Shown here: in pieces, positions 1 through 64,000 of the stretch
How positions within the stretch are numbered: the stretch's first letter is position 1
How the letters are laid out: the number at the start of each line of letters is the position of its first letter
Origin: Candidatus Vondammii sp. HM_W22
Lineage (GTDB): Bacteria > Pseudomonadota > Gammaproteobacteria > Chromatiales > Chromatiaceae
Direction: 5' to 3'
DNA length: 64,000 bases
Assembly (NCBI RefSeq): GCF_022530855.2
Contig: NZ_CP099567.1
Span: forward strand, 682,001 to 746,000
Translations under genes and position numbers: made by a program
Notes under the pieces: generated by a model
Told to the model about the DNA's origin: nothing
What the model saw: only the letters and a program-made list of their open reading frames with translations
The model's database searches: none

Positions 1-292
1 GCTTCTTTTCTACCTGCTGTTTACGCTTCAGATCCGCCAGTTTCTGCTCCTCTTTCCGGCGTTCTGATGCTTTTTCTTTTTTCCGTTTATCCTCAGCCTG
101 TTCCAGCTTTTTGACTTCAGCCTGCACTTTCGATTGGTCGATTACCTGCGCCTGAACCACATTCACATTCAAATTTGGCTGTTCGGGTTTCTTCAGCCAG
201 TCGACACCTACCACCATGAAGGTGACGATAACCAGATGCATTAGCACGGCAACCATCGCCGCCAGAGGGTTGCGTTTGAGAATCTGCAACAT
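1..292 (-). CDS. tolA: TolA, N-terminal part (runs off window)
   Basis: This is the N-terminal part of TolA, the inner-membrane-anchored periplasm-spanning protein of the Tol-Pal envelope system. The ATG is at 292-290 and the frame stays open to the window edge, giving 97 residues. A short cytoplasmic stretch (MLQILKRNP) precedes one hydrophobic segment at about residues 10-33. A Lys/Glu/Gln-rich region follows and looks like the start of the long helical domain II. The gene lies 7 bp after tolR in the usual tolQ-tolR-tolA order. The C-terminal domain is outside the window. Confidence 0.9.
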   Translation of the reverse strand, partial: MLQILKRNPLAAMVAVLMHLVIVTFMVVGVDWLKKPEQPNLNVNVVQAQVIDQSKVQAEVKKLEQAEDKRKKEKASERRKEEQKLADLKRKQQVEKK

Positions 293-299
293 CAAGCAG

Positions 300-728
300 T
301 TACCGTTCCGGCGATTCGGTGATCAGGCCCACATTGGGTGCGCCTGCAGCCTGTAACAACACCATCGCCTCCACCACCCGGCCATAGTCTACATTTCGAT
401 CCCCTTTCACCATAATCGGGGTCCGGGGTTTATAGCGGAGTACCGCAGCCACCCGGGCCATCAGGGTATCCGCATCCACCGGGGCGTTTTTCCCTTCGCC
501 CACATCAATGAAAAAGTCACCAGTGGCGTTGACCGACACCACCACCGGGTCATCAGCCTCTGCGGGCAGAGGCTCGGAATCCGCCAATGGCAAATCCACC
601 TTCACACCCTGGGTCAGCAATGGCGCAGTAATCATAAAGATCACCAGCAGCACCAGCATCACATCGATGTAGGGAACCACATTGATCTCAGCCATGGGTT
701 TACGCTTAATTCTGTGCTGCCTGCTCAT
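300..728 (-). CDS. tolR: TolR, Tol-Pal proton-channel subunit
   Basis: TolR is an ExbD/TolR-family inner-membrane protein that works with TolQ to turn proton motive force into movement of TolA. The first 20 residues carry the family hallmark MAEINVVPYIDVMLVLLVIF, including the membrane Asp. The rest is a periplasmic domain ending VGLITESPER. I chose the ATG at 728 (MSRQHRIKRK) rather than an upstream in-frame ATG at 743, because the basic N-terminus then starts the protein as in the family. It lies between tolQ and tolA in a tight operon. Confidence 0.93.
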   Translation of the reverse strand: MSRQHRIKRKPMAEINVVPYIDVMLVLLVIFMITAPLLTQGVKVDLPLADSEPLPAEADDPVVVSVNATGDFFIDVGEGKNAPVDADTLMARVAAVLRYKPRTPIMVKGDRNVDYGRVVEAMVLLQAAGAPNVGLITESPER

Positions 729-773
729 AGGCTCTCCGCCCACTTAAGGGGAGACTGAAGCAAGAAAACCTGA

Positions 774-1448
774 TCAGACATGTGCCTGCCTTTGCAGAAT
801 GCTGGTGAACTCGTCAAGAAAGTCTTCATAGCGGCTGTTAAGCCGCTCGGCATCATTTGAGTAGCGGTTATAGGCCACCACCGCAGGAATCGCGGCAAAC
901 AGGCCCATGGCCGTTGCAATCAACGCCTCTGCAATACCCGGAGCCACCAGTGAGAGAGTGGCCTGTTTCACGTTACCCAGGGCACGAAACGAATTCATAA
1001 TGCCCCAAACAGTGCCGAACAGTCCGACATAGGGGCTGGTGGAGCCGACAGTGGCGAGAAAAGAGAGGTTGGTCTCCAGTCCATTCATCTCTCTGCTCAG
1101 GGCGACATACATGGAGCGCCGCGCCCCTTCCACCACAGCCATAGGCTCAATATCCGTGTTTTTCTTCAGCCGGGTAAACTCTCTGAAACCGGCGTGAAAG
1201 ATACTCGCCATACCGGATTTATCTTCGCTCTCTCGCTCCACTGCATGATACAGCTCGCCCAGATCACCACCGGACCAGAAGCGCTGCTCAAATGCGTCAG
1301 CCGCCTTGCGGGCCTTTTTCAGCACTCTGGCCCGGTCGAAAATCATTGTCCATGAAATCACCGAGGCGAGAAGCAGAGAAGCCATCACCAGTTGCACCAG
1401 GGGGCTGGCATTGATTACCAGCTGTATGAAGGAGAGATCATTGGGCAT
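774..1448 (-). CDS. tolQ: TolQ, Tol-Pal motor subunit
   Basis: TolQ is a MotA/TolQ/ExbB-family inner-membrane protein forming the proton channel with TolR. It has about 224 residues and three hydrophobic segments: one near the N-terminus (ASPLVQLVMASLLLASVISW) and two in the C-terminal half around VGSTSPYVGLFGTVWGIM and ALIATAMGLFAAIPAVVAYN. These are the conserved channel helices. The ATG at 1448 is preferred over a TTG six bases upstream. The start overlaps the end of ybgC by 11 bp, so the two are translationally linked. Confidence 0.94.
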   Translation of the reverse strand: MPNDLSFIQLVINASPLVQLVMASLLLASVISWTMIFDRARVLKKARKAADAFEQRFWSGGDLGELYHAVERESEDKSGMASIFHAGFREFTRLKKNTDIEPMAVVEGARRSMYVALSREMNGLETNLSFLATVGSTSPYVGLFGTVWGIMNSFRALGNVKQATLSLVAPGIAEALIATAMGLFAAIPAVVAYNRYSNDAERLNSRYEDFLDEFTSILQRQAHV

Positions 1449-1848
1449 CGGCAATCACCGCTAACAGAGTTTCAGGGATAAGTTTGGGACGGAAACGGGC
1501 GGCATCGATACAGGCGACCTGTACCTCGCCGCTGCAGAGTAGCTGCCCATTAGCCTCTCTGGTGATTTTCTGCTGGAACGTCAAACTAGCTTTTCCCCTT
1601 GTTTTAATTCTGGCACTCACTATCAAGGCATCGTTGAGGCGGGCCGGTTGTTTAAAATCTGTCTCTACACGGCGTACTGCAAACAGAATCCCCTCTTTTT
1701 GTAGAAGTTCATCCTGCTCAAACCCCAGAGCCCGCAGCCACTCGGTGCGTGCACGTTCCATAAATTTAAGATAATTGGCGTGGTAAACTACACCACAGGA
1801 ATCTGTGTCTTCGTAGTAGACCCTGACCGGCCAAAGAAATTCCTTCAT
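1438..1848 (-). CDS. ybgC: YbgC-type acyl-CoA thioesterase
   Basis: This is a hot-dog-fold thioesterase of the tol-pal-associated YbgC family, which hydrolyses acyl-CoA thioesters. The signature YYEDTDSCGVVYHANYLKF lies near the N-terminus and contains the catalytic Asp and the substrate-binding Tyr/His region. Length (about 136 residues) fits the family. The ATG at 1848 is used; an in-frame GTG at 1857 is an alternative and neither has a clear Shine-Dalgarno sequence. It is the first gene of ybgC-tolQRA and lies about 60 bp after ruvB. Confidence 0.93.
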   Translation of the reverse strand: MKEFLWPVRVYYEDTDSCGVVYHANYLKFMERARTEWLRALGFEQDELLQKEGILFAVRRVETDFKQPARLNDALIVSARIKTRGKASLTFQQKITREANGQLLCSGEVQVACIDAARFRPKLIPETLLAVIADAQ

Positions 1849-1911
1849 AGAGGTCACAATTTTAAGGTTTATTCAGCGTTATCTCGTGGATTGCTCTGAA
1901 TTGACATGCAT

Positions 1912-2961
1912 TTACTCTTCAAACAAATCTGCGTCACCGGGAACAGTCCCGACTCCGTCATCCTTCGGTATCAGACCAAAATGGATATAGGCTGCTTTGG
2001 TGGCCACTCTGCCGCGAGGGGTGCGCATCAGAAAACCCTGTTGAATCAGATAGGGCTCGAGGACATCCTCTATGGTACCCCGCTCTTCGCCAATAGCCGC
2101 TGCTAGGCTATCCACGCCGACAGGACCGCCATCAAACTTTTTAATCACCGCTGACAGCAGCTTGCGATCCATAATATCGAAACCATAGCCGTCCACTTTC
2201 AGCATGCCAAGCGCTTTGTCGGCCACATCGGCCGTCACTTTTCCCTCGGCCTTGACCTGTGCATAATCACGAACCCGGCGAAGCAGGCGGTTGGCAATTC
2301 TCGGGGTTCCACGGGATCGACAGGCGATCTCTCTGGCACCCTCTTCATCCGTCTCGATATTAAGAATTCTCGACGAACGTTTAACAATGTGGGTCAGATC
2401 CTCGTGAGAGTAGAACTCCAGACGCTGAACAATGCCGAAACGATCACGCAGCGGCGAGGTCAGCAGCCCAGCTCGGGTTGTCGCGCCGATCAGGGTGAAA
2501 GGCAGCAGATCCAGCTTAATGGAGCGGGCCGCGGGCCCTTCGCCAATCATGATATCCAGCTGATAGTCCTCCATCGCGGGATAGAGCACCTCTTCCACCA
2601 CCGGAGAGAGACGGTGAATCTCATCCACGAACAGGACATCGTGGGGCTCCAGGTTGGTAAGCAGTGCCGCAAGGTCTCCGGGACGCTCCAGTACAGGCCC
2701 TGAGGTCTGACGCAGGTTAACGCCCATCTCGTTGGCGATGATGTGGGCCAGTGTTGTCTTGCCCAACCCGGGGGGACCGAAGATCAGCACATGGTCAAGG
2801 GCCTCTTCCCGGTTACGGGCAGCCGGAATAAAGATCTCCATCTGCTCCCGCACCACTGGCTGACCGACATAGTTCTCCAGTTTTTTCGGGCGAATGGCTC
2901 GGTCCATTGCGGCATCGTCGCTATCTGCCTCGGCGTTGATAATTCTATCGACTCCACTCAT
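1912..2961 (-). CDS. ruvB: RuvB, Holliday junction branch-migration ATPase
   Basis: RuvB is the hexameric AAA+ motor that drives branch migration of Holliday junctions with RuvA. The 349-residue protein has Walker A ([10 protein letters not shown]), Walker B (LFVDEIHRL), the sensor/arginine-finger region [17 protein letters not shown], and the C-terminal winged-helix DNA-binding domain ([17 protein letters not shown]). It starts at [11 protein letters not shown], one base after the ruvA stop. Length and motifs are normal. Confidence 0.97.
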
Positions 2962-2962
2962 G

Positions 2963-3574
2963 CTAGCTCACCGCCATCGACTTCAGTGCCTGACGGATAA
3001 TCTCTTCACTGGTGAGTCCTTCGTTGTTTATCGAACGCACCATCCGGCTCGCTTCGTTGGGCTTGTAGCCCAGGGCGATCAGCGCTCCGACGGCATCGGA
3101 AACAGGGTTGTTTTCCACCGCCCCTCTTGCCGGGAGCTTGTTGATGGCCATGCCGCCACTTTTCAACTCCAGCTTGTCCAACCGGTCACGCATCTCGACA
3201 ATCAACCGCTCTGCGGTCTTTTTGCCGATTCCGGGGATACGTACGAGTGCCGCACTGTCGGCACTGTGAATGCAGTTGGCAAACTCATCCGAGTTCATAC
3301 CGGAGAGAATCGCCAGGGCCATTTTTGCACCGACACCGCTTACTTTCAGCAAAGAGCGGAACAGTGCGCGATCTGACTCATTGGCAAAACCGTAAAGCAC
3401 ATGGGCATCGTCCCTGATCGCCAGATGGGTGGAAAGTGTTACCGGCTCTCCCTGGGCTGGCATATCGTAAAATGCCGCTAGGGGCAGCTCCAGTTCGTAA
3501 CCCACGCCATCCACATCCACCATCATATAGGGTGGCTGCTTATAGACGATCTCACCTCTCAATCGACCGATCAT
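2963..3574 (-). CDS. ruvA: RuvA, Holliday junction-binding protein
   Basis: RuvA binds the four-way junction as a tetramer and loads RuvB. The 203-residue protein begins [20 protein letters not shown], which is the OB-fold domain. Two helix-hairpin-helix regions follow ([16 protein letters not shown] and [16 protein letters not shown]). The C-terminal RuvB-contacting domain contains [19 protein letters not shown]. It lies in the normal ruvC-ruvA-ruvB order with only a few bases between genes. Confidence 0.97.
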
Positions 3575-3579
3575 CAGCC

Positions 3580-4084
3580 TCAGCCTCCCCGGCTCCGGCT
3601 ACGGGGTAACTGCTGCAGCGTTGTGTTGGCATGTGCGTGACTCAGTGCCACTGCCAAGGCATCGGATTCATCTACGGCCATCTTCTGATTCAGGTTGAGG
3701 ATATGTTTCACCATGTGCTGCACTTGATTGTCTGCACCGCCTGATCCCACCAACGACTGTTTGATCATTCTGGGGGTGTATTCAAATACCTGGATCTTGG
3801 CTGTGGCGCAGGCACAGATTGCCGCCCCCCGGGCCTGGCCCAGTTTAAGTGCGGATGCCGCGTTTTTCCCCATAAATACCTGTTCTATGGCCATCTCATC
3901 TCGGCTTGTAATCGGCAACCACGGCTGCCAATTGACAAAAAATCTGGCCGAGCCGCTGGGGAAAATCGTCCCCGGAAAGGCGAATACAACCGCTGGTGAC
4001 ATGAATGCTGCGACTACCATCGCTCTCGATCACGCCATAACCGGTGACACGGGAGCCGGGGTCAATGCCGAGTATTCGGTGCAT
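3580..4084 (-). pseudogene. ruvC: RuvC resolvase, one-base frameshift
   Basis: RuvC is the endonuclease that resolves Holliday junctions. The first 62 residues (starting [20 protein letters not shown], with the catalytic Asp in GIDPG) end at an in-frame TGA at 3896-3898. The rest continues in another frame as [20 protein letters not shown] and runs to 3580, including the acidic active-site region [17 protein letters not shown]. Removing one base (the T at about 3901 on the plus strand) restores one RuvC of normal length. Every other part is conserved, so this is either a very recent mutation or an error in the sequence. The start overlaps the yebC stop by one base. Confidence 0.88.
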
Positions 4085-4830
4085 CAACCGATGGCGTCCA
4101 GAATCTCATCGGATATATCGGCATTGGTATAGACATCCTGGACATCGTCCAGATCTTCCAGCACATCCACCATCCGCAGCAGTTTCTCTGCCGTATCCCG
4201 ATCCAGTTTAGCCAGAGTGGTTGCGCTGAAAGTCATCTCTGCATGATCCGGCGCCAGACCGGAGGCAACGATGGCATCATTAACCGTGCTGAAATTATCC
4301 GGCGACGTCACCACTTCCACCGAACCATCGTCATGGGTGATAACATCTTCTGCACCTGCCTCCAGGGCAGCCTCCATGATGGTATCTTCGTTAGCATCGG
4401 GACCAAAGCTGATAATGCCCTGTTTGCTGAACATGTAGGAGACAGAGCCGTCAGTGCCCAGATTGCCACCCGCCTTGGTGAAGGCATGGCGTACCTCGGA
4501 GGCGGTACGGTTGCGGTTATCGGTCATGCAGTCAACAATGACCGCCGTCCCACCAGGGCCATAGCCCTCGTAACGCAGTTCGTCATAGCTATCCATGTCA
4601 TCGCCGCCTGTGCCACGTTTGATGGCACGGTCGATGGTGTCCTTGGGCACATTCGCACCATTGGCCTTGTCCAGAGCCAGCCGCAGACGCGGGTTGGCGT
4701 CAGCATCGCCTCCGCCCGCCTTGGCGGCAACCATCACCTCCCGCAGGAGTTTGGTCCAGATTTTTCCGCGCTTTTTGTCATTGGCCGCTTTCTTGTGTTT
4801 GATGTTGGCCCATTTACTGTGTCCGGCCAT
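4084..4830 (-). CDS. yebC: YebC/PmpR-family protein
   Basis: This 248-residue protein belongs to the YebC/TACO1 family, whose members act as transcriptional regulators or, as shown more recently for some, as translation factors at difficult proline stretches. The N-terminus [20 protein letters not shown] is the family signature, and the acidic C-terminus ends [16 protein letters not shown]. It lies directly upstream of ruvC, the common gammaproteobacterial arrangement, so it is likely the promoter-proximal gene of this operon. Confidence 0.95.
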
Positions 4831-4876
4831 GATTACCTCTTATAATTCAGTTGGCCGGGAGTTTACCATTCCCATC

Positions 4877-5380
4877 CTAAAAATTCCCTTGTCGTATGAA
4901 CCCAGCCATAGATCGGGCAACCTCGCCAGAAAACAGCAGGCTCATATGCCCCACATTGAGGCTGCAAAAAGCTGTTGCGCCGGGAAGATATGTCTCCTCA
5001 ACCGCGACTGTGCCATTACTCTCTCCCTGCAATCCACGGTCCAGACTGCGGCCCAGCAGAGGCTTCAGCCAGTCATGATTCGGCATATTCTTGGTTACGC
5101 CACTTCCCTGAACGGGAGAGTCAAGCACCACCACGCGACCTGGCGGCTGCCCGGAAAAAAGATCAAACAGATGCAGCAAAACAAGTCCACCCAAACTATA
5201 GGTCGCCAGATGAACAGTCTCTGCATCGAGCCGTTGGATGAATTCCGCCAGTTTTCGGGCATTCGCCGGTGGCGGCTCCGTCAATGATTTGTGGCGAAGG
5301 TAGTGAATAGCAAGACCTTCAGCCGATAACCGCCGGCCAAGCAGCAACATCTTCAGCCCTTTCATCCAGATACCATACAT
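4877..5380 (-). pseudogene. Alpha/beta hydrolase, 5' end missing
   Basis: The 167-residue frame resembles an alpha/beta-hydrolase of the esterase/lipase type. YGIWMKGLKMLLLGRRL matches the region just after the oxyanion strand. ATYSLGGLVLLHL is the nucleophile elbow (S in YSLGG). LNVGHMSLLFSGEVARSMAGF supplies the C-terminal His. Family members usually have a leading strand ending in HG before the first Trp-Met; here the frame starts at MYGIWM, some 10 bases from the end of a decayed IS5-type element. I infer that the insertion removed the first codons. Whether the short ATG frame is still expressed cannot be told. Confidence 0.6.
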
Positions 5381-5389
5381 TCAGATAAG

Positions 5390-6512
5390 GGAGTCTCTAA
5401 AAACCTTCCAAAACCAGCGATAAATGTAGTAACCAACTCAACCCGTTGATAAAAGCCATGCAACCGAGTTTTTTGATCATCAAGACTAACTTGAACTCCC
5501 TGAGCAACTGGGAGACCCGCTGCCAAAGTTGGAAAGGACCGTAGACCGGGAGGCTTTTCGGGTATTGTTGTGCTCAGTTTGTAAAAATAGTGATCCCAGT
5601 AAAGGCGGGCGTCCACCTTACGATGCGGTACTGATGTTCAAGGTGCGGGTACTACAGCATTTATTCAATCTGAACGATGATCAAACAGAGTTCCAGATTC
5701 GGGATCGCTATAGCTTTTGTCGTTTTCTGGGGTTAAGCCCGGAAGGTAAGGTGCCCGATGCCAGAATGGTTTGGGTATATCGTGAGCGCCTGAAAGAACG
5801 GGGCCTTGTTGATAAACTCTTTTCAGAACTGTTGATCCAGATTGATGCAGCAGGTTTCAGTGCTCGGAAGGGACAGATTGCAGATGCCGTTATCGTTCCA
5901 GTACCCGGGCAACGCAATACGCGAGAGGAAAATAGGCAAATCAAATATGGGGACAGCCCTGAGGCATGGAGTGATAACAAACGCCGCCAAAAGGATGTTG
6001 AAGCCTGCTGGACTAAGAAGCATGGTAAATCCACCATGGGTACAAAAAACACATCAGCATAGACCGGAAGCACAAGGTCACTCGCAAGTATGCCATCACA
6101 TCAGCTGAGGCTCATGGTAGCCAAGTCTTCGAGTAACTGCTGGATGAGAACAACAGTAATGGCAGTGTCTGGGCCGATTCTGCTTACCGCAGTCATATTC
6201 ATCGCAAGTCGACACGCAAACGCCCCTTGAATGAACGGGAGCAAGAGGCAGACCGAAAACGATCAAAAGTCCGGGCTCGAGTTGAGCACGTGTTTGCCCA
6301 GCAGGCCAATCGACTAGTGCACAGCATCGGGCAAGTCAGGCCGACGTGAAGATGGGTATGATGAATTTGGTGTGCAGCATGGGTCGATTGGTGTAGCTGG
6401 CCGGATAAAGCGAACCATGGATATGGATGCTGCCAGAAAAATGAGCGTGAAGATACCGGACTCTCCAGATTTGCTAGAGACTATTGGCTTTTGTCGGTTT
6501 TTTTAGAGGTTT
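5390..6512 (+). mobile_element. Decayed IS5-family element
   Basis: Remains of an IS5-type (DUF772/DDE) insertion sequence. Transposase coding starts near 5459 (reads FFDHQD, then an in-frame stop) and continues as ELPEQLGDPLPKLERTVDRE. The longest open piece, 5529-6062, contains KGGRPPYDAVLMFKVRVLQ and the first catalytic region IADAVIVPVPGQRN. After a frameshift the C-terminal part is readable to about 6390 (VWADSAYRSHIHRKSTRKRP and RSKVRARVEHVFAQQANRLV), with further stops. Imperfect ends are visible at about 5391 (TCTCTAAAAACC) and, inverted, at about 6512. The transposase is not functional. Confidence 0.75.
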
Positions 6513-6700
6513 CCTTTGCTTTGCTGATCCTTATTCCCTCCGGCAACGGGGTACCAATGAGAATGCCAATGGGTTGCTACGTCATTACTTTTCTAAAGGG
6601 ATCTATTGGCGAAAAGATCACTGATCTAATGCTTGCAACTGTGGTGGAAAAGCTCAACAATCGACCTCGAAAATGCCTCAATTATCAGATTCAGTGAAGT
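6513..6700 (+). mobile_element. IS30-family transposase C-terminal remnant
   Basis: A 3'-terminal scrap of an IS30-type transposase. The frames at 6540-6690 read, across one shift, GTNENANGLLRHYFSKG followed by VVEKLNNRPRKCLNYQ. These match the conserved C-terminal block of the family (NENTNGLLR...NRPRKCLNY). Nothing of the N-terminal or central parts is present. It directly abuts the end of the IS5-type element and precedes mnmG by about 60 bp. Confidence 0.72.
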
Positions 6701-6759
6701 TTCTGAAGAGTGTAGGTGATGTACTTACAACTTGAATCTACCACTTTATAAAAAGAGCG

Positions 6760-8661
6760 ATGTTACATACCGATAGATATGATGTGATTGTAGTGGGTGG
6801 CGGACATGCCGGTACCGAAGCGGCATTGGCCGCGGCACGGATGGGTGCCCGAACCCTGCTGCTGAGCCATAATATCGAGACTCTAGGGAAGATGAGCTGC
6901 AATCCGGCAATCGGCGGTATTGGCAAGGGCCATCTGGTAAAAGAGGTGGACGCCCTGGGTGGGATAATGGGTCATGCTGCCGACCTGGGGGGCATCCAGT
7001 TTCGCATCCTCAACTCCCGCAAGGGACCGGCAGTCCGTGCCACCCGCGCCCAGGCGGATCGTCTGCTCTACAAAGCAGCGGTGCGCTATGCGCTGGAAAA
7101 TCAGCCAAATCTCGATCTTTTTCAGCAGGCAGTGGATGACCTGATAATTGAGAAAGAGCAGGTGACCGGTGTGGTGACACAGATGGGTCTGTGCTTTGCC
7201 GCCCCGGCGGTGGTGATCACCACGGGTACTTTTCTTGGTGGCCGTATCCACATTGGCCTCAACAACTATCAGGGTGGACGTGCTGGTGATTCGCCTGCGA
7301 ATGCATTGGCAGTGCGACTGCGTGAGCTTCCCTTTAATGTTGAGCGGTTGAAAACAGGGACGCCTCCCCGTATCGATAGTCGCAGTATCGACTATAGCCA
7401 ACTCCAGGAGCAGCCGGGAGATACGCCATTGCCGGTATTTTCTTTTATCGGCTCGGCGGATCAACATCCGCAGCAGGTGAGTTGCAATATCACCTACACT
7501 AATGAGCGCACTCACGAAATAATCCGCGGTGGTATGTCGCGTTCGCCAATGTACACGGGGGTGATCGAAGGTGTGGGGCCCCGCTACTGTCCCTCTATCG
7601 AAGACAAGGTGGTCCGTTTTGCCGACAAAACAGGCCATCAGATCTTTGTTGAGCCTGAGGGCCTCACCAGCAATGAGGTCTATCCCAACGGTATCTCCAC
7701 TTCTCTCCCTTTTGATGTTCAGTATGAACTTGTCCGCTCCATGGAAGGGTTTGGGAATGCGCGCATCACCCGCCCCGGTTACGCAATTGAATATGACTTT
7801 TTCGACCCGAGGGACCTGCGTTCCAGCCTTGAAACAAAATTCATTGATGGCCTTTTTTTTGCCGGGCAGATCAATGGCACTACAGGCTACGAAGAGGCGG
7901 CAGCTCAGGGGCTTCTTGCGGGTCTGAATGCGGTGCTGAAGATCAGAGGCCAGGAGAGTTGGTGCCCACGTCGTGATGAGGCCTACCTAGGCGTATTGGT
8001 CGATGACTTGAACATCCAAGGGACAAAAGAGCCCTATCGCATGTTCACCAGCCGGGCAGAGTTTCGCCTGTTGCTTCGGGAAGATAATGCTGACCTACGC
8101 CTGACCGAAAAAGGGCGTGAGCTTGGGCTGGTTCCCGATCTGCGTTGGCAATTATTCGAAAAGAAACGGGAGGCGATCGAACAGGAGCGGCAGCGTTTGA
8201 ATAATATTTGGATACAGCCAGGCAGCGGCAAGGCGGAACAAGCAGTGTTGGAGATGAAAAGTCCTGTCTCTAAAGAGACCCGAGCACTTGATATGCTCGC
8301 CAGGCCGGAAGTGACCTATGCCGGGCTGATGAACCTGTCTGCAATTGGGCCGGGCGTGGCGGATATCCGGGTATCGGAGCAACTGGAGATACAGGCAAAA
8401 TATGCCGGCTACATTCAACGGCAGCAGATAGAGATTGATCGGCTGCGCAGTAAAGAAGCGGTGAAACTGCCGGAGAGTTTCGATTTTGAAAAAGTTCGCG
8501 GCCTCTCTTCTGAAGCCCGGGAAAAGTTGATCAAGGGCCGCCCTGCCACCATCGGTCAGGCAGGCCGTATCCCCGGCATGACTCCGGTAGCGATCTCCTT
8601 GCTGTTAATCCATCTCAAACGTAAATCATCCCCCTCCCTTGTTTCCAAAGATGCGGGTTAG
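6760..8661 (+). CDS. mnmG: MnmG (GidA), tRNA uridine-5 modification enzyme
   Basis: MnmG is an FAD protein that, with MnmE, installs carboxymethylaminomethyl groups on U34 of certain tRNAs. The 633-residue product has the FAD-binding Rossmann motif [19 protein letters not shown], the family signatures [20 protein letters not shown] and [20 protein letters not shown], and the C-terminal helical MnmE-binding domain. The start [15 protein letters not shown] fits the family. It is followed 21 bp later by rsmG, the classic gidAB pair. Confidence 0.97.
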
Positions 8662-8682
8662 GAAAAGAGCAGAACAGCAGAT

Positions 8683-9330
8683 ATGTCCTATTCTCAATCT
8701 CAATGGCAGCAGCAGTTACAAACAGGTCTGGATGAAATGGAAATTTCGCTGGGCAGGGAGGAGCAGCAAAAGCTATTGGATTATCTTGCCCTGTTAGTGA
8801 AATGGAACAAAGCCTTCAGCCTTACCGCCATTCGCGATCCTGAAGAGATGGTCTCCCGGCAGTTGCTGGACTCTTTCTCGATTCTAAAACTGGTGAAGGG
8901 TAATCATGTGCTGGATATAGGTACCGGACCTGGCTTGCCTGGAATACCTCTGGCTATTGCGCTACCCGAGAAACAATTTACTCTGCTCGATTCCAATGGA
9001 AAAAAGACCCGCTTCGTACAGCAGGCAATTACATCACTGGGTTTGAAAAATGCCAATGTCGTTCGCGAAAGAGTTGAGGCGTTTCAGCCTGGAATAGGAT
9101 ACGACACCATTACATCCAGGGCTTTTGCATCTTTGGCAAAAATAGTCCAGCTCACTTCCTATCTTATGGCTGATCTTGGTCGTCTGGTTGCCATGAAGGG
9201 TGTGGACCCAGTGGAAGAGAGAGATGAGCTAAAGATGACAGGAATGACGGTTGAGACTGTCAGGCTGTTTGTTCCACAAACCAGTGGAGAACGGCATGCT
9301 GTTCTTATCCATAGATCAGAGGCTTCCTAA
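8683..9330 (+). CDS. rsmG: RsmG (GidB), 16S rRNA m7G527 methyltransferase
   Basis: RsmG methylates G527 of 16S rRNA using S-adenosylmethionine. The 215-residue protein has KWNKAFSLTAIRDPEEMVSR in the N-terminal part, the SAM-binding motif VLDIGTGPGLPGIPLAIA, and SRAFASLAKIVQLTSYLM in the substrate-binding part. Length is normal. It lies 21 bp after mnmG and is probably cotranscribed. Confidence 0.96.
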   Translation: MSYSQSQWQQQLQTGLDEMEISLGREEQQKLLDYLALLVKWNKAFSLTAIRDPEEMVSRQLLDSFSILKLVKGNHVLDIGTGPGLPGIPLAIALPEKQFTLLDSNGKKTRFVQQAITSLGLKNANVVRERVEAFQPGIGYDTITSRAFASLAKIVQLTSYLMADLGRLVAMKGVDPVEERDELKMTGMTVETVRLFVPQTSGERHAVLIHRSEAS

Positions 9331-9443
9331 GTTCAACACATGCGTTTAGAAGATAGTTGTACACGATTATATCCAGAGAGTAGATTTGAGGTAATCGTGT
9401 AATATCTTCTGAATACGAATTAGCGATGCAGGAGTGGTAAAGA

Positions 9444-9700
9444 GTGAGTAACTCATTACAGAGCCAGTTGAAGAAGATGGGGCTAGTAACTGACGCGCAG
9501 GCGAACAAAGCGAAAAAAGAACAAAATCCAGGGAGAAAGGGAGAAGAAAAACCGCAAAGCGGTTATTGTCGATAAGAGTAAGCTTCTTGTAGAAGGCGCT
9601 GGCAAAAAATGCAGAGAGAGACCGGCATCTGAATTTGTAAAAAATGGAAGAGATCTGAAAAGAAAGCGATCCCAGCTCAGATAATACAGCTGATAGAAAT
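9444..9700 (+). pseudogene. DUF2058-family gene, interrupted
   Basis: A GTG start at 9444 preceded by GGAGTGGTAAA opens a frame reading VSNSLQSQLKKMGLVTDAQA. This resembles the N-terminus of DUF2058 (YaiL-like) nucleoprotein-type proteins, including the charged KAKKEQ stretch. A frameshift follows; the downstream frame still reads as the family's KAERDR...Q-rich helix (LAKNAERDRHLNL). The sequence stops matching exactly where an ISL3-type element starts at 9701. No C-terminal half is found on the other side, so the gene is dead. Confidence 0.5.
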
Positions 9701-10463
9701 GGCTCTTCCCCTAATAAGAGTGGATAGATTAACGTACCCCCTATGAGAGATAAAGATCTATACGCCCAGATCCTGGGTATCAGAGCCCTTGGCAGGTTAA
9801 CAGTGTAGAGTTGGCTCTGACAGAGGAGCAGCGAGAAGCGATAGAGAGTGTCTCCATGGTATGTGGCCAGCCTTTATCAATGCCACACGGGAAAGCCTGC
9901 CTAGGGCTGAAGAGAAGATTGTCTTTGGTAAATGCTATGTCGCCAAGTACCTCGGTGAGGCGGTAGACAAGGTACGCCGCCAAGAGCACAAAGCGAAGAC
10001 CCTAAAGGCAGCAAGTATGACTGGCTCTACAGCCCGGAGAATATGACGCGCAGACAGGAATTGCGGTTCAAGGCGCTACGTGACAGCACACTGGAGGCTG
10101 CCTGTGCCTGGGCGGTCAAAGAGTTTGCCATGTCATTCTCAAGACACGGGCAAGGAAAGGCTGGGAGCGGTGGTTGTCATGGGCAGTGCGCAGTGGTCTG
10201 GAGCCAATCAAGAAGGTGGCAGGAACAATCAAGGATCATCTGTGGGGAATATTGAACGCTGTTATTTTGCCGGCAGAAGGTCTCAACAGCCGGATCAAGA
10301 TGATCAAGGTGCGTAGCAAGATTTCCGCAACAGAAGCGGGTCTGTTTCGTTTTCTCAACAAGGAGCGGTTTGCCAAGGCAATCTACTTCCACCTTGGAGG
10401 GCTAAATCTTTATCCTGAGGGAGTGGTTGGGTGATACTTACTCTCTCGATTAGGGGGAGAGCC
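9701..10463 (+). mobile_element. ISL3-family element, copy 1, internally deleted
   Basis: The ends are inverted repeats, GGCTCTTCCCCTAAT at 9701 and its near-complement ATTAGGGGGAGAGCC ending at 10463. Inside are pieces of an ISL3-type transposase on the plus strand: the middle (AKYLGEAVDKVRRQEHKAK), a block reading as RRQELRFKALRD, and the C-terminus (frame 10174-10434: EPIKKVAGTIKDHLWGILNA ... HLGGLNLYPEGVVG). The N-terminal zinc-finger part is absent. A second, longer copy lies at 24358-25379 on the other strand and a third fragment at about 62.7-63.4 kb. Confidence 0.8.
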
Positions 10464-10509
10464 ATATTATTTAGGAGAGCCCCTAATTCAATATTACCTC
10501 AGCATGCTC

Positions 10510-11505
10510 CTAGAGATTCTTAGCCATGTGCAGGAAATTGTTCAATCTCTGTTGATGAATATCCCCTTTCTTTACCGCTTCGATAAGTGCGCAGCCAGGT
10601 TCACGCTGATGACTGCAGTTACTGAATTTACAATGTCCGAGCACCTGATTGAAGTCCCTGAAACCGTATTCCAGTTGTTGCTGGGTCAGCTTGCCCAGTC
10701 GAAAGTTGCGTACACCCGGAGAGTCAATTAGTTTTCCACCCTGGGGCAGAATATAAAGGGTGGTGGTAGAGGTGGTGTGTTTGCCCAGCCTTGAGGATTC
10801 TGAGAGGCGGCCTATCTGGATGTCGATGTTTGGCAGTAGTGCCATTACTAGGGAGGATTTACCGACACCTGACTGACCCACGAGAACGCTGGTCTCTCTC
10901 TGCAAATGCACTATCAATGGATCCAGCCCATGCTTATATTTTGCACTGATCCGGATGATTGGGTAGCCGATAATTGGGTAGTGGCCGAATTTGGCATCAA
11001 ATGTCTGTTCTGCAGCGGCATCCAGCAGATCCCGCTTATTGAGCGCAATCAGGATTTTGACGCCGATTTTTTCTGCGGCAACCAGATATTGATCCACCAG
11101 ATAAGTACTGGGTGTGGGTTCGGGAGCCAGAACAATGACCAAGCAGGTGATATTGGCTGCCAGCGCCCTCTCTTCCCCGCTGAAGTTTGGGCGGACCAGT
11201 GCTGTTTCCCTTTGCAGCAGTGCAGTGACAACACCTTCGCCCTTGGTCGTTGGTTGCCAGACAACTCTGTCACCACAGACCACCTGTCCAATATTTTGCC
11301 GGGAGAGGCAGTGAAAAATGGCTCCGGTGTTATCGGCTACCGCCAGATTCTGCCCATGCCGGGTAATCACCAGACCTTTGCAGGCCTGCTCTATTTCTGT
11401 ACCGGCGAGTGCCTGTTCTGCTCGCGCTTCCACTTGTTGGCGGCGGCGCTCCTGTATGGCATTTATGCGCTCTTTCTGGCGCTGTGTTAGTCTGCGTTTT
11501 GCCAT
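10510..11505 (-). CDS. rsgA: RsgA, small-subunit biogenesis GTPase
   Basis: RsgA (YjeQ/EngC) is a circularly permuted GTPase that acts late in 30S ribosome maturation. The 331-residue protein shows the permuted order: NKRDLL (G4) first, then GQSGVGKSSL (G1), then DSPGVRNF (G3). An N-terminal OB fold precedes these, and the C-terminal zinc-binding module reads GHCKFSNCSHQREPGCAL. The basic N-terminus MAKRRLTQRQKERI fits the family. It is followed on the same strand by orn-region genes but is divergent from orn itself. Confidence 0.96.
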   Translation of the reverse strand: MAKRRLTQRQKERINAIQERRRQQVEARAEQALAGTEIEQACKGLVITRHGQNLAVADNTGAIFHCLSRQNIGQVVCGDRVVWQPTTKGEGVVTALLQRETALVRPNFSGEERALAANITCLVIVLAPEPTPSTYLVDQYLVAAEKIGVKILIALNKRDLLDAAAEQTFDAKFGHYPIIGYPIIRISAKYKHGLDPLIVHLQRETSVLVGQSGVGKSSLVMALLPNIDIQIGRLSESSRLGKHTTSTTTLYILPQGGKLIDSPGVRNFRLGKLTQQQLEYGFRDFNQVLGHCKFSNCSHQREPGCALIEAVKKGDIHQQRLNNFLHMAKNL

Positions 11506-11524
11506 ACGAATCAGGTTCGTCTGA

Positions 11525-11809
11525 TCATTTTTTGAAGTGATAAAATTGAATATTCAGATGTTCGGCGACATTTTCCACATCATCATCGAACCAGTTCAGG
11601 TCGAGGGCGAGTTCGCAGCGCTGGACCTGAGTGGCGAGTCCTGAACGGCTGGTCACACGGCGGTCGCTGCGTGTATAGAGTTCAGTGCCGTGACAGGCAA
11701 CGCAGTTTTTATCTACCAGTGCTTTTCCAGACTCAATGTCATACTTCTCAGCCTGGCTGCTACTGGATATAAAAATCATAAGCAGTGGAATTAAAATGAA
11801 CGGTTTCAT
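11525..11809 (-). CDS. Small exported c-type cytochrome
   Basis: The product has about 94 residues. It starts with a signal peptide (MKPFILIPLLMIFISSSSQA) and contains one heme-binding CVACH motif. No methionine occurs after the heme motif, so the sixth ligand is unclear; His in AEHLN or YHF is possible. The ATG at 11809 is preferred to 11845 because it puts the signal peptide first and has GAGAAG upstream. Its start overlaps the 3' end of the M48 protease gene by about 50 bp in another frame. The electron-transfer partner is unknown. Confidence 0.75.
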   Translation of the reverse strand: MKPFILIPLLMIFISSSSQAEKYDIESGKALVDKNCVACHGTELYTRSDRRVTSRSGLATQVQRCELALDLNWFDDDVENVAEHLNIQFYHFKK

Positions 11810-13082
11810 ATTGGCGCTTCTCTCCATGTTGCTGATTTGCAGCAATATTAGCTGATAAATGAGCCACCCGCACCGATGCCGGCGGATGGCTGTCGTGAAA
11901 CGCCGAGTAGAGTGGGTCAGGGGTCAGTGTACTGGCGTTCTCTCGATAGAGTTTGGCCAGCGCCCGGATCATAGGTTCTGCACCTGCCTGGCTAACGGCA
12001 AAGTCGTCAGCTTCAAACTCATGACGACGGGAGAGCAGCGCCATAACCGGTTGCAGAAACTGGGTAAACACAGGAATTACCAGCATAAACAATAAAATGG
12101 CAAGGGCATTTGATTGACCGCTGACACCGAGAGCGCGGCAGAACCAGGGTTGATTTGCCAGCCAGCTCAGCAGAGCAAAGCCCACTAAGGTAAACAGAGT
12201 TATCAGTATCAGGTGTTTGAGTACATGGCGTCGTTTGAAGTGTCCCAGTTCATGAGCGAGGACCGCCTCCATCTCATCCCCTTCCAGGCTCTCTGCCAGG
12301 GTGTCGAAAAAGACAATCCGCTTGTTTTTGCCAAACCCGGTGAAATAGGCGTTGCCGTGTCCGGACCGTTTAGACCCATCCATAATAAAGATGCCTTTAC
12401 TGGAAAAGCCACAGCGCTTGAGAAGTCCATTGATCCGTGTTTTCAGTTCACCCTCTTCCAGCGGGGTGAATTTATTAAACAGCGGTGCAATGAGCGTAGG
12501 GTAGGTCCAGGTCATCACCAGCATAAAACCGATCAGCACCGCCCATGCGGCGAGCCACCAGAATGCGCCTGCCGATTCCATCAGCGCCAGTACAGCCAAG
12601 AGCAGAGGGACGGCCAAAAGCAGCATCAGCATTATCTGTAGCAGTAGATCGAGAATGTATCGCTTCAGTGTGGTTTTATTGAAACCGAACCGCTCCTTCA
12701 GTACGAAGGTCTGCCAGAGGGAGAAAGGCAGCTCAAGAGCGCCGGATAGAAGAGACAGGGATAGGATCAGACCAATGCCGGATACCATCTCTCCCAGAGA
12801 GGCTTTCTGCCACAGCTGATCCAGCAGCTCAATACCGCCACCCAGGGTCCAGACCAGTAACAGAACGGTGCCATAGATGAGCTTCAGCCTGCCAATTTTG
12901 ATTTTTGAATCCGTATAGTCTGCGGCCTTTTGATGCTCATCCAGCGGGATTTTTCTGGAGAAAGCTTCAGGCACCTTGTCCCGGTGCATCTGCACGTGGT
13001 GTTGATGCCGCTGAAGCAACCAGAGTTGTATCAGCAGTCCGATACCCAGAACGGTGAGGAATAGTGAAGTAAAAATAAACAT
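11760..13082 (-). CDS. Ste24-like M48 family zinc metalloprotease
   Basis: This 440-residue integral-membrane protease belongs to the Ste24/CAAX-prenyl-protease type of peptidase family M48. The zinc site HELGH is seen in MEAVLAHELGHFKRRHVLKH, and the downstream zinc-binding Glu lies in SRRHEFEADDFAV. Several hydrophobic segments surround the catalytic domain. ALYSAFHDSHPPASVRVAHL is the usual C-terminal block. The last roughly 25 residues extend past the family's normal end and overlap the cytochrome gene. Probably acts in inner-membrane protein quality control. Confidence 0.92.
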   Translation of the reverse strand: MFIFTSLFLTVLGIGLLIQLWLLQRHQHHVQMHRDKVPEAFSRKIPLDEHQKAADYTDSKIKIGRLKLIYGTVLLLVWTLGGGIELLDQLWQKASLGEMVSGIGLILSLSLLSGALELPFSLWQTFVLKERFGFNKTTLKRYILDLLLQIMLMLLLAVPLLLAVLALMESAGAFWWLAAWAVLIGFMLVMTWTYPTLIAPLFNKFTPLEEGELKTRINGLLKRCGFSSKGIFIMDGSKRSGHGNAYFTGFGKNKRIVFFDTLAESLEGDEMEAVLAHELGHFKRRHVLKHLILITLFTLVGFALLSWLANQPWFCRALGVSGQSNALAILLFMLVIPVFTQFLQPVMALLSRRHEFEADDFAVSQAGAEPMIRALAKLYRENASTLTPDPLYSAFHDSHPPASVRVAHLSANIAANQQHGEKRQYETVHFNSTAYDFYIQ

Positions 13083-13160
13083 GGTGAGAGGATACAGGCT
13101 TGAAAGGGCATCTGCTAGAATCGGTAAAAATATTTCTCTTGTTAAATTATTGGAGCGGCT

Positions 13161-13709
13161 ATGGCCCAGGACTCAACCAATCTCATCTGGATCGACCTTG
13201 AAATGACGGGGCTGGATACCTGGAGCGATAAAATTATCGAGATCGCCACTATTGTCACCGATAGTAGCCTCAATATTCTGGCGGAGGGTCCTACTATGGC
13301 CATACATCAACCAGATGATGTGATGGCTGAGATGGATGAGTGGAACACCAAACAACATGGTAAATCAGGTCTGACCGAGCGGGTTAAGCTGAGCAGCTTT
13401 GATGTGGTTATGGCGGAAAAGATAACCATTGAGTTTCTGCAGCAGTATGTTCCAGCTGGGGCGTCACCCATGTGTGGCAACAGCATCTGCCAGGACCGCC
13501 GTTTTCTTGCCCGCTGGATGCCGGAACTGGAAGAGTTTTTTCACTACCGTAACCTGGATGTCAGTAGCATTAAAGAGCTTGCCAAACGTTGGGCACCAGA
13601 AGTGGCCAAAGGGATGGTGAAGAGCGGTAACCATCTGGCACTGGATGATACCCGGGATTCCATTAATGAATTAATTCACTACCGGGATACGTTTTTACGG
13701 TTGTCATAA
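13161..13709 (+). CDS. orn: Oligoribonuclease
   Basis: Orn is the 3'-5' exonuclease that degrades short RNA oligonucleotides, including linear dinucleotides from cyclic-di-GMP turnover. The 182-residue protein has the DEDDh exonuclease motifs: IDLEMTGLD near the start, [19 protein letters not shown] in the middle, and [18 protein letters not shown] near the end, including the catalytic His and Asp. Length is as expected. Confidence 0.97.
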
Positions 13710-13805
13710 CCACTCGGGTAGACTCCTAGGCGAATAGATTCATCAGTGTGACCGGCTCTGCAACCGCTACTGCGCCGCTCTCAGTAAGACGTTGTTGCAG
13801 CCGGA

Positions 13806-14283
13806 TTAAGGTGGGTTTTCATCACTCGCGGAAGTTGATCCCGAATCCTTGCTCCTCTCGATCTGCGGCCCTGCGCGGGCTTCTGCCTCCATACTGGCAG
13901 CCACCTGTCGGTCATGGGACGATGAGTTTGCCGGTGCGGTGTCCGGCCTGTCTGATGGTTTCAGCCTTTTCCAGCGTTGCCTGTGGATCGCCTGAAATAA
14001 CGGAGGTATCAATTCTTATTTCACCACCAAAGGCATAGGAGTGGCCGGCAGCTGCGAGATGGGCCTGCTCATGAGCCCGTACCTCACGATCCCTGACCTG
14101 GAGCTTTCTCAGCTCAATCGCCTCTTCACTGTTTGGATCGCCCAGCGCCTGCTGTTTTTCAATCGGAAGTTGTGGCTGGTTTTTCTGCCTGAGCAGCGGG
14201 TTCAGTTCCATTTTCCACACCCACAGCAGCCCCTTGGGGTCTGTACACTTGGGTGGTGGTAATGGAACTAATCTGCATAACAA
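13806..14283 (-). pseudogene. SprA-like putative metallopeptidase gene, frameshifted
   Basis: The frame 13912-14283 contains VRDREVRAHEQAHLAAAG, the HExxH-type motif of the SprA-related putative metalloprotease family, then GGEIRIDTSVISGDPQATLE, also typical. It stops at 13912. The expected continuation, HDRQVAASMEAEARAG, is present in a neighbouring frame between about 13930 and 13830, so one base has been lost or gained near 13912-13925. The N-terminal part is short. This is a broken gene or contains a sequence error. Confidence 0.6.
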
Positions 14284-14386
14284 TCCAAAAATATTGAAAA
14301 CTGAAGAGCTTACTGTGTCAGATATTTACTGAAGAAATTGGAGTGCTGGTTATAGATAGCTGCATCGTAAGGTAGCAGAAAAAAGG

Positions 14387-15457
14387 CTAATTGGCCGGTT
14401 TATGCTGTGAAATTGCCCAGATTGCGTGTTCCCGCACAGTCTCAGAGGGGTGATCTGCGCGCAGTTGCAGGGCCAGAACAACTTCATCTGTTGTTTCCGC
14501 GTTGCCCAGTGCAACTGCGATGTTCCTTAACCAGCGGATATGACCGATACGGCGAATAGGTGAACCTTCCAGACGCCTGAGAAACGCCTCCTCACTCCAG
14601 CGAAAAAGCGCGATAAGGGAGGCTGAATCGAGACCGTTCCTCGGGAGGAAATCCGGCTCTTCCGATACCTGGGCAAAACGGTTCCAGGGGCAGGCCATCA
14701 GGCAGTCGTCACAACCGTAAATACGGTTGCCCATGAGTGGGCGCAAAGACACTGGTATGGCGCCCTCATGTTCGATCGTCAGATAGGAGATGCAGCGTCG
14801 TGCATCCAGCTGATAGGGAGCAATGATGGCATCGGTGGGACAGAGGTCGATACAGGCGGTGCAACGACCGCAGTGATCGGTCTCGGCATTGTCCACCGGC
14901 AGTGGCAGATCTGTGTATAGCTCGCCGAGAAAAAACCATGCCCCCTCATTGCGATTGACAATATTACAGTGTTTGCCCGTCCAGCCGAGCCCCGCTTTCC
15001 CCGCAAGGGGTTTCTCCAGCACCGGGGCTGAATCGACAAAGGCGCGGTAGCCGAAAGGCCCTGCTGCCTGTTCGATACGCTGGGCCAGCTTCTGTAGCCG
15101 GTTGCGCATCAGCTTATGGTAGTCTCGTCCCAGCGCGTAGCGGGAGATAAAAGCGAGCTGAGGATTGTCCAAAACCTCCTGAGGTGAATCATCCGGCGGG
15201 AGATAGTTCATGCGGACAGAGATGATTCTCAACGTTCCGGGGACCAATTGGTCGGGTCGGCTGCGTTTCCGGCCATGCCGCGCCATATACTCCATGCTGC
15301 CGTGATGTCCCTTGGAGAGCCACCGCTCAAATTGCTCTTCCGCCACAGTGAGGTCGGTATCGGCAATGCCTACCTGTTGAAATCCAAGCGCTTTCCCCCA
15401 GGATTTGATATCGGTGGCAAGTGTTGCCAAATCGGTGGATGTCTGTTGCCTGATCAT
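14387..15457 (-). CDS. queG: QueG, epoxyqueuosine reductase
   Basis: QueG reduces epoxyqueuosine to queuosine in tRNA, using cobalamin and two [4Fe-4S] clusters. The 356-residue protein has the cluster motifs CGRCTACIDLCPTDAI and CDDCLMACPWNRF. It also has SRYALGRDYHKLMRNRLQKL in the N-terminal catalytic domain and a C-terminal HEAT-like repeat (RWLRNIAVALGNAETTDEVV). In many bacteria it lies next to nnr/tsaE/amiC, as here where those genes diverge from it. Confidence 0.96.
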   Translation of the reverse strand: MIRQQTSTDLATLATDIKSWGKALGFQQVGIADTDLTVAEEQFERWLSKGHHGSMEYMARHGRKRSRPDQLVPGTLRIISVRMNYLPPDDSPQEVLDNPQLAFISRYALGRDYHKLMRNRLQKLAQRIEQAAGPFGYRAFVDSAPVLEKPLAGKAGLGWTGKHCNIVNRNEGAWFFLGELYTDLPLPVDNAETDHCGRCTACIDLCPTDAIIAPYQLDARRCISYLTIEHEGAIPVSLRPLMGNRIYGCDDCLMACPWNRFAQVSEEPDFLPRNGLDSASLIALFRWSEEAFLRRLEGSPIRRIGHIRWLRNIAVALGNAETTDEVVLALQLRADHPSETVREHAIWAISQHKPAN

Positions 15458-15519
15458 GGCGTGGGACTATAGCATCATGGCCAAGAGAGAGGGATAATCC
15501 GAGATTCGGGTAAATTCTC

Positions 15520-15660
15520 TATAAATATGTGCAGGAGGGTATGGAGAGTTCAGTTCCAAGAGATGCTGTGAATACATCCCTGTACGTTTGAAGGCGGCAT
15601 CCCCGCCACCAACACTCTTGGAACTGAACTCTCCATACCCTCTCGCAAACATCTGCGCGG
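15520..15660. repeat. MITE-like hairpin element with 28-bp perfect inverted repeat
   Basis: Positions 15535-15562 and 15615-15642 are perfect 28-bp inverted repeats (GAGGGTATGGAGAGTTCAGT ... in the left arm). The 52-bp loop contains a second small palindrome (GGCGGcatCCCCGCC). Outside the arms both flanks carry related copies of ATATTT/ACATCTGYRC-type sequence. Single arms of the same family occur near 39285 and 48958. It has no coding capacity of its own; a non-autonomous mobile or REP-like repeat is the simplest reading. It lies in the queG-nnr intergenic space. Confidence 0.7.
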
Positions 15661-15701
15661 TGTTATTGAGAACCTGCAAATTTGCTAATCTGGATCCACA
15701 T

Positions 15702-17213
15702 ATGACCATACTGATGCCTACCACCGACCAACTCCCCTATGCCCTCTACCGGGCAGAGCAGGTGCGGGAACTGGACCGCATGGCGATAGAAGAGTACGGC
15801 ATCCCAGGACTGCAGTTGATGGAGCGAGCCGGTGCCGAGGCATTCAATCTGTTGCGGGAATTGTGGCCCGATGCCTGTGATATCACTGTTGTATGTGGAA
15901 TTGGCAATAATGGGGGGGATGGTTTTATCCTGGCGCGACTGGCCAGTGAGGCGGGGTTGAGTGTACGCGTTCTGCAATTGGGCGATACCGACCGTTTGCG
16001 GGGAGATGCACTGGCCAGTGCTGACAGTTTCCGCTCTGTGGGAGGCGAAATGTTCCCCTATCAGGGTTTGCGAAGAAAGATCGATGTGATTGTCGATGGG
16101 ATATTTGGTACCGGTCTGGAGAGGGAAGTGACCGGAATATGGAAAGAGGCTGTTGATGCGGTCAACCGTCATCCGGCGCCGGTCCTGGCGCTGGATATCC
16201 CTTCCGGTATTAATTCAGATACCGGTCAGATGCTGGGTGTTGCCATCAAGGCGGCGGCAACCATCAGCTTTATCGGACTGAAGCAGGGCATGTTTACCGG
16301 GGATGGCCCCGAATATTGCGGTAAAGTCTCATACCATGCCCTGGAGGTACCGGCAGCCATCTTTTCCAGTCAGATTATCTCAGCCCGTCGTGCGGACTGG
16401 CGGCAACAATCGACACGATTGGCTCCGCGCTCGCGTACGGCACATAAAGGTCACTTTGGTCATCTTCTGGTGATCGGTGGAGACCACGGGTATTCAGGTG
16501 CCGCCAGAATGGCGGGAGAGGCTGCGGCCCGGTGCGGTACTGGCCTGGTGAGTATCGCTACCCGTCAGGCTCATGCGGCCATCATGGCCGGTAATCGGCC
16601 GGAACTGATGTGTCATGGTGTTGAGAAGGCAGAAACCTTGACACCGTTGCTGTCGCGGGCTTCCGTGATCGCTATCGGCCCGGGTTTGGGGCAGAGCGTA
16701 TGGTCAATGTCGATGCTGTCGCGGGCAATGGATTCCGGTCTGCCCATGGTGGTGGATGCCGATGGGCTGAATCTGTTGGCCGCAGAGCCGGCCAGACGGG
16801 ATAACTGGATTCTTACACCTCACCCCGGAGAAGCGGCCCGCCTGCTTGGGTGTTCGGTCAGAGAGATAGAGGAAGATCGCTTTCAGGCAGTGGATGAACT
16901 ACAAAAACGCTACGGCGGAGTCATTCTGCTGAAGGGTGCCGGTACTCTTATCTCCGATCCATCCAGCCGGCCAGTTACTCTCAGCAGCGATGGCAATCCA
17001 GGGATGGCAACCGGCGGTATGGGAGATCTGTTGACCGGTATTGTAGCGGGGCTGCGGGCTCAAGGCTCAGACCAGGAGGAGGCTGCCATTATGGGCGCAT
17101 CTTTGCACGGGGGGGCTGCTGATCTGGCCGCTGCAGTGGGTGAGCGAGGTATGCTGGCATGCGACCTGATGCCCTGCATCCGCTCACTGCTCAACCCCGG
17201 GGCAGCCTCATGA
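15702..17213 (+). CDS. nnr: Bifunctional NAD(P)H-hydrate epimerase / dehydratase
   Basis: This fusion repairs hydrated NAD(P)H. The N-terminal NnrE domain (about residues 1-215; GIPGLQLMERAGAEAFNLL and VVCGIGNNGGDGFILARL) interconverts the R and S epimers. The C-terminal NnrD domain (about 225-503; HFGHLLVIGGDHGYSGAARM, LTPHPGEAARLLG and GNPGMATGGMGDLLTGIVAG) dehydrates S-NAD(P)HX using ADP. I chose the ATG at 15702 (MTILMPTTDQ); the upstream extension lies in the repeat element. The stop overlaps the tsaE start in an ATGA arrangement. Confidence 0.95.
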   Translation: MTILMPTTDQLPYALYRAEQVRELDRMAIEEYGIPGLQLMERAGAEAFNLLRELWPDACDITVVCGIGNNGGDGFILARLASEAGLSVRVLQLGDTDRLRGDALASADSFRSVGGEMFPYQGLRRKIDVIVDGIFGTGLEREVTGIWKEAVDAVNRHPAPVLALDIPSGINSDTGQMLGVAIKAAATISFIGLKQGMFTGDGPEYCGKVSYHALEVPAAIFSSQIISARRADWRQQSTRLAPRSRTAHKGHFGHLLVIGGDHGYSGAARMAGEAAARCGTGLVSIATRQAHAAIMAGNRPELMCHGVEKAETLTPLLSRASVIAIGPGLGQSVWSMSMLSRAMDSGLPMVVDADGLNLLAAEPARRDNWILTPHPGEAARLLGCSVREIEEDRFQAVDELQKRYGGVILLKGAGTLISDPSSRPVTLSSDGNPGMATGGMGDLLTGIVAGLRAQGSDQEEAAIMGASLHGGAADLAAAVGERGMLACDLMPCIRSLLNPGAAS

Positions 17214-17677
17214 TGATTCTGCAGGCAAACAGTGAATCAGAGCAGGAAGCCGTTGGGGCGGCTTTGGCCAAGGCGGTTCCGCCTGCCTGCGTGATCTACC
17301 TGGAGGGGGATCTTGGTGCAGGGAAAACCACGCTGGCCAGAGGCTTCATGCGTGGTCTGGGTCACCAGGGTGCAGTAAAGAGTCCTACCTATACACTGAT
17401 TGAACCTTATGGGCTAAAGGATCGACGCTGTTTTCATTTTGACCTCTATCGCTTGGCTGATCCGGGCGAGCTGGAGTATCTGGGCGTCAGAGATCTGCTG
17501 GTGGAGGATGCGGTACTGCTGGTGGAGTGGCCGGATAGAGGTGAAGGTGGGCTGCCACCCGCAGATTTGATCGTTCGGATCAGCTACCGGAAAACGGGAA
17601 GAAAACTCCAGCTTCTGGCAATGTCGGAAATTGGCGAGGAATTGATTCAGAAGGTTAAACTTGATCTGCAGTTCTAA
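17210..17677 (+). CDS. tsaE: TsaE, tRNA t6A-biosynthesis ATPase
   Basis: TsaE is the P-loop ATPase that assists TsaB-TsaD in making N6-threonylcarbamoyladenosine at position 37 of tRNAs. Walker A is GDLGAGKTTLARGF. The conserved VKSPTYTLIEPY and FHFDLYRL blocks follow, then LLVEWPDRG near the C-terminus. Start at 17210 (MMILQANSES) overlaps the nnr stop by four bases, indicating translational coupling. Length (155 residues) is typical. Confidence 0.95.
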   Translation: MMILQANSESEQEAVGAALAKAVPPACVIYLEGDLGAGKTTLARGFMRGLGHQGAVKSPTYTLIEPYGLKDRRCFHFDLYRLADPGELEYLGVRDLLVEDAVLLVEWPDRGEGGLPPADLIVRISYRKTGRKLQLLAMSEIGEELIQKVKLDLQF

Positions 17678-17753
17678 AGTTAATGCAAATATATAGATAT
17701 TTATCCTATCTATCGGATATTACTGGAAAATAAAAATATCACGTGCTATGTTC

Positions 17754-17781
17754 CGAGGAACTGGATTGAACGGAGTCCTCG
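17754..17781 (+). promoter_or_regulatory. Hairpin in amiC leader
   Basis: CGAGGA at 17754-17759 pairs with TCCTCG at 17776-17781, just 12 bases before the amiC start codon. The upstream 80 bp is AT-rich, as expected for a promoter, but I cannot assign -35/-10 boxes securely. A role in amiC translation or mRNA stability is inference only. Confidence 0.3.
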
Positions 17782-17793
17782 TGTAGGTGTGAT

Positions 17794-19092
17794 ATGAGAA
17801 AAATTACCGCACTACTGCTGATATTGATCTGCCTGCCGCTACATGCACAACAGATCAGGGTCGATAACCTACGCGTTTGGTCGGCCCCTGATCACACCCG
17901 ACTGGTGTTTGATACCAGTGGTCCGGTCAACCATAAACTCTTTGCCCTGAAAAAGCCGGATCGCTTGGTGATCGACATCAGCAATGCAAAACTCCGGGGA
18001 AAACTACCGGCAGCAAACAATAACCCTCTGATCAAGCGTTTACGCAGTGCGGAGCGTAAAGGGGGCGGCTTGCGGGTTGTGCTGGATCTGGAAAAAACCA
18101 TAAATCCCAAGAGTTTTGTCCTTAACCCAAACAGACAGTATGGCCACCGCTTGGTGGTGGACCTCTACGATTCCTTAGCAACTCAGAGGAAACGTTCGCA
18201 AGAAACGATAAAAAGAGCGACCCAAAATAGCTTGAGAGATATTGTTATTGCCATTGATGCTGGCCATGGCGGTGAAGATCCTGGTGCCATAGGGCGCAAA
18301 GGTACGCAAGAGAAAACCGTGGTGTTGGCTATTGCCAGAAAACTGGCTGCACTGATTGAGAAAGAGCAGGGCATGAAGCCGGTGATGATTCGCAAGGGTG
18401 ATTATTATCTTGGACTACGTAAGCGTATGAAGCTTGCCCGCAAGCATCGGGCAGACCTTTTTATCTCCATCCATGCAGACTCTTTTCGTGACCCCAGGGC
18501 TAGAGGCGCATCGGTATACACTTTATCGAAGCGGGGAGCATCGAGCGAGGCAGCCCGCTGGTTGGCCGAACGGGAGAACAGTGCAGATGCGATCGGCGGG
18601 GTAAAACTTGTTGATAAAGATGATGTGTTGGTATCCGTGCTGCTTGATCTGTCACAGATTGGAACTCGCCTTGCTAGCCACCAAGTGGCTGGCAAGGTTT
18701 TGGCAAAACTCAAGGGGATTGGACGTACCCATAAGCGAACCGTGCAGCAGGCAGGTTTTACTGTGTTGAAATCGCCGGATGTTCCTTCATTGCTAATTGA
18801 AGCTGCATTCATCTCCAATCCATCGGAAGAGCGTAATCTAAAGAGCTCTAGTCATCAGAAAAAACTGGCAGATGCGATCATGAGTGGTCTCCGCAGCTAT
18901 TTCCTAACCAGCCCACCGCCCGGTACCCTGTTGGCACAACGGAAGGCCCGTCAACATACCATCAACAGGGGCGATACTCTGGGCGCGATCGCACAGCAGT
19001 ACCATATCAGTTTGAAGTCGCTGCGTGTGGCTAACAATCTTACCAATGATCGCATCCGGATAGGTCAGGTATTGCGTATCCCAAAGATTTGA
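17794..19092 (+). CDS. amiC: N-acetylmuramoyl-L-alanine amidase (AmiC type) with LysM
   Basis: This periplasmic zinc amidase cleaves septal peptidoglycan during cell separation. The 432-residue protein has a signal peptide (MRKITALLLILICLPLHAQQ), an AMIN targeting domain (about 22-130), an Amidase_3 catalytic domain (about 150-365; IDAGHGGEDPGAIG, then SIHADSF and LIEAAFISNPSEE), and one C-terminal LysM motif (HTINRGDTLGAIAQQYHIS). It follows tsaE by 116 bp with an AT-rich gap that may hold a promoter. Confidence 0.95.
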   Translation: MRKITALLLILICLPLHAQQIRVDNLRVWSAPDHTRLVFDTSGPVNHKLFALKKPDRLVIDISNAKLRGKLPAANNNPLIKRLRSAERKGGGLRVVLDLEKTINPKSFVLNPNRQYGHRLVVDLYDSLATQRKRSQETIKRATQNSLRDIVIAIDAGHGGEDPGAIGRKGTQEKTVVLAIARKLAALIEKEQGMKPVMIRKGDYYLGLRKRMKLARKHRADLFISIHADSFRDPRARGASVYTLSKRGASSEAARWLAERENSADAIGGVKLVDKDDVLVSVLLDLSQIGTRLASHQVAGKVLAKLKGIGRTHKRTVQQAGFTVLKSPDVPSLLIEAAFISNPSEERNLKSSSHQKKLADAIMSGLRSYFLTSPPPGTLLAQRKARQHTINRGDTLGAIAQQYHISLKSLRVANNLTNDRIRIGQVLRIPKI

Positions 19093-19319
19093 TCGCATTC
19101 AGGTCAATCAAAGATTGTGGGCGGGCATGCGTTTACATTTGGTGATGATACTGCATTACATCCACAGAAAAGAAAAAATAGCATTTCTGCGAGTATCTGA
19201 TACCGATGTCTTCGGTGCAAAAAAATAGGCCGGCCGCAAGGCCGCTCCGTGCTAATTGGTCAGGATCTGATCAAGGATACATAGTCGTCCCTGAAGTATC
19301 AGACTGAGGATCTGGTTCT

Positions 19320-19560
19320 GAACCTTGTTAGATCTAATTCTCCGCCCATATTACCTGATTTAAGGTGCCCAATAACCGGCTCGATAGTGGTTCGGCGCTT
19401 CATCCATTTGCGTTTACGCCGTGCCTCCCGATGCAGCTAGCTGGCCAGATATTTACGGACGGTATTAAGGGAAAGTCCGGTTCTCTCGGCTATCTGCCGA
19501 ATGCTGATCTTATCGCCGCCTCCTCATTACACTTAATAATGCCACGTCTATCACTTCCTT
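19320..19560 (-). mobile_element. Fused IS5 and IS21 transposase remnants
   Basis: On the minus strand, 19432-19325 reads RRKRKWMKRRTTIEPVIGHL followed by KSGN, the C-terminal block of an IS5-type transposase. Directly upstream, 19560-19433 reads ISIRQIAERTGLSLNTVRKY, the N-terminal helix-turn-helix of an IS21-type IstA, preceded by VIDVALLSVMRR in a shifted frame. The two pieces are fused near 19432. Neither is complete. The stretch 19093-19320 between amiC and this debris holds nothing I recognise. Confidence 0.65.
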
Positions 19561-19685
19561 TGTTCCCTTGTTCCCTTGTTCCCTACTGGCCCTTCAGCAG
19601 GTCATGACCTTCTCCTTGAAAACCGTACCGATCTAAATTAGAGAATTCTGGCAAATCCGTTAAGCTGAAAGCAAGAGGACGAGCC

Positions 19686-20092
19686 ATGAAAAAATCGCGG
19701 TACACGGAACAACAGCTCGGATTCGCATTGCGTCAGGCAGAAACGGGAATACGGATTTCAGAGGTCTACCGCAAGATGGGAATATCGGACGCGATATTTT
19801 ACAATTGGAAAAAGAAGTTTGGAGGTTTAGGCATTTCAGAGCGACGGAGTTTACGTCAATTAGAGGACGAAAATCGTCTCTTGTAAAGCAGATGCTTCAG
19901 GATGTCGTGTGCGAAAAAAGCGCTGAAGACGGCCAGGGGAGTTTTAGGGATGAATGTTTAAATACCCATTGTTTTTTGTCACTGAAAGATGCGCAAGAAA
20001 AGATTGAAAGCTGGCACCATGATTACAATACATTCCGATCCCATACATCACTGGAAAATTTGACGCCGGATATCAGGCCGGTGAGCAGTGGG
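19686..20092 (+). mobile_element. IS3-family element, internally deleted
   Basis: The frame 19686-19886 encodes an OrfA-type protein (MKKSRYTEQQLGFALRQAET; helix-turn-helix with ISEVYRKMGISDAIFYNWKK). It ends early. In another frame, 19910-20090 gives only the very end of OrfB (GSFRDECLNTHCFLSLKDAQ ... FRSHTSLENLTPDI). Around 800 bp encoding most of the DDE domain are missing between them. The copy cannot transpose by itself. It is a different IS3 subgroup from the element at 41.4 kb. Confidence 0.8.
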
Positions 20093-20326
20093 ACTAGTCG
20101 CTCCAGCAGCGCGACTGCCGACGGGCCTGCTGCACAATAAAGAAGGGTCTGAACCCCAGTGCCAGGAGGGCTAGTCCAGTGGGGGATAAAGCAGATTTTT
20201 TTGGTTCAGAGCGGACTTTTAGCACGGTTTATAAGGTTCTTCGGTATCGGCATGGTGCCTAATGACCGTGAAGCAGCAGTCTTTGATGCTAGTCAAGAGA
20301 GGATCTTCTGTGCATTTTTGTCAGGC

Positions 20327-20353
20327 AAAAAATACGGGCCGAAGCCCGCATTT
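20327..20353 (-). terminator. Intrinsic terminator of the sulfur globule gene
   Basis: Read on the minus strand, the sequence is GCGGGC-TTCG-GCCCGT followed by ATTTTTT. A six-base-pair stem closed by a stable TTCG tetraloop with a T-run is a typical Rho-independent terminator. It lies about 45 bases past the stop codon at 20400. Confidence 0.85.
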
Positions 20354-20399
20354 AATCAATGCCCTGGGGCATCTGACTTTAAAGCAAGATTAAAAAATC

Positions 20400-20753
20400 T
20401 CACTTGGTAGCAGGAGCTGGTGCAGGAGTTGCAGGTGCTGGGTAGCCATAAGGAGCGGCGCCATAGCCATAAGGAGCAGCGCCATAGCCATAAGGAGTAG
20501 TGCCATAGCCATAAGGAGCAGCGCCGCCATAGCCACCACGGTTGTAGTAGTCGTTGTATCCACGGCCAGAACCACGAGCATTTCCGTTCATGCCGAAGCT
20601 GAAGTCACCAGAGCCGTCGCTCCATCCGTCGCCATAACCGCTGTTGTTGTTGCCCCATCCGTTATTCCAAGGATTACCACCCCACCATGCGGAAGCAGAA
20701 GCGGAAGCGGCGAGCATAGCAGCGATAGCAGCAGCTTTTACAATCTTATTCAT
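20400..20753 (-). CDS. Sulfur globule protein
   Basis: The 117-residue product starts with a signal peptide ([20 protein letters not shown]) and continues [20 protein letters not shown]. It is rich in Gly, Asn, Tyr and Trp. The middle ([20 protein letters not shown]) matches the style of SgpB/CV2-type sulfur globule proteins of purple sulfur bacteria, which coat periplasmic sulfur globules. The second half is a tandem PYGYG repeat and the end is [13 protein letters not shown]. It has its own intrinsic terminator, so it is probably monocistronic and strongly expressed. The assignment rests on composition, signal peptide and the dsr/apr context. Confidence 0.82.
20439..20525 (-). repeat. 21-bp tandem repeat inside the sulfur globule gene
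   Basis: A 21-bp unit (plus-strand core CCATAAGGAGCAGCGCCATAG) is repeated about four times, encoding PYGYGAA / PYGYGTT / PYGYGAA units. The third unit differs (GTAGTG instead of CAGCG). Such an array can change copy number by slippage, which would alter the length of the Tyr/Gly-rich tail. Confidence 0.85.
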
Positions 20754-20778
20754 AATCCTTCTCCAATTATTGTGTTGT

Positions 20779-20799
20779 TTATCAGAAAAACGCTGATAA
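20779..20799 (-). promoter_or_regulatory. Hairpin upstream of the sulfur globule gene
   Basis: TTATCAG and CTGATAA form a 7-bp inverted repeat with a 7-base spacer, 26 bases or more before the start codon at 20753. A GGAGAAGG ribosome-binding site lies between the hairpin and the ATG. It may be a 5'-UTR stem that stabilises the mRNA or an operator; the sequence alone does not decide. Confidence 0.4.
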
Positions 20800-20877
20800 G
20801 CGATGTTACAGTTGATGCGCTTTCTGGGCTATACAATATTAGTAATTGCTTAATAAGTCAATTACTAATTCTCTCGG

Positions 20878-23268
20878 TCACCTGTTTTTAGCGAACAAGT
20901 AGGGCACTACATCTTCGAAGGTGCTGGCAAAGCGCACTTTTATTTCCTTGCGGATATGTTTCGGTACCTCTTCGAATTCACCTTTATTCTCTTCTGGAAG
21001 TATCAGTTCACGAATACCAGCTCTGCGTGCGGCAATCATTTTTTCACGAACGCCACCAATGGGAAAAACATGCCCGGTAAGTGTCAGTTCGCCGGTCATG
21101 GCAATATGGCGTATCGGCTGGTTGCGTGCCAGGGAGAGCAGGGCCGAGGCCATGGTGATGCCGGCACTGGGTCCATCTTTCGGTGTTGCTCCTGCCGGAA
21201 CGTGGAGGTGTATGAAACTTTTTTCAAAGAATTTGGGATCTGCATCGAGGCTTTCTGCATTTGCAACGATGTAACCATAGGCGATCTCTGCCGACTCCTT
21301 CATTACATCCCCAAGTTGGCCGGTGAGCTTAAATCCCCTTGTAAAATTGTGTGTTTTTACCGCTTCGATACTGAGGGTAGCGCCACCCATGGAGGTCCAG
21401 GCCAAGCCGGTTACTACGCCGGGGCCGCTCAGGTTACGGTCGTCGCGGAAGACAGGACTGCCAAGGTACTCTTTGAAGTCCCCCTCAGTGACATTGATCG
21501 GCGGCTTTACGCCATCCAGCATTTTGACGACGACCTTGCGCACGATCTTTCCAATCTGCTTCTCCAAGCGGCGAACCCCGGCATCTCTGGCGTAACCTTC
21601 AATAATAGCCCGCATAGGGGCGGCATTGATTTTCAACTGACCCCGTTTCAGCCCTGCCCGCTTGAGTTGGCGGGGCAGCAGGTATTTGCGGGCAATCTGC
21701 AGCTTCTCCTGGGCAATGTAGCCAGCCAGGGAGATGGTCTCCATGCGATCAAGCAGCGGGGCAGGGATGGTGTCCAACTGGTTGGCGGTACAGACGAAAA
21801 GCGTTTTCGAGAGGTCGAAACGCAGGTCCAGATAGTGATCCAGGAAATCGCTGTTCTGTTCCGGGTCCAGAGCTTCCAGAAGGGCAGAGGCCGGGTCGCC
21901 ATGATAGGAGGCGCCGATTTTGTCAATCTCATCCAACATGATAACGGGATTTGAACTACCGGCTTCTTTCATCGCCTGAATGAATTTACCCGGCATTGCA
22001 CCTACATAGGTACGGCGATGGCCCTTGATCTCGGCCTCATCACGCATGCCGCCAACAGAGAAACGGTAAAACTTCCGCCCCAGTGCATTGGCGATAGATT
22101 TACCGATAGAAGTTTTACCGACGCCCGGAGGGCCCACCAGCAGAATAATAGAGCCGCTCACCGAGCCTTTCATGATACCTACCGCGAGGAACTCCAGGAT
22201 TCTTTTCTTTACGTCATCCAGACCGTAGTGATCTTTATCCAGTGCCTCTCGTGCCTGCTTTATATCCAGTTTGTCTGGAGAGTGTTTGCCCCAGGGCAGC
22301 AGGCTTATCCAATCTAAATAGTTGCGGGTCAATGCGTATTCAGGAGAGCCGGTCTCCAGAATCGCCATCTTCTCCATCTCCTCTTTCACGCGGTTTTCTG
22401 CCTGTTCTGTGAGCGTGAGCGTCTCTAGCCGCTCTGCGAATTTATCCAGTTCTGCCGTGCGGTCATCCTTGGCTAACCCCAACTCTTTCTGGATTGCCTT
22501 CAATTGTTCGCGCAAAAAAAATTCCCGCTGCTGAGTATCCATCTTCTCTTCGACAGATTTGCGGATTCCATGTTGTGCATGGGCAATTTCCAGCTCTTTA
22601 TTGAGCAGGAGCAGCACCTTCTCCATGCGCGGCATCAGCTTGACTGCCTCCAGTATCTCTTGGAGCTGGGTTCGTGTAGCCGTGGTAAGGCTGGCGGCGA
22701 AGTCAGCCAGATGGGACGGATCGTCGGGTCCCAGGCGGTCGAGGAACATACGAAGCTCTTCGCCGTAAAGAGGGTTAAGTGGTACCAGCTCTTTAATGGT
22801 GTTGATAACAGCCATGGCATAGGCTTTTATCTCATCATTCATTGGCTTGGTATGGTCTCGGAAATAGTGAACCCGGGCTTTGTAGGGTGCTTTGTTGCTG
22901 ACCATTTTCTCAATCCGGAAACGCTGAAGACATTCCACCAGAACCTGAAGTCGACCCTCAATCATCTGAACCCGGTGAATCCGGCTGGCAGTCCCTATCT
23001 GCCGGAATTCACTGGGTTTTGCATCTTCAGATATGGCTGCATCGGTCATCACGATGCCAATGATGTCGTTGCCTTTTTTTCTGGCTTCCGTGATGGTGTC
23101 ATTCCAGTATTTGGCATCCATCAGCAGCGGCACGGCCTGTCCTGGAAAGAAGGGACGGGTAGTCACCGGCAACAGGTGAATGATTTCGGGCAGCATATTG
23201 TCCTGGCGTGCCAAGGCGTGGTCGGTAATGATGTCAATGCTATCTGCGTCGATAAAGTCTTCGTTCAT
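20878..23268 (-). CDS. lon: Lon ATP-dependent protease
   Basis: Lon degrades misfolded and regulatory proteins in the cytoplasm. The 796-residue protein has the N-terminal substrate-binding domain (IIHLLPVTTRPFFPGQAVPL), the AAA+ module with Walker A GPPGVGKTSIGKSIA and Walker B PVIMLDEIDKIG, and the C-terminal Ser-Lys protease domain (GATPKDGPSAGITMASALL with the catalytic Ser; GGVREKMIAARRAG with the Lys). Length is normal for LonA. Its start is 157 bp after rsmA on the same strand. Confidence 0.96.
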   Translation of the reverse strand: MNEDFIDADSIDIITDHALARQDNMLPEIIHLLPVTTRPFFPGQAVPLLMDAKYWNDTITEARKKGNDIIGIVMTDAAISEDAKPSEFRQIGTASRIHRVQMIEGRLQVLVECLQRFRIEKMVSNKAPYKARVHYFRDHTKPMNDEIKAYAMAVINTIKELVPLNPLYGEELRMFLDRLGPDDPSHLADFAASLTTATRTQLQEILEAVKLMPRMEKVLLLLNKELEIAHAQHGIRKSVEEKMDTQQREFFLREQLKAIQKELGLAKDDRTAELDKFAERLETLTLTEQAENRVKEEMEKMAILETGSPEYALTRNYLDWISLLPWGKHSPDKLDIKQAREALDKDHYGLDDVKKRILEFLAVGIMKGSVSGSIILLVGPPGVGKTSIGKSIANALGRKFYRFSVGGMRDEAEIKGHRRTYVGAMPGKFIQAMKEAGSSNPVIMLDEIDKIGASYHGDPASALLEALDPEQNSDFLDHYLDLRFDLSKTLFVCTANQLDTIPAPLLDRMETISLAGYIAQEKLQIARKYLLPRQLKRAGLKRGQLKINAAPMRAIIEGYARDAGVRRLEKQIGKIVRKVVVKMLDGVKPPINVTEGDFKEYLGSPVFRDDRNLSGPGVVTGLAWTSMGGATLSIEAVKTHNFTRGFKLTGQLGDVMKESAEIAYGYIVANAESLDADPKFFEKSFIHLHVPAGATPKDGPSAGITMASALLSLARNQPIRHIAMTGELTLTGHVFPIGGVREKMIAARRAGIRELILPEENKGEFEEVPKHIRKEIKVRFASTFEDVVPYLFAKNR

Positions 23269-23425
23269 GCGCTTAATACCCGAACAGATTGTAGTGGTGA
23301 TTTCAGTTTTAAATCAGGTCGATTGGACGCAGCGTTCACAGAGATAAGCAAAGATTGTGTTTCGAAAAACACAGTACACTTCCTCGCGGCCTCAGAACGC
23401 CTTAATTGCTATGTTCCGAACTATA

Positions 23426-24220
23426 TCAGGCCGATGAAGCCGTTTTACAAGCGAGATTCGAGAGTTTCACAAAATCTTCCAATGCCAGCCGCTCAGCACG
23501 GAGGCAGGGATCAATGCCTGCCTCTTCCATAAGGTGAGTGCCTGCCAATTCGCGGAGACTGTTGCGCAGGGTCTTGCGGCGCTGTGAGAAAGCGGCGGTG
23601 ATCATCCGGGCAAAAAAGACCTTGTCATCCACCGGGTAAAGCGGCGTCCGGTGCGGGACCAGGCGGACGAAAGATGAGTTCACCTTGGGTGCTGGCTTGA
23701 ATGCGCCGGGGCCGATATCAAACAGATGTTCAATTTTGCACAAAGCTTGGAGCATGACAGTAAGCCGGCCATAGATTTTACTCCCTGGCTCAGCCGCCAT
23801 ACGATCCACCACCTCCTTCTGAAGCATGAAGTGCATATCATGGACACAGTAGGAGTGTTCCAGCAGATGGAACAGGATGGGTGTCGATATGTTATAAGGT
23901 AGATTACCAATAAGCCTCAGTGGCTCATTTTCTGTGGCGAGGCTGCAGAAATCAAATTTCAGTGCATCGGTATTGACGATCTCCAGCTCACCCAAGTCAG
24001 CGCACATTTCGGCCAGTGGATGGACCAGGTCGCGATCCAACTCTATGGCGATCAGTTTCTTGTTAAGCGCCAAAAGCTCTTTAGTGATGGCGCCCCGACC
24101 GGGGCCGATTTCGACAAGATAGTCTGCTGGCTTTACAGCGATACTCCTTACGATTCTGCTGATGATGGAGGGGTCGTGGAGGAAGTTTTGGCCGAATCGT
24201 TTTCTAGCCTTGTGAGTCAA
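23426..24220 (-). CDS. rsmA: RsmA (KsgA), 16S rRNA dimethyladenosine transferase
   Basis: RsmA dimethylates two adjacent adenines (A1518 and A1519) in helix 45 of 16S rRNA. The 264-residue protein begins MTHKARKRFGQNFLHDPSII, has the SAM-binding motif LVEIGPGRGAITKELL, and the catalytic NLPYNISTPILFHLLE. FSQRRKTLRNSLREL is in the C-terminal domain. The sequence is normal throughout. Confidence 0.96.
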   Translation of the reverse strand: MTHKARKRFGQNFLHDPSIISRIVRSIAVKPADYLVEIGPGRGAITKELLALNKKLIAIELDRDLVHPLAEMCADLGELEIVNTDALKFDFCSLATENEPLRLIGNLPYNISTPILFHLLEHSYCVHDMHFMLQKEVVDRMAAEPGSKIYGRLTVMLQALCKIEHLFDIGPGAFKPAPKVNSSFVRLVPHRTPLYPVDDKVFFARMITAAFSQRRKTLRNSLRELAGTHLMEEAGIDPCLRAERLALEDFVKLSNLACKTASSA

Positions 24221-24357
24221 TGGATTATCCTTTCTTTTGTCGGAGACTTCAATTAGCTATAAAATTTATAAATTGAAATTACAAAAAAATCAACCAGTTA
24301 GGCTATAAATCGGGTGTGATTACAAGTCGCATTGATTTTCGCATTGGTGAAAAATGA

Positions 24358-25379
24358 GGCTCTTCCCCTAATTCAAGAGGGGAAGCATCATCCAACCACT
24401 CCCTCAGGATAAAGATTCAGCCCTCCAAGGTGGAGGTAGATTGCATTGGCAAATCGCTCTTTGTTGCGGAAACCGCTGCTAGGCACCTTGATCATCTTGA
24501 TTCGGCTGTTGAGACTTTCTGCCGGACCATTACTTACTTTCAAAACAACAGCGTTCAATATTCCCCACAGATGATCCTTGATTGTTCCCGCCACTTTCTT
24601 GATTGGCTCCAGGCCACTGCGCACTGCCCATGACAACCACCGCTCCTAGCCTTTCCTTGCCCATGTCTTGCTGGCATAGTGCCAGAGTGACATGGCAAAC
24701 TCTTTGATCCCCCAGGCGCGGGCAATCTTCAGCGTGCTGTCACGTAGCGCCTTGAACCGCAATTTCGGTCTGCGCATCATGTTCTCCGGGTTGTAGAGCT
24801 AGTCATACTGGCGGCCTTTAAGGTCCTCATAGCCATCAGCGCTTTGTGCTCTTGGCGGTGTACTTTGCCCACCGCCTCATCAATACCAATGCGTGTTGGG
24901 CTGATCTCTTTTCTACGTGCCAGTCCTCGCTTAACCGCTCGCTGCATAATTCCATCAATGGCATTCCAGCTCAGCCTCATCAATCGGGAGACTGCCGAGA
25001 TGGACGCCTCTTTCAACCAGTTGATCACCAGTGCCTCAAACATTGCAGTAAATCCATAGCACGGTTCCGCCCAGGAAACTGGCACGGTGCCCACCCCATG
25101 TTCTTCACACTTCACTCTGGGCGCATCTGCTACCAAAATAGTTTTGCACTGGCGGGTATCCAGGTGCCGCCAGCGGCGCTTGCGTGAGTCATAGCCCGGT
25201 GAGATATCTGCCCACAGGTTGAACAACACTGCTTGGCACCTGCCTCCTGCTCAACCTATACCGTTACCTCTCCCTCTGACAGAGCCAACTCTACACTGCC
25301 AAGGGCTCGTGATACTCAGGGTTTGGGCTATCTCTAGTAGGGGAGGCGTTAATCTACCCACTTAATCAGGGGAAGAGCC
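24358..25379 (-). mobile_element. ISL3-family element, copy 2, degenerate
   Basis: The ends are inverted repeats: GGCTCTTCCCCTAATTCAAG at 24358 and the complement of GGCTCTTCCCCTGATTAAG ending at 25379. The transposase is on the minus strand in broken frames. 25229-24777 covers the zinc-finger/helix-turn-helix and the first DDE part (ARVKCEEHGVGTVPVSWAEP; LKEASISAVSRLMRLSWNAI). 24636-24388 gives the C-terminus (IKDHLWGILNAV ... LGGLNLYPEGVVG). The middle is disrupted. At about 1.0 kb it is the longest of the three copies in the window but is not functional. Confidence 0.82.
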
Positions 25380-25434
25380 AATAATATAAAAAGGCCTGCA
25401 AAGAATAATTCCACGGGCTTTTAATCTACTAAAA

Positions 25435-25758
25435 TTAGTACCCGCCTTTACGCTTGGTCTCGGGCAGTCCGGCAATCTTGCCCGCTTGTTTGGCTGGGCC
25501 TGTTGGGAAAAGGTTGTAGAGTGATTTGGTGTCTACCTTATCCAGGTCAGTCCAGATTTTTTTAAAGTGTTTGACCATGTTGCGTTCATTGGGTTGGTTG
25601 CCATTATTGTTGAGGTACTCGTCGCGCAGATAGTTGATTATGTCCCAGCTCTTTTCACTCAGCTCGGCACCTTCTTTTTCGGCCAATTCTTTGGCTACGT
25701 GTTCATTCCAGTCTTCCAGATTTACCAGGTAACCATGGTTTGTTAATTCATATGACAT
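25435..25758 (-). CDS. rspA: RspA-type DsrC/TusE paralog without cysteines
   Basis: The product has 107 residues and the DsrC/TusE/RspA fold signature: GYLVNLEDWNEHVAKELAEK, ELSEKSWDIINYLRDEY, and LFPTGPAKQAGKIAGLPETK at the C-terminus. In DsrC the last block carries two conserved cysteines (here in dsrC at 31750). In this gene both are replaced and the protein contains no cysteine at all. That matches the class called RspA (regulatory sulfur-related protein), proposed to act without sulfur transfer. The ATG at 25758 is preferred over 25800 because GAAGGAGATATCACA precedes it. It is the last gene of a minus-strand group diverging from dsrA. Confidence 0.85.
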   Translation of the reverse strand: MSYELTNHGYLVNLEDWNEHVAKELAEKEGAELSEKSWDIINYLRDEYLNNNGNQPNERNMVKHFKKIWTDLDKVDTKSLYNLFPTGPAKQAGKIAGLPETKRKGGY

Positions 25759-25883
25759 TGTGATATCTCCTTCTCGGTAATTTATTTTTTTACTTAACAC
25801 TTAAATATGCTCGATAGCAAACATGCTAAATTGGGTTTAGGTAAATTGGAATGGCCTAGTGATAGTGAATTTTTTGCCGTGCC

Positions 25884-26543
25884 CTAAAAAGATTTTTGAG
25901 GAATAAACAGACCGCAGCCGAGAGTGCGTCGATTACCCAATCCCTGCTCTTGCAGATAAACGGCATTTTCATAAGAAAGGTTTGCCACCATCAGGCTTCG
26001 GGTCAGCAGTGGGCCACCGGGTGTAGCCAGCAGATTCTGTTTGCCACAGAGTATCTTTTTAAATCTCAATCTCATCTTTTTTAGTTCGGATATAGCCCAG
26101 GATAGGAATCTCTCTTCTTCCCAGTCGGGGTTGCAGGCAACATAACGCGAATAAAGGATATCGGTGACCCTGAGTTTCCTCTGCCTCGCAGTTTTGATTT
26201 CGATTGGGTGTCCATCGATATTGAGGGTCTGCCCGGACAGGGCAGCGGCATCTTCAATGCGGTGCTTTGGCAGCCTGAGAACGAGTGGGGTGCGCCTGGA
26301 TGGATAGAGCAACTCTTCTGCGCCTTGGGGGCGCTCCCAGCCATTGCCTGAATCTGCGACGTGGATGACGTGCAGGCCGGCCTGAGCTTCGTCGGAAAAC
26401 CAGGGCAGTAGCCGGTTGATCTCTTCGGCGAGCACCCAGGCATGATCCACCGGCAGGGCGGGGCAGTTTATCTGAAACAGCAGGTCAACCACGTTTTCAG
26501 GAACGACGAACTGCTCTCTGTTATTCTCTTCTTGCCAATACAT
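25884..26543 (-). CDS. Orphan Cas6/Cmx6-like protein (type I-MYXAN family)
   Basis: The 219-residue protein resembles the Cas6/Cmx6 endoribonuclease family of I-MYXAN CRISPR systems. The N-terminal ferredoxin-like half reads VVDLLFQINCPALPVDHAWV and LHVIHVADSGNGW. The centre has a PLVLRLPKHRIEDA strand. The C-terminus holds the glycine-rich RNA-binding loop QEQGLGNRRTLGCGLFIPQK and SLMVANLSYENAVYL. His in DHAW or HVIH could be catalytic. No CRISPR repeat or other cas gene is visible in 64 kb. It starts 3 bp after the preceding gene and ends 125 bp before rspA, so it belongs with sulfur genes rather than with immunity. The function here is unknown. Confidence 0.72.
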   Translation of the reverse strand: MYWQEENNREQFVVPENVVDLLFQINCPALPVDHAWVLAEEINRLLPWFSDEAQAGLHVIHVADSGNGWERPQGAEELLYPSRRTPLVLRLPKHRIEDAAALSGQTLNIDGHPIEIKTARQRKLRVTDILYSRYVACNPDWEEERFLSWAISELKKMRLRFKKILCGKQNLLATPGGPLLTRSLMVANLSYENAVYLQEQGLGNRRTLGCGLFIPQKSF

Positions 26544-26546
26544 AGT

Positions 26547-27308
26547 CTATTCTGGAATTTTACTTCGCAGTTGGTCTCGGTCGAACCACCAATCACCCCC
26601 TGTCAGGATATCCAGTACTGTGGCCAGGCGTGGCAGGAATTTGCCGGGATTGTCCAACTCCAGCTGCTGGACCCAAAAATCAAAAATTTCCTGGTCTTCC
26701 ACTTGGCTGTGGGTGCGGGCTACCTGGCCTAGTAATTGGATGGTAAAAAATTGCAGATTTTCCCTCTGCTTATCTTCTGCACGCATATCTGCAATATAGC
26801 CTGCAGTTGCGGCGGCCACGGCGGCACCGTCTGATCTGTCCTGACTCTCATCCACCATATGCTGGAGCATAGCAACGCTGAGCTCCGGATCGACGGGAAA
26901 GGTGACGCTCAGCCAGATACCGTGTGCCAGTGCCTTGATTGACTCTGGTTTTCCCGTTTGGAACATGATGTCGCAGGATTCCACCGCGTAGAGCCAGAGT
27001 TCTTCGGAAATTGCCTGATCAAAATGTGCGTGGGCTAGATCCCAAGCCTCGTCAAATCTGTTTAATTCCAGCAGAGCATAGCATTGCTGGAGAATCAGTG
27101 GCAGCTTGGTGTCCAGAGGGGCGCCGGTACCAATTTCATCCAGTTTTTTCCTGAGTTCATCCAGGCGAAGCTCAACCAGCTGACTTGACTGTATAGCATC
27201 GTCTGCACACTCGTTACCACCAAGGAATGTTTTTGATTGTAGATATTTCACGGTACTTCCCCCAGGAGCTTGTCCGATCTTAGGTTGAATCTGCTGCGGG
27301 AAAGACAC
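26547..27308 (-). CDS. Conserved helical protein upstream of the Cas6-like gene
   Basis: I do not recognise a named family. The roughly 250-residue product is acidic, soluble and nearly all helix-forming, with alternating hydrophobic/charged heptads that look TPR-like (LILQQCYALLELNRFDEAWD; LWLYAVESCDIMFQTGKPES). It has two Cys and no signal peptide. The GTG at 27308 gives the full frame. A GTG at 27251 with GGGGGAAG just upstream may be the true start. Its stop is 3 bp from the Cas6-like start, so the two are almost certainly one operon and may act together. Confidence 0.65.
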   Translation of the reverse strand: MSFPQQIQPKIGQAPGGSTVKYLQSKTFLGGNECADDAIQSSQLVELRLDELRKKLDEIGTGAPLDTKLPLILQQCYALLELNRFDEAWDLAHAHFDQAISEELWLYAVESCDIMFQTGKPESIKALAHGIWLSVTFPVDPELSVAMLQHMVDESQDRSDGAAVAAATAGYIADMRAEDKQRENLQFFTIQLLGQVARTHSQVEDQEIFDFWVQQLELDNPGKFLPRLATVLDILTGGDWWFDRDQLRSKIPE

Positions 27309-27436
27309 TTTGGCTAGATTTCCCGAGCAATTTCGTTAAAAATGATGATGGTTCGCTTTGAATTATGCGAAAAGCCCGGCCAAAATGGCTTTCCCTCGCT
27401 ACTGCGATCACCTCAGCTCCGCCGGCTCCAAAGTTT

Positions 27437-27613
27437 CTAGGTAAAGGCTGCTTCCAGCCTGTCTTCCCAATCTTCTGGGGTGTCGGAAAACTGGGGTTTT
27501 ACGTCAATGCGAAAGAACGTGGTTCCCTGGCGGCGTATTTTGATTAGTTCGATCAACTCCTCGAATGTTTCTACATCCGGGCTCTGGATCATTACCTCAC
27601 TTAGCAGGAGCAT
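27437..27613 (-). CDS. 58-residue hypothetical protein
   Basis: This short frame runs from the ATG at 27613 to a TAG at 27437. It reads MLLLSEVMIQSPDVETFEEL in its first part and continues RRQGTTFFRIDVKPQFSDTP to ...RLEAAFT. Composition looks like a real small protein: acidic helix, then a beta-like TTFFRIDV stretch. It lies between dsrA and the helical/Cas6-like genes on the same strand as the latter. There is no family I can name. Confidence 0.45.
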   Translation of the reverse strand: MLLLSEVMIQSPDVETFEELIELIKIRRQGTTFFRIDVKPQFSDTPEDWEDRLEAAFT

Positions 27614-28114
27614 GCTTGTCTACCCCGAGTTGCATGAATTTTTCTGGTGCGGGTGGTTCGATGTTGCCGATCCAATAATACCCAAGTGATCAACTTGGTT
27701 TTTATTATTTAACCCCAGAGTTCAGGTTTGATGCAAGTCTGGGATGGAAATATTTTTGATGCAGTGCAATATCCAGTTATGGCGATTTATTAGTTATGCA
27801 GGGATTAGCCGATTTTATGTTATTGATATCTAATGGTATTATATTTTAGTTTATTCGATTATTCATATATAACTGAATATAAACATATCCCATTGGAGAT
27901 ATGTTATTTTACCCCTATACCCCCCCATTAGCGGGATATTGTTGACACATAAGGGAACTCTAAAATGCTTTATGAAACTCTGGGACGAGTAATCCCTTAT
28001 CCTGAACGAAGAGGTTTGCAAATTCAGGGTTTGCGGCGCCCGGGCAGTTGGGTGGCCGCTTGTGACTATCAATTCATAACACCTAATGATAAAGACCAAT
28101 TGGGAGATTAACTG
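27614..28114 (+). promoter_or_regulatory. dsr operon upstream region
   Basis: About 500 bp without a convincing gene, AT-rich, between the divergent small ORF and dsrA. It holds a perfect 8-bp dyad (27882-27889 / 27898-27905, AACATATC and GATATGTT) with an 8-base spacer. A TTGACA box lies at 27942-27947; the best -10 candidates downstream are poorly spaced. A second short palindrome (GGGACGAGTAATCCC) is near 27983. GGGAGA precedes the dsrA ATG. The region must contain the main dsr promoter, and the dyad is a candidate operator. Confidence 0.5.
27882..27905. promoter_or_regulatory. Perfect dyad, candidate operator for dsr
   Basis: AACATATC and GATATGTT are exact complements separated by CCATTGGA. 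The dyad is 36 bp upstream of a TTGACA box and 210 bp upstream of dsrA. It lies in the divergent space shared by dsrA and the minus-strand rspA/Cas6-like group, so one factor could regulate both. Function is inferred from symmetry and position only. Confidence 0.4.
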
Positions 28115-29359
28115 ATGGCAAAACCGATGCACGATACCCCCATGCTTGACCAGTTGGAGAGCGGCCCTTGGCCGAGCTTCATTACCGGTATCAAGCGCCT
28201 GGCTGAAAACAATGACATGGCTGTTGATCTGCTGGGTCAGCTGGAAACCTCTTACCAGACCCGCAAGGGCTACTGGAAAGGCGGTACCGTCGGTGTCATC
28301 GGTTACGGTGGTGGTGTAATCCCCCGTTTTACCGAACTGAAGGATGATGAGGGCAACCCACTGTTTCCGGCTGCTGCCGAGATGCATACCATCCGCATCA
28401 TGCCGCCTCCAGGCCTGCACTATGATACCGGTACCCTGCGCAAATTCTGCGATATCTGGGAGAAATACGGTACCGGCCTGATCTGTGCCCACGGCCAGTC
28501 CGGCGATATCATGTTCCAGGGTTGCGACTCTGCCAATGTTCAGCCTTTCTTCGATGAAATCAACAAAATTGGCTTTGATATGGGCGGAGCCGGTCCGGCT
28601 GTCCGTACCGGTATGTCCTGTGTCGGCGCTGCCCGTTGCGAGCAATCCAACTTCGATGAGGGCCGCACCCTGCGGGCTCTGGTCAACAACGCTCTGGATG
28701 ATCTGCACCGTCCGGCACTGCCATACAAGATGAAGTACAAAGTTTCCGGCTGCGCCAACGACTGCATGAACGCCATCCACCGTTCCGACTTTGCCGTGAT
28801 CGGCACTTGGCGTGATGATATGAAGGTCGACCAGAAAGAGGTGAAGAAGTATGTCGCCGATATGGGCCGCAAGAAAATGGTCGATAACGTCATCACCCGT
28901 TGCCCGACCAAGGCGCTATCGCTGAATGATGACGACACGCTGGAAGTGGACAATAAAAACTGTGTCCGCTGCATGCACTGTATCAATGTGATGACCAAGG
29001 CACTCTCTCCGGGCGACGACAAAGGTGTCAGTATTCTGATCGGCGGCAAGCGCACCCTGAAGATTGGCGATCTGCTGGGCACCGTGATCGTTCCTTTCCA
29101 CAAGCTGGAGAGCGATGAAGATTTCGAATGGATTGAAGAGCTGGCTACCGAGGTACTGGACTTCTTCGCTGAGAATGCGCTGGAGCACGAGCGTACCGGG
29201 GAGATGATCGAGCGCATCGGCCTGCAGAACTTCCTCGAAGGTATCGGCGTGGAGATCGATCCGAACATGATATCCCAGCCTCGTACCAACCCTTATGTCC
29301 GTATGGATGAGTGGGATGAAGAGGTGGCCAAGTGGGAAGAGCGTAAAGCCGCTCAGTAA
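28115..29359 (+). CDS. dsrA: DsrA, reverse sulfite reductase alpha subunit
   Basis: DsrA forms the cytoplasmic A2B2 siroheme enzyme that oxidises sulfane sulfur to sulfite in sulfur oxidisers. The 414-residue protein has the siroheme-[4Fe-4S] ligands as C169VGAARC and C213ANDC, and a ferredoxin-like domain with C283VRCMHC. Substrate-binding basic residues lie around YKMKYKVSG. The start follows GGGAGA. It is the first gene of the operon. Presence of dsrL and dsrEFH shows the oxidative (reverse) type rather than the sulfate-reducer type. Confidence 0.97.
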   Translation: MAKPMHDTPMLDQLESGPWPSFITGIKRLAENNDMAVDLLGQLETSYQTRKGYWKGGTVGVIGYGGGVIPRFTELKDDEGNPLFPAAAEMHTIRIMPPPGLHYDTGTLRKFCDIWEKYGTGLICAHGQSGDIMFQGCDSANVQPFFDEINKIGFDMGGAGPAVRTGMSCVGAARCEQSNFDEGRTLRALVNNALDDLHRPALPYKMKYKVSGCANDCMNAIHRSDFAVIGTWRDDMKVDQKEVKKYVADMGRKKMVDNVITRCPTKALSLNDDDTLEVDNKNCVRCMHCINVMTKALSPGDDKGVSILIGGKRTLKIGDLLGTVIVPFHKLESDEDFEWIEELATEVLDFFAENALEHERTGEMIERIGLQNFLEGIGVEIDPNMISQPRTNPYVRMDEWDEEVAKWEERKAAQ

Positions 29360-29455
29360 CCTTTCTTAAGGTTATATACGCATATCTCCTGCCGGAACCC
29401 GGCGGGGGGGTGTGGAACAGAATTTTAGCATTCAATAGAGAATTTGGAGGTAAGC

Positions 29456-30529
29456 ATGGCTGAAGCACCTCGCATGCCCGACGAGATAGGTGTCAGGGAT
29501 ATTCAAGAGTTCCTGCATCCTGTGTTGAAAAAGAACTATGGCGATTGGAAATGGCATGATCGTCCACGCCCAGGTGTCCTGCACCACGTTGCCAATGGCG
29601 GCGACGAGGTTTGGACTGTTCGCGCCGGTACCGCACGGCAGATGGATCTTTTCACTATCCGTACCCTGATGGATATTGCCGATGACTTTGCAGAAGGCTA
29701 TGTCCGCTTCACTATCCGCTCAAACATCGAGTTCATGGTCAGTGAAGAGTCCAAGGTACAGCCGCTGATCGACGAGTTGACCAAGCATGGTTTCCCAATT
29801 GGTGGTACCGGTAACTCTGTATCAAACATATCCCACACTCAGGGCTGGTTACACTGTGATATCCCGGGTACTGATGCCTCTGGTGTTGTCAAGGCGCTGA
29901 TGGATGAGTTGATTCATGAGTTTACCCATGAAGAGATGCCGAACCGCGTTCGTCTTACCTCTTCCTGCTGTCAGATCAACTGCGGCGGCCAAGGTGATAT
30001 CGCGATCAATATCCAGCACACCAAGCCACCAAAGATTGACCATAATCAGGTTGGTAATGTCTGTGAGCGTCCTACAGTAGTAGCTCGCTGCCCGGTTGCG
30101 GCTATTCGCCCTGCGGTGGTCAACGGCAAGCCTTCCCTCGAAGTGGATGAGCGTAAATGCATCTGCTGTGGCGCATGTTTCCCGCCTTGTCCTCCGATGC
30201 AGATCAACGATCCAGAGCACTCAAAGTTTGCGATCTGGGTTGGTGGCAAGCACTCCAACGCCCGTTCCAAACCTGCTTTCCATAAGCTGGTTGCATCCGG
30301 TGTTCCAAACAATCCGCCGCGCTGGCCAGAGGTGTCTGTGATCGTTAAGCAGATTCTCTTCGCCTATAAGGAAGATGCCAAGGATTGGGAGCGTATCGGT
30401 GAGTGGGCTGACCGCATTGGCTGGCCGAGCTTCTTCGAGAAGACCGGACTGCCTTTCACCAAGTACCACATCGATAACTGGCGTGGTGGTCGCGCGAACC
30501 TGAATGCTTCCGCACACATCCGCTTCTGA
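29456..30529 (+). CDS. dsrB: DsrB, reverse sulfite reductase beta subunit
   Basis: DsrB is the second subunit of the siroheme sulfite reductase. The 357-residue product has the cluster motif SSCCQINCGGQGDIAIN, the preserved RCPVAAIRP segment, and a ferredoxin domain with CICCGACFPPCPPMQI. The true start is the ATG at 29456 (MAEAPRMPDE), which has a good GGAGG site; an upstream in-frame ATG at 29444 is inside the ribosome-binding site. It lies 96 bp after dsrA. Confidence 0.97.
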   Translation: MAEAPRMPDEIGVRDIQEFLHPVLKKNYGDWKWHDRPRPGVLHHVANGGDEVWTVRAGTARQMDLFTIRTLMDIADDFAEGYVRFTIRSNIEFMVSEESKVQPLIDELTKHGFPIGGTGNSVSNISHTQGWLHCDIPGTDASGVVKALMDELIHEFTHEEMPNRVRLTSSCCQINCGGQGDIAINIQHTKPPKIDHNQVGNVCERPTVVARCPVAAIRPAVVNGKPSLEVDERKCICCGACFPPCPPMQINDPEHSKFAIWVGGKHSNARSKPAFHKLVASGVPNNPPRWPEVSVIVKQILFAYKEDAKDWERIGEWADRIGWPSFFEKTGLPFTKYHIDNWRGGRANLNASAHIRF

Positions 30530-30560
30530 TTCAGTGGATCTATAACCTAAGGGATAGCAA

Positions 30561-30953
30561 ATGAAATTTGCGATTCAGATAAATGAAGGGCCGTATCAGC
30601 ATCAAGCGTCTGATTCTGCCTATATGTTCACCAAGGCCGCCTTGGAGAAGGGACATGAGATTTTTCGTATTTTTTTTTACCATGACGGTGTTGGCAACAG
30701 CACCCGCTTGACCACGCCGCCTCAGGATGATCGCAATATCGTTGAGCGCTGGGCAGAACTTGCCGAGAAGTACGAATTGGATATGGTCGTCTGTGTGGCT
30801 GCGGCACAGCGTCGTGGTGTGGTGGATGATGGCGAAGCCGAGCGTAACGGCAAAGATGCCACCAATATCCATCCCAGGTTCCGGATTTCCGGTCTGGGGC
30901 AGCTGGTTGAAGCCGCTGTCCAGTCCGACCGGCTAATGGTCTTTGGCGATTGA
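30561..30953 (+). CDS. dsrE: DsrE, sulfurtransferase subunit
   Basis: DsrE is the catalytic subunit of the DsrE2F2H2 hexamer, which passes sulfur to DsrC. The 130-residue protein has the DsrE/TusD fold: MKFAIQINEGPYQHQASDSA at the start, FRIFFYHDGVGN, and the active Cys in MVVCVAAAQRRGV. It lies just after dsrB and before dsrF. Length is as in other sulfur oxidisers. Confidence 0.95.
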   Translation: MKFAIQINEGPYQHQASDSAYMFTKAALEKGHEIFRIFFYHDGVGNSTRLTTPPQDDRNIVERWAELAEKYELDMVVCVAAAQRRGVVDDGEAERNGKDATNIHPRFRISGLGQLVEAAVQSDRLMVFGD

Positions 30954-30971
30954 GCGCAGGAGTATTGGATT

Positions 30972-31379
30972 ATGTCTGAAATTAAAAAGTTCCTGTACCT
31001 TAACCGTCGCGCTCCCTATGGCACTATCTACGCTTGGGAATCCCTTGAGGTGGTGCTGATTGGTGCTGCTTTCGACCAGGATGTCAGCCTCGCTTTCCTG
31101 GATGATGGCGTGTATCAGATCGTCAAAGGTCAGAATACGGCTGAAGTGGGGATGAAGAACTTCTCGCCTACTTATTCTGCACTGGGTGACTATGAAGTAA
31201 CCAAACTCTATGTGGAGAAGGAGTCTCTGGAAGAGCGTGGTCTCACTATCGATGATTTGATGCCTCTCAAGTGGGAGGATGAGGATGAGGATTGGGCCGA
31301 AAAGGATTCAATCCGCCTCGTCAGCCGTGCTGAGTTGGCTAAGATGATGCAAGACCAAGACGTTGTCTTTGGTTTCTGA
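30972..31379 (+). CDS. dsrF: DsrF, sulfurtransferase subunit
   Basis: DsrF is the TusC-like subunit of DsrEFH. The 135-residue protein reads FLYLNRRAPYGTIYAWESLE at the start and DQDVSLAFLDDGVYQIVKGQ in the centre, both family signatures. No cysteine is present, consistent with a structural rather than sulfur-carrying role. Confidence 0.95.
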   Translation: MSEIKKFLYLNRRAPYGTIYAWESLEVVLIGAAFDQDVSLAFLDDGVYQIVKGQNTAEVGMKNFSPTYSALGDYEVTKLYVEKESLEERGLTIDDLMPLKWEDEDEDWAEKDSIRLVSRAELAKMMQDQDVVFGF

Positions 31380-31395
31380 GGAGTAGGTTGCTGTC

Positions 31396-31701
31396 ATGAG
31401 TGAATTGCATACTGTAAATAAATCGCCTTTTGAGAAGAACTCCTTTGACAGCTGTCTTGGGCATGCGCTCGAAGGCAGTGCTGTTCTGCTGTTTGAGGAT
31501 GGTGTCTATGCTGTTATGAAAGGCACAGTTGTAGAAGAGAAAGTGAAATCTGCCCAGGGTGTGAAGTTTTATGCACTGGGACCTGATATGAAAGCCCGTG
31601 GCCTCCCAGAGGAGCGGTTAATTGATGGGGTGGAGGTCGTGGACTATGCCGGGTTTGTCGACCTTGCGGCAGAGTACGGCAAAGTGGTGCCCTGGGTCTG
31701 A
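31396..31701 (+). CDS. dsrH: DsrH, sulfurtransferase subunit
   Basis: DsrH is the TusB-like subunit of DsrEFH. The 101-residue product has SFDSCLGHALEGSAVLLFED with the conserved Cys, then GVYAVMKGTV. The C-terminus is DLAAEYGKVVPWV. It lies 16 bp after dsrF and 48 bp before dsrC. Confidence 0.94.
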   Translation: MSELHTVNKSPFEKNSFDSCLGHALEGSAVLLFEDGVYAVMKGTVVEEKVKSAQGVKFYALGPDMKARGLPEERLIDGVEVVDYAGFVDLAAEYGKVVPWV

Positions 31702-31749
31702 CCCTGATACACAATTTTTTATTCCCTGGATAATTTAGGAGACAATATT

Positions 31750-32082
31750 ATGTCTATTGAAGCAGACGGCAAGACTTTTGAGACTGATGAGGAAGGTTAT
31801 CTGGTTAACCTCAGTGAGTGGATTCCAACTATCGCTGATGTGATGGCCAAGGAAGACGATCTGGAGCTGACCGATGAGCATTGGGATATCATCACCTTCC
31901 TGCGTGAGTACTATGAAGAGTATCAGATTGCTCCTGCCGTACGCGTTCTGACCAAAGCTGTCGGCAAGAAACTGGGCAAAGAGAAAGGTAACAGCAAGTA
32001 CCTGTACGCGCTGTTTCCCTATGGTCCTGGCAAGCAGGCTTGCCGTTTTGCCGGGTTGCCTAAGCCTACTGGTTGTATCTAA
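31750..32082 (+). CDS. dsrC: DsrC, sulfur-carrier protein
   Basis: DsrC carries sulfur as a persulfide or trisulfide between DsrEFH, DsrAB and DsrK. The 110-residue protein ends PGKQACRFAGLPKPTGCI. The two cysteines, C98 and C109, are separated by 10 residues exactly as in DsrC proper. The N-terminal half (GYLVNLSEWIPTIADVMAKE) is the family helix-turn region. AGGAGAC precedes the start. It is a paralog of the cysteine-free rspA at 25435. Confidence 0.97.
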   Translation: MSIEADGKTFETDEEGYLVNLSEWIPTIADVMAKEDDLELTDEHWDIITFLREYYEEYQIAPAVRVLTKAVGKKLGKEKGNSKYLYALFPYGPGKQACRFAGLPKPTGCI

Positions 32083-32094
32083 GCCGATCTGAAT

Positions 32095-32131
32095 CACCCG
32101 GGAGGAGAATTTTCCTCCTCCCGGGTGTTTT
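32095..32131 (+). terminator. Strong hairpin between dsrC and dsrM
   Basis: CACCCGGGAGGAG pairs perfectly with CTCCTCCCGGGTG (13 bp, loop AATTTTC), followed by TTTT. This has the shape of an intrinsic terminator but with a short T-run, so it probably lets some transcripts through. It would leave more dsrABEFHC mRNA than dsrMKLJOP mRNA, or protect the 3' end of a processed dsrC message. Confidence 0.75.
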
Positions 32132-32154
32132 AAACCTTTGAGGATTGCAGGGAC

Positions 32155-32886
32155 ATGTCAACTGCTTACGCATTGCTGTTTATCGTGTCGGCCATAGTAC
32201 TTGTACTGGGCGTGGCGAGGAAAATGATTCAGTACGCGAGGATACCTGCTCCATTAAAAATTCCTACCACACCGGCGCCGGTTACCCGCTCCGGAGTGGT
32301 TCTTCGCATGTTCCGTGAAGTGGTGTTCTTCGAGAGCCTTTTCAAGGGAACCAAATGGACCTGGATCTTCTCCTGGATGTTCCATATGGGATTGCTCCTG
32401 GTTCTGCTGCGCCATATGCGCTATTTCATGGATCCTGTCTGGCTCCCTATAGAATTGATTCAGCCTTTCGGCGTTTATGCCGGATTTGCCATGGTGGCAG
32501 GCTTGGGCGGACTGTTCTTGCGACGCATCTTTGTTGATCGGGTGCGCTATATCTCTGCCCCATCAGACTACCTTTGGTTGATCTTGCTTGGTTTTATCGG
32601 TTTTAGTGGCTTGATGATGAAGTTCGTCGCCCATACCGATATTGTGATGGTCAAGCAGTATTTTACTGGTCTCCTCTCTTTCAGTATTGGAGCACTGCCA
32701 GTTGATTTCCCACTTATCGTACACCTGGTGCTGGTTGCGATTCTTATGCTTCTTTTCCCTTTCAGCAAACTGCTTCATGCGCCGGGCATATTCTTTAGCC
32801 CGAGTCGTAATCAGGTGGATAACCCACGTGAGAAGCGGCATATCGCCCCTTGGGCGAAGGCGCTGGAAGAGAAAGAACAAGGTTAA
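32155..32886 (+). CDS. dsrM: DsrM, membrane cytochrome b of DsrMKJOP
   Basis: DsrM is a NarI-like diheme cytochrome b subunit of the DsrMKJOP transmembrane complex. The 243-residue protein has about five hydrophobic segments: LLFIVSAIVLVLGVARKM at the start, then WIFSWMFHMGLLLVLLRHMR, LGGLFLRRIF, YLWLILLGFIGFSGLMMKF, and LVLVAILMLLFPFSKLLHAP. Conserved His residues are in FHMG, LRHM and LLHAP. It starts after the hairpin and 24 bp before dsrK. Confidence 0.95.
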   Translation: MSTAYALLFIVSAIVLVLGVARKMIQYARIPAPLKIPTTPAPVTRSGVVLRMFREVVFFESLFKGTKWTWIFSWMFHMGLLLVLLRHMRYFMDPVWLPIELIQPFGVYAGFAMVAGLGGLFLRRIFVDRVRYISAPSDYLWLILLGFIGFSGLMMKFVAHTDIVMVKQYFTGLLSFSIGALPVDFPLIVHLVLVAILMLLFPFSKLLHAPGIFFSPSRNQVDNPREKRHIAPWAKALEEKEQG

Positions 32887-32910
32887 CCTGGGCCGCGAAG
32901 AGGGCATTAC

Positions 32911-34446
32911 ATGGCTAAGGCAAAATTCGAAACCCCGGAACTCCATGAATATGTGGATGTACCGGAAGTCGTTGAAGGCACAATGGCAGGGCTTAAGGCA
33001 TTTATTGCCAAGCCTGATCACAATACCGATTTGGGTTTTCCCGCTGAGCTGGTAGATGATTGGCACGCCAAAACACTGGAAAAGCTGGACGATCTGCGCT
33101 CACGTTATCGGTCACTCCAGGTCTATCTTGATATCTGCGTCAAGTGTGGTGCCTGCACTGATAAGTGCCACTACTTTCTTGGTACCAAAGACCCGAAAAA
33201 CATGCCGGTGGGCCGTCAGGATCTGCTGCGCAAGGTCTATCGCCGCTACTTCACCTTTGCGGGTAAATATTTCCCGAAACTGGTGGGTGCAACGGATCTG
33301 ACCCGGGAGACCCTGGATGAGTGGTACAGCTACTACCATCAATGCTCCCAGTGCCGCCGTTGTTCAGTCTTCTGTCCCTTCGGTATCGATACCGCAGAGA
33401 TCTCCATGGCTGCACGCGAGATTCTTGACAGCATCGGATACGGCCAGAAGTACTGTAATGAAATCATCGCCAAGGTGCATAAGATAGGCAACAATCTTGG
33501 ATTACCCGGACCGGCCATTGAAAATACTCTGGAGGGGCTGGAAGAGGATATTGAGGAAGAGACCGGGATTGTCGTCAAACTCCCGTTGGATGTGAAGGGT
33601 GCCGATATTCTTCTGGTAACGCCTTCTGCCGACTTCTTTGCCGAACCCCACGTGGACGGTCTCATCGGCTACGCAAAAGTATTCCATGAGTCCGGTATTA
33701 GCTGGACCATGAGTACCACCGCTTCAGAAGCGGGTAATTTCGGCATGTTCATCGGTAGCTACGAGAATATGCGCCGGGTTTCCATGCGAATCCGCCAGGC
33801 GGCGCTGGAGCTGGGTGTCAAGCGTATCGTCTTCGGTGAGTGCGGCCATGCATGGCGCATTGCCTACTCCTTCCTGAATACTCTGGCTGGTCCTTTTGAA
33901 TTTCTGGATCCGGATTATCCGGTACCCCAGCATATCTGCGAGTTCACCCATGATCTGATTGAGCGGGGAAAACTGAATCTGGACAAGTCTCGCAATGATC
34001 ACATGACGCTCACCTACCACGACTCTTGTAACGTAGCCCGGGCCAGTCGTATGGGAGACAAGCCCGGTGGTCAGTTTGAGATACCCCGCGCGATTATCAA
34101 GGCAGTCTGCAACAACTTTGTGGATATGAAGCATGACACTATCGAAGAACGCACATACTGCTGTGGTGGTGGTGGTGGTCTGCTCACAGATGATCTGATG
34201 GAGATCCGAGTCAAGGGTGCCATGCCCCGCATGACGGAACTGAAAAACGTTATTGAGCAGGAAGGGGTCACCCACATGGCGGCGATCTGCGCTATCTGCA
34301 AGAGTCAGTTTACTAAGGTTTTGCCCTATTTCGGCATGGATATGGACCAGATAGTCTGTGTTCACCAGTTATTAAGTAATGCCATCATTCTGACCGGACA
34401 GAAAATGGACGGGGATGATGAAGAGGGTGCCGAAGAAGAAGCGTGA
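32911..34446 (+). CDS. dsrK: DsrK, HdrD-like iron-sulfur protein
   Basis: DsrK is the cytoplasmic catalytic subunit of DsrMKJOP and is thought to oxidise or reduce the DsrC C-terminal thiols. The 511-residue product has two [4Fe-4S] motifs, C76VKCGACTDKC and CSQCRRCSVFCPF. A C-terminal CCG domain includes YCCGGGGGLLTDDL (C417-C418), which binds the noncubane cluster in HdrB/HdrD relatives. It has no membrane segment and would bind via DsrM. Confidence 0.96.
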   Translation: MAKAKFETPELHEYVDVPEVVEGTMAGLKAFIAKPDHNTDLGFPAELVDDWHAKTLEKLDDLRSRYRSLQVYLDICVKCGACTDKCHYFLGTKDPKNMPVGRQDLLRKVYRRYFTFAGKYFPKLVGATDLTRETLDEWYSYYHQCSQCRRCSVFCPFGIDTAEISMAAREILDSIGYGQKYCNEIIAKVHKIGNNLGLPGPAIENTLEGLEEDIEEETGIVVKLPLDVKGADILLVTPSADFFAEPHVDGLIGYAKVFHESGISWTMSTTASEAGNFGMFIGSYENMRRVSMRIRQAALELGVKRIVFGECGHAWRIAYSFLNTLAGPFEFLDPDYPVPQHICEFTHDLIERGKLNLDKSRNDHMTLTYHDSCNVARASRMGDKPGGQFEIPRAIIKAVCNNFVDMKHDTIEERTYCCGGGGGLLTDDLMEIRVKGAMPRMTELKNVIEQEGVTHMAAICAICKSQFTKVLPYFGMDMDQIVCVHQLLSNAIILTGQKMDGDDEEGAEEEA

Positions 34447-34539
34447 CGGAGCGGCTTGAGTGAAATCGTGCCGTTGACTGCAGTAGTGGGTCGACGGAGT
34501 TTTAAGAATTTTATATTTAGGCTTAATGGAGACTAGAGT

Positions 34540-36486
34540 ATGGCGACTCCTACTGATGAGATGAAAAGTACCTTAAACTACCGTCGATACGATGAAGGCG
34601 ACGGCCAGTGGGATGACTTCAGCGAATTAATTTTCGTTCAGGACACCTCTCACAAGTGCCCTACCTACATCCATAAAACACCACCCTGTCAGGGTAGTTG
34701 TCCATCGGGTGAAGATATTCGCGGCTATCTGGCAATTGCCCGTGGCCAGGAGAAACCGCCAGAGGGTGTGGCGTGGGAAGAGTACGCTTTCCAGCGTTCA
34801 ACCGATGCAAACCCTTTCCCCTCGATGATGGGTCGCGTTTGTCCGGCACCTTGCCAGGATGGTTGTAACCGCAACGATGTGGAAGATTTCGTTGGTATCA
34901 ACTCAGTGGAGCAGTACATTGGCGACACCGCACTGGCCAATGGCTACAAATTCGAGGCTGAGGCAGATACTGGCAAGAAGGTCGCCATTGTCGGTGGTGG
35001 TCCTGCCGGTATGGCAGCCGCTTATCAGCTGCGTCGCATGGGCCATGCTGCTACGGTTTTTGAAAAAGACCCTCACCTGGGCGGCATGATGCGCTACGGC
35101 ATCCCCAACTATCGTATACCACGCGACAAACTGGCGGCAGAAATGCAGCGCATTGTTGACATGGGTGTTGAGGTTTGCACCGGTGTTCGCGTCGGCCAAG
35201 ATGTTCCTGTTGCCGATCTGGAAAAAGAGTACGATGCGATACTCTGGGCTCTGGGTTGTCAGAACGGACGTGGGCTTCCCATCGATGGTTGGGAAGGCAC
35301 TTCAAACTGTATCTCCGGTGTCGCCTTTCTTAAAGCCTTCAATGAAGGCCGGATGAAGGTGACCGGTAAAAAGATCATCTGTATCGGCGGTGGTGATACC
35401 TCTATCGATGTGATCTCCGTTACCCGGCGCCTTGGTTATAATGCTGCTGCCGGCAATCCTGAAGATGTTGTTGCCGACTTTAGCATCAACCACGATCAGG
35501 CGCTGGCGGATGCTGCTGAGCCAGCCGAGGCAACACTGACCTCACTGTTCACCAAAGACAAGATGTTTGCTGCAGAACATGAGATCCATGATGCTCTGCA
35601 CGAAGGTTGTGTCATCCTCGATGGTGTGATGCCGCTGGAAGTTATCCTTGGTGAAGATGGCCGTGCAACCGGCCTGAAAGTGTGTGATTGTACCATGGAC
35701 GGAATGAAGCCGATTCCGACCGAAGGCACTGAGCGTGTTCTTGAGGTGGATCTGATTGTGTCTGCGATTGGCCAGGGTGGTGATATGGAAGGCCTGGAAG
35801 ATATGGCCAATGATCGTAACCTGATCGATGCTGACAAATTCTATCAGGTACCCAGCAAGCCGGGCCATTTCGTCGCTGGCGATATTATCCGCCCACACCT
35901 GTTGACCACGGCAATCGGCCAGGCCTCTGTCGCGGTCGAGAGCATCGATCACTATATGAAGAGCGAAGAGCAGGCGAAACGGCCTAAAGTTGATGTTCAT
36001 CACTTTGACCTGATGAATAAGCTGCACGAAGCTGGGCTGGACCCAGAGCAGTTTGATTCTCATGATGGCGATCTTCGTGGTACTGCAAGCGCCAATTTTG
36101 CGGTGCACAATTTTGAAGATCGTTCAGCACAGGAGGTGGTTGGTTCCAGTGATCTGTTCCTTGGGCACTTCAGCTTCACTCCCCGGGTACTGCGGGGTGA
36201 AGATGTTCCCAGCGCAGATGATGTGCTCGGTCACTTCAATGAGCGTCTTATTTTGCTGAGCGAAGAGCAGGTGCAGGCTGAAGCCAAGCGTTGCATGAGT
36301 TGCGGCATGTGCTTTGAGTGTGACAACTGCGTTATTTTCTGCCCCCAGGATGCGGTGTTCAGGGTGAGAAAAGATGAGTCTACGACTGGCCGTTATGTCA
36401 ATACGGATTACAACAAATGTATCGGTTGCCATATCTGTAGCGACGTCTGCCCAACGGGTTATATTCAGATGGGTCTTGGTGAATAG
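34540..36486 (+). CDS. dsrL: DsrL, NAD(P)H-linked iron-sulfur flavoprotein
   Basis: DsrL is an iron-sulfur flavoprotein related to the small subunit of glutamate synthase. It carries electrons between DsrAB/DsrC and NAD(P)+ and is essential for sulfur oxidation. The 648-residue protein has an N-terminal cysteine cluster (HKTPPCQGSCPSGEDIRGYL), an FAD Rossmann motif (VAIVGGGPAGMAAAYQLRRM), an NAD(P)H motif (IICIGGGDTSIDVIS), and two C-terminal ferredoxin motifs (CMSCGMCFECDNCVIFCPQ; CIGCHICSDVCPTGYI). The order dsrK-dsrL-dsrJ is that of purple sulfur bacteria. Confidence 0.95.
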   Translation: MATPTDEMKSTLNYRRYDEGDGQWDDFSELIFVQDTSHKCPTYIHKTPPCQGSCPSGEDIRGYLAIARGQEKPPEGVAWEEYAFQRSTDANPFPSMMGRVCPAPCQDGCNRNDVEDFVGINSVEQYIGDTALANGYKFEAEADTGKKVAIVGGGPAGMAAAYQLRRMGHAATVFEKDPHLGGMMRYGIPNYRIPRDKLAAEMQRIVDMGVEVCTGVRVGQDVPVADLEKEYDAILWALGCQNGRGLPIDGWEGTSNCISGVAFLKAFNEGRMKVTGKKIICIGGGDTSIDVISVTRRLGYNAAAGNPEDVVADFSINHDQALADAAEPAEATLTSLFTKDKMFAAEHEIHDALHEGCVILDGVMPLEVILGEDGRATGLKVCDCTMDGMKPIPTEGTERVLEVDLIVSAIGQGGDMEGLEDMANDRNLIDADKFYQVPSKPGHFVAGDIIRPHLLTTAIGQASVAVESIDHYMKSEEQAKRPKVDVHHFDLMNKLHEAGLDPEQFDSHDGDLRGTASANFAVHNFEDRSAQEVVGSSDLFLGHFSFTPRVLRGEDVPSADDVLGHFNERLILLSEEQVQAEAKRCMSCGMCFECDNCVIFCPQDAVFRVRKDESTTGRYVNTDYNKCIGCHICSDVCPTGYIQMGLGE

Positions 36487-36494
36487 GAGCTGTA

Positions 36495-37019
36495 ATGCGT
36501 AGTTCTACTGGCATCAAGCGGTTGTTCGCCGGGCTGTTCGTGGGGATGCTGTTCGCAGCGCTCTCCACGGGTGCTCAGAGCGATTCAGCGGTTACCAAGG
36601 GTTCCAAGGCTGCTGGCCTGGATGCCTGTGTGGCGCCGACAGCAGAGATGCGTCGTAACCACATGGACTTTCTCAAGCATCAACGTGTTGAGACGGTACG
36701 AAAGGGTATCCGGGGTTCCAGGAATAGTCTTGCCGAATGCGTGGATTGTCATGCAGAGAAGGATGGCAGTGGTGGCTATCAGAAGATCAATGCGGAGGGG
36801 CAGTTCTGTGACTCCTGCCACAGCTACGTAGCGGTTAGTCTGGCCTGCTTCCAGTGCCATCGGAAGACGCCGGAAGAGAAGAGCTATTCACTGTTTCCCC
36901 TGGGCGATAGAATTGGACTGAACGGCTCTGTTCTGGGTCTGTTGCAGGGCGCAGATGGAATACCTGCACTGACAGCAGAAGAGTTGGCACATTTTCACGC
37001 AACGGCTCTGGGGGACTGA
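36495..37019 (+). CDS. dsrJ: DsrJ, periplasmic triheme cytochrome c
   Basis: DsrJ is the periplasmic cytochrome of DsrMKJOP. The 174-residue product has a hydrophobic N-terminal anchor/signal (LFAGLFVGMLFAALSTGAQS) and three heme motifs, CVDCH, CDSCH and CFQCH. The conserved Cys in LDACVAPTAEMRRNHM is the candidate axial Cys ligand reported in the family. It lies 9 bp after dsrL and 3 bp before dsrO. Confidence 0.95.
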   Translation: MRSSTGIKRLFAGLFVGMLFAALSTGAQSDSAVTKGSKAAGLDACVAPTAEMRRNHMDFLKHQRVETVRKGIRGSRNSLAECVDCHAEKDGSGGYQKINAEGQFCDSCHSYVAVSLACFQCHRKTPEEKSYSLFPLGDRIGLNGSVLGLLQGADGIPALTAEELAHFHATALGD

Positions 37020-37021
37020 TC

Positions 37022-37792
37022 ATGACAAAACAGAGTGACCAGCCTGATATGAAACGACGCGGGTTTATCGGTAAAACAGTAATGGCCGTGGGCGCTGTAA
37101 CAGTAGCCCCTGGTGTATTGCTGGCGGTTACCAAACAGGGTGCTGACGAAGTCTCCAATGATGTGCGCTGGGGTATGCTGGTAGACAGTAACAAGTGCAC
37201 GGATGGCTGTACTGCCTGTGTCGATGCCTGCAATAAAGAGAACGGTATCGATCTGATTGGGCGGCCCGAAGGGCAATCCGATGATAAGTGGAATGCCCAG
37301 CGTCCCCAGTGGATCCGTAAGGTAAAACTGAAAGACAAGCAGACTGGTGAAATAACCAATCTGCCGATGATGTGTCAGCATTGCGAGCATCCGCCCTGCG
37401 TTGATGTCTGTCCCACAGGTGCATCGTTCAAACGTGCCGACGGTATCGTTATGGTCGACCGTCATACCTGCATCGGCTGCCGCTACTGCATGATGGCTTG
37501 CCCTTATAAGGCACGTTCTTTCATTCACCAGAATATTGCTGAGCAACTGGTATCTGCACCTCGTGGCAAAGGTTGCGTGGAGTCCTGTAATTTCTGTGCA
37601 ACCCGACTGGATAGAGGAAAAGAGACCACTGCCTGTCAGGATGCCTGTGAAAAAGATGGACACCAAGCCATTATTTTCGGTGATCTTAGAGACCCGGACA
37701 GCCCGGTTGCCAAGGCGCTTAAAGAGAAGAGCAGCCGACAGATTCGTGCTGATCTTGAATTGAATACTGGCGTTCGCTATACCAACGTCTGA
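37022..37792 (+). CDS. dsrO: DsrO, exported ferredoxin-like subunit
   Basis: DsrO is a periplasmic protein with several [4Fe-4S] clusters, passing electrons between DsrJ and DsrP. The twin-arginine signal MKRRGFIGKTVMAVGAVTV is clear. Cluster motifs include CTDGCTACVDACNKE, CQHCEHPPCVDVCPTG, and CIGCRYCMMACPY, with CNFCATRLD nearby. It has 256 residues and lies 20 bp before dsrP. Confidence 0.95.
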   Translation: MTKQSDQPDMKRRGFIGKTVMAVGAVTVAPGVLLAVTKQGADEVSNDVRWGMLVDSNKCTDGCTACVDACNKENGIDLIGRPEGQSDDKWNAQRPQWIRKVKLKDKQTGEITNLPMMCQHCEHPPCVDVCPTGASFKRADGIVMVDRHTCIGCRYCMMACPYKARSFIHQNIAEQLVSAPRGKGCVESCNFCATRLDRGKETTACQDACEKDGHQAIIFGDLRDPDSPVAKALKEKSSRQIRADLELNTGVRYTNV

Positions 37793-37811
37793 TTGGTAAG
37801 GAGTGACTTAG

Positions 37812-39005
37812 ATGAAAAAATTGCACTATCGTGAGCTTTGGTGCAGTTCACCCAGGTTCTGGGGCGGTTTAGCCTTCCTCGGTTTCATTATTTTGCTGGC
37901 TCTGGGTGCCACCTACTATATGGAGCACCATGGTCACTATGTGACCGGTATGAGCAACCAGATTGTTTGGGGGTTGCCTCATGTATTCGCCATTTTCCTG
38001 ATCGTGGCTGCATCCGGGGCACTCAATGTTGCCTCTATCGGCTCCGTCTTTGGCGGTCCCATGTATAAGCCACTGGGGCGTTTCTCCGGCCTGCTGGCCA
38101 TTGGACTCCTCGCTGGCGGTCTGGTGGTTCTGTTGCTTGACCTGGGACGGCCCGATCGATTGATCGTGGCAATGACCTACTATAATTTCAAATCGATTTT
38201 TGCCTGGAATATCATCCTCTATAGCGGGTTCTTCGCCATCGTAGGTGTTTATATCTGGACCATGATCGATCGTAAGGTCCAGCAGCATAAGACCACCGTG
38301 GGTTATACGGCCTTCTTCTGGCGTCTGGCATTGACTACCGGTACCGGTTCTATCTTTGGTTTCCTGGTGGCTCGAGAAGCTTATGATGCCGCCATCATGG
38401 CGCCGATGTTTATAATCATGTCTTTCAGTTTTGGTCTGGCGTTTTTTATCATCACTCTGATGTCCGCTTACTGGTGGGCTGGGCGTGCCCTGGGTGATCT
38501 CAGGCTGGCAAAACTAAAAAACCTGATGGGCGTCTTTGTTGGTGCCGTACTCTACTTTGCACTGGTCTATCATCTGACCAATCTGTACGTTACCCAACAC
38601 CATGGAGTCGAGCGCTTCATTCTGCTGGATGGCGGTATTTATACCAACATGTTCTGGATTGGACAGGTGCTTATCGGTGGTGTCGTTCCGCTGTTCCTGA
38701 TCTATTCACCCGCGTTTTCGAGTTCCCGCTTTGCCATTGTTGCAGCCTCATTGCTGGTACTGATCGGCGGTTTCATCCAGATCTACATCATCGTCATCGG
38801 TGGTCAGGCTTACCCGATGAATATTTTCCCAGGTAAAGAGGTACTCGAGAGCAGCTTCTTCGATGGCGTAGTCAGTGTCTATGTGCCAACTGTTCCCGAA
38901 GCGCTGCTTGGCATGGGGGGTGTGGCGGTTGCCATGGCCGTGGTGGCGGTAGCATCCCGCATGCTGCACGTACTGCCAGAGAGCCTTGAGGATACAGCGG
39001 AATAG
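37812..39005 (+). CDS. dsrP: DsrP, NrfD-like membrane subunit
   Basis: DsrP is the NrfD/PsrC-family integral membrane subunit of DsrMKJOP and should exchange electrons with quinone. The 397-residue protein has about ten hydrophobic segments, e.g. FWGGLAFLGFIILLALGATY and VIIGGQ-containing loops. LLLDLGRPDRLIVAMTYYNF is a family signature. The stop at 39005 is followed by an intrinsic terminator. Confidence 0.95.
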   Translation: MKKLHYRELWCSSPRFWGGLAFLGFIILLALGATYYMEHHGHYVTGMSNQIVWGLPHVFAIFLIVAASGALNVASIGSVFGGPMYKPLGRFSGLLAIGLLAGGLVVLLLDLGRPDRLIVAMTYYNFKSIFAWNIILYSGFFAIVGVYIWTMIDRKVQQHKTTVGYTAFFWRLALTTGTGSIFGFLVAREAYDAAIMAPMFIIMSFSFGLAFFIITLMSAYWWAGRALGDLRLAKLKNLMGVFVGAVLYFALVYHLTNLYVTQHHGVERFILLDGGIYTNMFWIGQVLIGGVVPLFLIYSPAFSSSRFAIVAASLLVLIGGFIQIYIIVIGGQAYPMNIFPGKEVLESSFFDGVVSVYVPTVPEALLGMGGVAVAMAVVAVASRMLHVLPESLEDTAE

Positions 39006-39043
39006 AGAGACCGGCACATATACGGGCGGTTCGTGATCAACAG

Positions 39044-39079
39044 AAACCCACCATTGCACAATCGGTGGTGGGTTTTTTT
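39044..39079 (+). terminator. Intrinsic terminator after dsrP
   Basis: AAACCCACCA and TGGTGGGTTT form a 10-bp stem with the loop TTGCACAATCGG, followed by a run of T (39073-39079). It ends the main dsr transcript. dsrN and dsrR after it would need their own promoter or readthrough. Confidence 0.88.
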
Positions 39080-39360
39080 GTGAATATCCCACCGGGATTG
39101 TGTTGGCCTTCAATAGGCTCAGGACAAATCCGCTTGCATCCAACGCCCAACTCCATGGCTTACAGATCCCTTGCTGGGGACTCTGAAGATGAAAAGTTGG
39201 GACTATTTCAGGTAACACGGACTGGGAATAGGGGTGAAAATTTACCCAAAATCCTTTAGCCTTCGGTAATTCCTCAGAAAATTCATACCCTCTTGCAAAC
39301 ATCTGTACCGTATTTTTGAGGGCTTATCGCCATTAAACTTTAGTATCAGACCTTAAAAGA
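39080..39360. other. dsrP-dsrN spacer with one copy of the dispersed repeat
   Basis: No gene is seen in this stretch. At 39284-39325 it carries CATACCCTCTTGCAAACATC and following bases that match the outer part of the MITE-like element at 15.6 kb and a copy at 48958. An open minus-strand frame through here is not supported as a gene. A promoter for dsrN should lie in the last 100 bp, but I cannot place it. Confidence 0.5.
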
Positions 39361-40743
39361 ATGTCCTACTTTTTTATCTCAGCTGCCCACAAATCATCAG
39401 GTAAAACCACGCTGTCCATCGGTCTGACCGCCGCGCTGCGTGGTCGTGGAATGCAGGTGCAGACTTTTAAAAAAGGCCCTGACTATATCGATTCGCTTTG
39501 GCTCTCTGCAGCCAGTGGCGGGAACTGCGTCAATCTGGACTTTTTCACCATGGACCGGGACGAAATTCAGCAGGACTTCAGCCGCGGTATGGCGGGTGCG
39601 GATATCGGTATTATCGAGGGAAACAAAGGGCTTTATGACGGGCTCAGCCTGGACGGCAGCAACAGTAATGCGGCTTTGGCTACTTTGCTGGGTTCTCCTG
39701 TCTTCCTGGTGATCGATGCCCGGGGCATGACCCGAGGCATAGCGCCATTGATATTGGGTTACCAAGCTTTTGAACAGGATATCCGGATTGCCGGCATTAT
39801 TCTCAATAAAGTGGGTGGCAGTCGCCACGAGGACAAGCTTTGCCGCGTCATAGATCACTATACGGATGTGCCTGTTGTCGGCTCGGTTCACAACTCACCG
39901 GACTTGATGATAGATGAGCGTCACCTCGGGCTAATGCCGAGTAATGAGTCAGGTGAGGCCTATGAAAAAATCCAGATTCTGGGTGAGCGGATTGCAGTCC
40001 AGACCGATCTTGACCGGATACTTGGCATTGCTGAGACAACTCCTGATCTGCCTTCTATCAAGCCTGTAAATCACCACTTTGATGGTGAGCGGGTCCGGAT
40101 TGGTTATCCCCGTGACTGTGCTTTTGGCTTTTACTACCCGGGGGATCTTGAAAAGCTGGCTCAAGCAGGAGCCGACCTGGTCTCTTTTGATGCGCTGAAT
40201 GATCCGCACCTCCCCGCTGTAGATGGCCTGTTTATTGGGGGAGGCTTTCCGGAAGTGATGATGAATGAATTGGAGGCCAATACCTCTCTGCGGAGTGAGA
40301 TCAGAGACTTTATCGAATCAGGTGGTCCTGCTTATGCTGAGTGCGGGGGCTTGATGTACCTGTCCCGAAAACTGACTTGGCAGGGGGAAACCTGTAAAAT
40401 GGTGGGTGCGATTCCCGGTGATATTATGATGTACCCGCGTCCCCAGGGCAGAGGCTACGTCCGGTTGAGAGAGACCGGGGAGAGCCTGTGGCCAAAGATA
40501 GAGGGAAGTGGGAGAGAAATCGCAGCCCATGAGTTTCATTACTCAGCACTGGAAAACCTCGATCCAGACATTCGTTTTGCCTATCAGGTAACACGGGGAA
40601 CTGGAATTGACGGGAGTAGTGATGGGCTGATATATAAAAATCTGCTGGCCAGTTATACCCACCTGAGAGATGCGGGTGGCAATCACTGGACCCAAAGGTT
40701 TGTCGAACATGTCAGGGCCTGTAAGGTCCTCAATAAGCAGTAA
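39361..40743 (+). CDS. dsrN: DsrN, siroheme amidase-type (CbiA/CobB family)
   Basis: DsrN resembles cobyrinic acid a,c-diamide synthase and is thought to amidate siroheme to the form used in DsrAB. The 460-residue protein has an N-terminal ATPase part (HKSSGKTTLSIGLTAALRGR and TFKKGPDYIDSLWLS) and a C-terminal class I glutaminase-like part (LFIGGGFPEVMMNELEANTS; GGPAYAECGGLMYLSRKL with the nucleophile Cys). Its place just beyond dsrP supports dsrN rather than a cobalamin gene. Confidence 0.92.
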   Translation: MSYFFISAAHKSSGKTTLSIGLTAALRGRGMQVQTFKKGPDYIDSLWLSAASGGNCVNLDFFTMDRDEIQQDFSRGMAGADIGIIEGNKGLYDGLSLDGSNSNAALATLLGSPVFLVIDARGMTRGIAPLILGYQAFEQDIRIAGIILNKVGGSRHEDKLCRVIDHYTDVPVVGSVHNSPDLMIDERHLGLMPSNESGEAYEKIQILGERIAVQTDLDRILGIAETTPDLPSIKPVNHHFDGERVRIGYPRDCAFGFYYPGDLEKLAQAGADLVSFDALNDPHLPAVDGLFIGGGFPEVMMNELEANTSLRSEIRDFIESGGPAYAECGGLMYLSRKLTWQGETCKMVGAIPGDIMMYPRPQGRGYVRLRETGESLWPKIEGSGREIAAHEFHYSALENLDPDIRFAYQVTRGTGIDGSSDGLIYKNLLASYTHLRDAGGNHWTQRFVEHVRACKVLNKQ

Positions 40744-40749
40744 GAGAGC

Positions 40750-41076
40750 TTGTCTATGTTTAAAATTACTGATGCCGCTGCCAAGCAGATCCAAATAGCC
40801 TCCAAACAGGGAGGAACAGAAGGTATCGCGTTGCGCATGGCTGTTCGGAAGAATGGGGATGAGAGCCTCGATTACCTGATGGGATTCGATGAAATGAAGG
40901 ATGATGATATCGTCGAAGTCTACAGTGGCATTCAAGTGGTTATGGCACCGGAGTTTGCGCCGCGGCTGGATCAGACAGTGATGGATTATCTCGAACTGGA
41001 GAATGGTGATTACAGTTTTGTTTTCCATAATCCGCAAGATCCTAATTACGTTCCTCCAGAAAAGAGTGATGAGTGA
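40750..41076 (+). CDS. dsrR: DsrR, A-type scaffold-like protein
   Basis: DsrR has the fold of IscA-type iron-sulfur carrier proteins. The 108-residue product reads MFKITDAAAKQIQIASKQGG and LRMAVRKNGDESLDYLMGFD, then MAPEFAPRLDQTVMDYLELE. None of the three cysteines that define true A-type carriers is present; the protein has no Cys at all. This matches DsrR of Allochromatium vinosum, described as influencing dsr expression at the post-transcriptional level. It is 6 bp from dsrN. Confidence 0.88.
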   Translation: MSMFKITDAAAKQIQIASKQGGTEGIALRMAVRKNGDESLDYLMGFDEMKDDDIVEVYSGIQVVMAPEFAPRLDQTVMDYLELENGDYSFVFHNPQDPNYVPPEKSDE

Positions 41077-41117
41077 CCGACGAAAATAGCGGAAAATAGA
41101 CCTCTGATTATTCAATA

Positions 41118-41399
41118 ATGGAACTCTCAAGCGAAGATGCCCTGCTACAAGAGGGTGAGGCTGCAGTGACGTTGAAGCCAGGACTGGTGGATCAGCAGAC
41201 TCGCTTGAAACTGTGGAAAAAAGCATCAAGAAAAACGGCTTATCTGGTTGGTTTTGTTGCGGCCACTCCGGATGACCTGCCGGAAAAACAGCCACCATGT
41301 CAGGATATTGAATCTTTTCAGTTGGTTTTGCCGCCTTTGATCGACTCCGGTAATGGGACAACGAGACTGATGCTCAAGCTGCTGCCAGAACCGGGATAG
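41118..41399 (+). pseudogene. dsrS: dsrS remnant
   Basis: The 93-residue frame starts MELSSEDALL and then reads PGLVDQQTRLKLWKKASRKT and AYLVGFVAATPDDLPEK. I recall the start and the LWKKA-type block as belonging to different parts of the roughly 41-kDa DsrS. The beginning and an internal part therefore appear joined, with the middle deleted. The frame ends four bases before an IS3-family element. In A. vinosum dsrS follows dsrR, which supports this reading. The match is from memory of the family and should be treated as probable. Confidence 0.5.
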
Positions 41400-41403
41400 A
41401 GCT

Positions 41404-42605
41404 TGACCTTTCCCCCCCCAAATAGAGCCATGACAAGGATGAGATTTCCAATTAGTTTGTATATTAGGAGATCTCAACATGAAGAAGAAGCGTTACAGAG
41501 AAGAGCAAATTATTGGTGCCATCGAGCAGCATGAGTCAGGGGTAAAAGTTGATGACATTTGTCGTCAGTTCGGCATTTCAACCGGGTGCTTTTATAACTG
41601 GCGAAGCAAGTACGCCGGGATGGATGTCTCAGAAGCCAAACGGCTCAAAGAGCTTGAAAGCGAAAACAACAAGCTTAAGAAGTTACTTGCCGAGAAAATG
41701 CTTGAAGCTGAGGCGATGAAGGATGTGCTCTCAAAAAAGTGGTAAAGCCTGCTGATAGAAAACAAATCGTGAGCTACCTTAAGTCGCGGTTCAAATTAAG
41801 TGAGCGTAGAGCTTGCCAATTAGTAGGCTTAAGTAGAACCGCTTTTCGGTACGTTACTCAATGGGGAAAAGATGAGCCTCTACGCAAACGGTTACTTGAG
41901 CTGGCAAAAAAGCATCCGAGTTATGGTTATTTGTTTTTACATGGCCTCCTGAGAGGAGAGGGGCTTGTGAAAAACAAGAAGCGGATCTACCGAGTCTATA
42001 ACGAAGAAGGTCTTCAAGTGAGGACTAAAAAACGCAAGAAGATAATACGACCAAGAATGCCAATGATTATGCCCATTGGTAAAAATATACGCTGGTCAAT
42101 GGATTTTGTCAGTGATCAGTTGGCTAATGGTCGTCGCTTTCGAGTATTTAATGTGATTGATGATTACTCAAGAGAAGTTATTGGCCAGCTCTCTGACTTC
42201 TCGATCAATGGTCACCAGGTCGCTCGTTTTTTAACTCAGGTGATTGAGCTAAGGAGCGCTCCGGATCAAATAATCTGCGACAACGGTACTGAGTTTACTA
42301 GCAAGGCGATGTTCTACTGGCAAAAAGAAAGTGGCGTTAAGCTAGGTTTTATTCAGCCAGGTAAGCCTACTCAGAATGCGTTTGTAGAAAGCTTAAACGG
42401 TAAATTCAGAAATGAATGCTTAAATCAGCATTGGTTCAGGTCCATTGATGACGCTAGACATGAAATTGATCAATGGCGAGAGCACTACAATCACGTGCGG
42501 CCTCATAGCGCATTAAATTATTTGTCACCTGTGGCCTTTGTGAATAGGGCCGCTTGGAATGAATTATCTCATCCAAGTCTTGGTATTAAGATGGGGGGAA
42601 GGTCA
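41404..42605 (+). mobile_element. IS3-family insertion sequence
   Basis: The element runs from TGACCTTTCCCCCCC at 41404 to GGGGGGAAGGTCA ending at 42605. These are imperfect inverted repeats with the TGA...TCA tips of the IS3 family, and GATGAGAT occurs inside both. It encodes overlapping orfA and orfB with an A6G slippery site. No matching target duplication is evident at the flanks. This is the most intact IS in the window. It lies directly after the dsrS remnant. Confidence 0.85.
41479..41745 (+). CDS. IS3-family transposase OrfA
   Basis: OrfA carries the helix-turn-helix and leucine-zipper of the transposase. The 88-residue protein reads MKKKRYREEQIIGAIEQHES, then VDDICRQFGISTGCFYNWRS (the HTH), and a leucine-rich coiled coil (LKELESENNKLKKLLAEKML). 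The heptamer A-AAA-AAG at 41733-41739 lies just before its stop codon and is a classical -1 frameshift signal that would make an OrfAB fusion. Confidence 0.92.
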   Translation: MKKKRYREEQIIGAIEQHESGVKVDDICRQFGISTGCFYNWRSKYAGMDVSEAKRLKELESENNKLKKLLAEKMLEAEAMKDVLSKKW

Positions 42606-42764
42606 AATGGCTCGGCTTGGTGTATTGCGTGGTATCAATACGGGTTAAGCAGTGCCTGTTTGCAATGTCTTAGAAAGGGACTCAGAGAGTGCCTTGAAGG
42701 CGGAGAATACGCAGAGGACTCGGTTGTTTTCTCCTGTTCTCATGCCCTGTGTCCCTTAATCTGA
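41739..42764 (+). CDS. IS3-family transposase OrfB
   Basis: OrfB is the DDE integrase-type catalytic part. It has the HTH-like helix RRACQLVGLSRTAFRYVTQW, then the catalytic residues in WSMDFVSDQL (Asp), IICDNGTEFTSKAMFYWQKE (Asp) and NAFVESLNGKFRNECLNQHW (Glu). LNYLSPVAFVNRAAW is the usual end. This frame runs on for about 50 more codons past the IS end at 42605 to a stop at 42764, so the tail is foreign. It is likely translated mainly as OrfAB after frameshifting. Confidence 0.9.
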   Translation: MVKPADRKQIVSYLKSRFKLSERRACQLVGLSRTAFRYVTQWGKDEPLRKRLLELAKKHPSYGYLFLHGLLRGEGLVKNKKRIYRVYNEEGLQVRTKKRKKIIRPRMPMIMPIGKNIRWSMDFVSDQLANGRRFRVFNVIDDYSREVIGQLSDFSINGHQVARFLTQVIELRSAPDQIICDNGTEFTSKAMFYWQKESGVKLGFIQPGKPTQNAFVESLNGKFRNECLNQHWFRSIDDARHEIDQWREHYNHVRPHSALNYLSPVAFVNRAAWNELSHPSLGIKMGGRSNGSAWCIAWYQYGLSSACLQCLRKGLRECLEGGEYAEDSVVFSCSHALCPLI

Positions 42765-42798
42765 CTGACCCTCTATCTCCAAGGATCAGAAAAAACAG

Positions 42799-44853
42799 TT
42801 AATTCCCTCCGTGAATTGCCTGCTGGTGTTTCTTCGCTAGCTGCTGCTGGATATTTCCAGGTACAGGCGCATAGTGGCTGAAGATGATTTTATAGCTCCC
42901 CTCACCACCGGTTATGGATTTCAGTCTTGAGCTGTAGTCATCAAGCTCTGCCAGTGGTGCCAGACCACTGATAATCAGATGGCCATTGGAGGCAGTGCCG
43001 GTATTACTTATCCTGCCACGCAGGCTGGAAAGATCCGCGGTAATATCACCCATGGCCTCGCCCTGAGCCTCTACGCGTAACTCAACCATCGGCTCCAGGA
43101 CAACGGGATGGGCATTCTCCAGGGCAATCTGAAAGGCTTTTTTTCCGGCGGCCACAAAGGCGATCTCTTTTGAATCAACCGCATGAAATTTGCCATCAAA
43201 AACCGTTACCTTGAGATCCTGCAGAGGGTAACCGGCGATAAATCCCTCCTCCAATGCTTGGCGGATGCCTTTTTCAATGGCCGGGAGGAACGGCGCAGGT
43301 ATCACGCCGCCCTTTATCTGGTCGACGAATTCAAAACCTTCACCCCGAGAGAGAGGGGCAATACGCAGATAGACTTCACCGAACTGGCCTGCACCACCAG
43401 TCTGCTTCTTATGCCGGTGGTGAGCTTCTGCCGGTGCGTTGATGGTTTCCCTGTAAGGGATGCTGGGTGGACGTGTCTCCACATGGACATTGTAGCGTGC
43501 TTCCAGCTGCTCCAGCACTATCCGCAGCTGCAGGTCGCCCAGACCCCGAATCACCGTCTCATTCGCCTGTGTGTCGTGTTCAAATACCAGGCAGGGATCT
43601 TCCGATTCCAGTTTGTGTAGCGCATCTGAGAGTTTCTGATCATCACTCCGGTTATTCGGGATCAGAGCCAGACCGAATAGCGGCATTGGGTAGCTCTCCG
43701 GCTGCAGGTGGAAATTATCTTCATCATGGGAGTCGTGCAGTACGGCGTCGCGGAAAATTTCGTCCACACGGGAGACCGCGCAGATATCACCCGGGATGGC
43801 GCTGGCCATCTCACTCTGTTCACTGCCCTGAAGGCGCAGCAGGTGGGACACCTTGAAGGGTTTTCTTGCTTCACCGATAAACAGCTGGGTATTGGGGGTG
43901 ATAGTGCCCTGGTGAATCCTGAATATGCACAGTTTTCTACGGAATGGATCATTACTGACCTTGAATACATGAGCGACAGCATGCTTCGCCGGATCGGTCC
44001 CGATGTCTATCGCAACGGCACTGGAACCCTCTCCTTTGAGAAAATTGGGTGGATTGCCTTCCGTTGGGTCCGGCATCAGTTTTGCCATTACTTCAAGCAA
44101 CTCGCCGATGCCGGCTCCACTCTTTGCAGAGACAAAACAGATCGAGATCAGGTGTCCATCACGCAGGGCTTTCTCAAACGGATCGTGCAGCTGTTTGGGA
44201 TCCAGTTCCTGGCCCTGCTCCAGGTAGATCTCCATCAACTCTTCATCCACCTCCACCACTTGGTCGATTATGGTGGTGTGAGCCTCTTCCACCGAGGAGA
44301 AAAGGGTTGCCTCTCCTTCAGGCTTAAAGAAGCAGTCTACGACCTTGTCACGGGATGCAGATGGAAGGTTCAGTGGCAGGCACTCACTGCCAAAGGTGTT
44401 TTGGATCCCGTTGACCAGCGTTTCCAAATCGACATCAGGTGAATCGATTTTGTTGATGATAATGATCCGGCAGAGTTCATCTTCTTTGGCATGTTCCATC
44501 ATTGTCTGGGTTGCGGACTCAATGTCGGCTTCGGCATTGATCACGATGGCTGTGGTTTCGACGGCTTTCAGCACGCTGAACGCGCGCCCGAAGAAATCGT
44601 GAAGTCCCGGTGTATCCAGAAGATTGACATGCTTTCCCTCTTTTTCGAACCAGGGAAGTGAGGCATTTAGGGAGTGTTCATATTGCCTCTCTTGAGGGTC
44701 AAAATCACAGACGGTATTACCTTGCTCGATACTGCCCTGATTTTTTATTGTTCCCGCACGATATAACAGGGCTTCCACCAGCGTCGTTTTACCGGCACCT
44801 GATTGGCCAACCAAGGCGATATTTCGGATATCGTGGGTGGTGTATGCAGGCAT
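42799..44853 (-). CDS. EF-G-like translational GTPase (EF-G2/FusA2 type)
   Basis: The 684-residue protein has all EF-G domains but differs from the main EF-G. The P-loop is GQSGAGKTTLVEAL rather than AHVDAGKTT, and the G3 motif is DTPGLHDF. NKID (G4) is normal. Domains III-V follow (LPAIEKGIRQALEEGFIAGY; SEPMV-type ELRVEAQGEAMGDITADLSS). This variant class has been called EF-G2 or FusA2 and its role is uncertain; it is probably not the essential elongation factor. The gene stands alone. Confidence 0.85.
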   Translation of the reverse strand: MPAYTTHDIRNIALVGQSGAGKTTLVEALLYRAGTIKNQGSIEQGNTVCDFDPQERQYEHSLNASLPWFEKEGKHVNLLDTPGLHDFFGRAFSVLKAVETTAIVINAEADIESATQTMMEHAKEDELCRIIIINKIDSPDVDLETLVNGIQNTFGSECLPLNLPSASRDKVVDCFFKPEGEATLFSSVEEAHTTIIDQVVEVDEELMEIYLEQGQELDPKQLHDPFEKALRDGHLISICFVSAKSGAGIGELLEVMAKLMPDPTEGNPPNFLKGEGSSAVAIDIGTDPAKHAVAHVFKVSNDPFRRKLCIFRIHQGTITPNTQLFIGEARKPFKVSHLLRLQGSEQSEMASAIPGDICAVSRVDEIFRDAVLHDSHDEDNFHLQPESYPMPLFGLALIPNNRSDDQKLSDALHKLESEDPCLVFEHDTQANETVIRGLGDLQLRIVLEQLEARYNVHVETRPPSIPYRETINAPAEAHHRHKKQTGGAGQFGEVYLRIAPLSRGEGFEFVDQIKGGVIPAPFLPAIEKGIRQALEEGFIAGYPLQDLKVTVFDGKFHAVDSKEIAFVAAGKKAFQIALENAHPVVLEPMVELRVEAQGEAMGDITADLSSLRGRISNTGTASNGHLIISGLAPLAELDDYSSRLKSITGGEGSYKIIFSHYAPVPGNIQQQLAKKHQQAIHGGN

Positions 44854-45018
44854 ATTTCTCTCCTAAAGGATGTTAAGGATAATAGTTCAATGACTGATAG
44901 CTATCCCAATGGAAGATGGCTTCTGGCGCTATGATCCTGATCAACAATAGTTGGTTTATGAGAGGAAATATTGGGTTTGCGGCCGGTCTGTTGGTTCCTG
45001 GGAGGTTAATGGGGGTGC

Positions 45019-45474
45019 TCAGGGTTTGGAGCGGCGTTTGTGACCCTGGCAGGCAGCGACCTGTTTGATCACCTCTTGAAAGGGGATATTATCCAGACTT
45101 TCAAACATCTCCTTTGCTAGGTGGATCAGGCGATGAACATCTTCGATGCAGGCCGGGAGCTGGTCCGAGTCATTCAGGGCGGCGTAGAGCCCTCTAAGGC
45201 CGCCTGATTGGAGGCGCATCGCCTTGCCGTGAGGTAGCGAGGAGAGTTCGTCACTGGTTTTCAGGGTGAAACGGGCATGGTGGCGGAGCAGCTCCAGAAA
45301 CTCTCTGCATCCCTGTTGAGCATCATCCATTTTACAATGGATGCCCACTCTTTCCGCCAGATAGAAGTGTTCTGACTGCGAACAGTTGCATTCGCCTGCC
45401 AGTATCCCATTTTCATACAGGCAGTAGCGCTCGTTCATCTCATTGTAGGTTTTATGGTAGGCGTCCTGGTCCAT
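45019..45474 (-). CDS. Hypothetical protein
   Basis: I do not recognise this 151-residue protein. It has no signal peptide. Cysteines cluster near the N-terminus (RYCLYENGILAGECNCSQSE and GIHCKMDDAQQGCREFLELL), which could bind a metal or be structural. The rest is amphipathic helix and the C-terminus is basic (GHKRRSKP). It lies 5 bp after hslR on the same strand, so it is likely the last gene of grx-hslR-this gene. Confidence 0.65.
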   Translation of the reverse strand: MDQDAYHKTYNEMNERYCLYENGILAGECNCSQSEHFYLAERVGIHCKMDDAQQGCREFLELLRHHARFTLKTSDELSSLPHGKAMRLQSGGLRGLYAALNDSDQLPACIEDVHRLIHLAKEMFESLDNIPFQEVIKQVAACQGHKRRSKP

Positions 45475-45479
45475 AGTGG

Positions 45480-45881
45480 TTACTTATTGCCGGTGAATTT
45501 ATGGATCATTCTGCGTTCCCGTTTGTTGGGTCGTCCAGAGGAGGGCTGTGGGCTGGCTGCACGCAGCAAGCGTTGCTCCTCAATGGTCTTTTGGCGCCTT
45601 TCAATACTCTCCTGAGCCTCATGATAGAAGTGCATTGCTTCAGAAGCGGGCCGGCGCTGTTTCGGAATCACCCTGACTTCAATATCCCACTCCAGCGCGC
45701 TTTTGTGTATTTGCAACCGGCTGCCTGGCTTGACCTCCTTTCCGGGCTTTGTTCTCTGTCCATTGAGGTGGACTTTTCCGCCGTTGACGGCTTCTATGGC
45801 CAGTTGCCGGGTCTTGAAGAATCTGGCGGCCCAGAGCCATTTATCAAGGCGCAAACTCTCTGGTTGCCCAGTCTCGCTCAT
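45480..45881 (-). CDS. hslR: HslR (Hsp15), S4-domain RNA-binding protein
   Basis: Hsp15 binds stalled 50S subunits carrying a nascent chain. The 133-residue protein has an S4 domain at the N-terminus (RLDKWLWAARFFKTRQLAIE, VNGGKVHLNGQRTKPGKEV) and a basic C-terminal tail (RPNKRERRMIHKFTGNK). Its ATG overlaps the stop of the glutaredoxin gene by four bases. Confidence 0.92.
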   Translation of the reverse strand: MSETGQPESLRLDKWLWAARFFKTRQLAIEAVNGGKVHLNGQRTKPGKEVKPGSRLQIHKSALEWDIEVRVIPKQRRPASEAMHFYHEAQESIERRQKTIEEQRLLRAASPQPSSGRPNKRERRMIHKFTGNK

Positions 45882-46159
45882 GTGATATCCGGTTCATCAT
45901 TTGCAGCCAGTTCCAATAGAGGGTCGAGTTTCCCAAAGGCATTCAGTTCCGCCAGATCGTCATAGCCGCCCACATGGTAATCATCGATGAAAATCTGTGG
46001 AACTGTTCTGCGCTGGCTGCGCTCAAGCATCTCTTTCATCAGTTCCCGGCTGCTCTGTATGTTCCGCTCTTCGTATGCAACACCCTTTTTCTCCATCAGT
46101 ATTTTTGCACGCACGCAGTAGGGGCAGATTGTAGTGCTATAGATAACGACTTTCGGCAT
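45878..46159 (-). CDS. grxC: Glutaredoxin 3-type protein
   Basis: A small dithiol glutaredoxin. The active site is CPYC in VVIYSTTICPYCVRAKILME. TVPQIFIDDYHVGGYDDLAE provides the glutathione-binding cis-Pro and the GG motif. Length (93 residues) is slightly more than usual because of an acidic C-terminal tail. It is the first gene of the hslR operon and diverges from pepN. Confidence 0.93.
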   Translation of the reverse strand: MPKVVIYSTTICPYCVRAKILMEKKGVAYEERNIQSSRELMKEMLERSQRRTVPQIFIDDYHVGGYDDLAELNAFGKLDPLLELAANDEPDIT

Positions 46160-46301
46160 AGGTTGTCACTCAGCCTCGACTATGGGCGAACCATCCTACC
46201 AACCGACTCCTCAGGGGTCTACAGTCCGGTAGGAGACAGGCCCAAGTGGAGTCTAGTATAGTCGCTGGCTGAATACCCGATTACCCATATAGAGAGAACC
46301 G

Positions 46302-48938
46302 ATGCTTCAGGAAACCCCGAAAACCACCTACCTCAGTGACTACCGCCCTCCAGAGTACTTAATCGACCAGGTGGATCTCCGGTTCTATCTGGATGAGGCG
46401 GAGGCCCGGGTTCACTCAGTCCTCTCTATGCAGCGAAACCCAGCAGCGGAAAATGCGGGTCAGAGCCTGAGGCTGCAGGGGGAGCAGCTGGAATTACTCT
46501 TTATCACGCTGAATGGGGATGAACTGAAAGCTGATGCCTACACCCTGGATGAAGAGGGTGTGACCATCCATCAGGTGCCGGAACGTTTCACCCTGGAGAG
46601 TAGTGTCCGTATCAAACCTCAGGAAAACACCGCGCTGGAGGGGCTCTACCAATCCGGCTCGATGTTCTGTACCCAGTGTGAAGCGGAAGGGTTCCGCAAG
46701 ATTACCTGGTTTCTTGACCGGCCGGATGTAATGAGCCGCTTTACCACGACTATCGTGGCCGACAGGGAGCGCTATCCGATATTGCTCTCCAATGGCAACC
46801 TGATTGATCAGGAGCTGCTGGAGGATGGGCGGCACAAAGTTACCTGGGAAGATCCTTTTGCCAAGCCGGCCTATCTGTTTGCTCTGGTAGCAGGCGATCT
46901 TCGCTTTATCGAAGACCGTTTTACTACGGCATCGGGCCGGGATGTTGACCTGCGCATCTATGTGGAATCGGAGAACATCGATAAATGTGATCACGCCATG
47001 GAATCACTGAAAAATTCCATGGCATGGGACGAACAGCAGTATGGCCGTGAATACGACCTCGATATTTTCATGATCGTGGCGGTGAACGACTTCAATATGG
47101 GGGCGATGGAGAACAAGGGTCTCAATATATTCAACTCGAAATATGTACTGGCACGGCCTGATACGGCGACGGACCGGGATTTCCAGAGCATCGAGGGGGT
47201 GATCGGTCATGAATACTTTCATAACTGGACCGGTAACCGCATTACCTGCCGTGACTGGTTCCAGCTTAGCCTGAAGGAGGGCCTGACTGTCTTCAGAGAT
47301 CAGGAGTTTTCGGCCGGCATGGGTTCTCGCGGGGTTAAGAGGATTGAGGATGTGCGTCTGTTGCGGGCTCACCAGTTTGCTGAAGATGCCGGACCTATGG
47401 CGCATCCGATAAGGCCCGACTCTTATATCGAGATCAATAACTTCTACACTCTGACTGTCTATGAAAAAGGGGCCGAAGTGGTGCGCATGCAGCACAATCT
47501 TCTGGGGGCTGAAACCTACCGGAAAGCGATGGATCTCTACTTTCAACGTCACGATGGTCAGGCTGTTACAACCGACGATTTTGTCCGTTGCATGGCAGAT
47601 GCCAGCGGCATCGATCTGGCACAGTTCAAACGCTGGTACACCCAGGCGGGTACACCTGAACTGCAGATCACGGGAGAGTATGACGCAACTGCTCGAAGCT
47701 TCACCCTGACAGTACAGCAGAGTTGCCCGCCAACACCGGGGCAAGACGAAAAATCACCGCTGCACATACCCCTTGCGATGGGATTGCTGGATCAACGGGG
47801 GGATGACCTGCCGTTACGACTGGAGGGAGAGGCCGAGCCTGTTTCAGAGAGCCGAATCCTCTCATTGCATCGGGAGACAGAGCGGTTCACGTTTATCGAT
47901 ATTCCTGAGGCGCCGGTGCCATCGCTGTTGAGAGGTTTTTCCGCTCCGGTGAAGCTTCGTTACGACTATAGCGATAGTGAATTGATGTTCCTGATGGCGC
48001 GGGACAATGATGGCTTTAACCGATGGGATGCGGCACAGACGCTGATGCAGCGCATTATACTAAAGCGGGTTGCTAACCCTGGAGCGCCTCTTCCCGACGG
48101 ATTCGTCGACGCTGTCCGCTCTGCGTTGACGGATTCTGTCAGCGACAAGGCGCTGTTGGTAGAGGTGCTGACGCTGCCCGCCGAGTCTTATCTTGGGGAT
48201 CAGATGGCGCAAGTCGATGTTGTCGGTATTCACACCGCCAGGGAAGGGTTCAAGAGCCAGCTGGCGGCCGCCTTGCGCAGTGACTTAATGGCTGTCTACG
48301 AAGCGAATCGCGAGCAGGGCGCCTATCAGCCTGATCCCCTTTCCATCGGCCGCCGCAGCCTGCGCAATCTCTGCCTCAGCTATCTGATGCAGCAGGATGA
48401 TGCTGAGGTATGCCAACTCTGTATCGATCAATACAACGCCGGCCACAACATGACTGATGTGATGGCGGCTGTCAGCTTGTTGGCGGACAGAAGCGGTACT
48501 GAATCGGAGCAGGTTCTGATAGGTTTCCAACAGCGCTGGAAAGATGACCCGTTGGTACTCGACAAATGGTTCACCGTTCAGGCGATCTCCAAGCGGCCTG
48601 ATGCTCTTGAACAGGTAAAGCGGCTGATGAAGCACCCGGATTTCTCTATTACCAACCCAAATAAGGTCCGTGCCCTGGTGGGTGCCTTCTGCTCGGCGAA
48701 CGTGATCCATTTTCATGCTGCTGATGGTGAGGGTTATGCATTTCTTGCCGATCGGGTGCTGGAGCTCGATGCCATCAATCCTCAGGTGGCGGCACGTATG
48801 CTGCGCATCATGTCCCGCTGGCGCCGGTATGACCCATCTCGGCAGTCGCTGATGAAGCACCAGTTTCAGCGAATCATCGAGCATGATGGTATATCAAAAG
48901 ATCTCTTCGAAATTGCCTCAAAGAGCCTGGAAGGATAG
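46302..48938 (+). CDS. pepN: Aminopeptidase N
   Basis: PepN is a zinc-dependent M1-family aminopeptidase that removes N-terminal residues from peptides in the cytoplasm. The 878-residue protein has the exopeptidase motif GAMENKGLNIFN, and the zinc site HEYFHNWTGNRITCRDWFQL (HExxH plus a downstream Glu in LSLKEG). The long C-terminal helical domain is intact. Length matches the proteobacterial PepN family. Confidence 0.97.
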   Translation: MLQETPKTTYLSDYRPPEYLIDQVDLRFYLDEAEARVHSVLSMQRNPAAENAGQSLRLQGEQLELLFITLNGDELKADAYTLDEEGVTIHQVPERFTLESSVRIKPQENTALEGLYQSGSMFCTQCEAEGFRKITWFLDRPDVMSRFTTTIVADRERYPILLSNGNLIDQELLEDGRHKVTWEDPFAKPAYLFALVAGDLRFIEDRFTTASGRDVDLRIYVESENIDKCDHAMESLKNSMAWDEQQYGREYDLDIFMIVAVNDFNMGAMENKGLNIFNSKYVLARPDTATDRDFQSIEGVIGHEYFHNWTGNRITCRDWFQLSLKEGLTVFRDQEFSAGMGSRGVKRIEDVRLLRAHQFAEDAGPMAHPIRPDSYIEINNFYTLTVYEKGAEVVRMQHNLLGAETYRKAMDLYFQRHDGQAVTTDDFVRCMADASGIDLAQFKRWYTQAGTPELQITGEYDATARSFTLTVQQSCPPTPGQDEKSPLHIPLAMGLLDQRGDDLPLRLEGEAEPVSESRILSLHRETERFTFIDIPEAPVPSLLRGFSAPVKLRYDYSDSELMFLMARDNDGFNRWDAAQTLMQRIILKRVANPGAPLPDGFVDAVRSALTDSVSDKALLVEVLTLPAESYLGDQMAQVDVVGIHTAREGFKSQLAAALRSDLMAVYEANREQGAYQPDPLSIGRRSLRNLCLSYLMQQDDAEVCQLCIDQYNAGHNMTDVMAAVSLLADRSGTESEQVLIGFQQRWKDDPLVLDKWFTVQAISKRPDALEQVKRLMKHPDFSITNPNKVRALVGAFCSANVIHFHAADGEGYAFLADRVLELDAINPQVAARMLRIMSRWRRYDPSRQSLMKHQFQRIIEHDGISKDLFEIASKSLEG

Positions 48939-48954
48939 CGGTAAGCTCTTAAAA

Positions 48955-48995
48955 CCCCACACCCTTTTGCAAATATCTGCACGATGTTATTGATA
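48955..48995. repeat. Dispersed intergenic repeat, single arm
   Basis: CACACCCTTTTGCAAATATC and the following TGCACGATGTTATTGA match the sequences at 15633-15668 and 39285-39320 at most positions. All three are intergenic and on the same strand relative to the following gene (nnr, dsrN, the CYTH/CHAD gene). Confidence 0.55.
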
Positions 48996-49084
48996 GCTTA
49001 CACCCAAAGAAGCGTTAAGTTGGGGTAGACTAATGCCCTTTCATTACTGCTGAAAAACAGATATTAGGACAGGAATAAGAAAAC

Positions 49085-50671
49085 ATGGCAGGCTGCGCTC
49101 TTCAGTACCAGATTGCAGATGGCGACTCCGTTGGAGAAGTGATATCTGCGCTCTCCTCCGAATTTTGTATGGGTAATGAGTCGAGAAAAGTGTTACGGCG
49201 TACCTTCTATGACACTTTTGACTGGCGCGTTTTTCTGTCTGGTGGCGAGTTGCTGGAGGAGCGGAGTGGCAAACAGCGCTCGCTGATCTGGCGCTCACTG
49301 GAGGATGGTGCGGTAAAAGAGACATTGCGTTTTACCGGTTCTGTTCCCAATTTCGCCTGGGATTTTCAGCCTGGAATAATGCAGAGCCTACTCACTCCTG
49401 CCATAGCCATGCGTGCCTTGTTGCACCAGGTAGAGGTTAAAACCCAGGTGCGGACCCTGCGGCTGTTTGACCGGGAGGAGAAGACCGTACTGCGATTGGT
49501 GATGGAGGAGAACAGCGGCCGTTTTCCGGGGAAGGGTGATTTTGTCCCATTGCCATCCCGTATCAATCTGGTGCCGGTGCGTGGTTATCCAAAGCCTTTG
49601 GAGCGGGTCGAGGAGTTTCTGACTGAAACGCTGGGCATAAAGAGCGGGGCCGCGAGTATGCTGGAAGCGGCGATGAATGCACTCGGCAGCAAGCCGGTAA
49701 ATTACAGCTCGAAACTGAACTTTCATTTTGAACCGAAGATGCGAGCCGTTGCTGTGGCTAGAGCCATACACCTGCGTCTACTGGATATCATCGAGATCAA
49801 TATTCCCGGTACCCGTACCGACCTGGATTCTGAGTTTCTTCATGACCTCCGGGTTGCGGTGCGACGAACCCGTTCAGTATTGGCCCAGGTAAAGGATGTC
49901 TTTCCGATTGATGTGGTGGAGCGGTTCAAAGAGAGTTTCTCCTGGGTTGGCAAGATAACCGGCCCGACTCGGGATATGCATGTCTATCTGCTCGGGTTCG
50001 ACAAATTCAGAGAGAGCCTGCCGGAGCAGTTCCGTGAGGACGTCGAACCCTTGAAAGCGTTTCTGATTGCCCACCAGAAAAGTGAGCATAGGGCGATGTC
50101 ACGAAAGATCGACTCGCCCCATTTTCGCGGCATACTTGAACAGTGGCGCAGCTACCTTGAATCCCCCTTGCCGGAACGGCCGGGGGTACCGAATGCCGAC
50201 AGGCGTGTGGCTGAGGTTGCGGGAAAACGCATCTTCAGGATCTATCAACGGGTGCTCAGGGAGGGGTTAGCTATCATCCCGACATCCCCGGCAGATGACC
50301 TCCATGAACTGCGCAAAAGCTGTAAAAAGTTGCGCTATCTCCTGGAGTTCTTTCAGAGCCTCTATCCTGGCAATCAGGTTCGCCCTTTGATTAAAACCCT
50401 GAAGGTGCTGCTGGATAATCTGGGTGACTATCAGGATATGGAGGTGCAGGCCTACAAACTGCGTGAATTTGCTCATCAGATGGTGAAGGAAGGCGAGGTG
50501 AAGGCGGATACTCTGCTGGCTGTGGGCATGCTGGTGGATGGGCTGCTAGAAAGTCAGCGACTGGCCCGTGAAGAGTTTGCAGCCCGCTTCGCACTCTTTT
50601 CCGAGGTGGGTGGCAGAGCGGTTTATCAGGCGCTTTTTGCCCCGATGAAAAAGAAGGTGAAGAAGGCATGA
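49085..50671 (+). CDS. CYTH-CHAD domain protein
   Basis: The 528-residue protein has an N-terminal CYTH-like (triphosphate tunnel) part with charged strands such as RRTFYDTFDWRVFLSGGELL and VEVKTQVRTLRLFDREEKTV. It has a C-terminal CHAD domain of about 290 residues with conserved His-rich helices: EFLHDLRVAVRRTRSVLAQV, TRDMHVYLLGFDKF and DDLHELRKSCKKLRYLLEFF. CHAD domains bind inorganic polyphosphate and target proteins to polyphosphate granules. The stop overlaps the parA start in ATGA, so the two are translationally coupled. No signal peptide; cytoplasmic. Confidence 0.85.
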   Translation: MAGCALQYQIADGDSVGEVISALSSEFCMGNESRKVLRRTFYDTFDWRVFLSGGELLEERSGKQRSLIWRSLEDGAVKETLRFTGSVPNFAWDFQPGIMQSLLTPAIAMRALLHQVEVKTQVRTLRLFDREEKTVLRLVMEENSGRFPGKGDFVPLPSRINLVPVRGYPKPLERVEEFLTETLGIKSGAASMLEAAMNALGSKPVNYSSKLNFHFEPKMRAVAVARAIHLRLLDIIEINIPGTRTDLDSEFLHDLRVAVRRTRSVLAQVKDVFPIDVVERFKESFSWVGKITGPTRDMHVYLLGFDKFRESLPEQFREDVEPLKAFLIAHQKSEHRAMSRKIDSPHFRGILEQWRSYLESPLPERPGVPNADRRVAEVAGKRIFRIYQRVLREGLAIIPTSPADDLHELRKSCKKLRYLLEFFQSLYPGNQVRPLIKTLKVLLDNLGDYQDMEVQAYKLREFAHQMVKEGEVKADTLLAVGMLVDGLLESQRLAREEFAARFALFSEVGGRAVYQALFAPMKKKVKKA

Positions 50672-51411
50672 GAATTATCGGGGTTTACAACATCAAAGGG
50701 GGCGTTGGGAAGACGGCCACAGCGGTAAATCTGGCTTATATGTCGGCCTTGGACGGTTATCGCACCCTGGTCTGGGATCTCGATCCTCAGGGCGCTGCCA
50801 CCTACTATTTTCGCGTCAAGCCGCGGATCAAGGGTGGCGGCAGTAAAATGATCAAGGGGAAGCGTGAGTTGGATGGCCAGATAAAAGGGAGTGACTTTGA
50901 TCTCCTCGATCTGTTGCCGGCAGATTTCTCCTACCGGAACATGGACCTGATGCTCGGTGAGGCAAAGAAGCCCGTCAGGCAGTTGCTGAAACTGCTACGT
51001 CCGCTCTCTCGGGAGTACGACAGGATTTTTCTCGATTGCCCACCCAGCATATCCCTGGTATCGGAGAATATTTTCCGCGCTGCCGATGCGCTGCTGGTCC
51101 CTAACATCCCCACAACGCTCTCGATGCGCACCTATGAGCAGTTGGTGGATTTTCTCGATGGCCACAAAGTGAGCAATGTAGAGCGAATGCCTTTCTTCTC
51201 CATGGTAGACCGGCGCAAGCGTATGCATCTGGATACGCTGGAAAATATCCCCAAACAGTATCCTGAACTGCTCTCCACCTATATTCCATATGCCAGTGAC
51301 GTGGAGCGCATGGGTATCTATCGTGCCCCCCTGGGCAGCTACGCTCTCCACAGTGTTGCCGGCCGGGCTTACGAGGCCCTGTGGAAAGAGGTCAAAACCA
51401 AGCTTGGATGA
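50668..51411 (+). CDS. ParA/MinD-family ATPase coupled to the CHAD protein
   Basis: The 247-residue protein is a ParA-type P-loop ATPase. The deviant Walker A is NIKGGVGKTATAVNLAYMSA, the A' motif is LVWDLDPQGAATYYF, and Walker B is YDRIFLDCPPSISLVSENIF. It has no N-terminal HTH, so it resembles the small cargo-positioning type (McdA-like) rather than plasmid ParA. No parB or parS follows. The overlap with a CYTH/CHAD gene suggests it positions polyphosphate granules; that is inference. Confidence 0.85.
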   Translation: MRIIGVYNIKGGVGKTATAVNLAYMSALDGYRTLVWDLDPQGAATYYFRVKPRIKGGGSKMIKGKRELDGQIKGSDFDLLDLLPADFSYRNMDLMLGEAKKPVRQLLKLLRPLSREYDRIFLDCPPSISLVSENIFRAADALLVPNIPTTLSMRTYEQLVDFLDGHKVSNVERMPFFSMVDRRKRMHLDTLENIPKQYPELLSTYIPYASDVERMGIYRAPLGSYALHSVAGRAYEALWKEVKTKLG

Positions 51412-51617
51412 TTACTCAACGGGGCCTGCCATAGGTGGTCGTAGTGAGTGAAAGTCCACCAATTTCTTCAACCGTCTGGTTAACGCGTTCCGGGTGTTAA
51501 ATTAATAGCAAGGTTGCTCATAGTTCATGACCTGATCTTGGACAGAGGCTTGCCAGGATGCGGGCAATAGCGCTCTATGCCTGTTAATTCATGGAGCATT
51601 GCCATGCAGAGCGACGA

Positions 51618-53501
51618 TCATGCCATCTCCCAGGGTGGCGGCTCCAGGGGAGGGTATCCTGCCGGTTTTTCATTCCAGCACGGGCCGATGACAAGGGGGT
51701 ACCTCTCTTGATGCCGGGTTTTTCCCTCGGGAACGGCGGCTCTGACCTCGACCATCCAGGGGTCGGTGGTGTCGTAGTGCAGGGGGGCACCGGGGGGGTT
51801 GAACCAGAGACAGATGAACGGGCGGCTGTTGCCGGTGTGGTTGAGGGTCTCGGGGATAAAGAACTGATGGGCCGGTTTGATGGCGCTCAGCTCGAGCAGC
51901 TGGCGGGATTCCCCGTAGGGTCCGGTGACGGCGCGCCAGACGGGGTTGCGGTAGTGTACTCGACCCTCACAGCCCTCGCCGATGACCGCCTCCAGTCGCC
52001 CGTCGAAGAGCAGTAGGCTGACACCGCGTACAGGGGGTGGCAGCAGATCGGCGCCGAGGCCGTAGTGGTTGTGGTAGTGCTCTATCCACTCATGGCGAAA
52101 CGGGAGCTGACACTGCAGGTGGTCGAACAGAGCTTCATGAAAAGGGGGATTGGCACGGGGAACCGATGTCTTGTAGTCGGCGATCAGGCGATCCTGGAGC
52201 TCAACGGCCAGGGAAAGCGGGGGGTCATCGGAGAGGGCTTCGCGCTTGAGGCGTTCGGTATCGGGCAGGGGCGGACAGGCCGCCAGAGGGCTTTGCTGTC
52301 TGGCGGCGTCCCGGAGCTTTTCAGGGAGCGTGCTCTGTCCGCTTTGGAGGTGGCCGATCTTGAGTCCGGTGGCGGGGGGGAATGTACCCTGGAACTGGAC
52401 GTTGTGGAGTTGGAGGTGGCGGATGGAGGCGTTGTTCCATGCATCAATGTTTATATCACCATCAGCTGGATCATTTATATTCAGTGAGAGCTGGACATTG
52501 CAAAGTTGCAGTTGCCCGATACGAACATCTTCAAAGAAAGGGGCATGCAGTTGGCAGTTACGGATGAATAAGTTATCCACTTTCGATTCCCAAAATGATA
52601 TTCCAAGCGGGTTTTGGCAGCCGTTTATGATGATATTTTCAGCTAGACCGGCGCCCCAGTGGCGGTTGTTATGATTAATCTGTGTGATGTTTTTCATATG
52701 GACAAAACGCACCTTCTTCAAACCGATGTAGATAGCCGAATCCTCCACCAGCACATAGTCCGCCCGCTGTGGTCCGTTGCCGTCGAAATGGCTGTTGCGG
52801 ATGATCAGGCTTTTGAGTTCGCCACCCACTCCGCCGATGACGCGGCTGTTTTCGATAAGGACGCTGGAGGGGTATTTCAGCGCGCCTATGATCGAAGACG
52901 CAATGTCCGAGTCTCGAATAAACAGATCCAGTTGTGAATGGCCCAGACCCCCCGATCTTTGTTGATGAGATTCATTCACCCTCGTTCTCAGTTTGCTGTG
53001 CTCAAAAAACAGCCGGCTGGGCTTGAGTTTTTTGATACGTACTTCGATCAGTTCAGATTCGACAAAATGCACATTGTGCAGACGGCTTTTGACAAAATCC
53101 GTCGAGCCCCAGTAAACCGCCTCATCCAGGTTAAAGTAGACCCGGTTGAAGGTGACATTATCCAGTTCGCTCTCTTTCATCTTTACCCCGATCCAGGTGG
53201 CCCCCTCGATGGTGACGTTAGACCAGTCTGCCCGAGTGAGCTTGACGTTGCGCCAATGGAGGTTGCTTAGCGTTACATTTTTCAGCACCAGGCCGGTCAG
53301 CTCCAGGTCTTTCAGCCGGGTATCGCTGAGCAGATCGGGGTTTTGCTCCAGGGCCGTGTTGAGGCGTTCGACATCTTGCAGCAGCGCTTTCAGTTCACTG
53401 CCGGGGGGTAGCGGGGGTATGAGGCTCATAGCGTTTCCTGGGGTTAATGAGACAAAAAACAGGCTTCCGATGAGGATGAGTCGGTGGCGCAGGGTGATCA
53501 T
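51618..53501 (-). CDS. Exported protein with pentapeptide/beta-helix-like repeats
   Basis: I do not recognise a named family. The 627-residue product has a signal peptide (LILIGSLFFVSLTPGNAMS). About residues 55-390 consist of repeated short beta units (LTGLVLKNVTLSNLHWRNVK; TRADWSNVTIEGATWIGVKM) resembling a right-handed beta-helix. The last 200 residues are different: Pro- and Trp-rich, with PFRHEWIEHYHNHYGLGADL and PRANPPFHEALFDHL. It starts 10 bp after the stop of the metallophosphoesterase gene and both are on the minus strand. Its sequence looks GC-richer than the dsr genes, which suggests acquisition. Confidence 0.6.
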   Translation of the reverse strand: MITLRHRLILIGSLFFVSLTPGNAMSLIPPLPPGSELKALLQDVERLNTALEQNPDLLSDTRLKDLELTGLVLKNVTLSNLHWRNVKLTRADWSNVTIEGATWIGVKMKESELDNVTFNRVYFNLDEAVYWGSTDFVKSRLHNVHFVESELIEVRIKKLKPSRLFFEHSKLRTRVNESHQQRSGGLGHSQLDLFIRDSDIASSIIGALKYPSSVLIENSRVIGGVGGELKSLIIRNSHFDGNGPQRADYVLVEDSAIYIGLKKVRFVHMKNITQINHNNRHWGAGLAENIIINGCQNPLGISFWESKVDNLFIRNCQLHAPFFEDVRIGQLQLCNVQLSLNINDPADGDINIDAWNNASIRHLQLHNVQFQGTFPPATGLKIGHLQSGQSTLPEKLRDAARQQSPLAACPPLPDTERLKREALSDDPPLSLAVELQDRLIADYKTSVPRANPPFHEALFDHLQCQLPFRHEWIEHYHNHYGLGADLLPPPVRGVSLLLFDGRLEAVIGEGCEGRVHYRNPVWRAVTGPYGESRQLLELSAIKPAHQFFIPETLNHTGNSRPFICLWFNPPGAPLHYDTTDPWMVEVRAAVPEGKTRHQERYPLVIGPCWNEKPAGYPPLEPPPWEMA

Positions 53502-53510
53502 GTTTTCTCC

Positions 53511-56500
53511 TCAGTAGTCATATATTTCACCGAGTAGTTTTGGGTTATCAAATATATCTTCAAAATCCGGCACATCGCTTCTCCCGCCTCCCTTGCGCCG
53601 GATGGTCACGAGCCTGTTCTCACCCTTCTCAGACTCAGACACACTTGCCGGAAAACACCAGGGCGAGTCGTAGTCGTAGTGTTTATGCAGGTGGCCGTGT
53701 TCGATCTGTTTGAGGTGGATGGAGAGGAAGTACATTGGAGAGCCACCATTAATGATAATCTCTTTCTTTTCGTTATCAAGATCCCCCCACGACATCCCCC
53801 CTTCCCCTTCAGTAACCTCATACTCCACATCGACCCCACGAACCGGCACGAGCGCCGACCGGCTACCGAGGCTTACTCGCTCTGTCCATTGGCTTGCTTC
53901 GCAGGCGGTCTGCTTCAGCCGGATATACCCCTGATAGCCTGCTTTACCACCGCTGTGCAGGTGCAGGCGGATCTCATCGAGCATCTCACCGCCGTGTTCG
54001 CTGGCCTTGAGCCAGCGCTCGTCGAGGCGTAGCTGGAACCGCCTGCCATCGCCTTTCAGGCCGTATTGCAGCGCCTTATGCCTGCCTTCGTACCAGAGGT
54101 AGTCCAGCAACACCGCCATGCGCGGTCTGGTTTGTGCGTCGCGCACGATGTTGACCTTGCCGCTTTCGGTATCGAGCTTCAGCCCCTGAGGGGCCTCCAT
54201 GCCGTAACCGGCGTACTCTCCCTCGCGGTTCTGCCGGGTGATGGGACCGCCGGAACCCGCCACCAGCAGGCAGGCGGTGCCGTCCGGGTGGGTGTAGCCA
54301 TCGGGGTAGTCGCCCCGGGTGGTGATTTTGCGGGTGACATAGCCGGGCTCGCCGGTGAGCCGGTAAACCCCCGCCCGGTGGCTGTGGCCGGAGAAGGTGT
54401 AGTGGATTTTGCCGGGGAGCAGGTAGGTTTCATAGAGCGCTTTGCGGTTGTCGTGGAAACTGCCTTCGTCGAGGTTATCCCGGTCCCCCGGGCCGATATC
54501 GCCCGGCGACACGTCATCGGCGTCTATTTTGCTGTTGCCGGTCGTCAGCGGGATATCGGTGGCGTAGTTAACGTAGGTGAAGTGGCTGAGCAGCAGCTTT
54601 TCTGCGGCCGGGTCTTTTTCAACGGCATTTTGCACCAGGGCCCATTGATCGTCGGTGCAGGCTTGGTTGGCCCGGGGCAAGGAGCCGCCACCGGTGGCTG
54701 TGGAGCCGGCATACTCCTCGTCGTCGCCCCAGCCGAGGCCGATCCAGGTCTGTTGCTTGCCGTGGGCGGTGACCCAGTCACGCCAGGGGGTGATCAGGTG
54801 GTGCAGCCAGCAGAGGTTGTCGGCTTTGAAGTTGTCCAGGGTGTGGTAGTGGCCGTAACCGGGACCGTAGAGCAGTGCCGCTTCGTAGATGGTCAGGCCG
54901 TGATCGGCGGGGATGCCGGCGTTGGCGCGTTGGCCGTGGAGGAACATGAACATCCCGTTCCCTTTGTCAAGGCGCGGGCTGATGCCATAGGGCATTTCGT
55001 AGGCCTCGTGGTTGCCGTCGATGTAGCAGACCGGCTTTTGGTAGCGGTCGATGAAGTGGTGGATCAGGCTGACGGCGTAAAGGGCGTCGATGTGCCGGGG
55101 GTAGCGGTCGCGGTCGTTATGGTGCGCCTGGTCCATGGCCCGCTAGAGATCACCGGGGGTGTTGAGGGATTGATGGGCCTCGTGGGCCGGGTCGACGTTG
55201 ATGGCGTGGTCGTAGAGATCGCCGGTGAGCAGCAGCAGGTCGATCTCCGGGTCTTTGCCCATGGCGTCGAGCAGGCGTTTCAGGGCGGCGGCGCTGTGGT
55301 GGGACTGGGGGCCGAGTGGGGGCGAGGTGGCGGTGTCGGCGCCGGGGATGAGTTGCGCCGGGCTGTCTGGGTAGAGGGCCTGGCGGGATGAGAGGTGCAG
55401 GTCGCTGAGGTGGCCGGGGTTGAGCTTGGGTTTGTCGCTGATGTAGACAGGGTGACGGTTCTCCAGCCAGAGGCCGCTCTCTGCGGTACCCTCGCTGAAG
55501 GGGGTGCCGCCGGTGTAGCGCCCGTCGCCGGTGAGTTCGGGCTGCTTGCGCCGCCGCCGGTCGCAGGGGTTGAGGCGGCTGCGATCGATCTGCTTGCCGC
55601 CCTGCTTTTTTGCCTGACTGAAGTAGTCGGCCTGGAGGCGGTCCTGGGGTTCGTGTGAATAGCCGTGGTGTGACTCTTTATCAATGGGTGAGGGGTTCTC
55701 CTCTTCGTCGTCGGGGTAGTGCCATACCAAGTTGTAGAGACCCGGGGAGGGGGCAGTTTATTGAGGTTGACCTGATAGAGCCGGGTGTAGCCGTGTTTCC
55801 GGTAGAAGTCGATGATGTCAGGGTGGAGTATGCCGATGCACTTGCCGTTGTTATCACTGACCGGCAGGCCGGTCTCTGAGCTGTTTTTCAGTTCGCCGCG
55901 GGGGTATAGGCGGATGTTCTCCTGGGCGGTTTGCCAGTTTTCGTAGATGCGGTCGAGGTCGGGGTGGTGTTTGTCGCTGGTGCTCCAGGGTTTGAGGCGG
56001 AATTGGGCGTGCAGCCGCCGCAGGGTCATCGGGCCGATGCTTTTTGCCGGGTTGGGTTGGCGCTCGGCGTTGATCTCCTGGTGAAAGGCATCGCTCACCG
56101 CGAGGATGACCTTTAGCTGTTTTCCCTGCCCGCAGAGCAATGCCGGGGTGCCCAGGGCGGGGAAGAGGATCCGCGCCTTGTGGGCACGGGATCTGAGGGT
56201 GATATCGAGCTTGTCGCGACAGACATTGGCCTGCGCCCAGCCCAGCTCTTCGACGCGGTCGCCATCGAAGGTCACGGCCGGTGCGCCGTCGCCGGTGCGG
56301 ATGGTCTGGGTGTGGTTGCGATCGGGTCCCTGGCCGGGGAAGAATTGCAGGGTCAGCTTCTTCTCCTCCGGCTGCTGGAATGTCGGGAGATACCCCTGGT
56401 AGTTGAGGGCCCCCTGTTTGCCGGATGCCCGCATGATCGCCAGCCCCGGGTAGTCGGCGAACCAGAGTTCGTCGCGGTACTGCACGCGCCAGATGGGGTC

Positions 56501-56868
56501 CTCCGGGATGTACTCCTGCGGCCTAGCCCGGTAGGGGGGATTGTAGAAGGGCAGTTCGTTGGGACGCTTCTGTTTGATCACCCGGCCGTGGCGCCGCAGG
56601 TAGGGTATGGCTTCGAGCAACCGGCAGGCGGGGGCGGCGGGGTTGGGAATCCATTTTTTTCGTACCAGACAAGGAGGGGTTGCTCGGGTTGTGGGTTGAG
56701 GTAGGCCCATCGGCCTTGTTTCAGCCAGGCGGCGATCTCTTCGGTACTGTGGCGGTGTGGGGCATGGATCAGGAGGCCTGTGAGTGTCAGGCGGTTGATG
56801 GCCAGGTCGATGAAGGGCGCCTGTTCATACATGACGTCTTTGATCGGTAGCAGTTGGCTGTCGTGCAT
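53511..56868 (-). pseudogene. Large metallophosphoesterase gene, broken in three places
   Basis: Read from the ATG at 56868 (MHDSQLLPIKDVMYEQAPFI) the gene needs three repairs to give one protein of about 1,115 residues. First, a shift in an A7 run at 56653-56659; the next frame continues WIPNPAAPACRLLEAIPYLR. Second, a shift in a C-rich run near 55745; the next frame continues LVWHYPDDEEENPSPI. Third, an in-frame TAG at 55143-55145. The C-terminal half has the calcineurin-like motifs LSDLHLSS, LLLTGDLYDH, IDGNHEAYEMPYG and FSGHSHRAG. The N-terminal 330 residues are an unknown domain. The genes here look GC-rich. Two of the three defects are in homopolymers. Confidence 0.65.
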
Positions 56869-57159
56869 GGTGCGCTCCGGCTGGACGGAGGGTCGGGAAG
56901 GGGGCTGTGTCCTTGATTGACCGTCCGTTGGTGAGAATATCATTCCCGTTGACTGGCCAGAAATTACAAAGCCCGGGGGGCGCTGTCAAGGCATTTATAT
57001 CCTTTTCTTTGTTGGTCTCTGTTTTGACGGAAGGCTGGGGGGCGGCAGGTTGAGCTTCACTAGGCTCAGCCCAGCGGTTTTAATTGGCGAATGGTCGACT
57101 GATCCGGCTTTTAGTCGTAACACGAAGTCACTGGTTTTGGCTGGTGGAGTATTGACTGT

Positions 57160-57480
57160 CATCCAAATACGGCTAGACAGTGGTATAAGCGCTATCGTGT
57201 CGGTGGTAAAGAAGCTCTGGCCATCGCGAAGCGAGGACAAAAAAATGCATACCGTCGTCTGACTGAAGCTCAGAAGTAAAAAGTCATCGAAGCGATTCGG
57301 GATCATATGCCGGATCAATACAAACTCAGTTTTGCGCTCTGGGCTCGTCAGCTTATCAAGCAGTTTTGGGGAATTAACATCCCTGTGCGGGGCTATGGGC
57401 GGCTACCTTAAGCGCTGGGATTCACACCTCAAAAGCCAGTAAAGTAAGCTTGTGAGAAAGATATCCAGGCATTAAGGAAC
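57160..57480 (+). mobile_element. IS630-family transposase remnant
   Basis: The frame reads RQWYKRYRVGGKEALAIAKR, then RRLTEAQK with a stop, then VIEAIRDHMPDQYKLSFALW and NIPVRGYGRL with a further stop before LGFTPQKP. This is the N-terminal HTH and linker region of an IS630-type transposase. Only the first third survives. The 200 bp upstream (56944-57159) has no recognisable gene. Confidence 0.65.
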
Positions 57481-58142
57481 GAGCTAAAAAAGAGAACATG
57501 ATTCTGTATGCGAACCTTGCAAAAGAGGCCTGAGCGAGTGAAAAGTTACCTCAATGCGACACACATTAAAGCACACTGCCTGGTAAGCGTATTTGGCCGC
57601 TTGGTCAATAGCATTGCATCTGGTGTTTGGTGCTGCTTTTGGCTCAACCTGACGGTTTTCGGGGGGATTTTCAGGCCACCTTACCTGACTGACGTGGAAA
57701 GTGGCCAAAGAAGAGAAAAAATAATTAGCGGGGATGAGCCTAATTTCTAAATGCTTTTTTGATTTTGACCAATTTTTCAGGTAGCTTCTACCGGTTTTTA
57801 CCTGTGAATAAGGCATTCATCTCCTATCAGCTTAAACAATAATAAAGCAATTTTATGGAGTGACCAAAAGTATTGTCTGGTACTTTGGCAGGCAAGTCTT
57901 TAATGTTTGACAGCCCTGAATCTGGGTTGTTTCGTCGAAATGGCCGGGAAGCTGTTCCAACGCTGGCCCTAATATAAATGGGGCTGATAAGCGAGATTTC
58001 AATCGGGTGGGTTAAGCCAGTGTCCGCGCTAACTGCGGGCAGAAATTAATACCTGCGAACAGTAGATTAAGACTCGAGAAACCGGACATCGGGTGTGATG
58101 GCCGGTAATTCACTGCAGTGAAACTTAGGAGAAAAAAACACC
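57481..58142. other. 660-bp stretch upstream of aprB without a gene
   Basis: No frame here has recognisable motifs, and both the plus-strand (57508-57750) and minus-strand (57484-57816) open frames look random. It must contain the aprBA promoter, most likely in the last 200 bp, but no box is clear. The aprB ribosome-binding site TTAGGAG is at about 58127. An aprM gene, often next to aprBA, is not present. Confidence 0.5.
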
Positions 58143-58610
58143 ATGCCAACATTTGTGCGTACCGAAAAGTGCGATGGTTGCAAAGGTCAGGACAAGACTG
58201 CTTGCATGTACATCTGCCCGCATGACCTCATGAAACTGGATATGGATGGTTCTGAAACCGGTCATGCCATGAAGTCATACAATCAGGAGCCCGAGCAGTG
58301 CTGGGAGTGCTACTCTTGCATCAAGATCTGCCCTCAGCAAGCTATCGAAGCGCGCCCTTATGCGGATATCGTGCCTCTTGGTGCGTCCGTACAGCCTCTG
58401 CGCGGTACTGACTCCATCATGTGGACTATCAAGTTTCGCAACGGCACCATGAAGCGTTTCAAGTTCCCGATCCGGACTACGCCTGAAGGCTCTATTGATC
58501 CTTATGGCGGCAAGCCTGAGGCCGATATCTCCAAGATTACCGAGCCTGGTTTCTTTGTCCAGAACAACGGCTACCGTGTAGGTGATGCCAGCGAACTGAT
58601 CTGCAAATAA
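58143..58610 (+). CDS. aprB: AprB, adenylylsulfate reductase beta subunit
   Basis: AprB is the iron-sulfur subunit of APS reductase, which in sulfur oxidisers converts sulfite plus AMP to APS. The 155-residue protein has two ferredoxin-like cluster motifs, CDGCKGQDKTACMYICPHDL and CWECYSCIKICPQQAI, and the C-terminal tail that wraps around AprA (IRTTPEGSIDPYGGKPEADI). It precedes aprA by 54 bp. Confidence 0.97.
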   Translation: MPTFVRTEKCDGCKGQDKTACMYICPHDLMKLDMDGSETGHAMKSYNQEPEQCWECYSCIKICPQQAIEARPYADIVPLGASVQPLRGTDSIMWTIKFRNGTMKRFKFPIRTTPEGSIDPYGGKPEADISKITEPGFFVQNNGYRVGDASELICK

Positions 58611-58664
58611 GCAGCGTTCAGATCTGGAATCAAGTTTTTAGTATTATATTAGAGGAAATTAGCC

Positions 58665-60662
58665 ATGTCTGGTGAATTTGGAAATCCAGAAGTCGTCGAA
58701 GAAGAGGTAGATATACTTCTTATCGGTGGTGGTATGGGCGCTTGTGGCGCCGCTTATGAGCTTGGCCCTTGGTTGGACGCTGCTAAGAAAGAGGGCGTCG
58801 ACATTAAGGTTAAGTTAGTCGACAAGGCCGCTATGGATCGTTCCGGTGCTGTTGCACAGGGCCTTTCTGCAATCAACACCTACATCGGTCCTGATCAGGA
58901 TCCTGCGGATTATGCCCGTATGGTCTCCAACGACCTGATGGGTATTACCCGTGACGATTTGGCCTATGACTTGGGCCGCCACGTTGATGAGTCTGTACAT
59001 CTGTTCGAAGAGTGGGGCCTGCCAATCTGGAAGCTCGACGAGAATGGTGAGCGTTTTGATGGCTCCAAGGGTATGACCTCTCTGGAAGAGGGTGGTAAGC
59101 CTGTGCGTTCCGGTAAATGGCAGATCATGATCAACGGTGAATCCTACAAGTGGATCGTCGCCGAAGCTGCCAAGAAAGCCCTGGGTATCGATAATATCGA
59201 AGAGCGTATCTTTATCGTTAAACTGGTAAACGACAAGAACGACAAGAATCGCGTTGCTGGTGCTGTCGGTTTCTCAGTTCGAGAAAACAAAGTTGTTGTC
59301 TACAAGTTCAAGGCCTGTCTGCTGGTTGCCGGTGGTTGCGTCAATATCTTCCGTCCCCGTTCTGTCGGTGAGGGTCAGGGTCGTGCTTGGTATCCGGTAT
59401 GGAACGCTGGCTCCACCTACTCCATGGCTGCAGAGGCTGGTGCTGAGCTGACACTGATGGAAAACCGCTTCGTACCTACCCGTTTCAAAGACGGTTACGG
59501 TCCTGTTGGCGCGTGGTTCCTGCTGTTCAAATCCAAAGCTACCAACGCCTTCGGTGAAGTCTACATGGACCGGAACAAGGAGATGCTGAACGACTATCCT
59601 CCTTACGGTTCTGCTGCTGTTCCTGCATCCTGCCTGCGTAACCACCTGATGCTCAAAGAGATGAAGGAAGGCCGTGGTCCTATCTGGATGGACACGGTTA
59701 CCGCCCTTGCCAACCTGCGTGAGACTCTGACTCCTCGCGAAGTGAAGCATCTGGAAGCTGAAGCCTGGGAAGATTTCCTTGATATGTGTATTGGCCAGTG
59801 TGGTATCTGGGCTGGTGAGAACATCGAGCCTGAGAAGAAGAACTCCGAGCTGATGCCAACAGAACCCTATCTGCTGGGTTCTCACTCCGGCTGTTGCGGT
59901 ATCTGGGTATCCGGTCCTGAAGATGTAGGCGCGCCTACCGAAGAGACAGAAGCCGGTGTTCCTGAGCATTTGCCTTCAGGCTGGAACTGGGGCTACCGTG
60001 GTATGACTACTGTACAGGGTCTGTTCACTGCTGCTGACGGCGTTGGCGCTTCTGGCCACAAGTTCTCCTCCGGCTCTCACGCTGAAGGCCGTATGTGTGC
60101 CAAGTCCATGGTCAAGTTTGTTATGGACAACAAAGATTGGGCTCCTGAGCTGGATACCAGTGTTGAAGATCTGGTTGAAGAGATCTATCGTCCAGTCAAA
60201 ACCTTCCTGGAGTTCAAAGACTATAGTACTGCCATTGACGTTAACCCCAACTACATCACCCCTAAGATGCTGCAGTTCCGTCTGCAGAAACTGATGGATG
60301 AGTATGTTGCCGGTGTTGCCACTTACTACACTACCAATGTAAATATGCTGGAAGTGGCTGAAGCCAAGCTGGCTGACCTCAAGGAAGATGCCTTGAAGAT
60401 GCGTGCCAAAGATCTCCACGAGCTGCTTCGTGCTTGGGAAAACTATCACCGCATCCTCACAGCTGAGGCTCACATGAAGCACATTCAGTTCCGTCAGGAG
60501 TCTCGTTATCCGGGCTTCTACTACCGCATGGACAAGAACTTTGTCGATGAGGAGAACTGGCATGTCTTCGTTAACTCCATCTACAACAAAGAGACCAAAG
60601 AGTGGACCTGCTTCAGGCGCGCCCATGTCGATCTGGTCGACAAGTCCAAGTTGTTCAAGTAA
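58665..60662 (+). CDS. aprA: AprA, adenylylsulfate reductase alpha subunit
   Basis: AprA is the FAD-containing catalytic subunit of APS reductase, related to succinate dehydrogenase flavoproteins. The 665-residue protein has ILLIGGGMGACGAAYELGPW-type FAD binding (here DILLIGGGMGACGAAYELG), AVAQGLSAINTYIGPDQDPA, and the active-site region NRFVPTRFKDGYGPVGAWFL. The C-terminus ends RRAHVDLVDKSKLFK. An intrinsic terminator follows. Confidence 0.97.
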   Translation: MSGEFGNPEVVEEEVDILLIGGGMGACGAAYELGPWLDAAKKEGVDIKVKLVDKAAMDRSGAVAQGLSAINTYIGPDQDPADYARMVSNDLMGITRDDLAYDLGRHVDESVHLFEEWGLPIWKLDENGERFDGSKGMTSLEEGGKPVRSGKWQIMINGESYKWIVAEAAKKALGIDNIEERIFIVKLVNDKNDKNRVAGAVGFSVRENKVVVYKFKACLLVAGGCVNIFRPRSVGEGQGRAWYPVWNAGSTYSMAAEAGAELTLMENRFVPTRFKDGYGPVGAWFLLFKSKATNAFGEVYMDRNKEMLNDYPPYGSAAVPASCLRNHLMLKEMKEGRGPIWMDTVTALANLRETLTPREVKHLEAEAWEDFLDMCIGQCGIWAGENIEPEKKNSELMPTEPYLLGSHSGCCGIWVSGPEDVGAPTEETEAGVPEHLPSGWNWGYRGMTTVQGLFTAADGVGASGHKFSSGSHAEGRMCAKSMVKFVMDNKDWAPELDTSVEDLVEEIYRPVKTFLEFKDYSTAIDVNPNYITPKMLQFRLQKLMDEYVAGVATYYTTNVNMLEVAEAKLADLKEDALKMRAKDLHELLRAWENYHRILTAEAHMKHIQFRQESRYPGFYYRMDKNFVDEENWHVFVNSIYNKETKEWTCFRRAHVDLVDKSKLFK

Positions 60663-60971
60663 GTTCTTGACAGCCTAGTGGCTCGAAAAGTCCGGGCGCC
60701 GCAAGGTGTCCGGACTTTTTTCATTATGGGAGTCCGCAAACGAATGCAAGCAAGTAACTCTTTGCCGAACCTGGAGAGAGAGCGTAGGAATCACAGAGCT
60801 GGATAGAGCAAGGTTTTTGTATTCCCGGGTCTGGGCTATAGTTGTTTTTATCTTAGAGATGATCTCTGTGATCACAGTGGTTCGCCGCGTCATATGACTT
60901 TCTAGTCAATGCACCTGTTTGCGGATTATTAACCTAAAATTCACCCGATAAGATTTATCGGAGGCGATAGA
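60663..60971. other. Spacer between aprA and the YkgJ-type gene
   Basis: Besides the aprA terminator at 60686-60721, this 309-bp stretch shows no gene; two ORFs of 60-70 codons on opposite strands lack any motif. The last 60 bp are AT-rich with GGAGGCG before the next start, suggesting a separate promoter. Confidence 0.5.
60686..60721 (+). terminator. Intrinsic terminator of aprBA
   Basis: AAAAGTCCGGGCGCC, loop GCAA, then GGTGTCCGGACTTTT, with further Ts. The 15-bp stem (two G-U pairs) and T-run make this a strong Rho-independent terminator 24 bases after the aprA stop. Confidence 0.92.
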
Positions 60972-61859
60972 ATGAGCGAAAAATTTGATATTCCATTCCA
61001 GAGCAATCTGGTTCCCACCATGTTGGAGCTGGGTTCCAAGCTGAAATTCAGCTGCCATAAGGAAATCTCTTGTTTCAATGCTTGTTGCAAGCATGCGGAT
61101 ATTACCCTGACACCTTACGACGTTATTCGCCTGAAAGACCGTCTGGAGCTGGCCAGCACCGAGTTCTTGAAGCAGCATACGGTTCCGTTTCAAGTGGACC
61201 AGGATAGACTGCCCGGTATTAAGTTAAGGACCACCGATGAAGGTGCCTGCCTGCTGATGACCGAGGAGGGGTGCAGTGTCTATAAGGATCGCCCGACCGC
61301 TTGTCGTTACTATCCGTTGGGTAATATGGCGATGCACGGCACCGGAGCGGGCAAGGAGGAGACCCACTACTTCCTGGTAGAGGAGGCGCACTGTAAGGGA
61401 CATGAGGAGGATAAGGAGCAGACCATTCAGAAATACCTCGAAGAGCAGGAGACCGCCCGGTACGATGAGCTGAATAAAGAGTGGACTCAGTTGATGCTGA
61501 TGAAGCGCTCCGGCGGACCCAGTGTCGGCAAGCCCCCAGAGGCCACGCTGCAGATGTATTTCATGTGTTCATTTGATATGGAGCGTTTTCGCCGCTTTGT
61601 TATGAGTGATGCATTCCAGGCAACTTATGATCTGGAAGATTCGGTCTATGAGGTATTGGCCCAGGAGGATATCTCGCTGATGCAGTTTGGCACCCAGCTG
61701 ATGAAACAGGTTTTCTTTGGTGAGCGCACTATCTCCGAAAAAGAGGGTGTTTGGCAGAAGCGGATGGACGATCGCCAGGAGACCTGGGATGCCCGCAGGC
61801 AGGCAGAGATTTCCCGTCAGCAGCAGCAGGAAGACGAGAAATACAAAGCGGACGATTAG
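60972..61859 (+). CDS. YkgJ-family cysteine-cluster protein
   Basis: The 295-residue protein has the cysteine pattern of the YkgJ/UPF0153 (putative zinc- or iron-chelating) family: KFSCHKEISCFNACCKHADI, then ACLLMTEEGCSVYKDRPTAC followed by RYYPLG. The second half is helical and ends in a charged, Gln-rich coil (EISRQQQQEDEKYKADD). No signal peptide. It follows aprBA after the terminator, on the same strand. A role in Fe-S assembly of AprB or in sulfur metabolism is possible but unproven. Confidence 0.8.
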   Translation: MSEKFDIPFQSNLVPTMLELGSKLKFSCHKEISCFNACCKHADITLTPYDVIRLKDRLELASTEFLKQHTVPFQVDQDRLPGIKLRTTDEGACLLMTEEGCSVYKDRPTACRYYPLGNMAMHGTGAGKEETHYFLVEEAHCKGHEEDKEQTIQKYLEEQETARYDELNKEWTQLMLMKRSGGPSVGKPPEATLQMYFMCSFDMERFRRFVMSDAFQATYDLEDSVYEVLAQEDISLMQFGTQLMKQVFFGERTISEKEGVWQKRMDDRQETWDARRQAEISRQQQQEDEKYKADD

Positions 61860-62084
61860 AAAGCTAGTGTTTTCCCTGTAGCCCTTGAAAAAGTGCCGCA
61901 GAGATCGCGGGAGCCGGCAGGATGCCAACGCTCCCACTGGCCTTAGAGTCATAGGCCCGATTATCACAACGACTAGCGATAGCAGCAGCGTCCCAAGGGT
62001 AAGAAAGTTTTACATGTGAAATAAACAGTCATATTCATCGTTAACAATATATAGCGTAATCAGGGTAATACTTAAAGAGATACC

Positions 62085-62330
62085 CTAAGGTCCCAATGCT
62101 GCATCAAGTACAGCACCGCTGGCGAGGCAGACGATACCAACCACCCGGCAAAGAGGGAAACCCAATCTGGGTTGTTGGCTACGGGGTTGAGGATAGACAG
62201 TCTGGTTCTCTTCTGTATCGGGCAACGTAACGGTTGCGCCATCCACCAGTCTGACCGGAAAAGCTCTTCGCATCTGAGATAGCACGTGACTGGGATCGAG
62301 TTATAACTAAAAGTGGTGTTTGAAGGGAAT
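62085..62330 (-). mobile_element. IS4-family transposase remnant
   Basis: The minus strand reads MRRAFPVRLVDGATVTLPDT and, continuing, SQQPRLGFPLCRVVGIVCLA followed by SGAVLDAALGP. This is the first-Asp region of an IS4-type DDE transposase (DGTTVSMPDT...GFPIARIVGI). Nothing else of the element is left. The 225 bp between the YkgJ gene and this piece hold no recognisable feature. Confidence 0.7.
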
Positions 62331-62401
62331 TGAAAAAAAGCGGGGTATCTGGTTGATTTGTTGTTGCGAGACATCAAAACAACCATTGGAGATATGCCAC
62401 C

Positions 62402-62722
62402 ATGAGTAAGAATAACGTTGTTAAGCTGGCAGTTCGAGATACGATTATCGATCCGCTGACAGAGTTGCCGAGAAGCGGTGCAGAGCAGTTGATCTACCAA
62501 GCGGTGGAGGCCGAGCTGCTGGAGCTGTTGGCGGAGCACGTCGAGCGACGGACAGAGGATGGCAAGGGGATGCGGTGCGTAATGGTCACCTGCCAGCTCG
62601 TAAACTGCAGACAGGATTGAGGCCGGTCACGGTCAAGATCCCCAAGTTCGCGCGAAGACCGGCGAGCCGGTGACGTTCCGACCAGCTCTGGTACCGCCGT
62701 ATGTACGCAAGACGAAGTCACT
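62402..62722 (+). mobile_element. IS256-family transposase N-terminal fragment
   Basis: The frame starting at 62402 reads MSKNNVVKLAVRDTIIDPLT and EAELLELLAEHVERRTEDGK, the N-terminus of an IS256 (Mutator)-type transposase. A one-base shift near 62575 leads into RNGHLPARKLQTGLRPVTVK, and another frame gives VPPYVRKTKSLW at the end. The sequence switches at about 62723 to ISL3 sequence on the other strand. Confidence 0.75.
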
Positions 62723-63360
62723 ATGGAATTTATCAAAGACAATCTTCTCTTCAGCCCTAGGCAGGCTTTCCCGTGTGGCATGATAAAGGCTGGCCACATA
62801 TCCATGGAGACACTCTCTATCGCTTCTTGCTCCTCCTCTGCTAGACTTTCGTATCATGCTTTGAGCATCGCCTTTTTGCCGTCACTGCCCCGTGTAGTAC
62901 TCTACCTGCATCCTGGTCTGATAAGACTGTTACATAATCATGGCGTTTCTTGAAGGCCGTCTCATCAACACCTATACGTGTTGAGCTGATCTCTGTTCTA
63001 CGTGCCAGTCCTCGCTTGACCGCTCGCTGCATAATTCCATCAATGGCATTCCAACTTAGCCCCATCAATCGGGAGACTGCCGAGATGGACGCCTCTTTCA
63101 ACCAGTCGATCACCAGCACCTCAAACATTGCAGTAAATACCAGAGCCCGGTTTCGCCCAGGAAATTGACACGGTGACCACCCCATGTTCTTCACACTTCA
63201 CTCTGGGCGCATCTGCTACCAGAATAGTTTTGTATTGGCGGGTATCCAGGTGCCGCCAGCGGCGCTTGCGTGAGTCATAGCCCGGTAAGATCTGCCCACA
63301 GGTTGAACAATACTGCTTGAAAGCGGTTACTGTGATGTTTAAACGTCCAGGGTATGATGC
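62723..63360 (-). mobile_element. ISL3-family element, copy 3, fragment
   Basis: Sequence closely related to the ISL3 copies at 9.7 and 24.4 kb, on the minus strand. 63330-63195 covers the zinc-finger end (CCSTCGQI-like, then DSRKRRWRHLDTRQYKT), and 63194-62841 the HTH and first DDE part (LVIDWLKEASISAVSRLMGL, SWNAIDGIMQRAVKRGLARR). It ends at 62723 fused to the IS256 piece, so the C-terminal third is missing. Confidence 0.78.
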
Positions 63361-63611
63361 GGAGACTAAAGACTAGTTCTGGGCTAAATATTTGCCCGCT
63401 GAGGCGATACTGAAAAAAACGAAGGGCATGTCCCTCGCTAGCAAGGTGGGCAGGGTAGGCTGTGTTGCTTGTTACAAGGCGGCACCTGGCGGTGACCTGG
63501 TGTTTAATCACAACTGATACCCTGGCTTTGCTTGCCACGGGCCCTTTTTGTTGAGATATGGTGTCTGCTTGAGCGACGTGTATCATGGGTTGGTAAATTC
63601 CGGAGCGCCCC

Positions 63612-64000
63612 ATGTACACAAAGAGAGAATATCAGGCAGTTATCGCCTCCCCGGTTGGTCTACTGGGTATCTGTGTGTCAAAGAACCGGGTCACCCGCGT
63701 TGATTTTTTCTGGAAAGATGAGATCGATGAGCCGGTGATACTACTGCAAAGTACCTCCCCATCTGTCCAACAGGCGGTGGAACAGCTGGACTGCTATTTT
63801 AATGATGGAAGTGCCTCTTTTTCACTCCCCCTTAAGCCCATAGGAACGCCGTTCCAATGCCGGGTCTGGGATGCCTTGTCACGTATCGCTCCGGGTGAGG
63901 TGCGTACCTATGGCGATATAGCCCGAGAGTTGAAGACCAGCCCAAGGGCTGTAGGTAACGCCTGCCGCGTCAATCCGCTGCCCATCATCGTACCTTGCCA
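63612..64000 (+). CDS. ogt: Methylated-DNA-protein-cysteine methyltransferase, partial
   Basis: The gene starts at the ATG at 63612 (MYTKREYQAVIASPVGLLGI) and is cut by the window end after 129 codons. FQCRVWDALSRIAPGEVRTY, GDIARELKTSPRAVGNACRV and NPLPIIVPC match the Ogt/AGT DNA-binding and active-site region. The last Cys is the methyl acceptor of the PCHR motif. It directly repairs O6-alkylguanine. GGAGCGCCCC precedes the start. Confidence 0.92.
   Translation, partial: MYTKREYQAVIASPVGLLGICVSKNRVTRVDFFWKDEIDEPVILLQSTSPSVQQAVEQLDCYFNDGSASFSLPLKPIGTPFQCRVWDALSRIAPGEVRTYGDIARELKTSPRAVGNACRVNPLPIIVPC

Follow-up and report, generated by a model that had tools for sequence, protein, structure and literature searches.

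Cmx6, a stand-alone protein encoded beside the dsr genes of sulfur-oxidising Gammaproteobacteria, belongs to the Cas6/Cmx6 family, has the Cas6 fold, retains the histidine and the glycine-rich loop, is under constraint, is linked to dsr and is independent of CRISPR. It is probably a Cas6 that has been domesticated to bind or cut RNA without a guide, serving as a fixed accessory of gammaproteobacterial reverse-Dsr sulfur oxidation.

The window analysed is a stretch of 64,000 nucleotides from the genome of Candidatus Vondammii sp. HM_W22, and window positions are used throughout. ORF calling places four minus-strand genes, orf58, hel, cmx6 and rspA, facing dsrA, with exactly 3 bp between hel and cmx6, matching the arrangement reported in a preliminary description of this DNA. 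The features are as follows.

28115 to 29359, plus strand: dsrA, which opens the dsrABEFHCMK operon and runs divergently from the cmx6 genes (TIGR02064, 550 bits)
25884 to 26543, minus strand: cmx6, stand-alone Cas6/Cmx6-family protein of 219 aa (PF09559, TIGR02807)
25435 to 25758, minus strand: rspA, cysteine-less DsrC/TusE-family protein (PF04358)
26547 to 27251, minus strand: hel, TPR-like all-helical protein
27437 to 27613, minus strand: orf58, conserved 58-aa protein (ML.LSE...DVKPPF.DTPE.WEDRLEAAF) that matches no known family
27889 to 27985, no strand assigned: conserved element ahead of dsrA, with TATCC...GGATA inverted repeats in a pair and a CTAAAAT box, from a 15-locus alignment
32093 to 32128, plus strand: hairpin in the dsrC-dsrM gap, the candidate target of the preliminary description, not specific to cmx6 genomes

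The start of rspA was set by alignment at the ATG at 25758 (MSYE...), the ORF itself extending to 25800, and that of hel is probably the GTG at 27251 (VKYL...), likewise from alignment, in an ORF open to 27308. Just downstream of rspA, positions 24388-25229 contain the broken-frame remnant of a transposase-like gene, recognised by eye from the translations. A phage origin was rejected, with no match in the phage collection.

Family, fold and conserved residues of Cmx6

The cmx6 product is a true Cas6/Cmx6-family protein, matching PF09559 with an E-value of 3.4e-57 and 194 bits (cut-off 26.7) and TIGR02807 with 110.8 bits, above the curated cut-off of 98.85. The AlphaFold2 model, built from an alignment with 67 relatives, reaches a pLDDT of 91.5 and displays the double-RRM fold of Cas6. 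Structure comparison using Foldseek and VIA-align places it closest to 8fcj_B, a Cas6 from a CRISPR transposon of type I-B (Z 24.8, with 198 residues superposed at an rmsd of 2.0), followed by the Cas6 structure 5yi6_A (Z 16.3), 3ufc from P. furiosus (Z 15.4) and then Cas6e proteins. These results bear out the Cas6/Cmx6-like identity first assigned from the translation, and the modelling check proposed at that stage finds both the fold and the probable catalytic histidine preserved.

Of the 118 dsr-linked proteins, 117 conserve histidine 34, which lies where the first helix begins, as do all seven cyanobacterial plasmid relatives reaching that position; cas3 or cas8-type genes adjoin cas6 in six of these seven plasmid loci, the Gloeobacter locus being without them. 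The CAST Cas6 8fcj has an asparagine at the matching position. Analogy to other Cas6 proteins makes H34 the probable catalytic histidine of Cmx6. In the glycine-rich loop (residues 201-211), G201, G203, G209 and G211 are kept in 115 to 118 of the 118 dsr-linked proteins. Family, full fold and glycine-rich loop are thus shared with the Cas6/Cmx6 proteins of type I-MYXAN and type I-B CRISPR/CAST systems (8fcj_B), and the histidine at the first-helix start with the CRISPR-linked plasmid relatives. The dsr-linked proteins nevertheless differ from CRISPR Cas6/Cmx6 in showing only 21-28% identity to them, in a signature of their own, comprising NGWxRP (67-72), H58, E143, K163 and G167, and in being fixed beside dsr with no array or other cas genes found. 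A branch with support of 100/99 separates the cyanobacterial proteins from the rest of the family tree. Divergence of cmx6 correlates with that of dsrA (r 0.52, Mantel 0/1000), a correlation partly due to common ancestry.

Linkage to dsr and neighbouring genes

The main sample comprised 276 gammaproteobacterial genomes with completeness of at least 90%. PF09559 is present in 92 of them, in single copy save for one split gene, and dsrA in 91 (89 over the cut-off and two split genes). Both genes occur together in 88 genomes, cmx6 alone in 4, dsrA alone in 3 and neither in 181 (phi 0.94, p 6e-63). In at least six of the seven discordant genomes, the gene that is present lies at a contig end. The dsrA-only genomes G129, G141 and G219 were rejected as real losses of cmx6, each having a contig edge close to dsrA, with G141 still carrying orf58, tauD and an end fragment of hel on the same contig; the cmx6-only genomes G094, G115 and G145 were similarly rejected as real losses of dsrA because of contig ends, the seventh discordant genome being G297. 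Absence of the cluster from other dsr-bearing genomes had been named as grounds for abandoning the initial proposal; instead, cmx6 is near-universal in dsr-bearing Gammaproteobacteria, being present in almost all of them, and small genomes of 1.0-1.1 Mb retain it divergent from dsrA.

In a second sample, comprising 249 genomes, PF09559 was present in all four dsrA-positive Gammaproteobacteria and in no dsrA-negative genome. Among 32 dsrA-positive genomes outside Gammaproteobacteria, PF09559 was found in none, and five of these carry an oxidative-type dsrABEFHCMK operon. The distribution in both samples indicates an association that is class-wide, yet not needed by every reverse-Dsr system. Since alphaproteobacteria-like oxidative dsr operons work without cmx6, Cmx6 is not indispensable to rDsr chemistry.

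Every one of the 87 non-redundant loci with the pair has cmx6 divergent from dsrA, an arrangement far beyond chance. On the cmx6 strand, rspA lies beside cmx6 in 81 loci, accompanied by orf58 in 78, a TauD-like dioxygenase gene in 57, hel in 50 and the gene for a 67-aa protein in 31. The co-occurrence check suggested in the preliminary description therefore divides: Cmx6 accompanies dsr and rspA independently of CRISPR, whereas hel, offered there as the partner of Cmx6, is not supported as an essential one, RspA and orf58 being far more constant. The 67-aa protein (e.g. L104:706-909) is conserved, belongs to no known family and has its gene after rspA in about one third of the loci.

The rspA product matches PF04358 (DsrC) with an E-value of 9.5e-32 and contains zero cysteines, its tail GLPETKRKGGY standing where DsrC has its cysteine tail. 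All 72 relatives checked end in RKGGY, and none has a cysteine among the last 15 residues, identifying RspA as a DsrC paralog without C-terminal cysteines, as had been claimed; the name, taken from the earlier description, presumably applies. Membership of the DsrC family, lack of cysteines and dsr linkage are shared with known RspA proteins, to which the present ones add the invariant RKGGY tail and the adjacent cmx6. Locus L109 carries an additional DsrC-like gene (L109:260-589), a few hundred bases past rspA.

The AlphaFold2 model of the hel product (pLDDT 86) is all-helical and TPR-like. The protein has no Pfam match and its model no confident PDB match, the top rows being TPR proteins; the best VIA Z of 13.8, among TPR and helical repeats, falls inside the background for helical models. 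The orf58 gene occurs too in alphaproteobacteria-like dsr loci without cmx6: four of five have tauD-orf58-DUF6967 and none of the five has cmx6. This gene set is divergent from dsrA at L163:2863-4516, L164:2881-4325 and L165:3247-3676, and is followed by the siroheme synthase gene cysG in L163 and L164, the two loci read fully. DUF6967 also adjoins cmx6 in L081-L083, L025 and L152, with orf58 missing from L081-L083.

In PMC7596348, a TauD-like gene upstream of dsr is named dsrQ (citing Lenk et al. 2012), and in many of the present loci the divergent gene adjoining dsrA is this TauD-like dsrQ. The passages on DsrQ in that paper make no mention of cmx6, orf58 or rspA, which come after the TauD-like gene. 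The HM_W22 window cluster has no dsrQ.

Possible action of Cmx6 on RNA

In the proposed mechanism, a Cas6/Cmx6 RNA endonuclease would have left CRISPR and become a fixed accessory gene of the gammaproteobacterial reverse-Dsr system. Cmx6 would be made, together with RspA and Orf58, from the operon divergent from dsrA, which in many lineages would also yield the TPR-like protein or the TauD-like DsrQ. Needing no guide, the protein would bind, and probably cleave, one particular cellular RNA and in this way most likely tune dsr expression or transcript stability, and RspA would signal the condition of the DsrC/DsrEFH sulfur relay. These steps carry different weight. Cmx6 very likely binds RNA, and there is a good probability that it has the putative cleaving activity. 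Action on dsr or neighbouring transcripts is possible but doubtful, and control of that action by RspA is somewhat unlikely. The more specific reading, in which a guide-free Cas6 endoribonuclease, domesticated at an early stage of reverse-Dsr evolution in Gammaproteobacteria, couples the RspA-sensed sulfur relay to RNA processing as post-transcriptional control, is plausible, falling a little short of even confidence. If it holds, the RspA-coupled Cas6 would represent a new kind of post-transcriptional control over a lithotrophic energy pathway.

Alternatively, Cmx6 may have kept the Cas6 fold as a subunit that binds RNA or protein but does not cleave, such as a scaffold complexed with RspA and DsrAB/DsrEFH. 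Such a role would suit the location of the NGWxRP loop, E143, K163 and G167, where dsr-specific conservation is strongest, outside the presumed catalytic histidine, the standing of RspA as the most constant neighbour, and the lack of a conserved RNA target among the hairpins and dsrA leader examined. It is nonetheless unlikely, as a dead enzyme needs no H34, a residue conserved as strongly as any and common to CRISPR-linked relatives, and the conserved arginines and the glycine-rich loop suit RNA binding.

For a Cmx6 that acts on RNA, the hairpin at 32095 had been put forward as a target. The dsrA-dsrB and dsrC-dsrM gaps (29360-29443 and 32083-32154 in the window) are more structured than shuffled sequence, unlike the remaining dsr gaps; hairpins at or below -12 kcal occur in 51 of 99 dsrA-dsrB gaps and 75 of 90 dsrC-dsrM gaps. 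Most of them lack a U tail, which makes a plain terminator role unlikely. Cleavage or protection of dsr mRNA by Cmx6 at the dsrA and dsrC hairpins, so that the dsrC segment would outnumber the segment downstream of it, could draw on these counts but is very unlikely. The same hairpins occur in cmx6-less loci (6/15 for dsrA-dsrB and 7/8 for dsrC-dsrM where the DNA was examined), and they are absent or weak in the symbiont loci L113, L115 and L145, where cmx6 is retained. The hairpins of the two gaps share no motif, their likeness within genomes not exceeding that between genomes (p 0.11). On these three grounds, the 32095 hairpin is unsupported as a Cmx6 target.

No general RNA structure was found in the dsrA leader or in the gaps of the cmx6 operon. 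The element at 27889-27985 is a probable dsr operator or promoter. Its CTAAAAT box lies about 140 nt ahead of the dsrA start codon, and the element is common to Sedimenticola-like loci and recognisable in the small-genome locus L113.

Independence from CRISPR

Cas6 is an RNA-cutting protein of CRISPR systems. The HM_W22 genome, a single contig of 3.35 Mb, contains one PF09559 gene. Profile searches of this complete genome gave no Cas1, and matches to Cas3 and Cas10 only far below cut-off; the weak Cas3 matches are probably ordinary helicases, because the Cas3 profile responds in 14 of 14 control genomes, below or above cut-off. Positions 24000-36000 of the window hold no CRISPR-like direct repeats and the window has no Rfam match, in keeping with the earlier observation that the window contains no CRISPR repeat. 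By the repeat search around the operon, the Rfam search of the window and the genome profiles for Cas1, Cas3 and Cas10, the locus is not a type I-MYXAN CRISPR-Cas system (array with cas1/cas3/cas8), and the matching cas genes that might have lain elsewhere in the genome, which the preliminary description had set against its own proposal, were not found above cut-off by these profiles.

Across the 276 genomes, Cas1 occurs in 111 and is scarcely associated with cmx6 (phi 0.08, against 0.94 for dsrA), being found in 42 of the 92 cmx6 genomes and missing from 47 of the 88 with both dsr and cmx6. Recruitment of a Cas6 protein to the dsr locus apart from CRISPR, the central claim made at the outset, is upheld by this comparison. 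That Cmx6 serves a CRISPR elsewhere in the genome by processing its RNA in trans, the dsr neighbourhood being accidental, is hardly credible and was rejected on these co-occurrence counts and the HM_W22 profile results, although the family is named after CRISPR proteins, which also include its closest solved relatives, and Cas1 is present in part of the cmx6 genomes.

A CRISPR-independent Cas6 back to back with dsr suggests the permanent reuse of a CRISPR enzyme in energy metabolism, where it would probably act on RNA. If the domesticated, guide-free Cas6 reading is true, lithotrophic sulfur oxidation has kept a CRISPR enzyme in its service in dozens of bacterial families, even in genomes of about 1 Mb. 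This would point to an RNA-level layer, so far overlooked, in a pathway behind much of the sulfur cycling in the sea and in sediments. Where sulfur oxidisers carry a stand-alone gene annotated as "CRISPR-associated Cas6/Cmx6", it is probably unrelated to defence.

In DevTRS of Myxococcus xanthus, Cas proteins are tied to a cellular programme and not to defence, with the cas operon beside CRISPR arrays. Dsr-linked Cmx6 resembles DevTRS in being tied to a cellular programme but comprises one Cas6 only, without arrays. A literature search with sparse coverage of subscription journals returned no paper linking Cas6 with dsr, and within that coverage we could find no described counterpart of the system that this new member of a known family makes up with dsr. 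Another Cmx6 away from CRISPR is encoded on the Gloeobacter plasmid (L178:3971-4762), where the Cas6/Cmx6 gene lies amid non-cas genes that include a PAPS-reductase-family gene.
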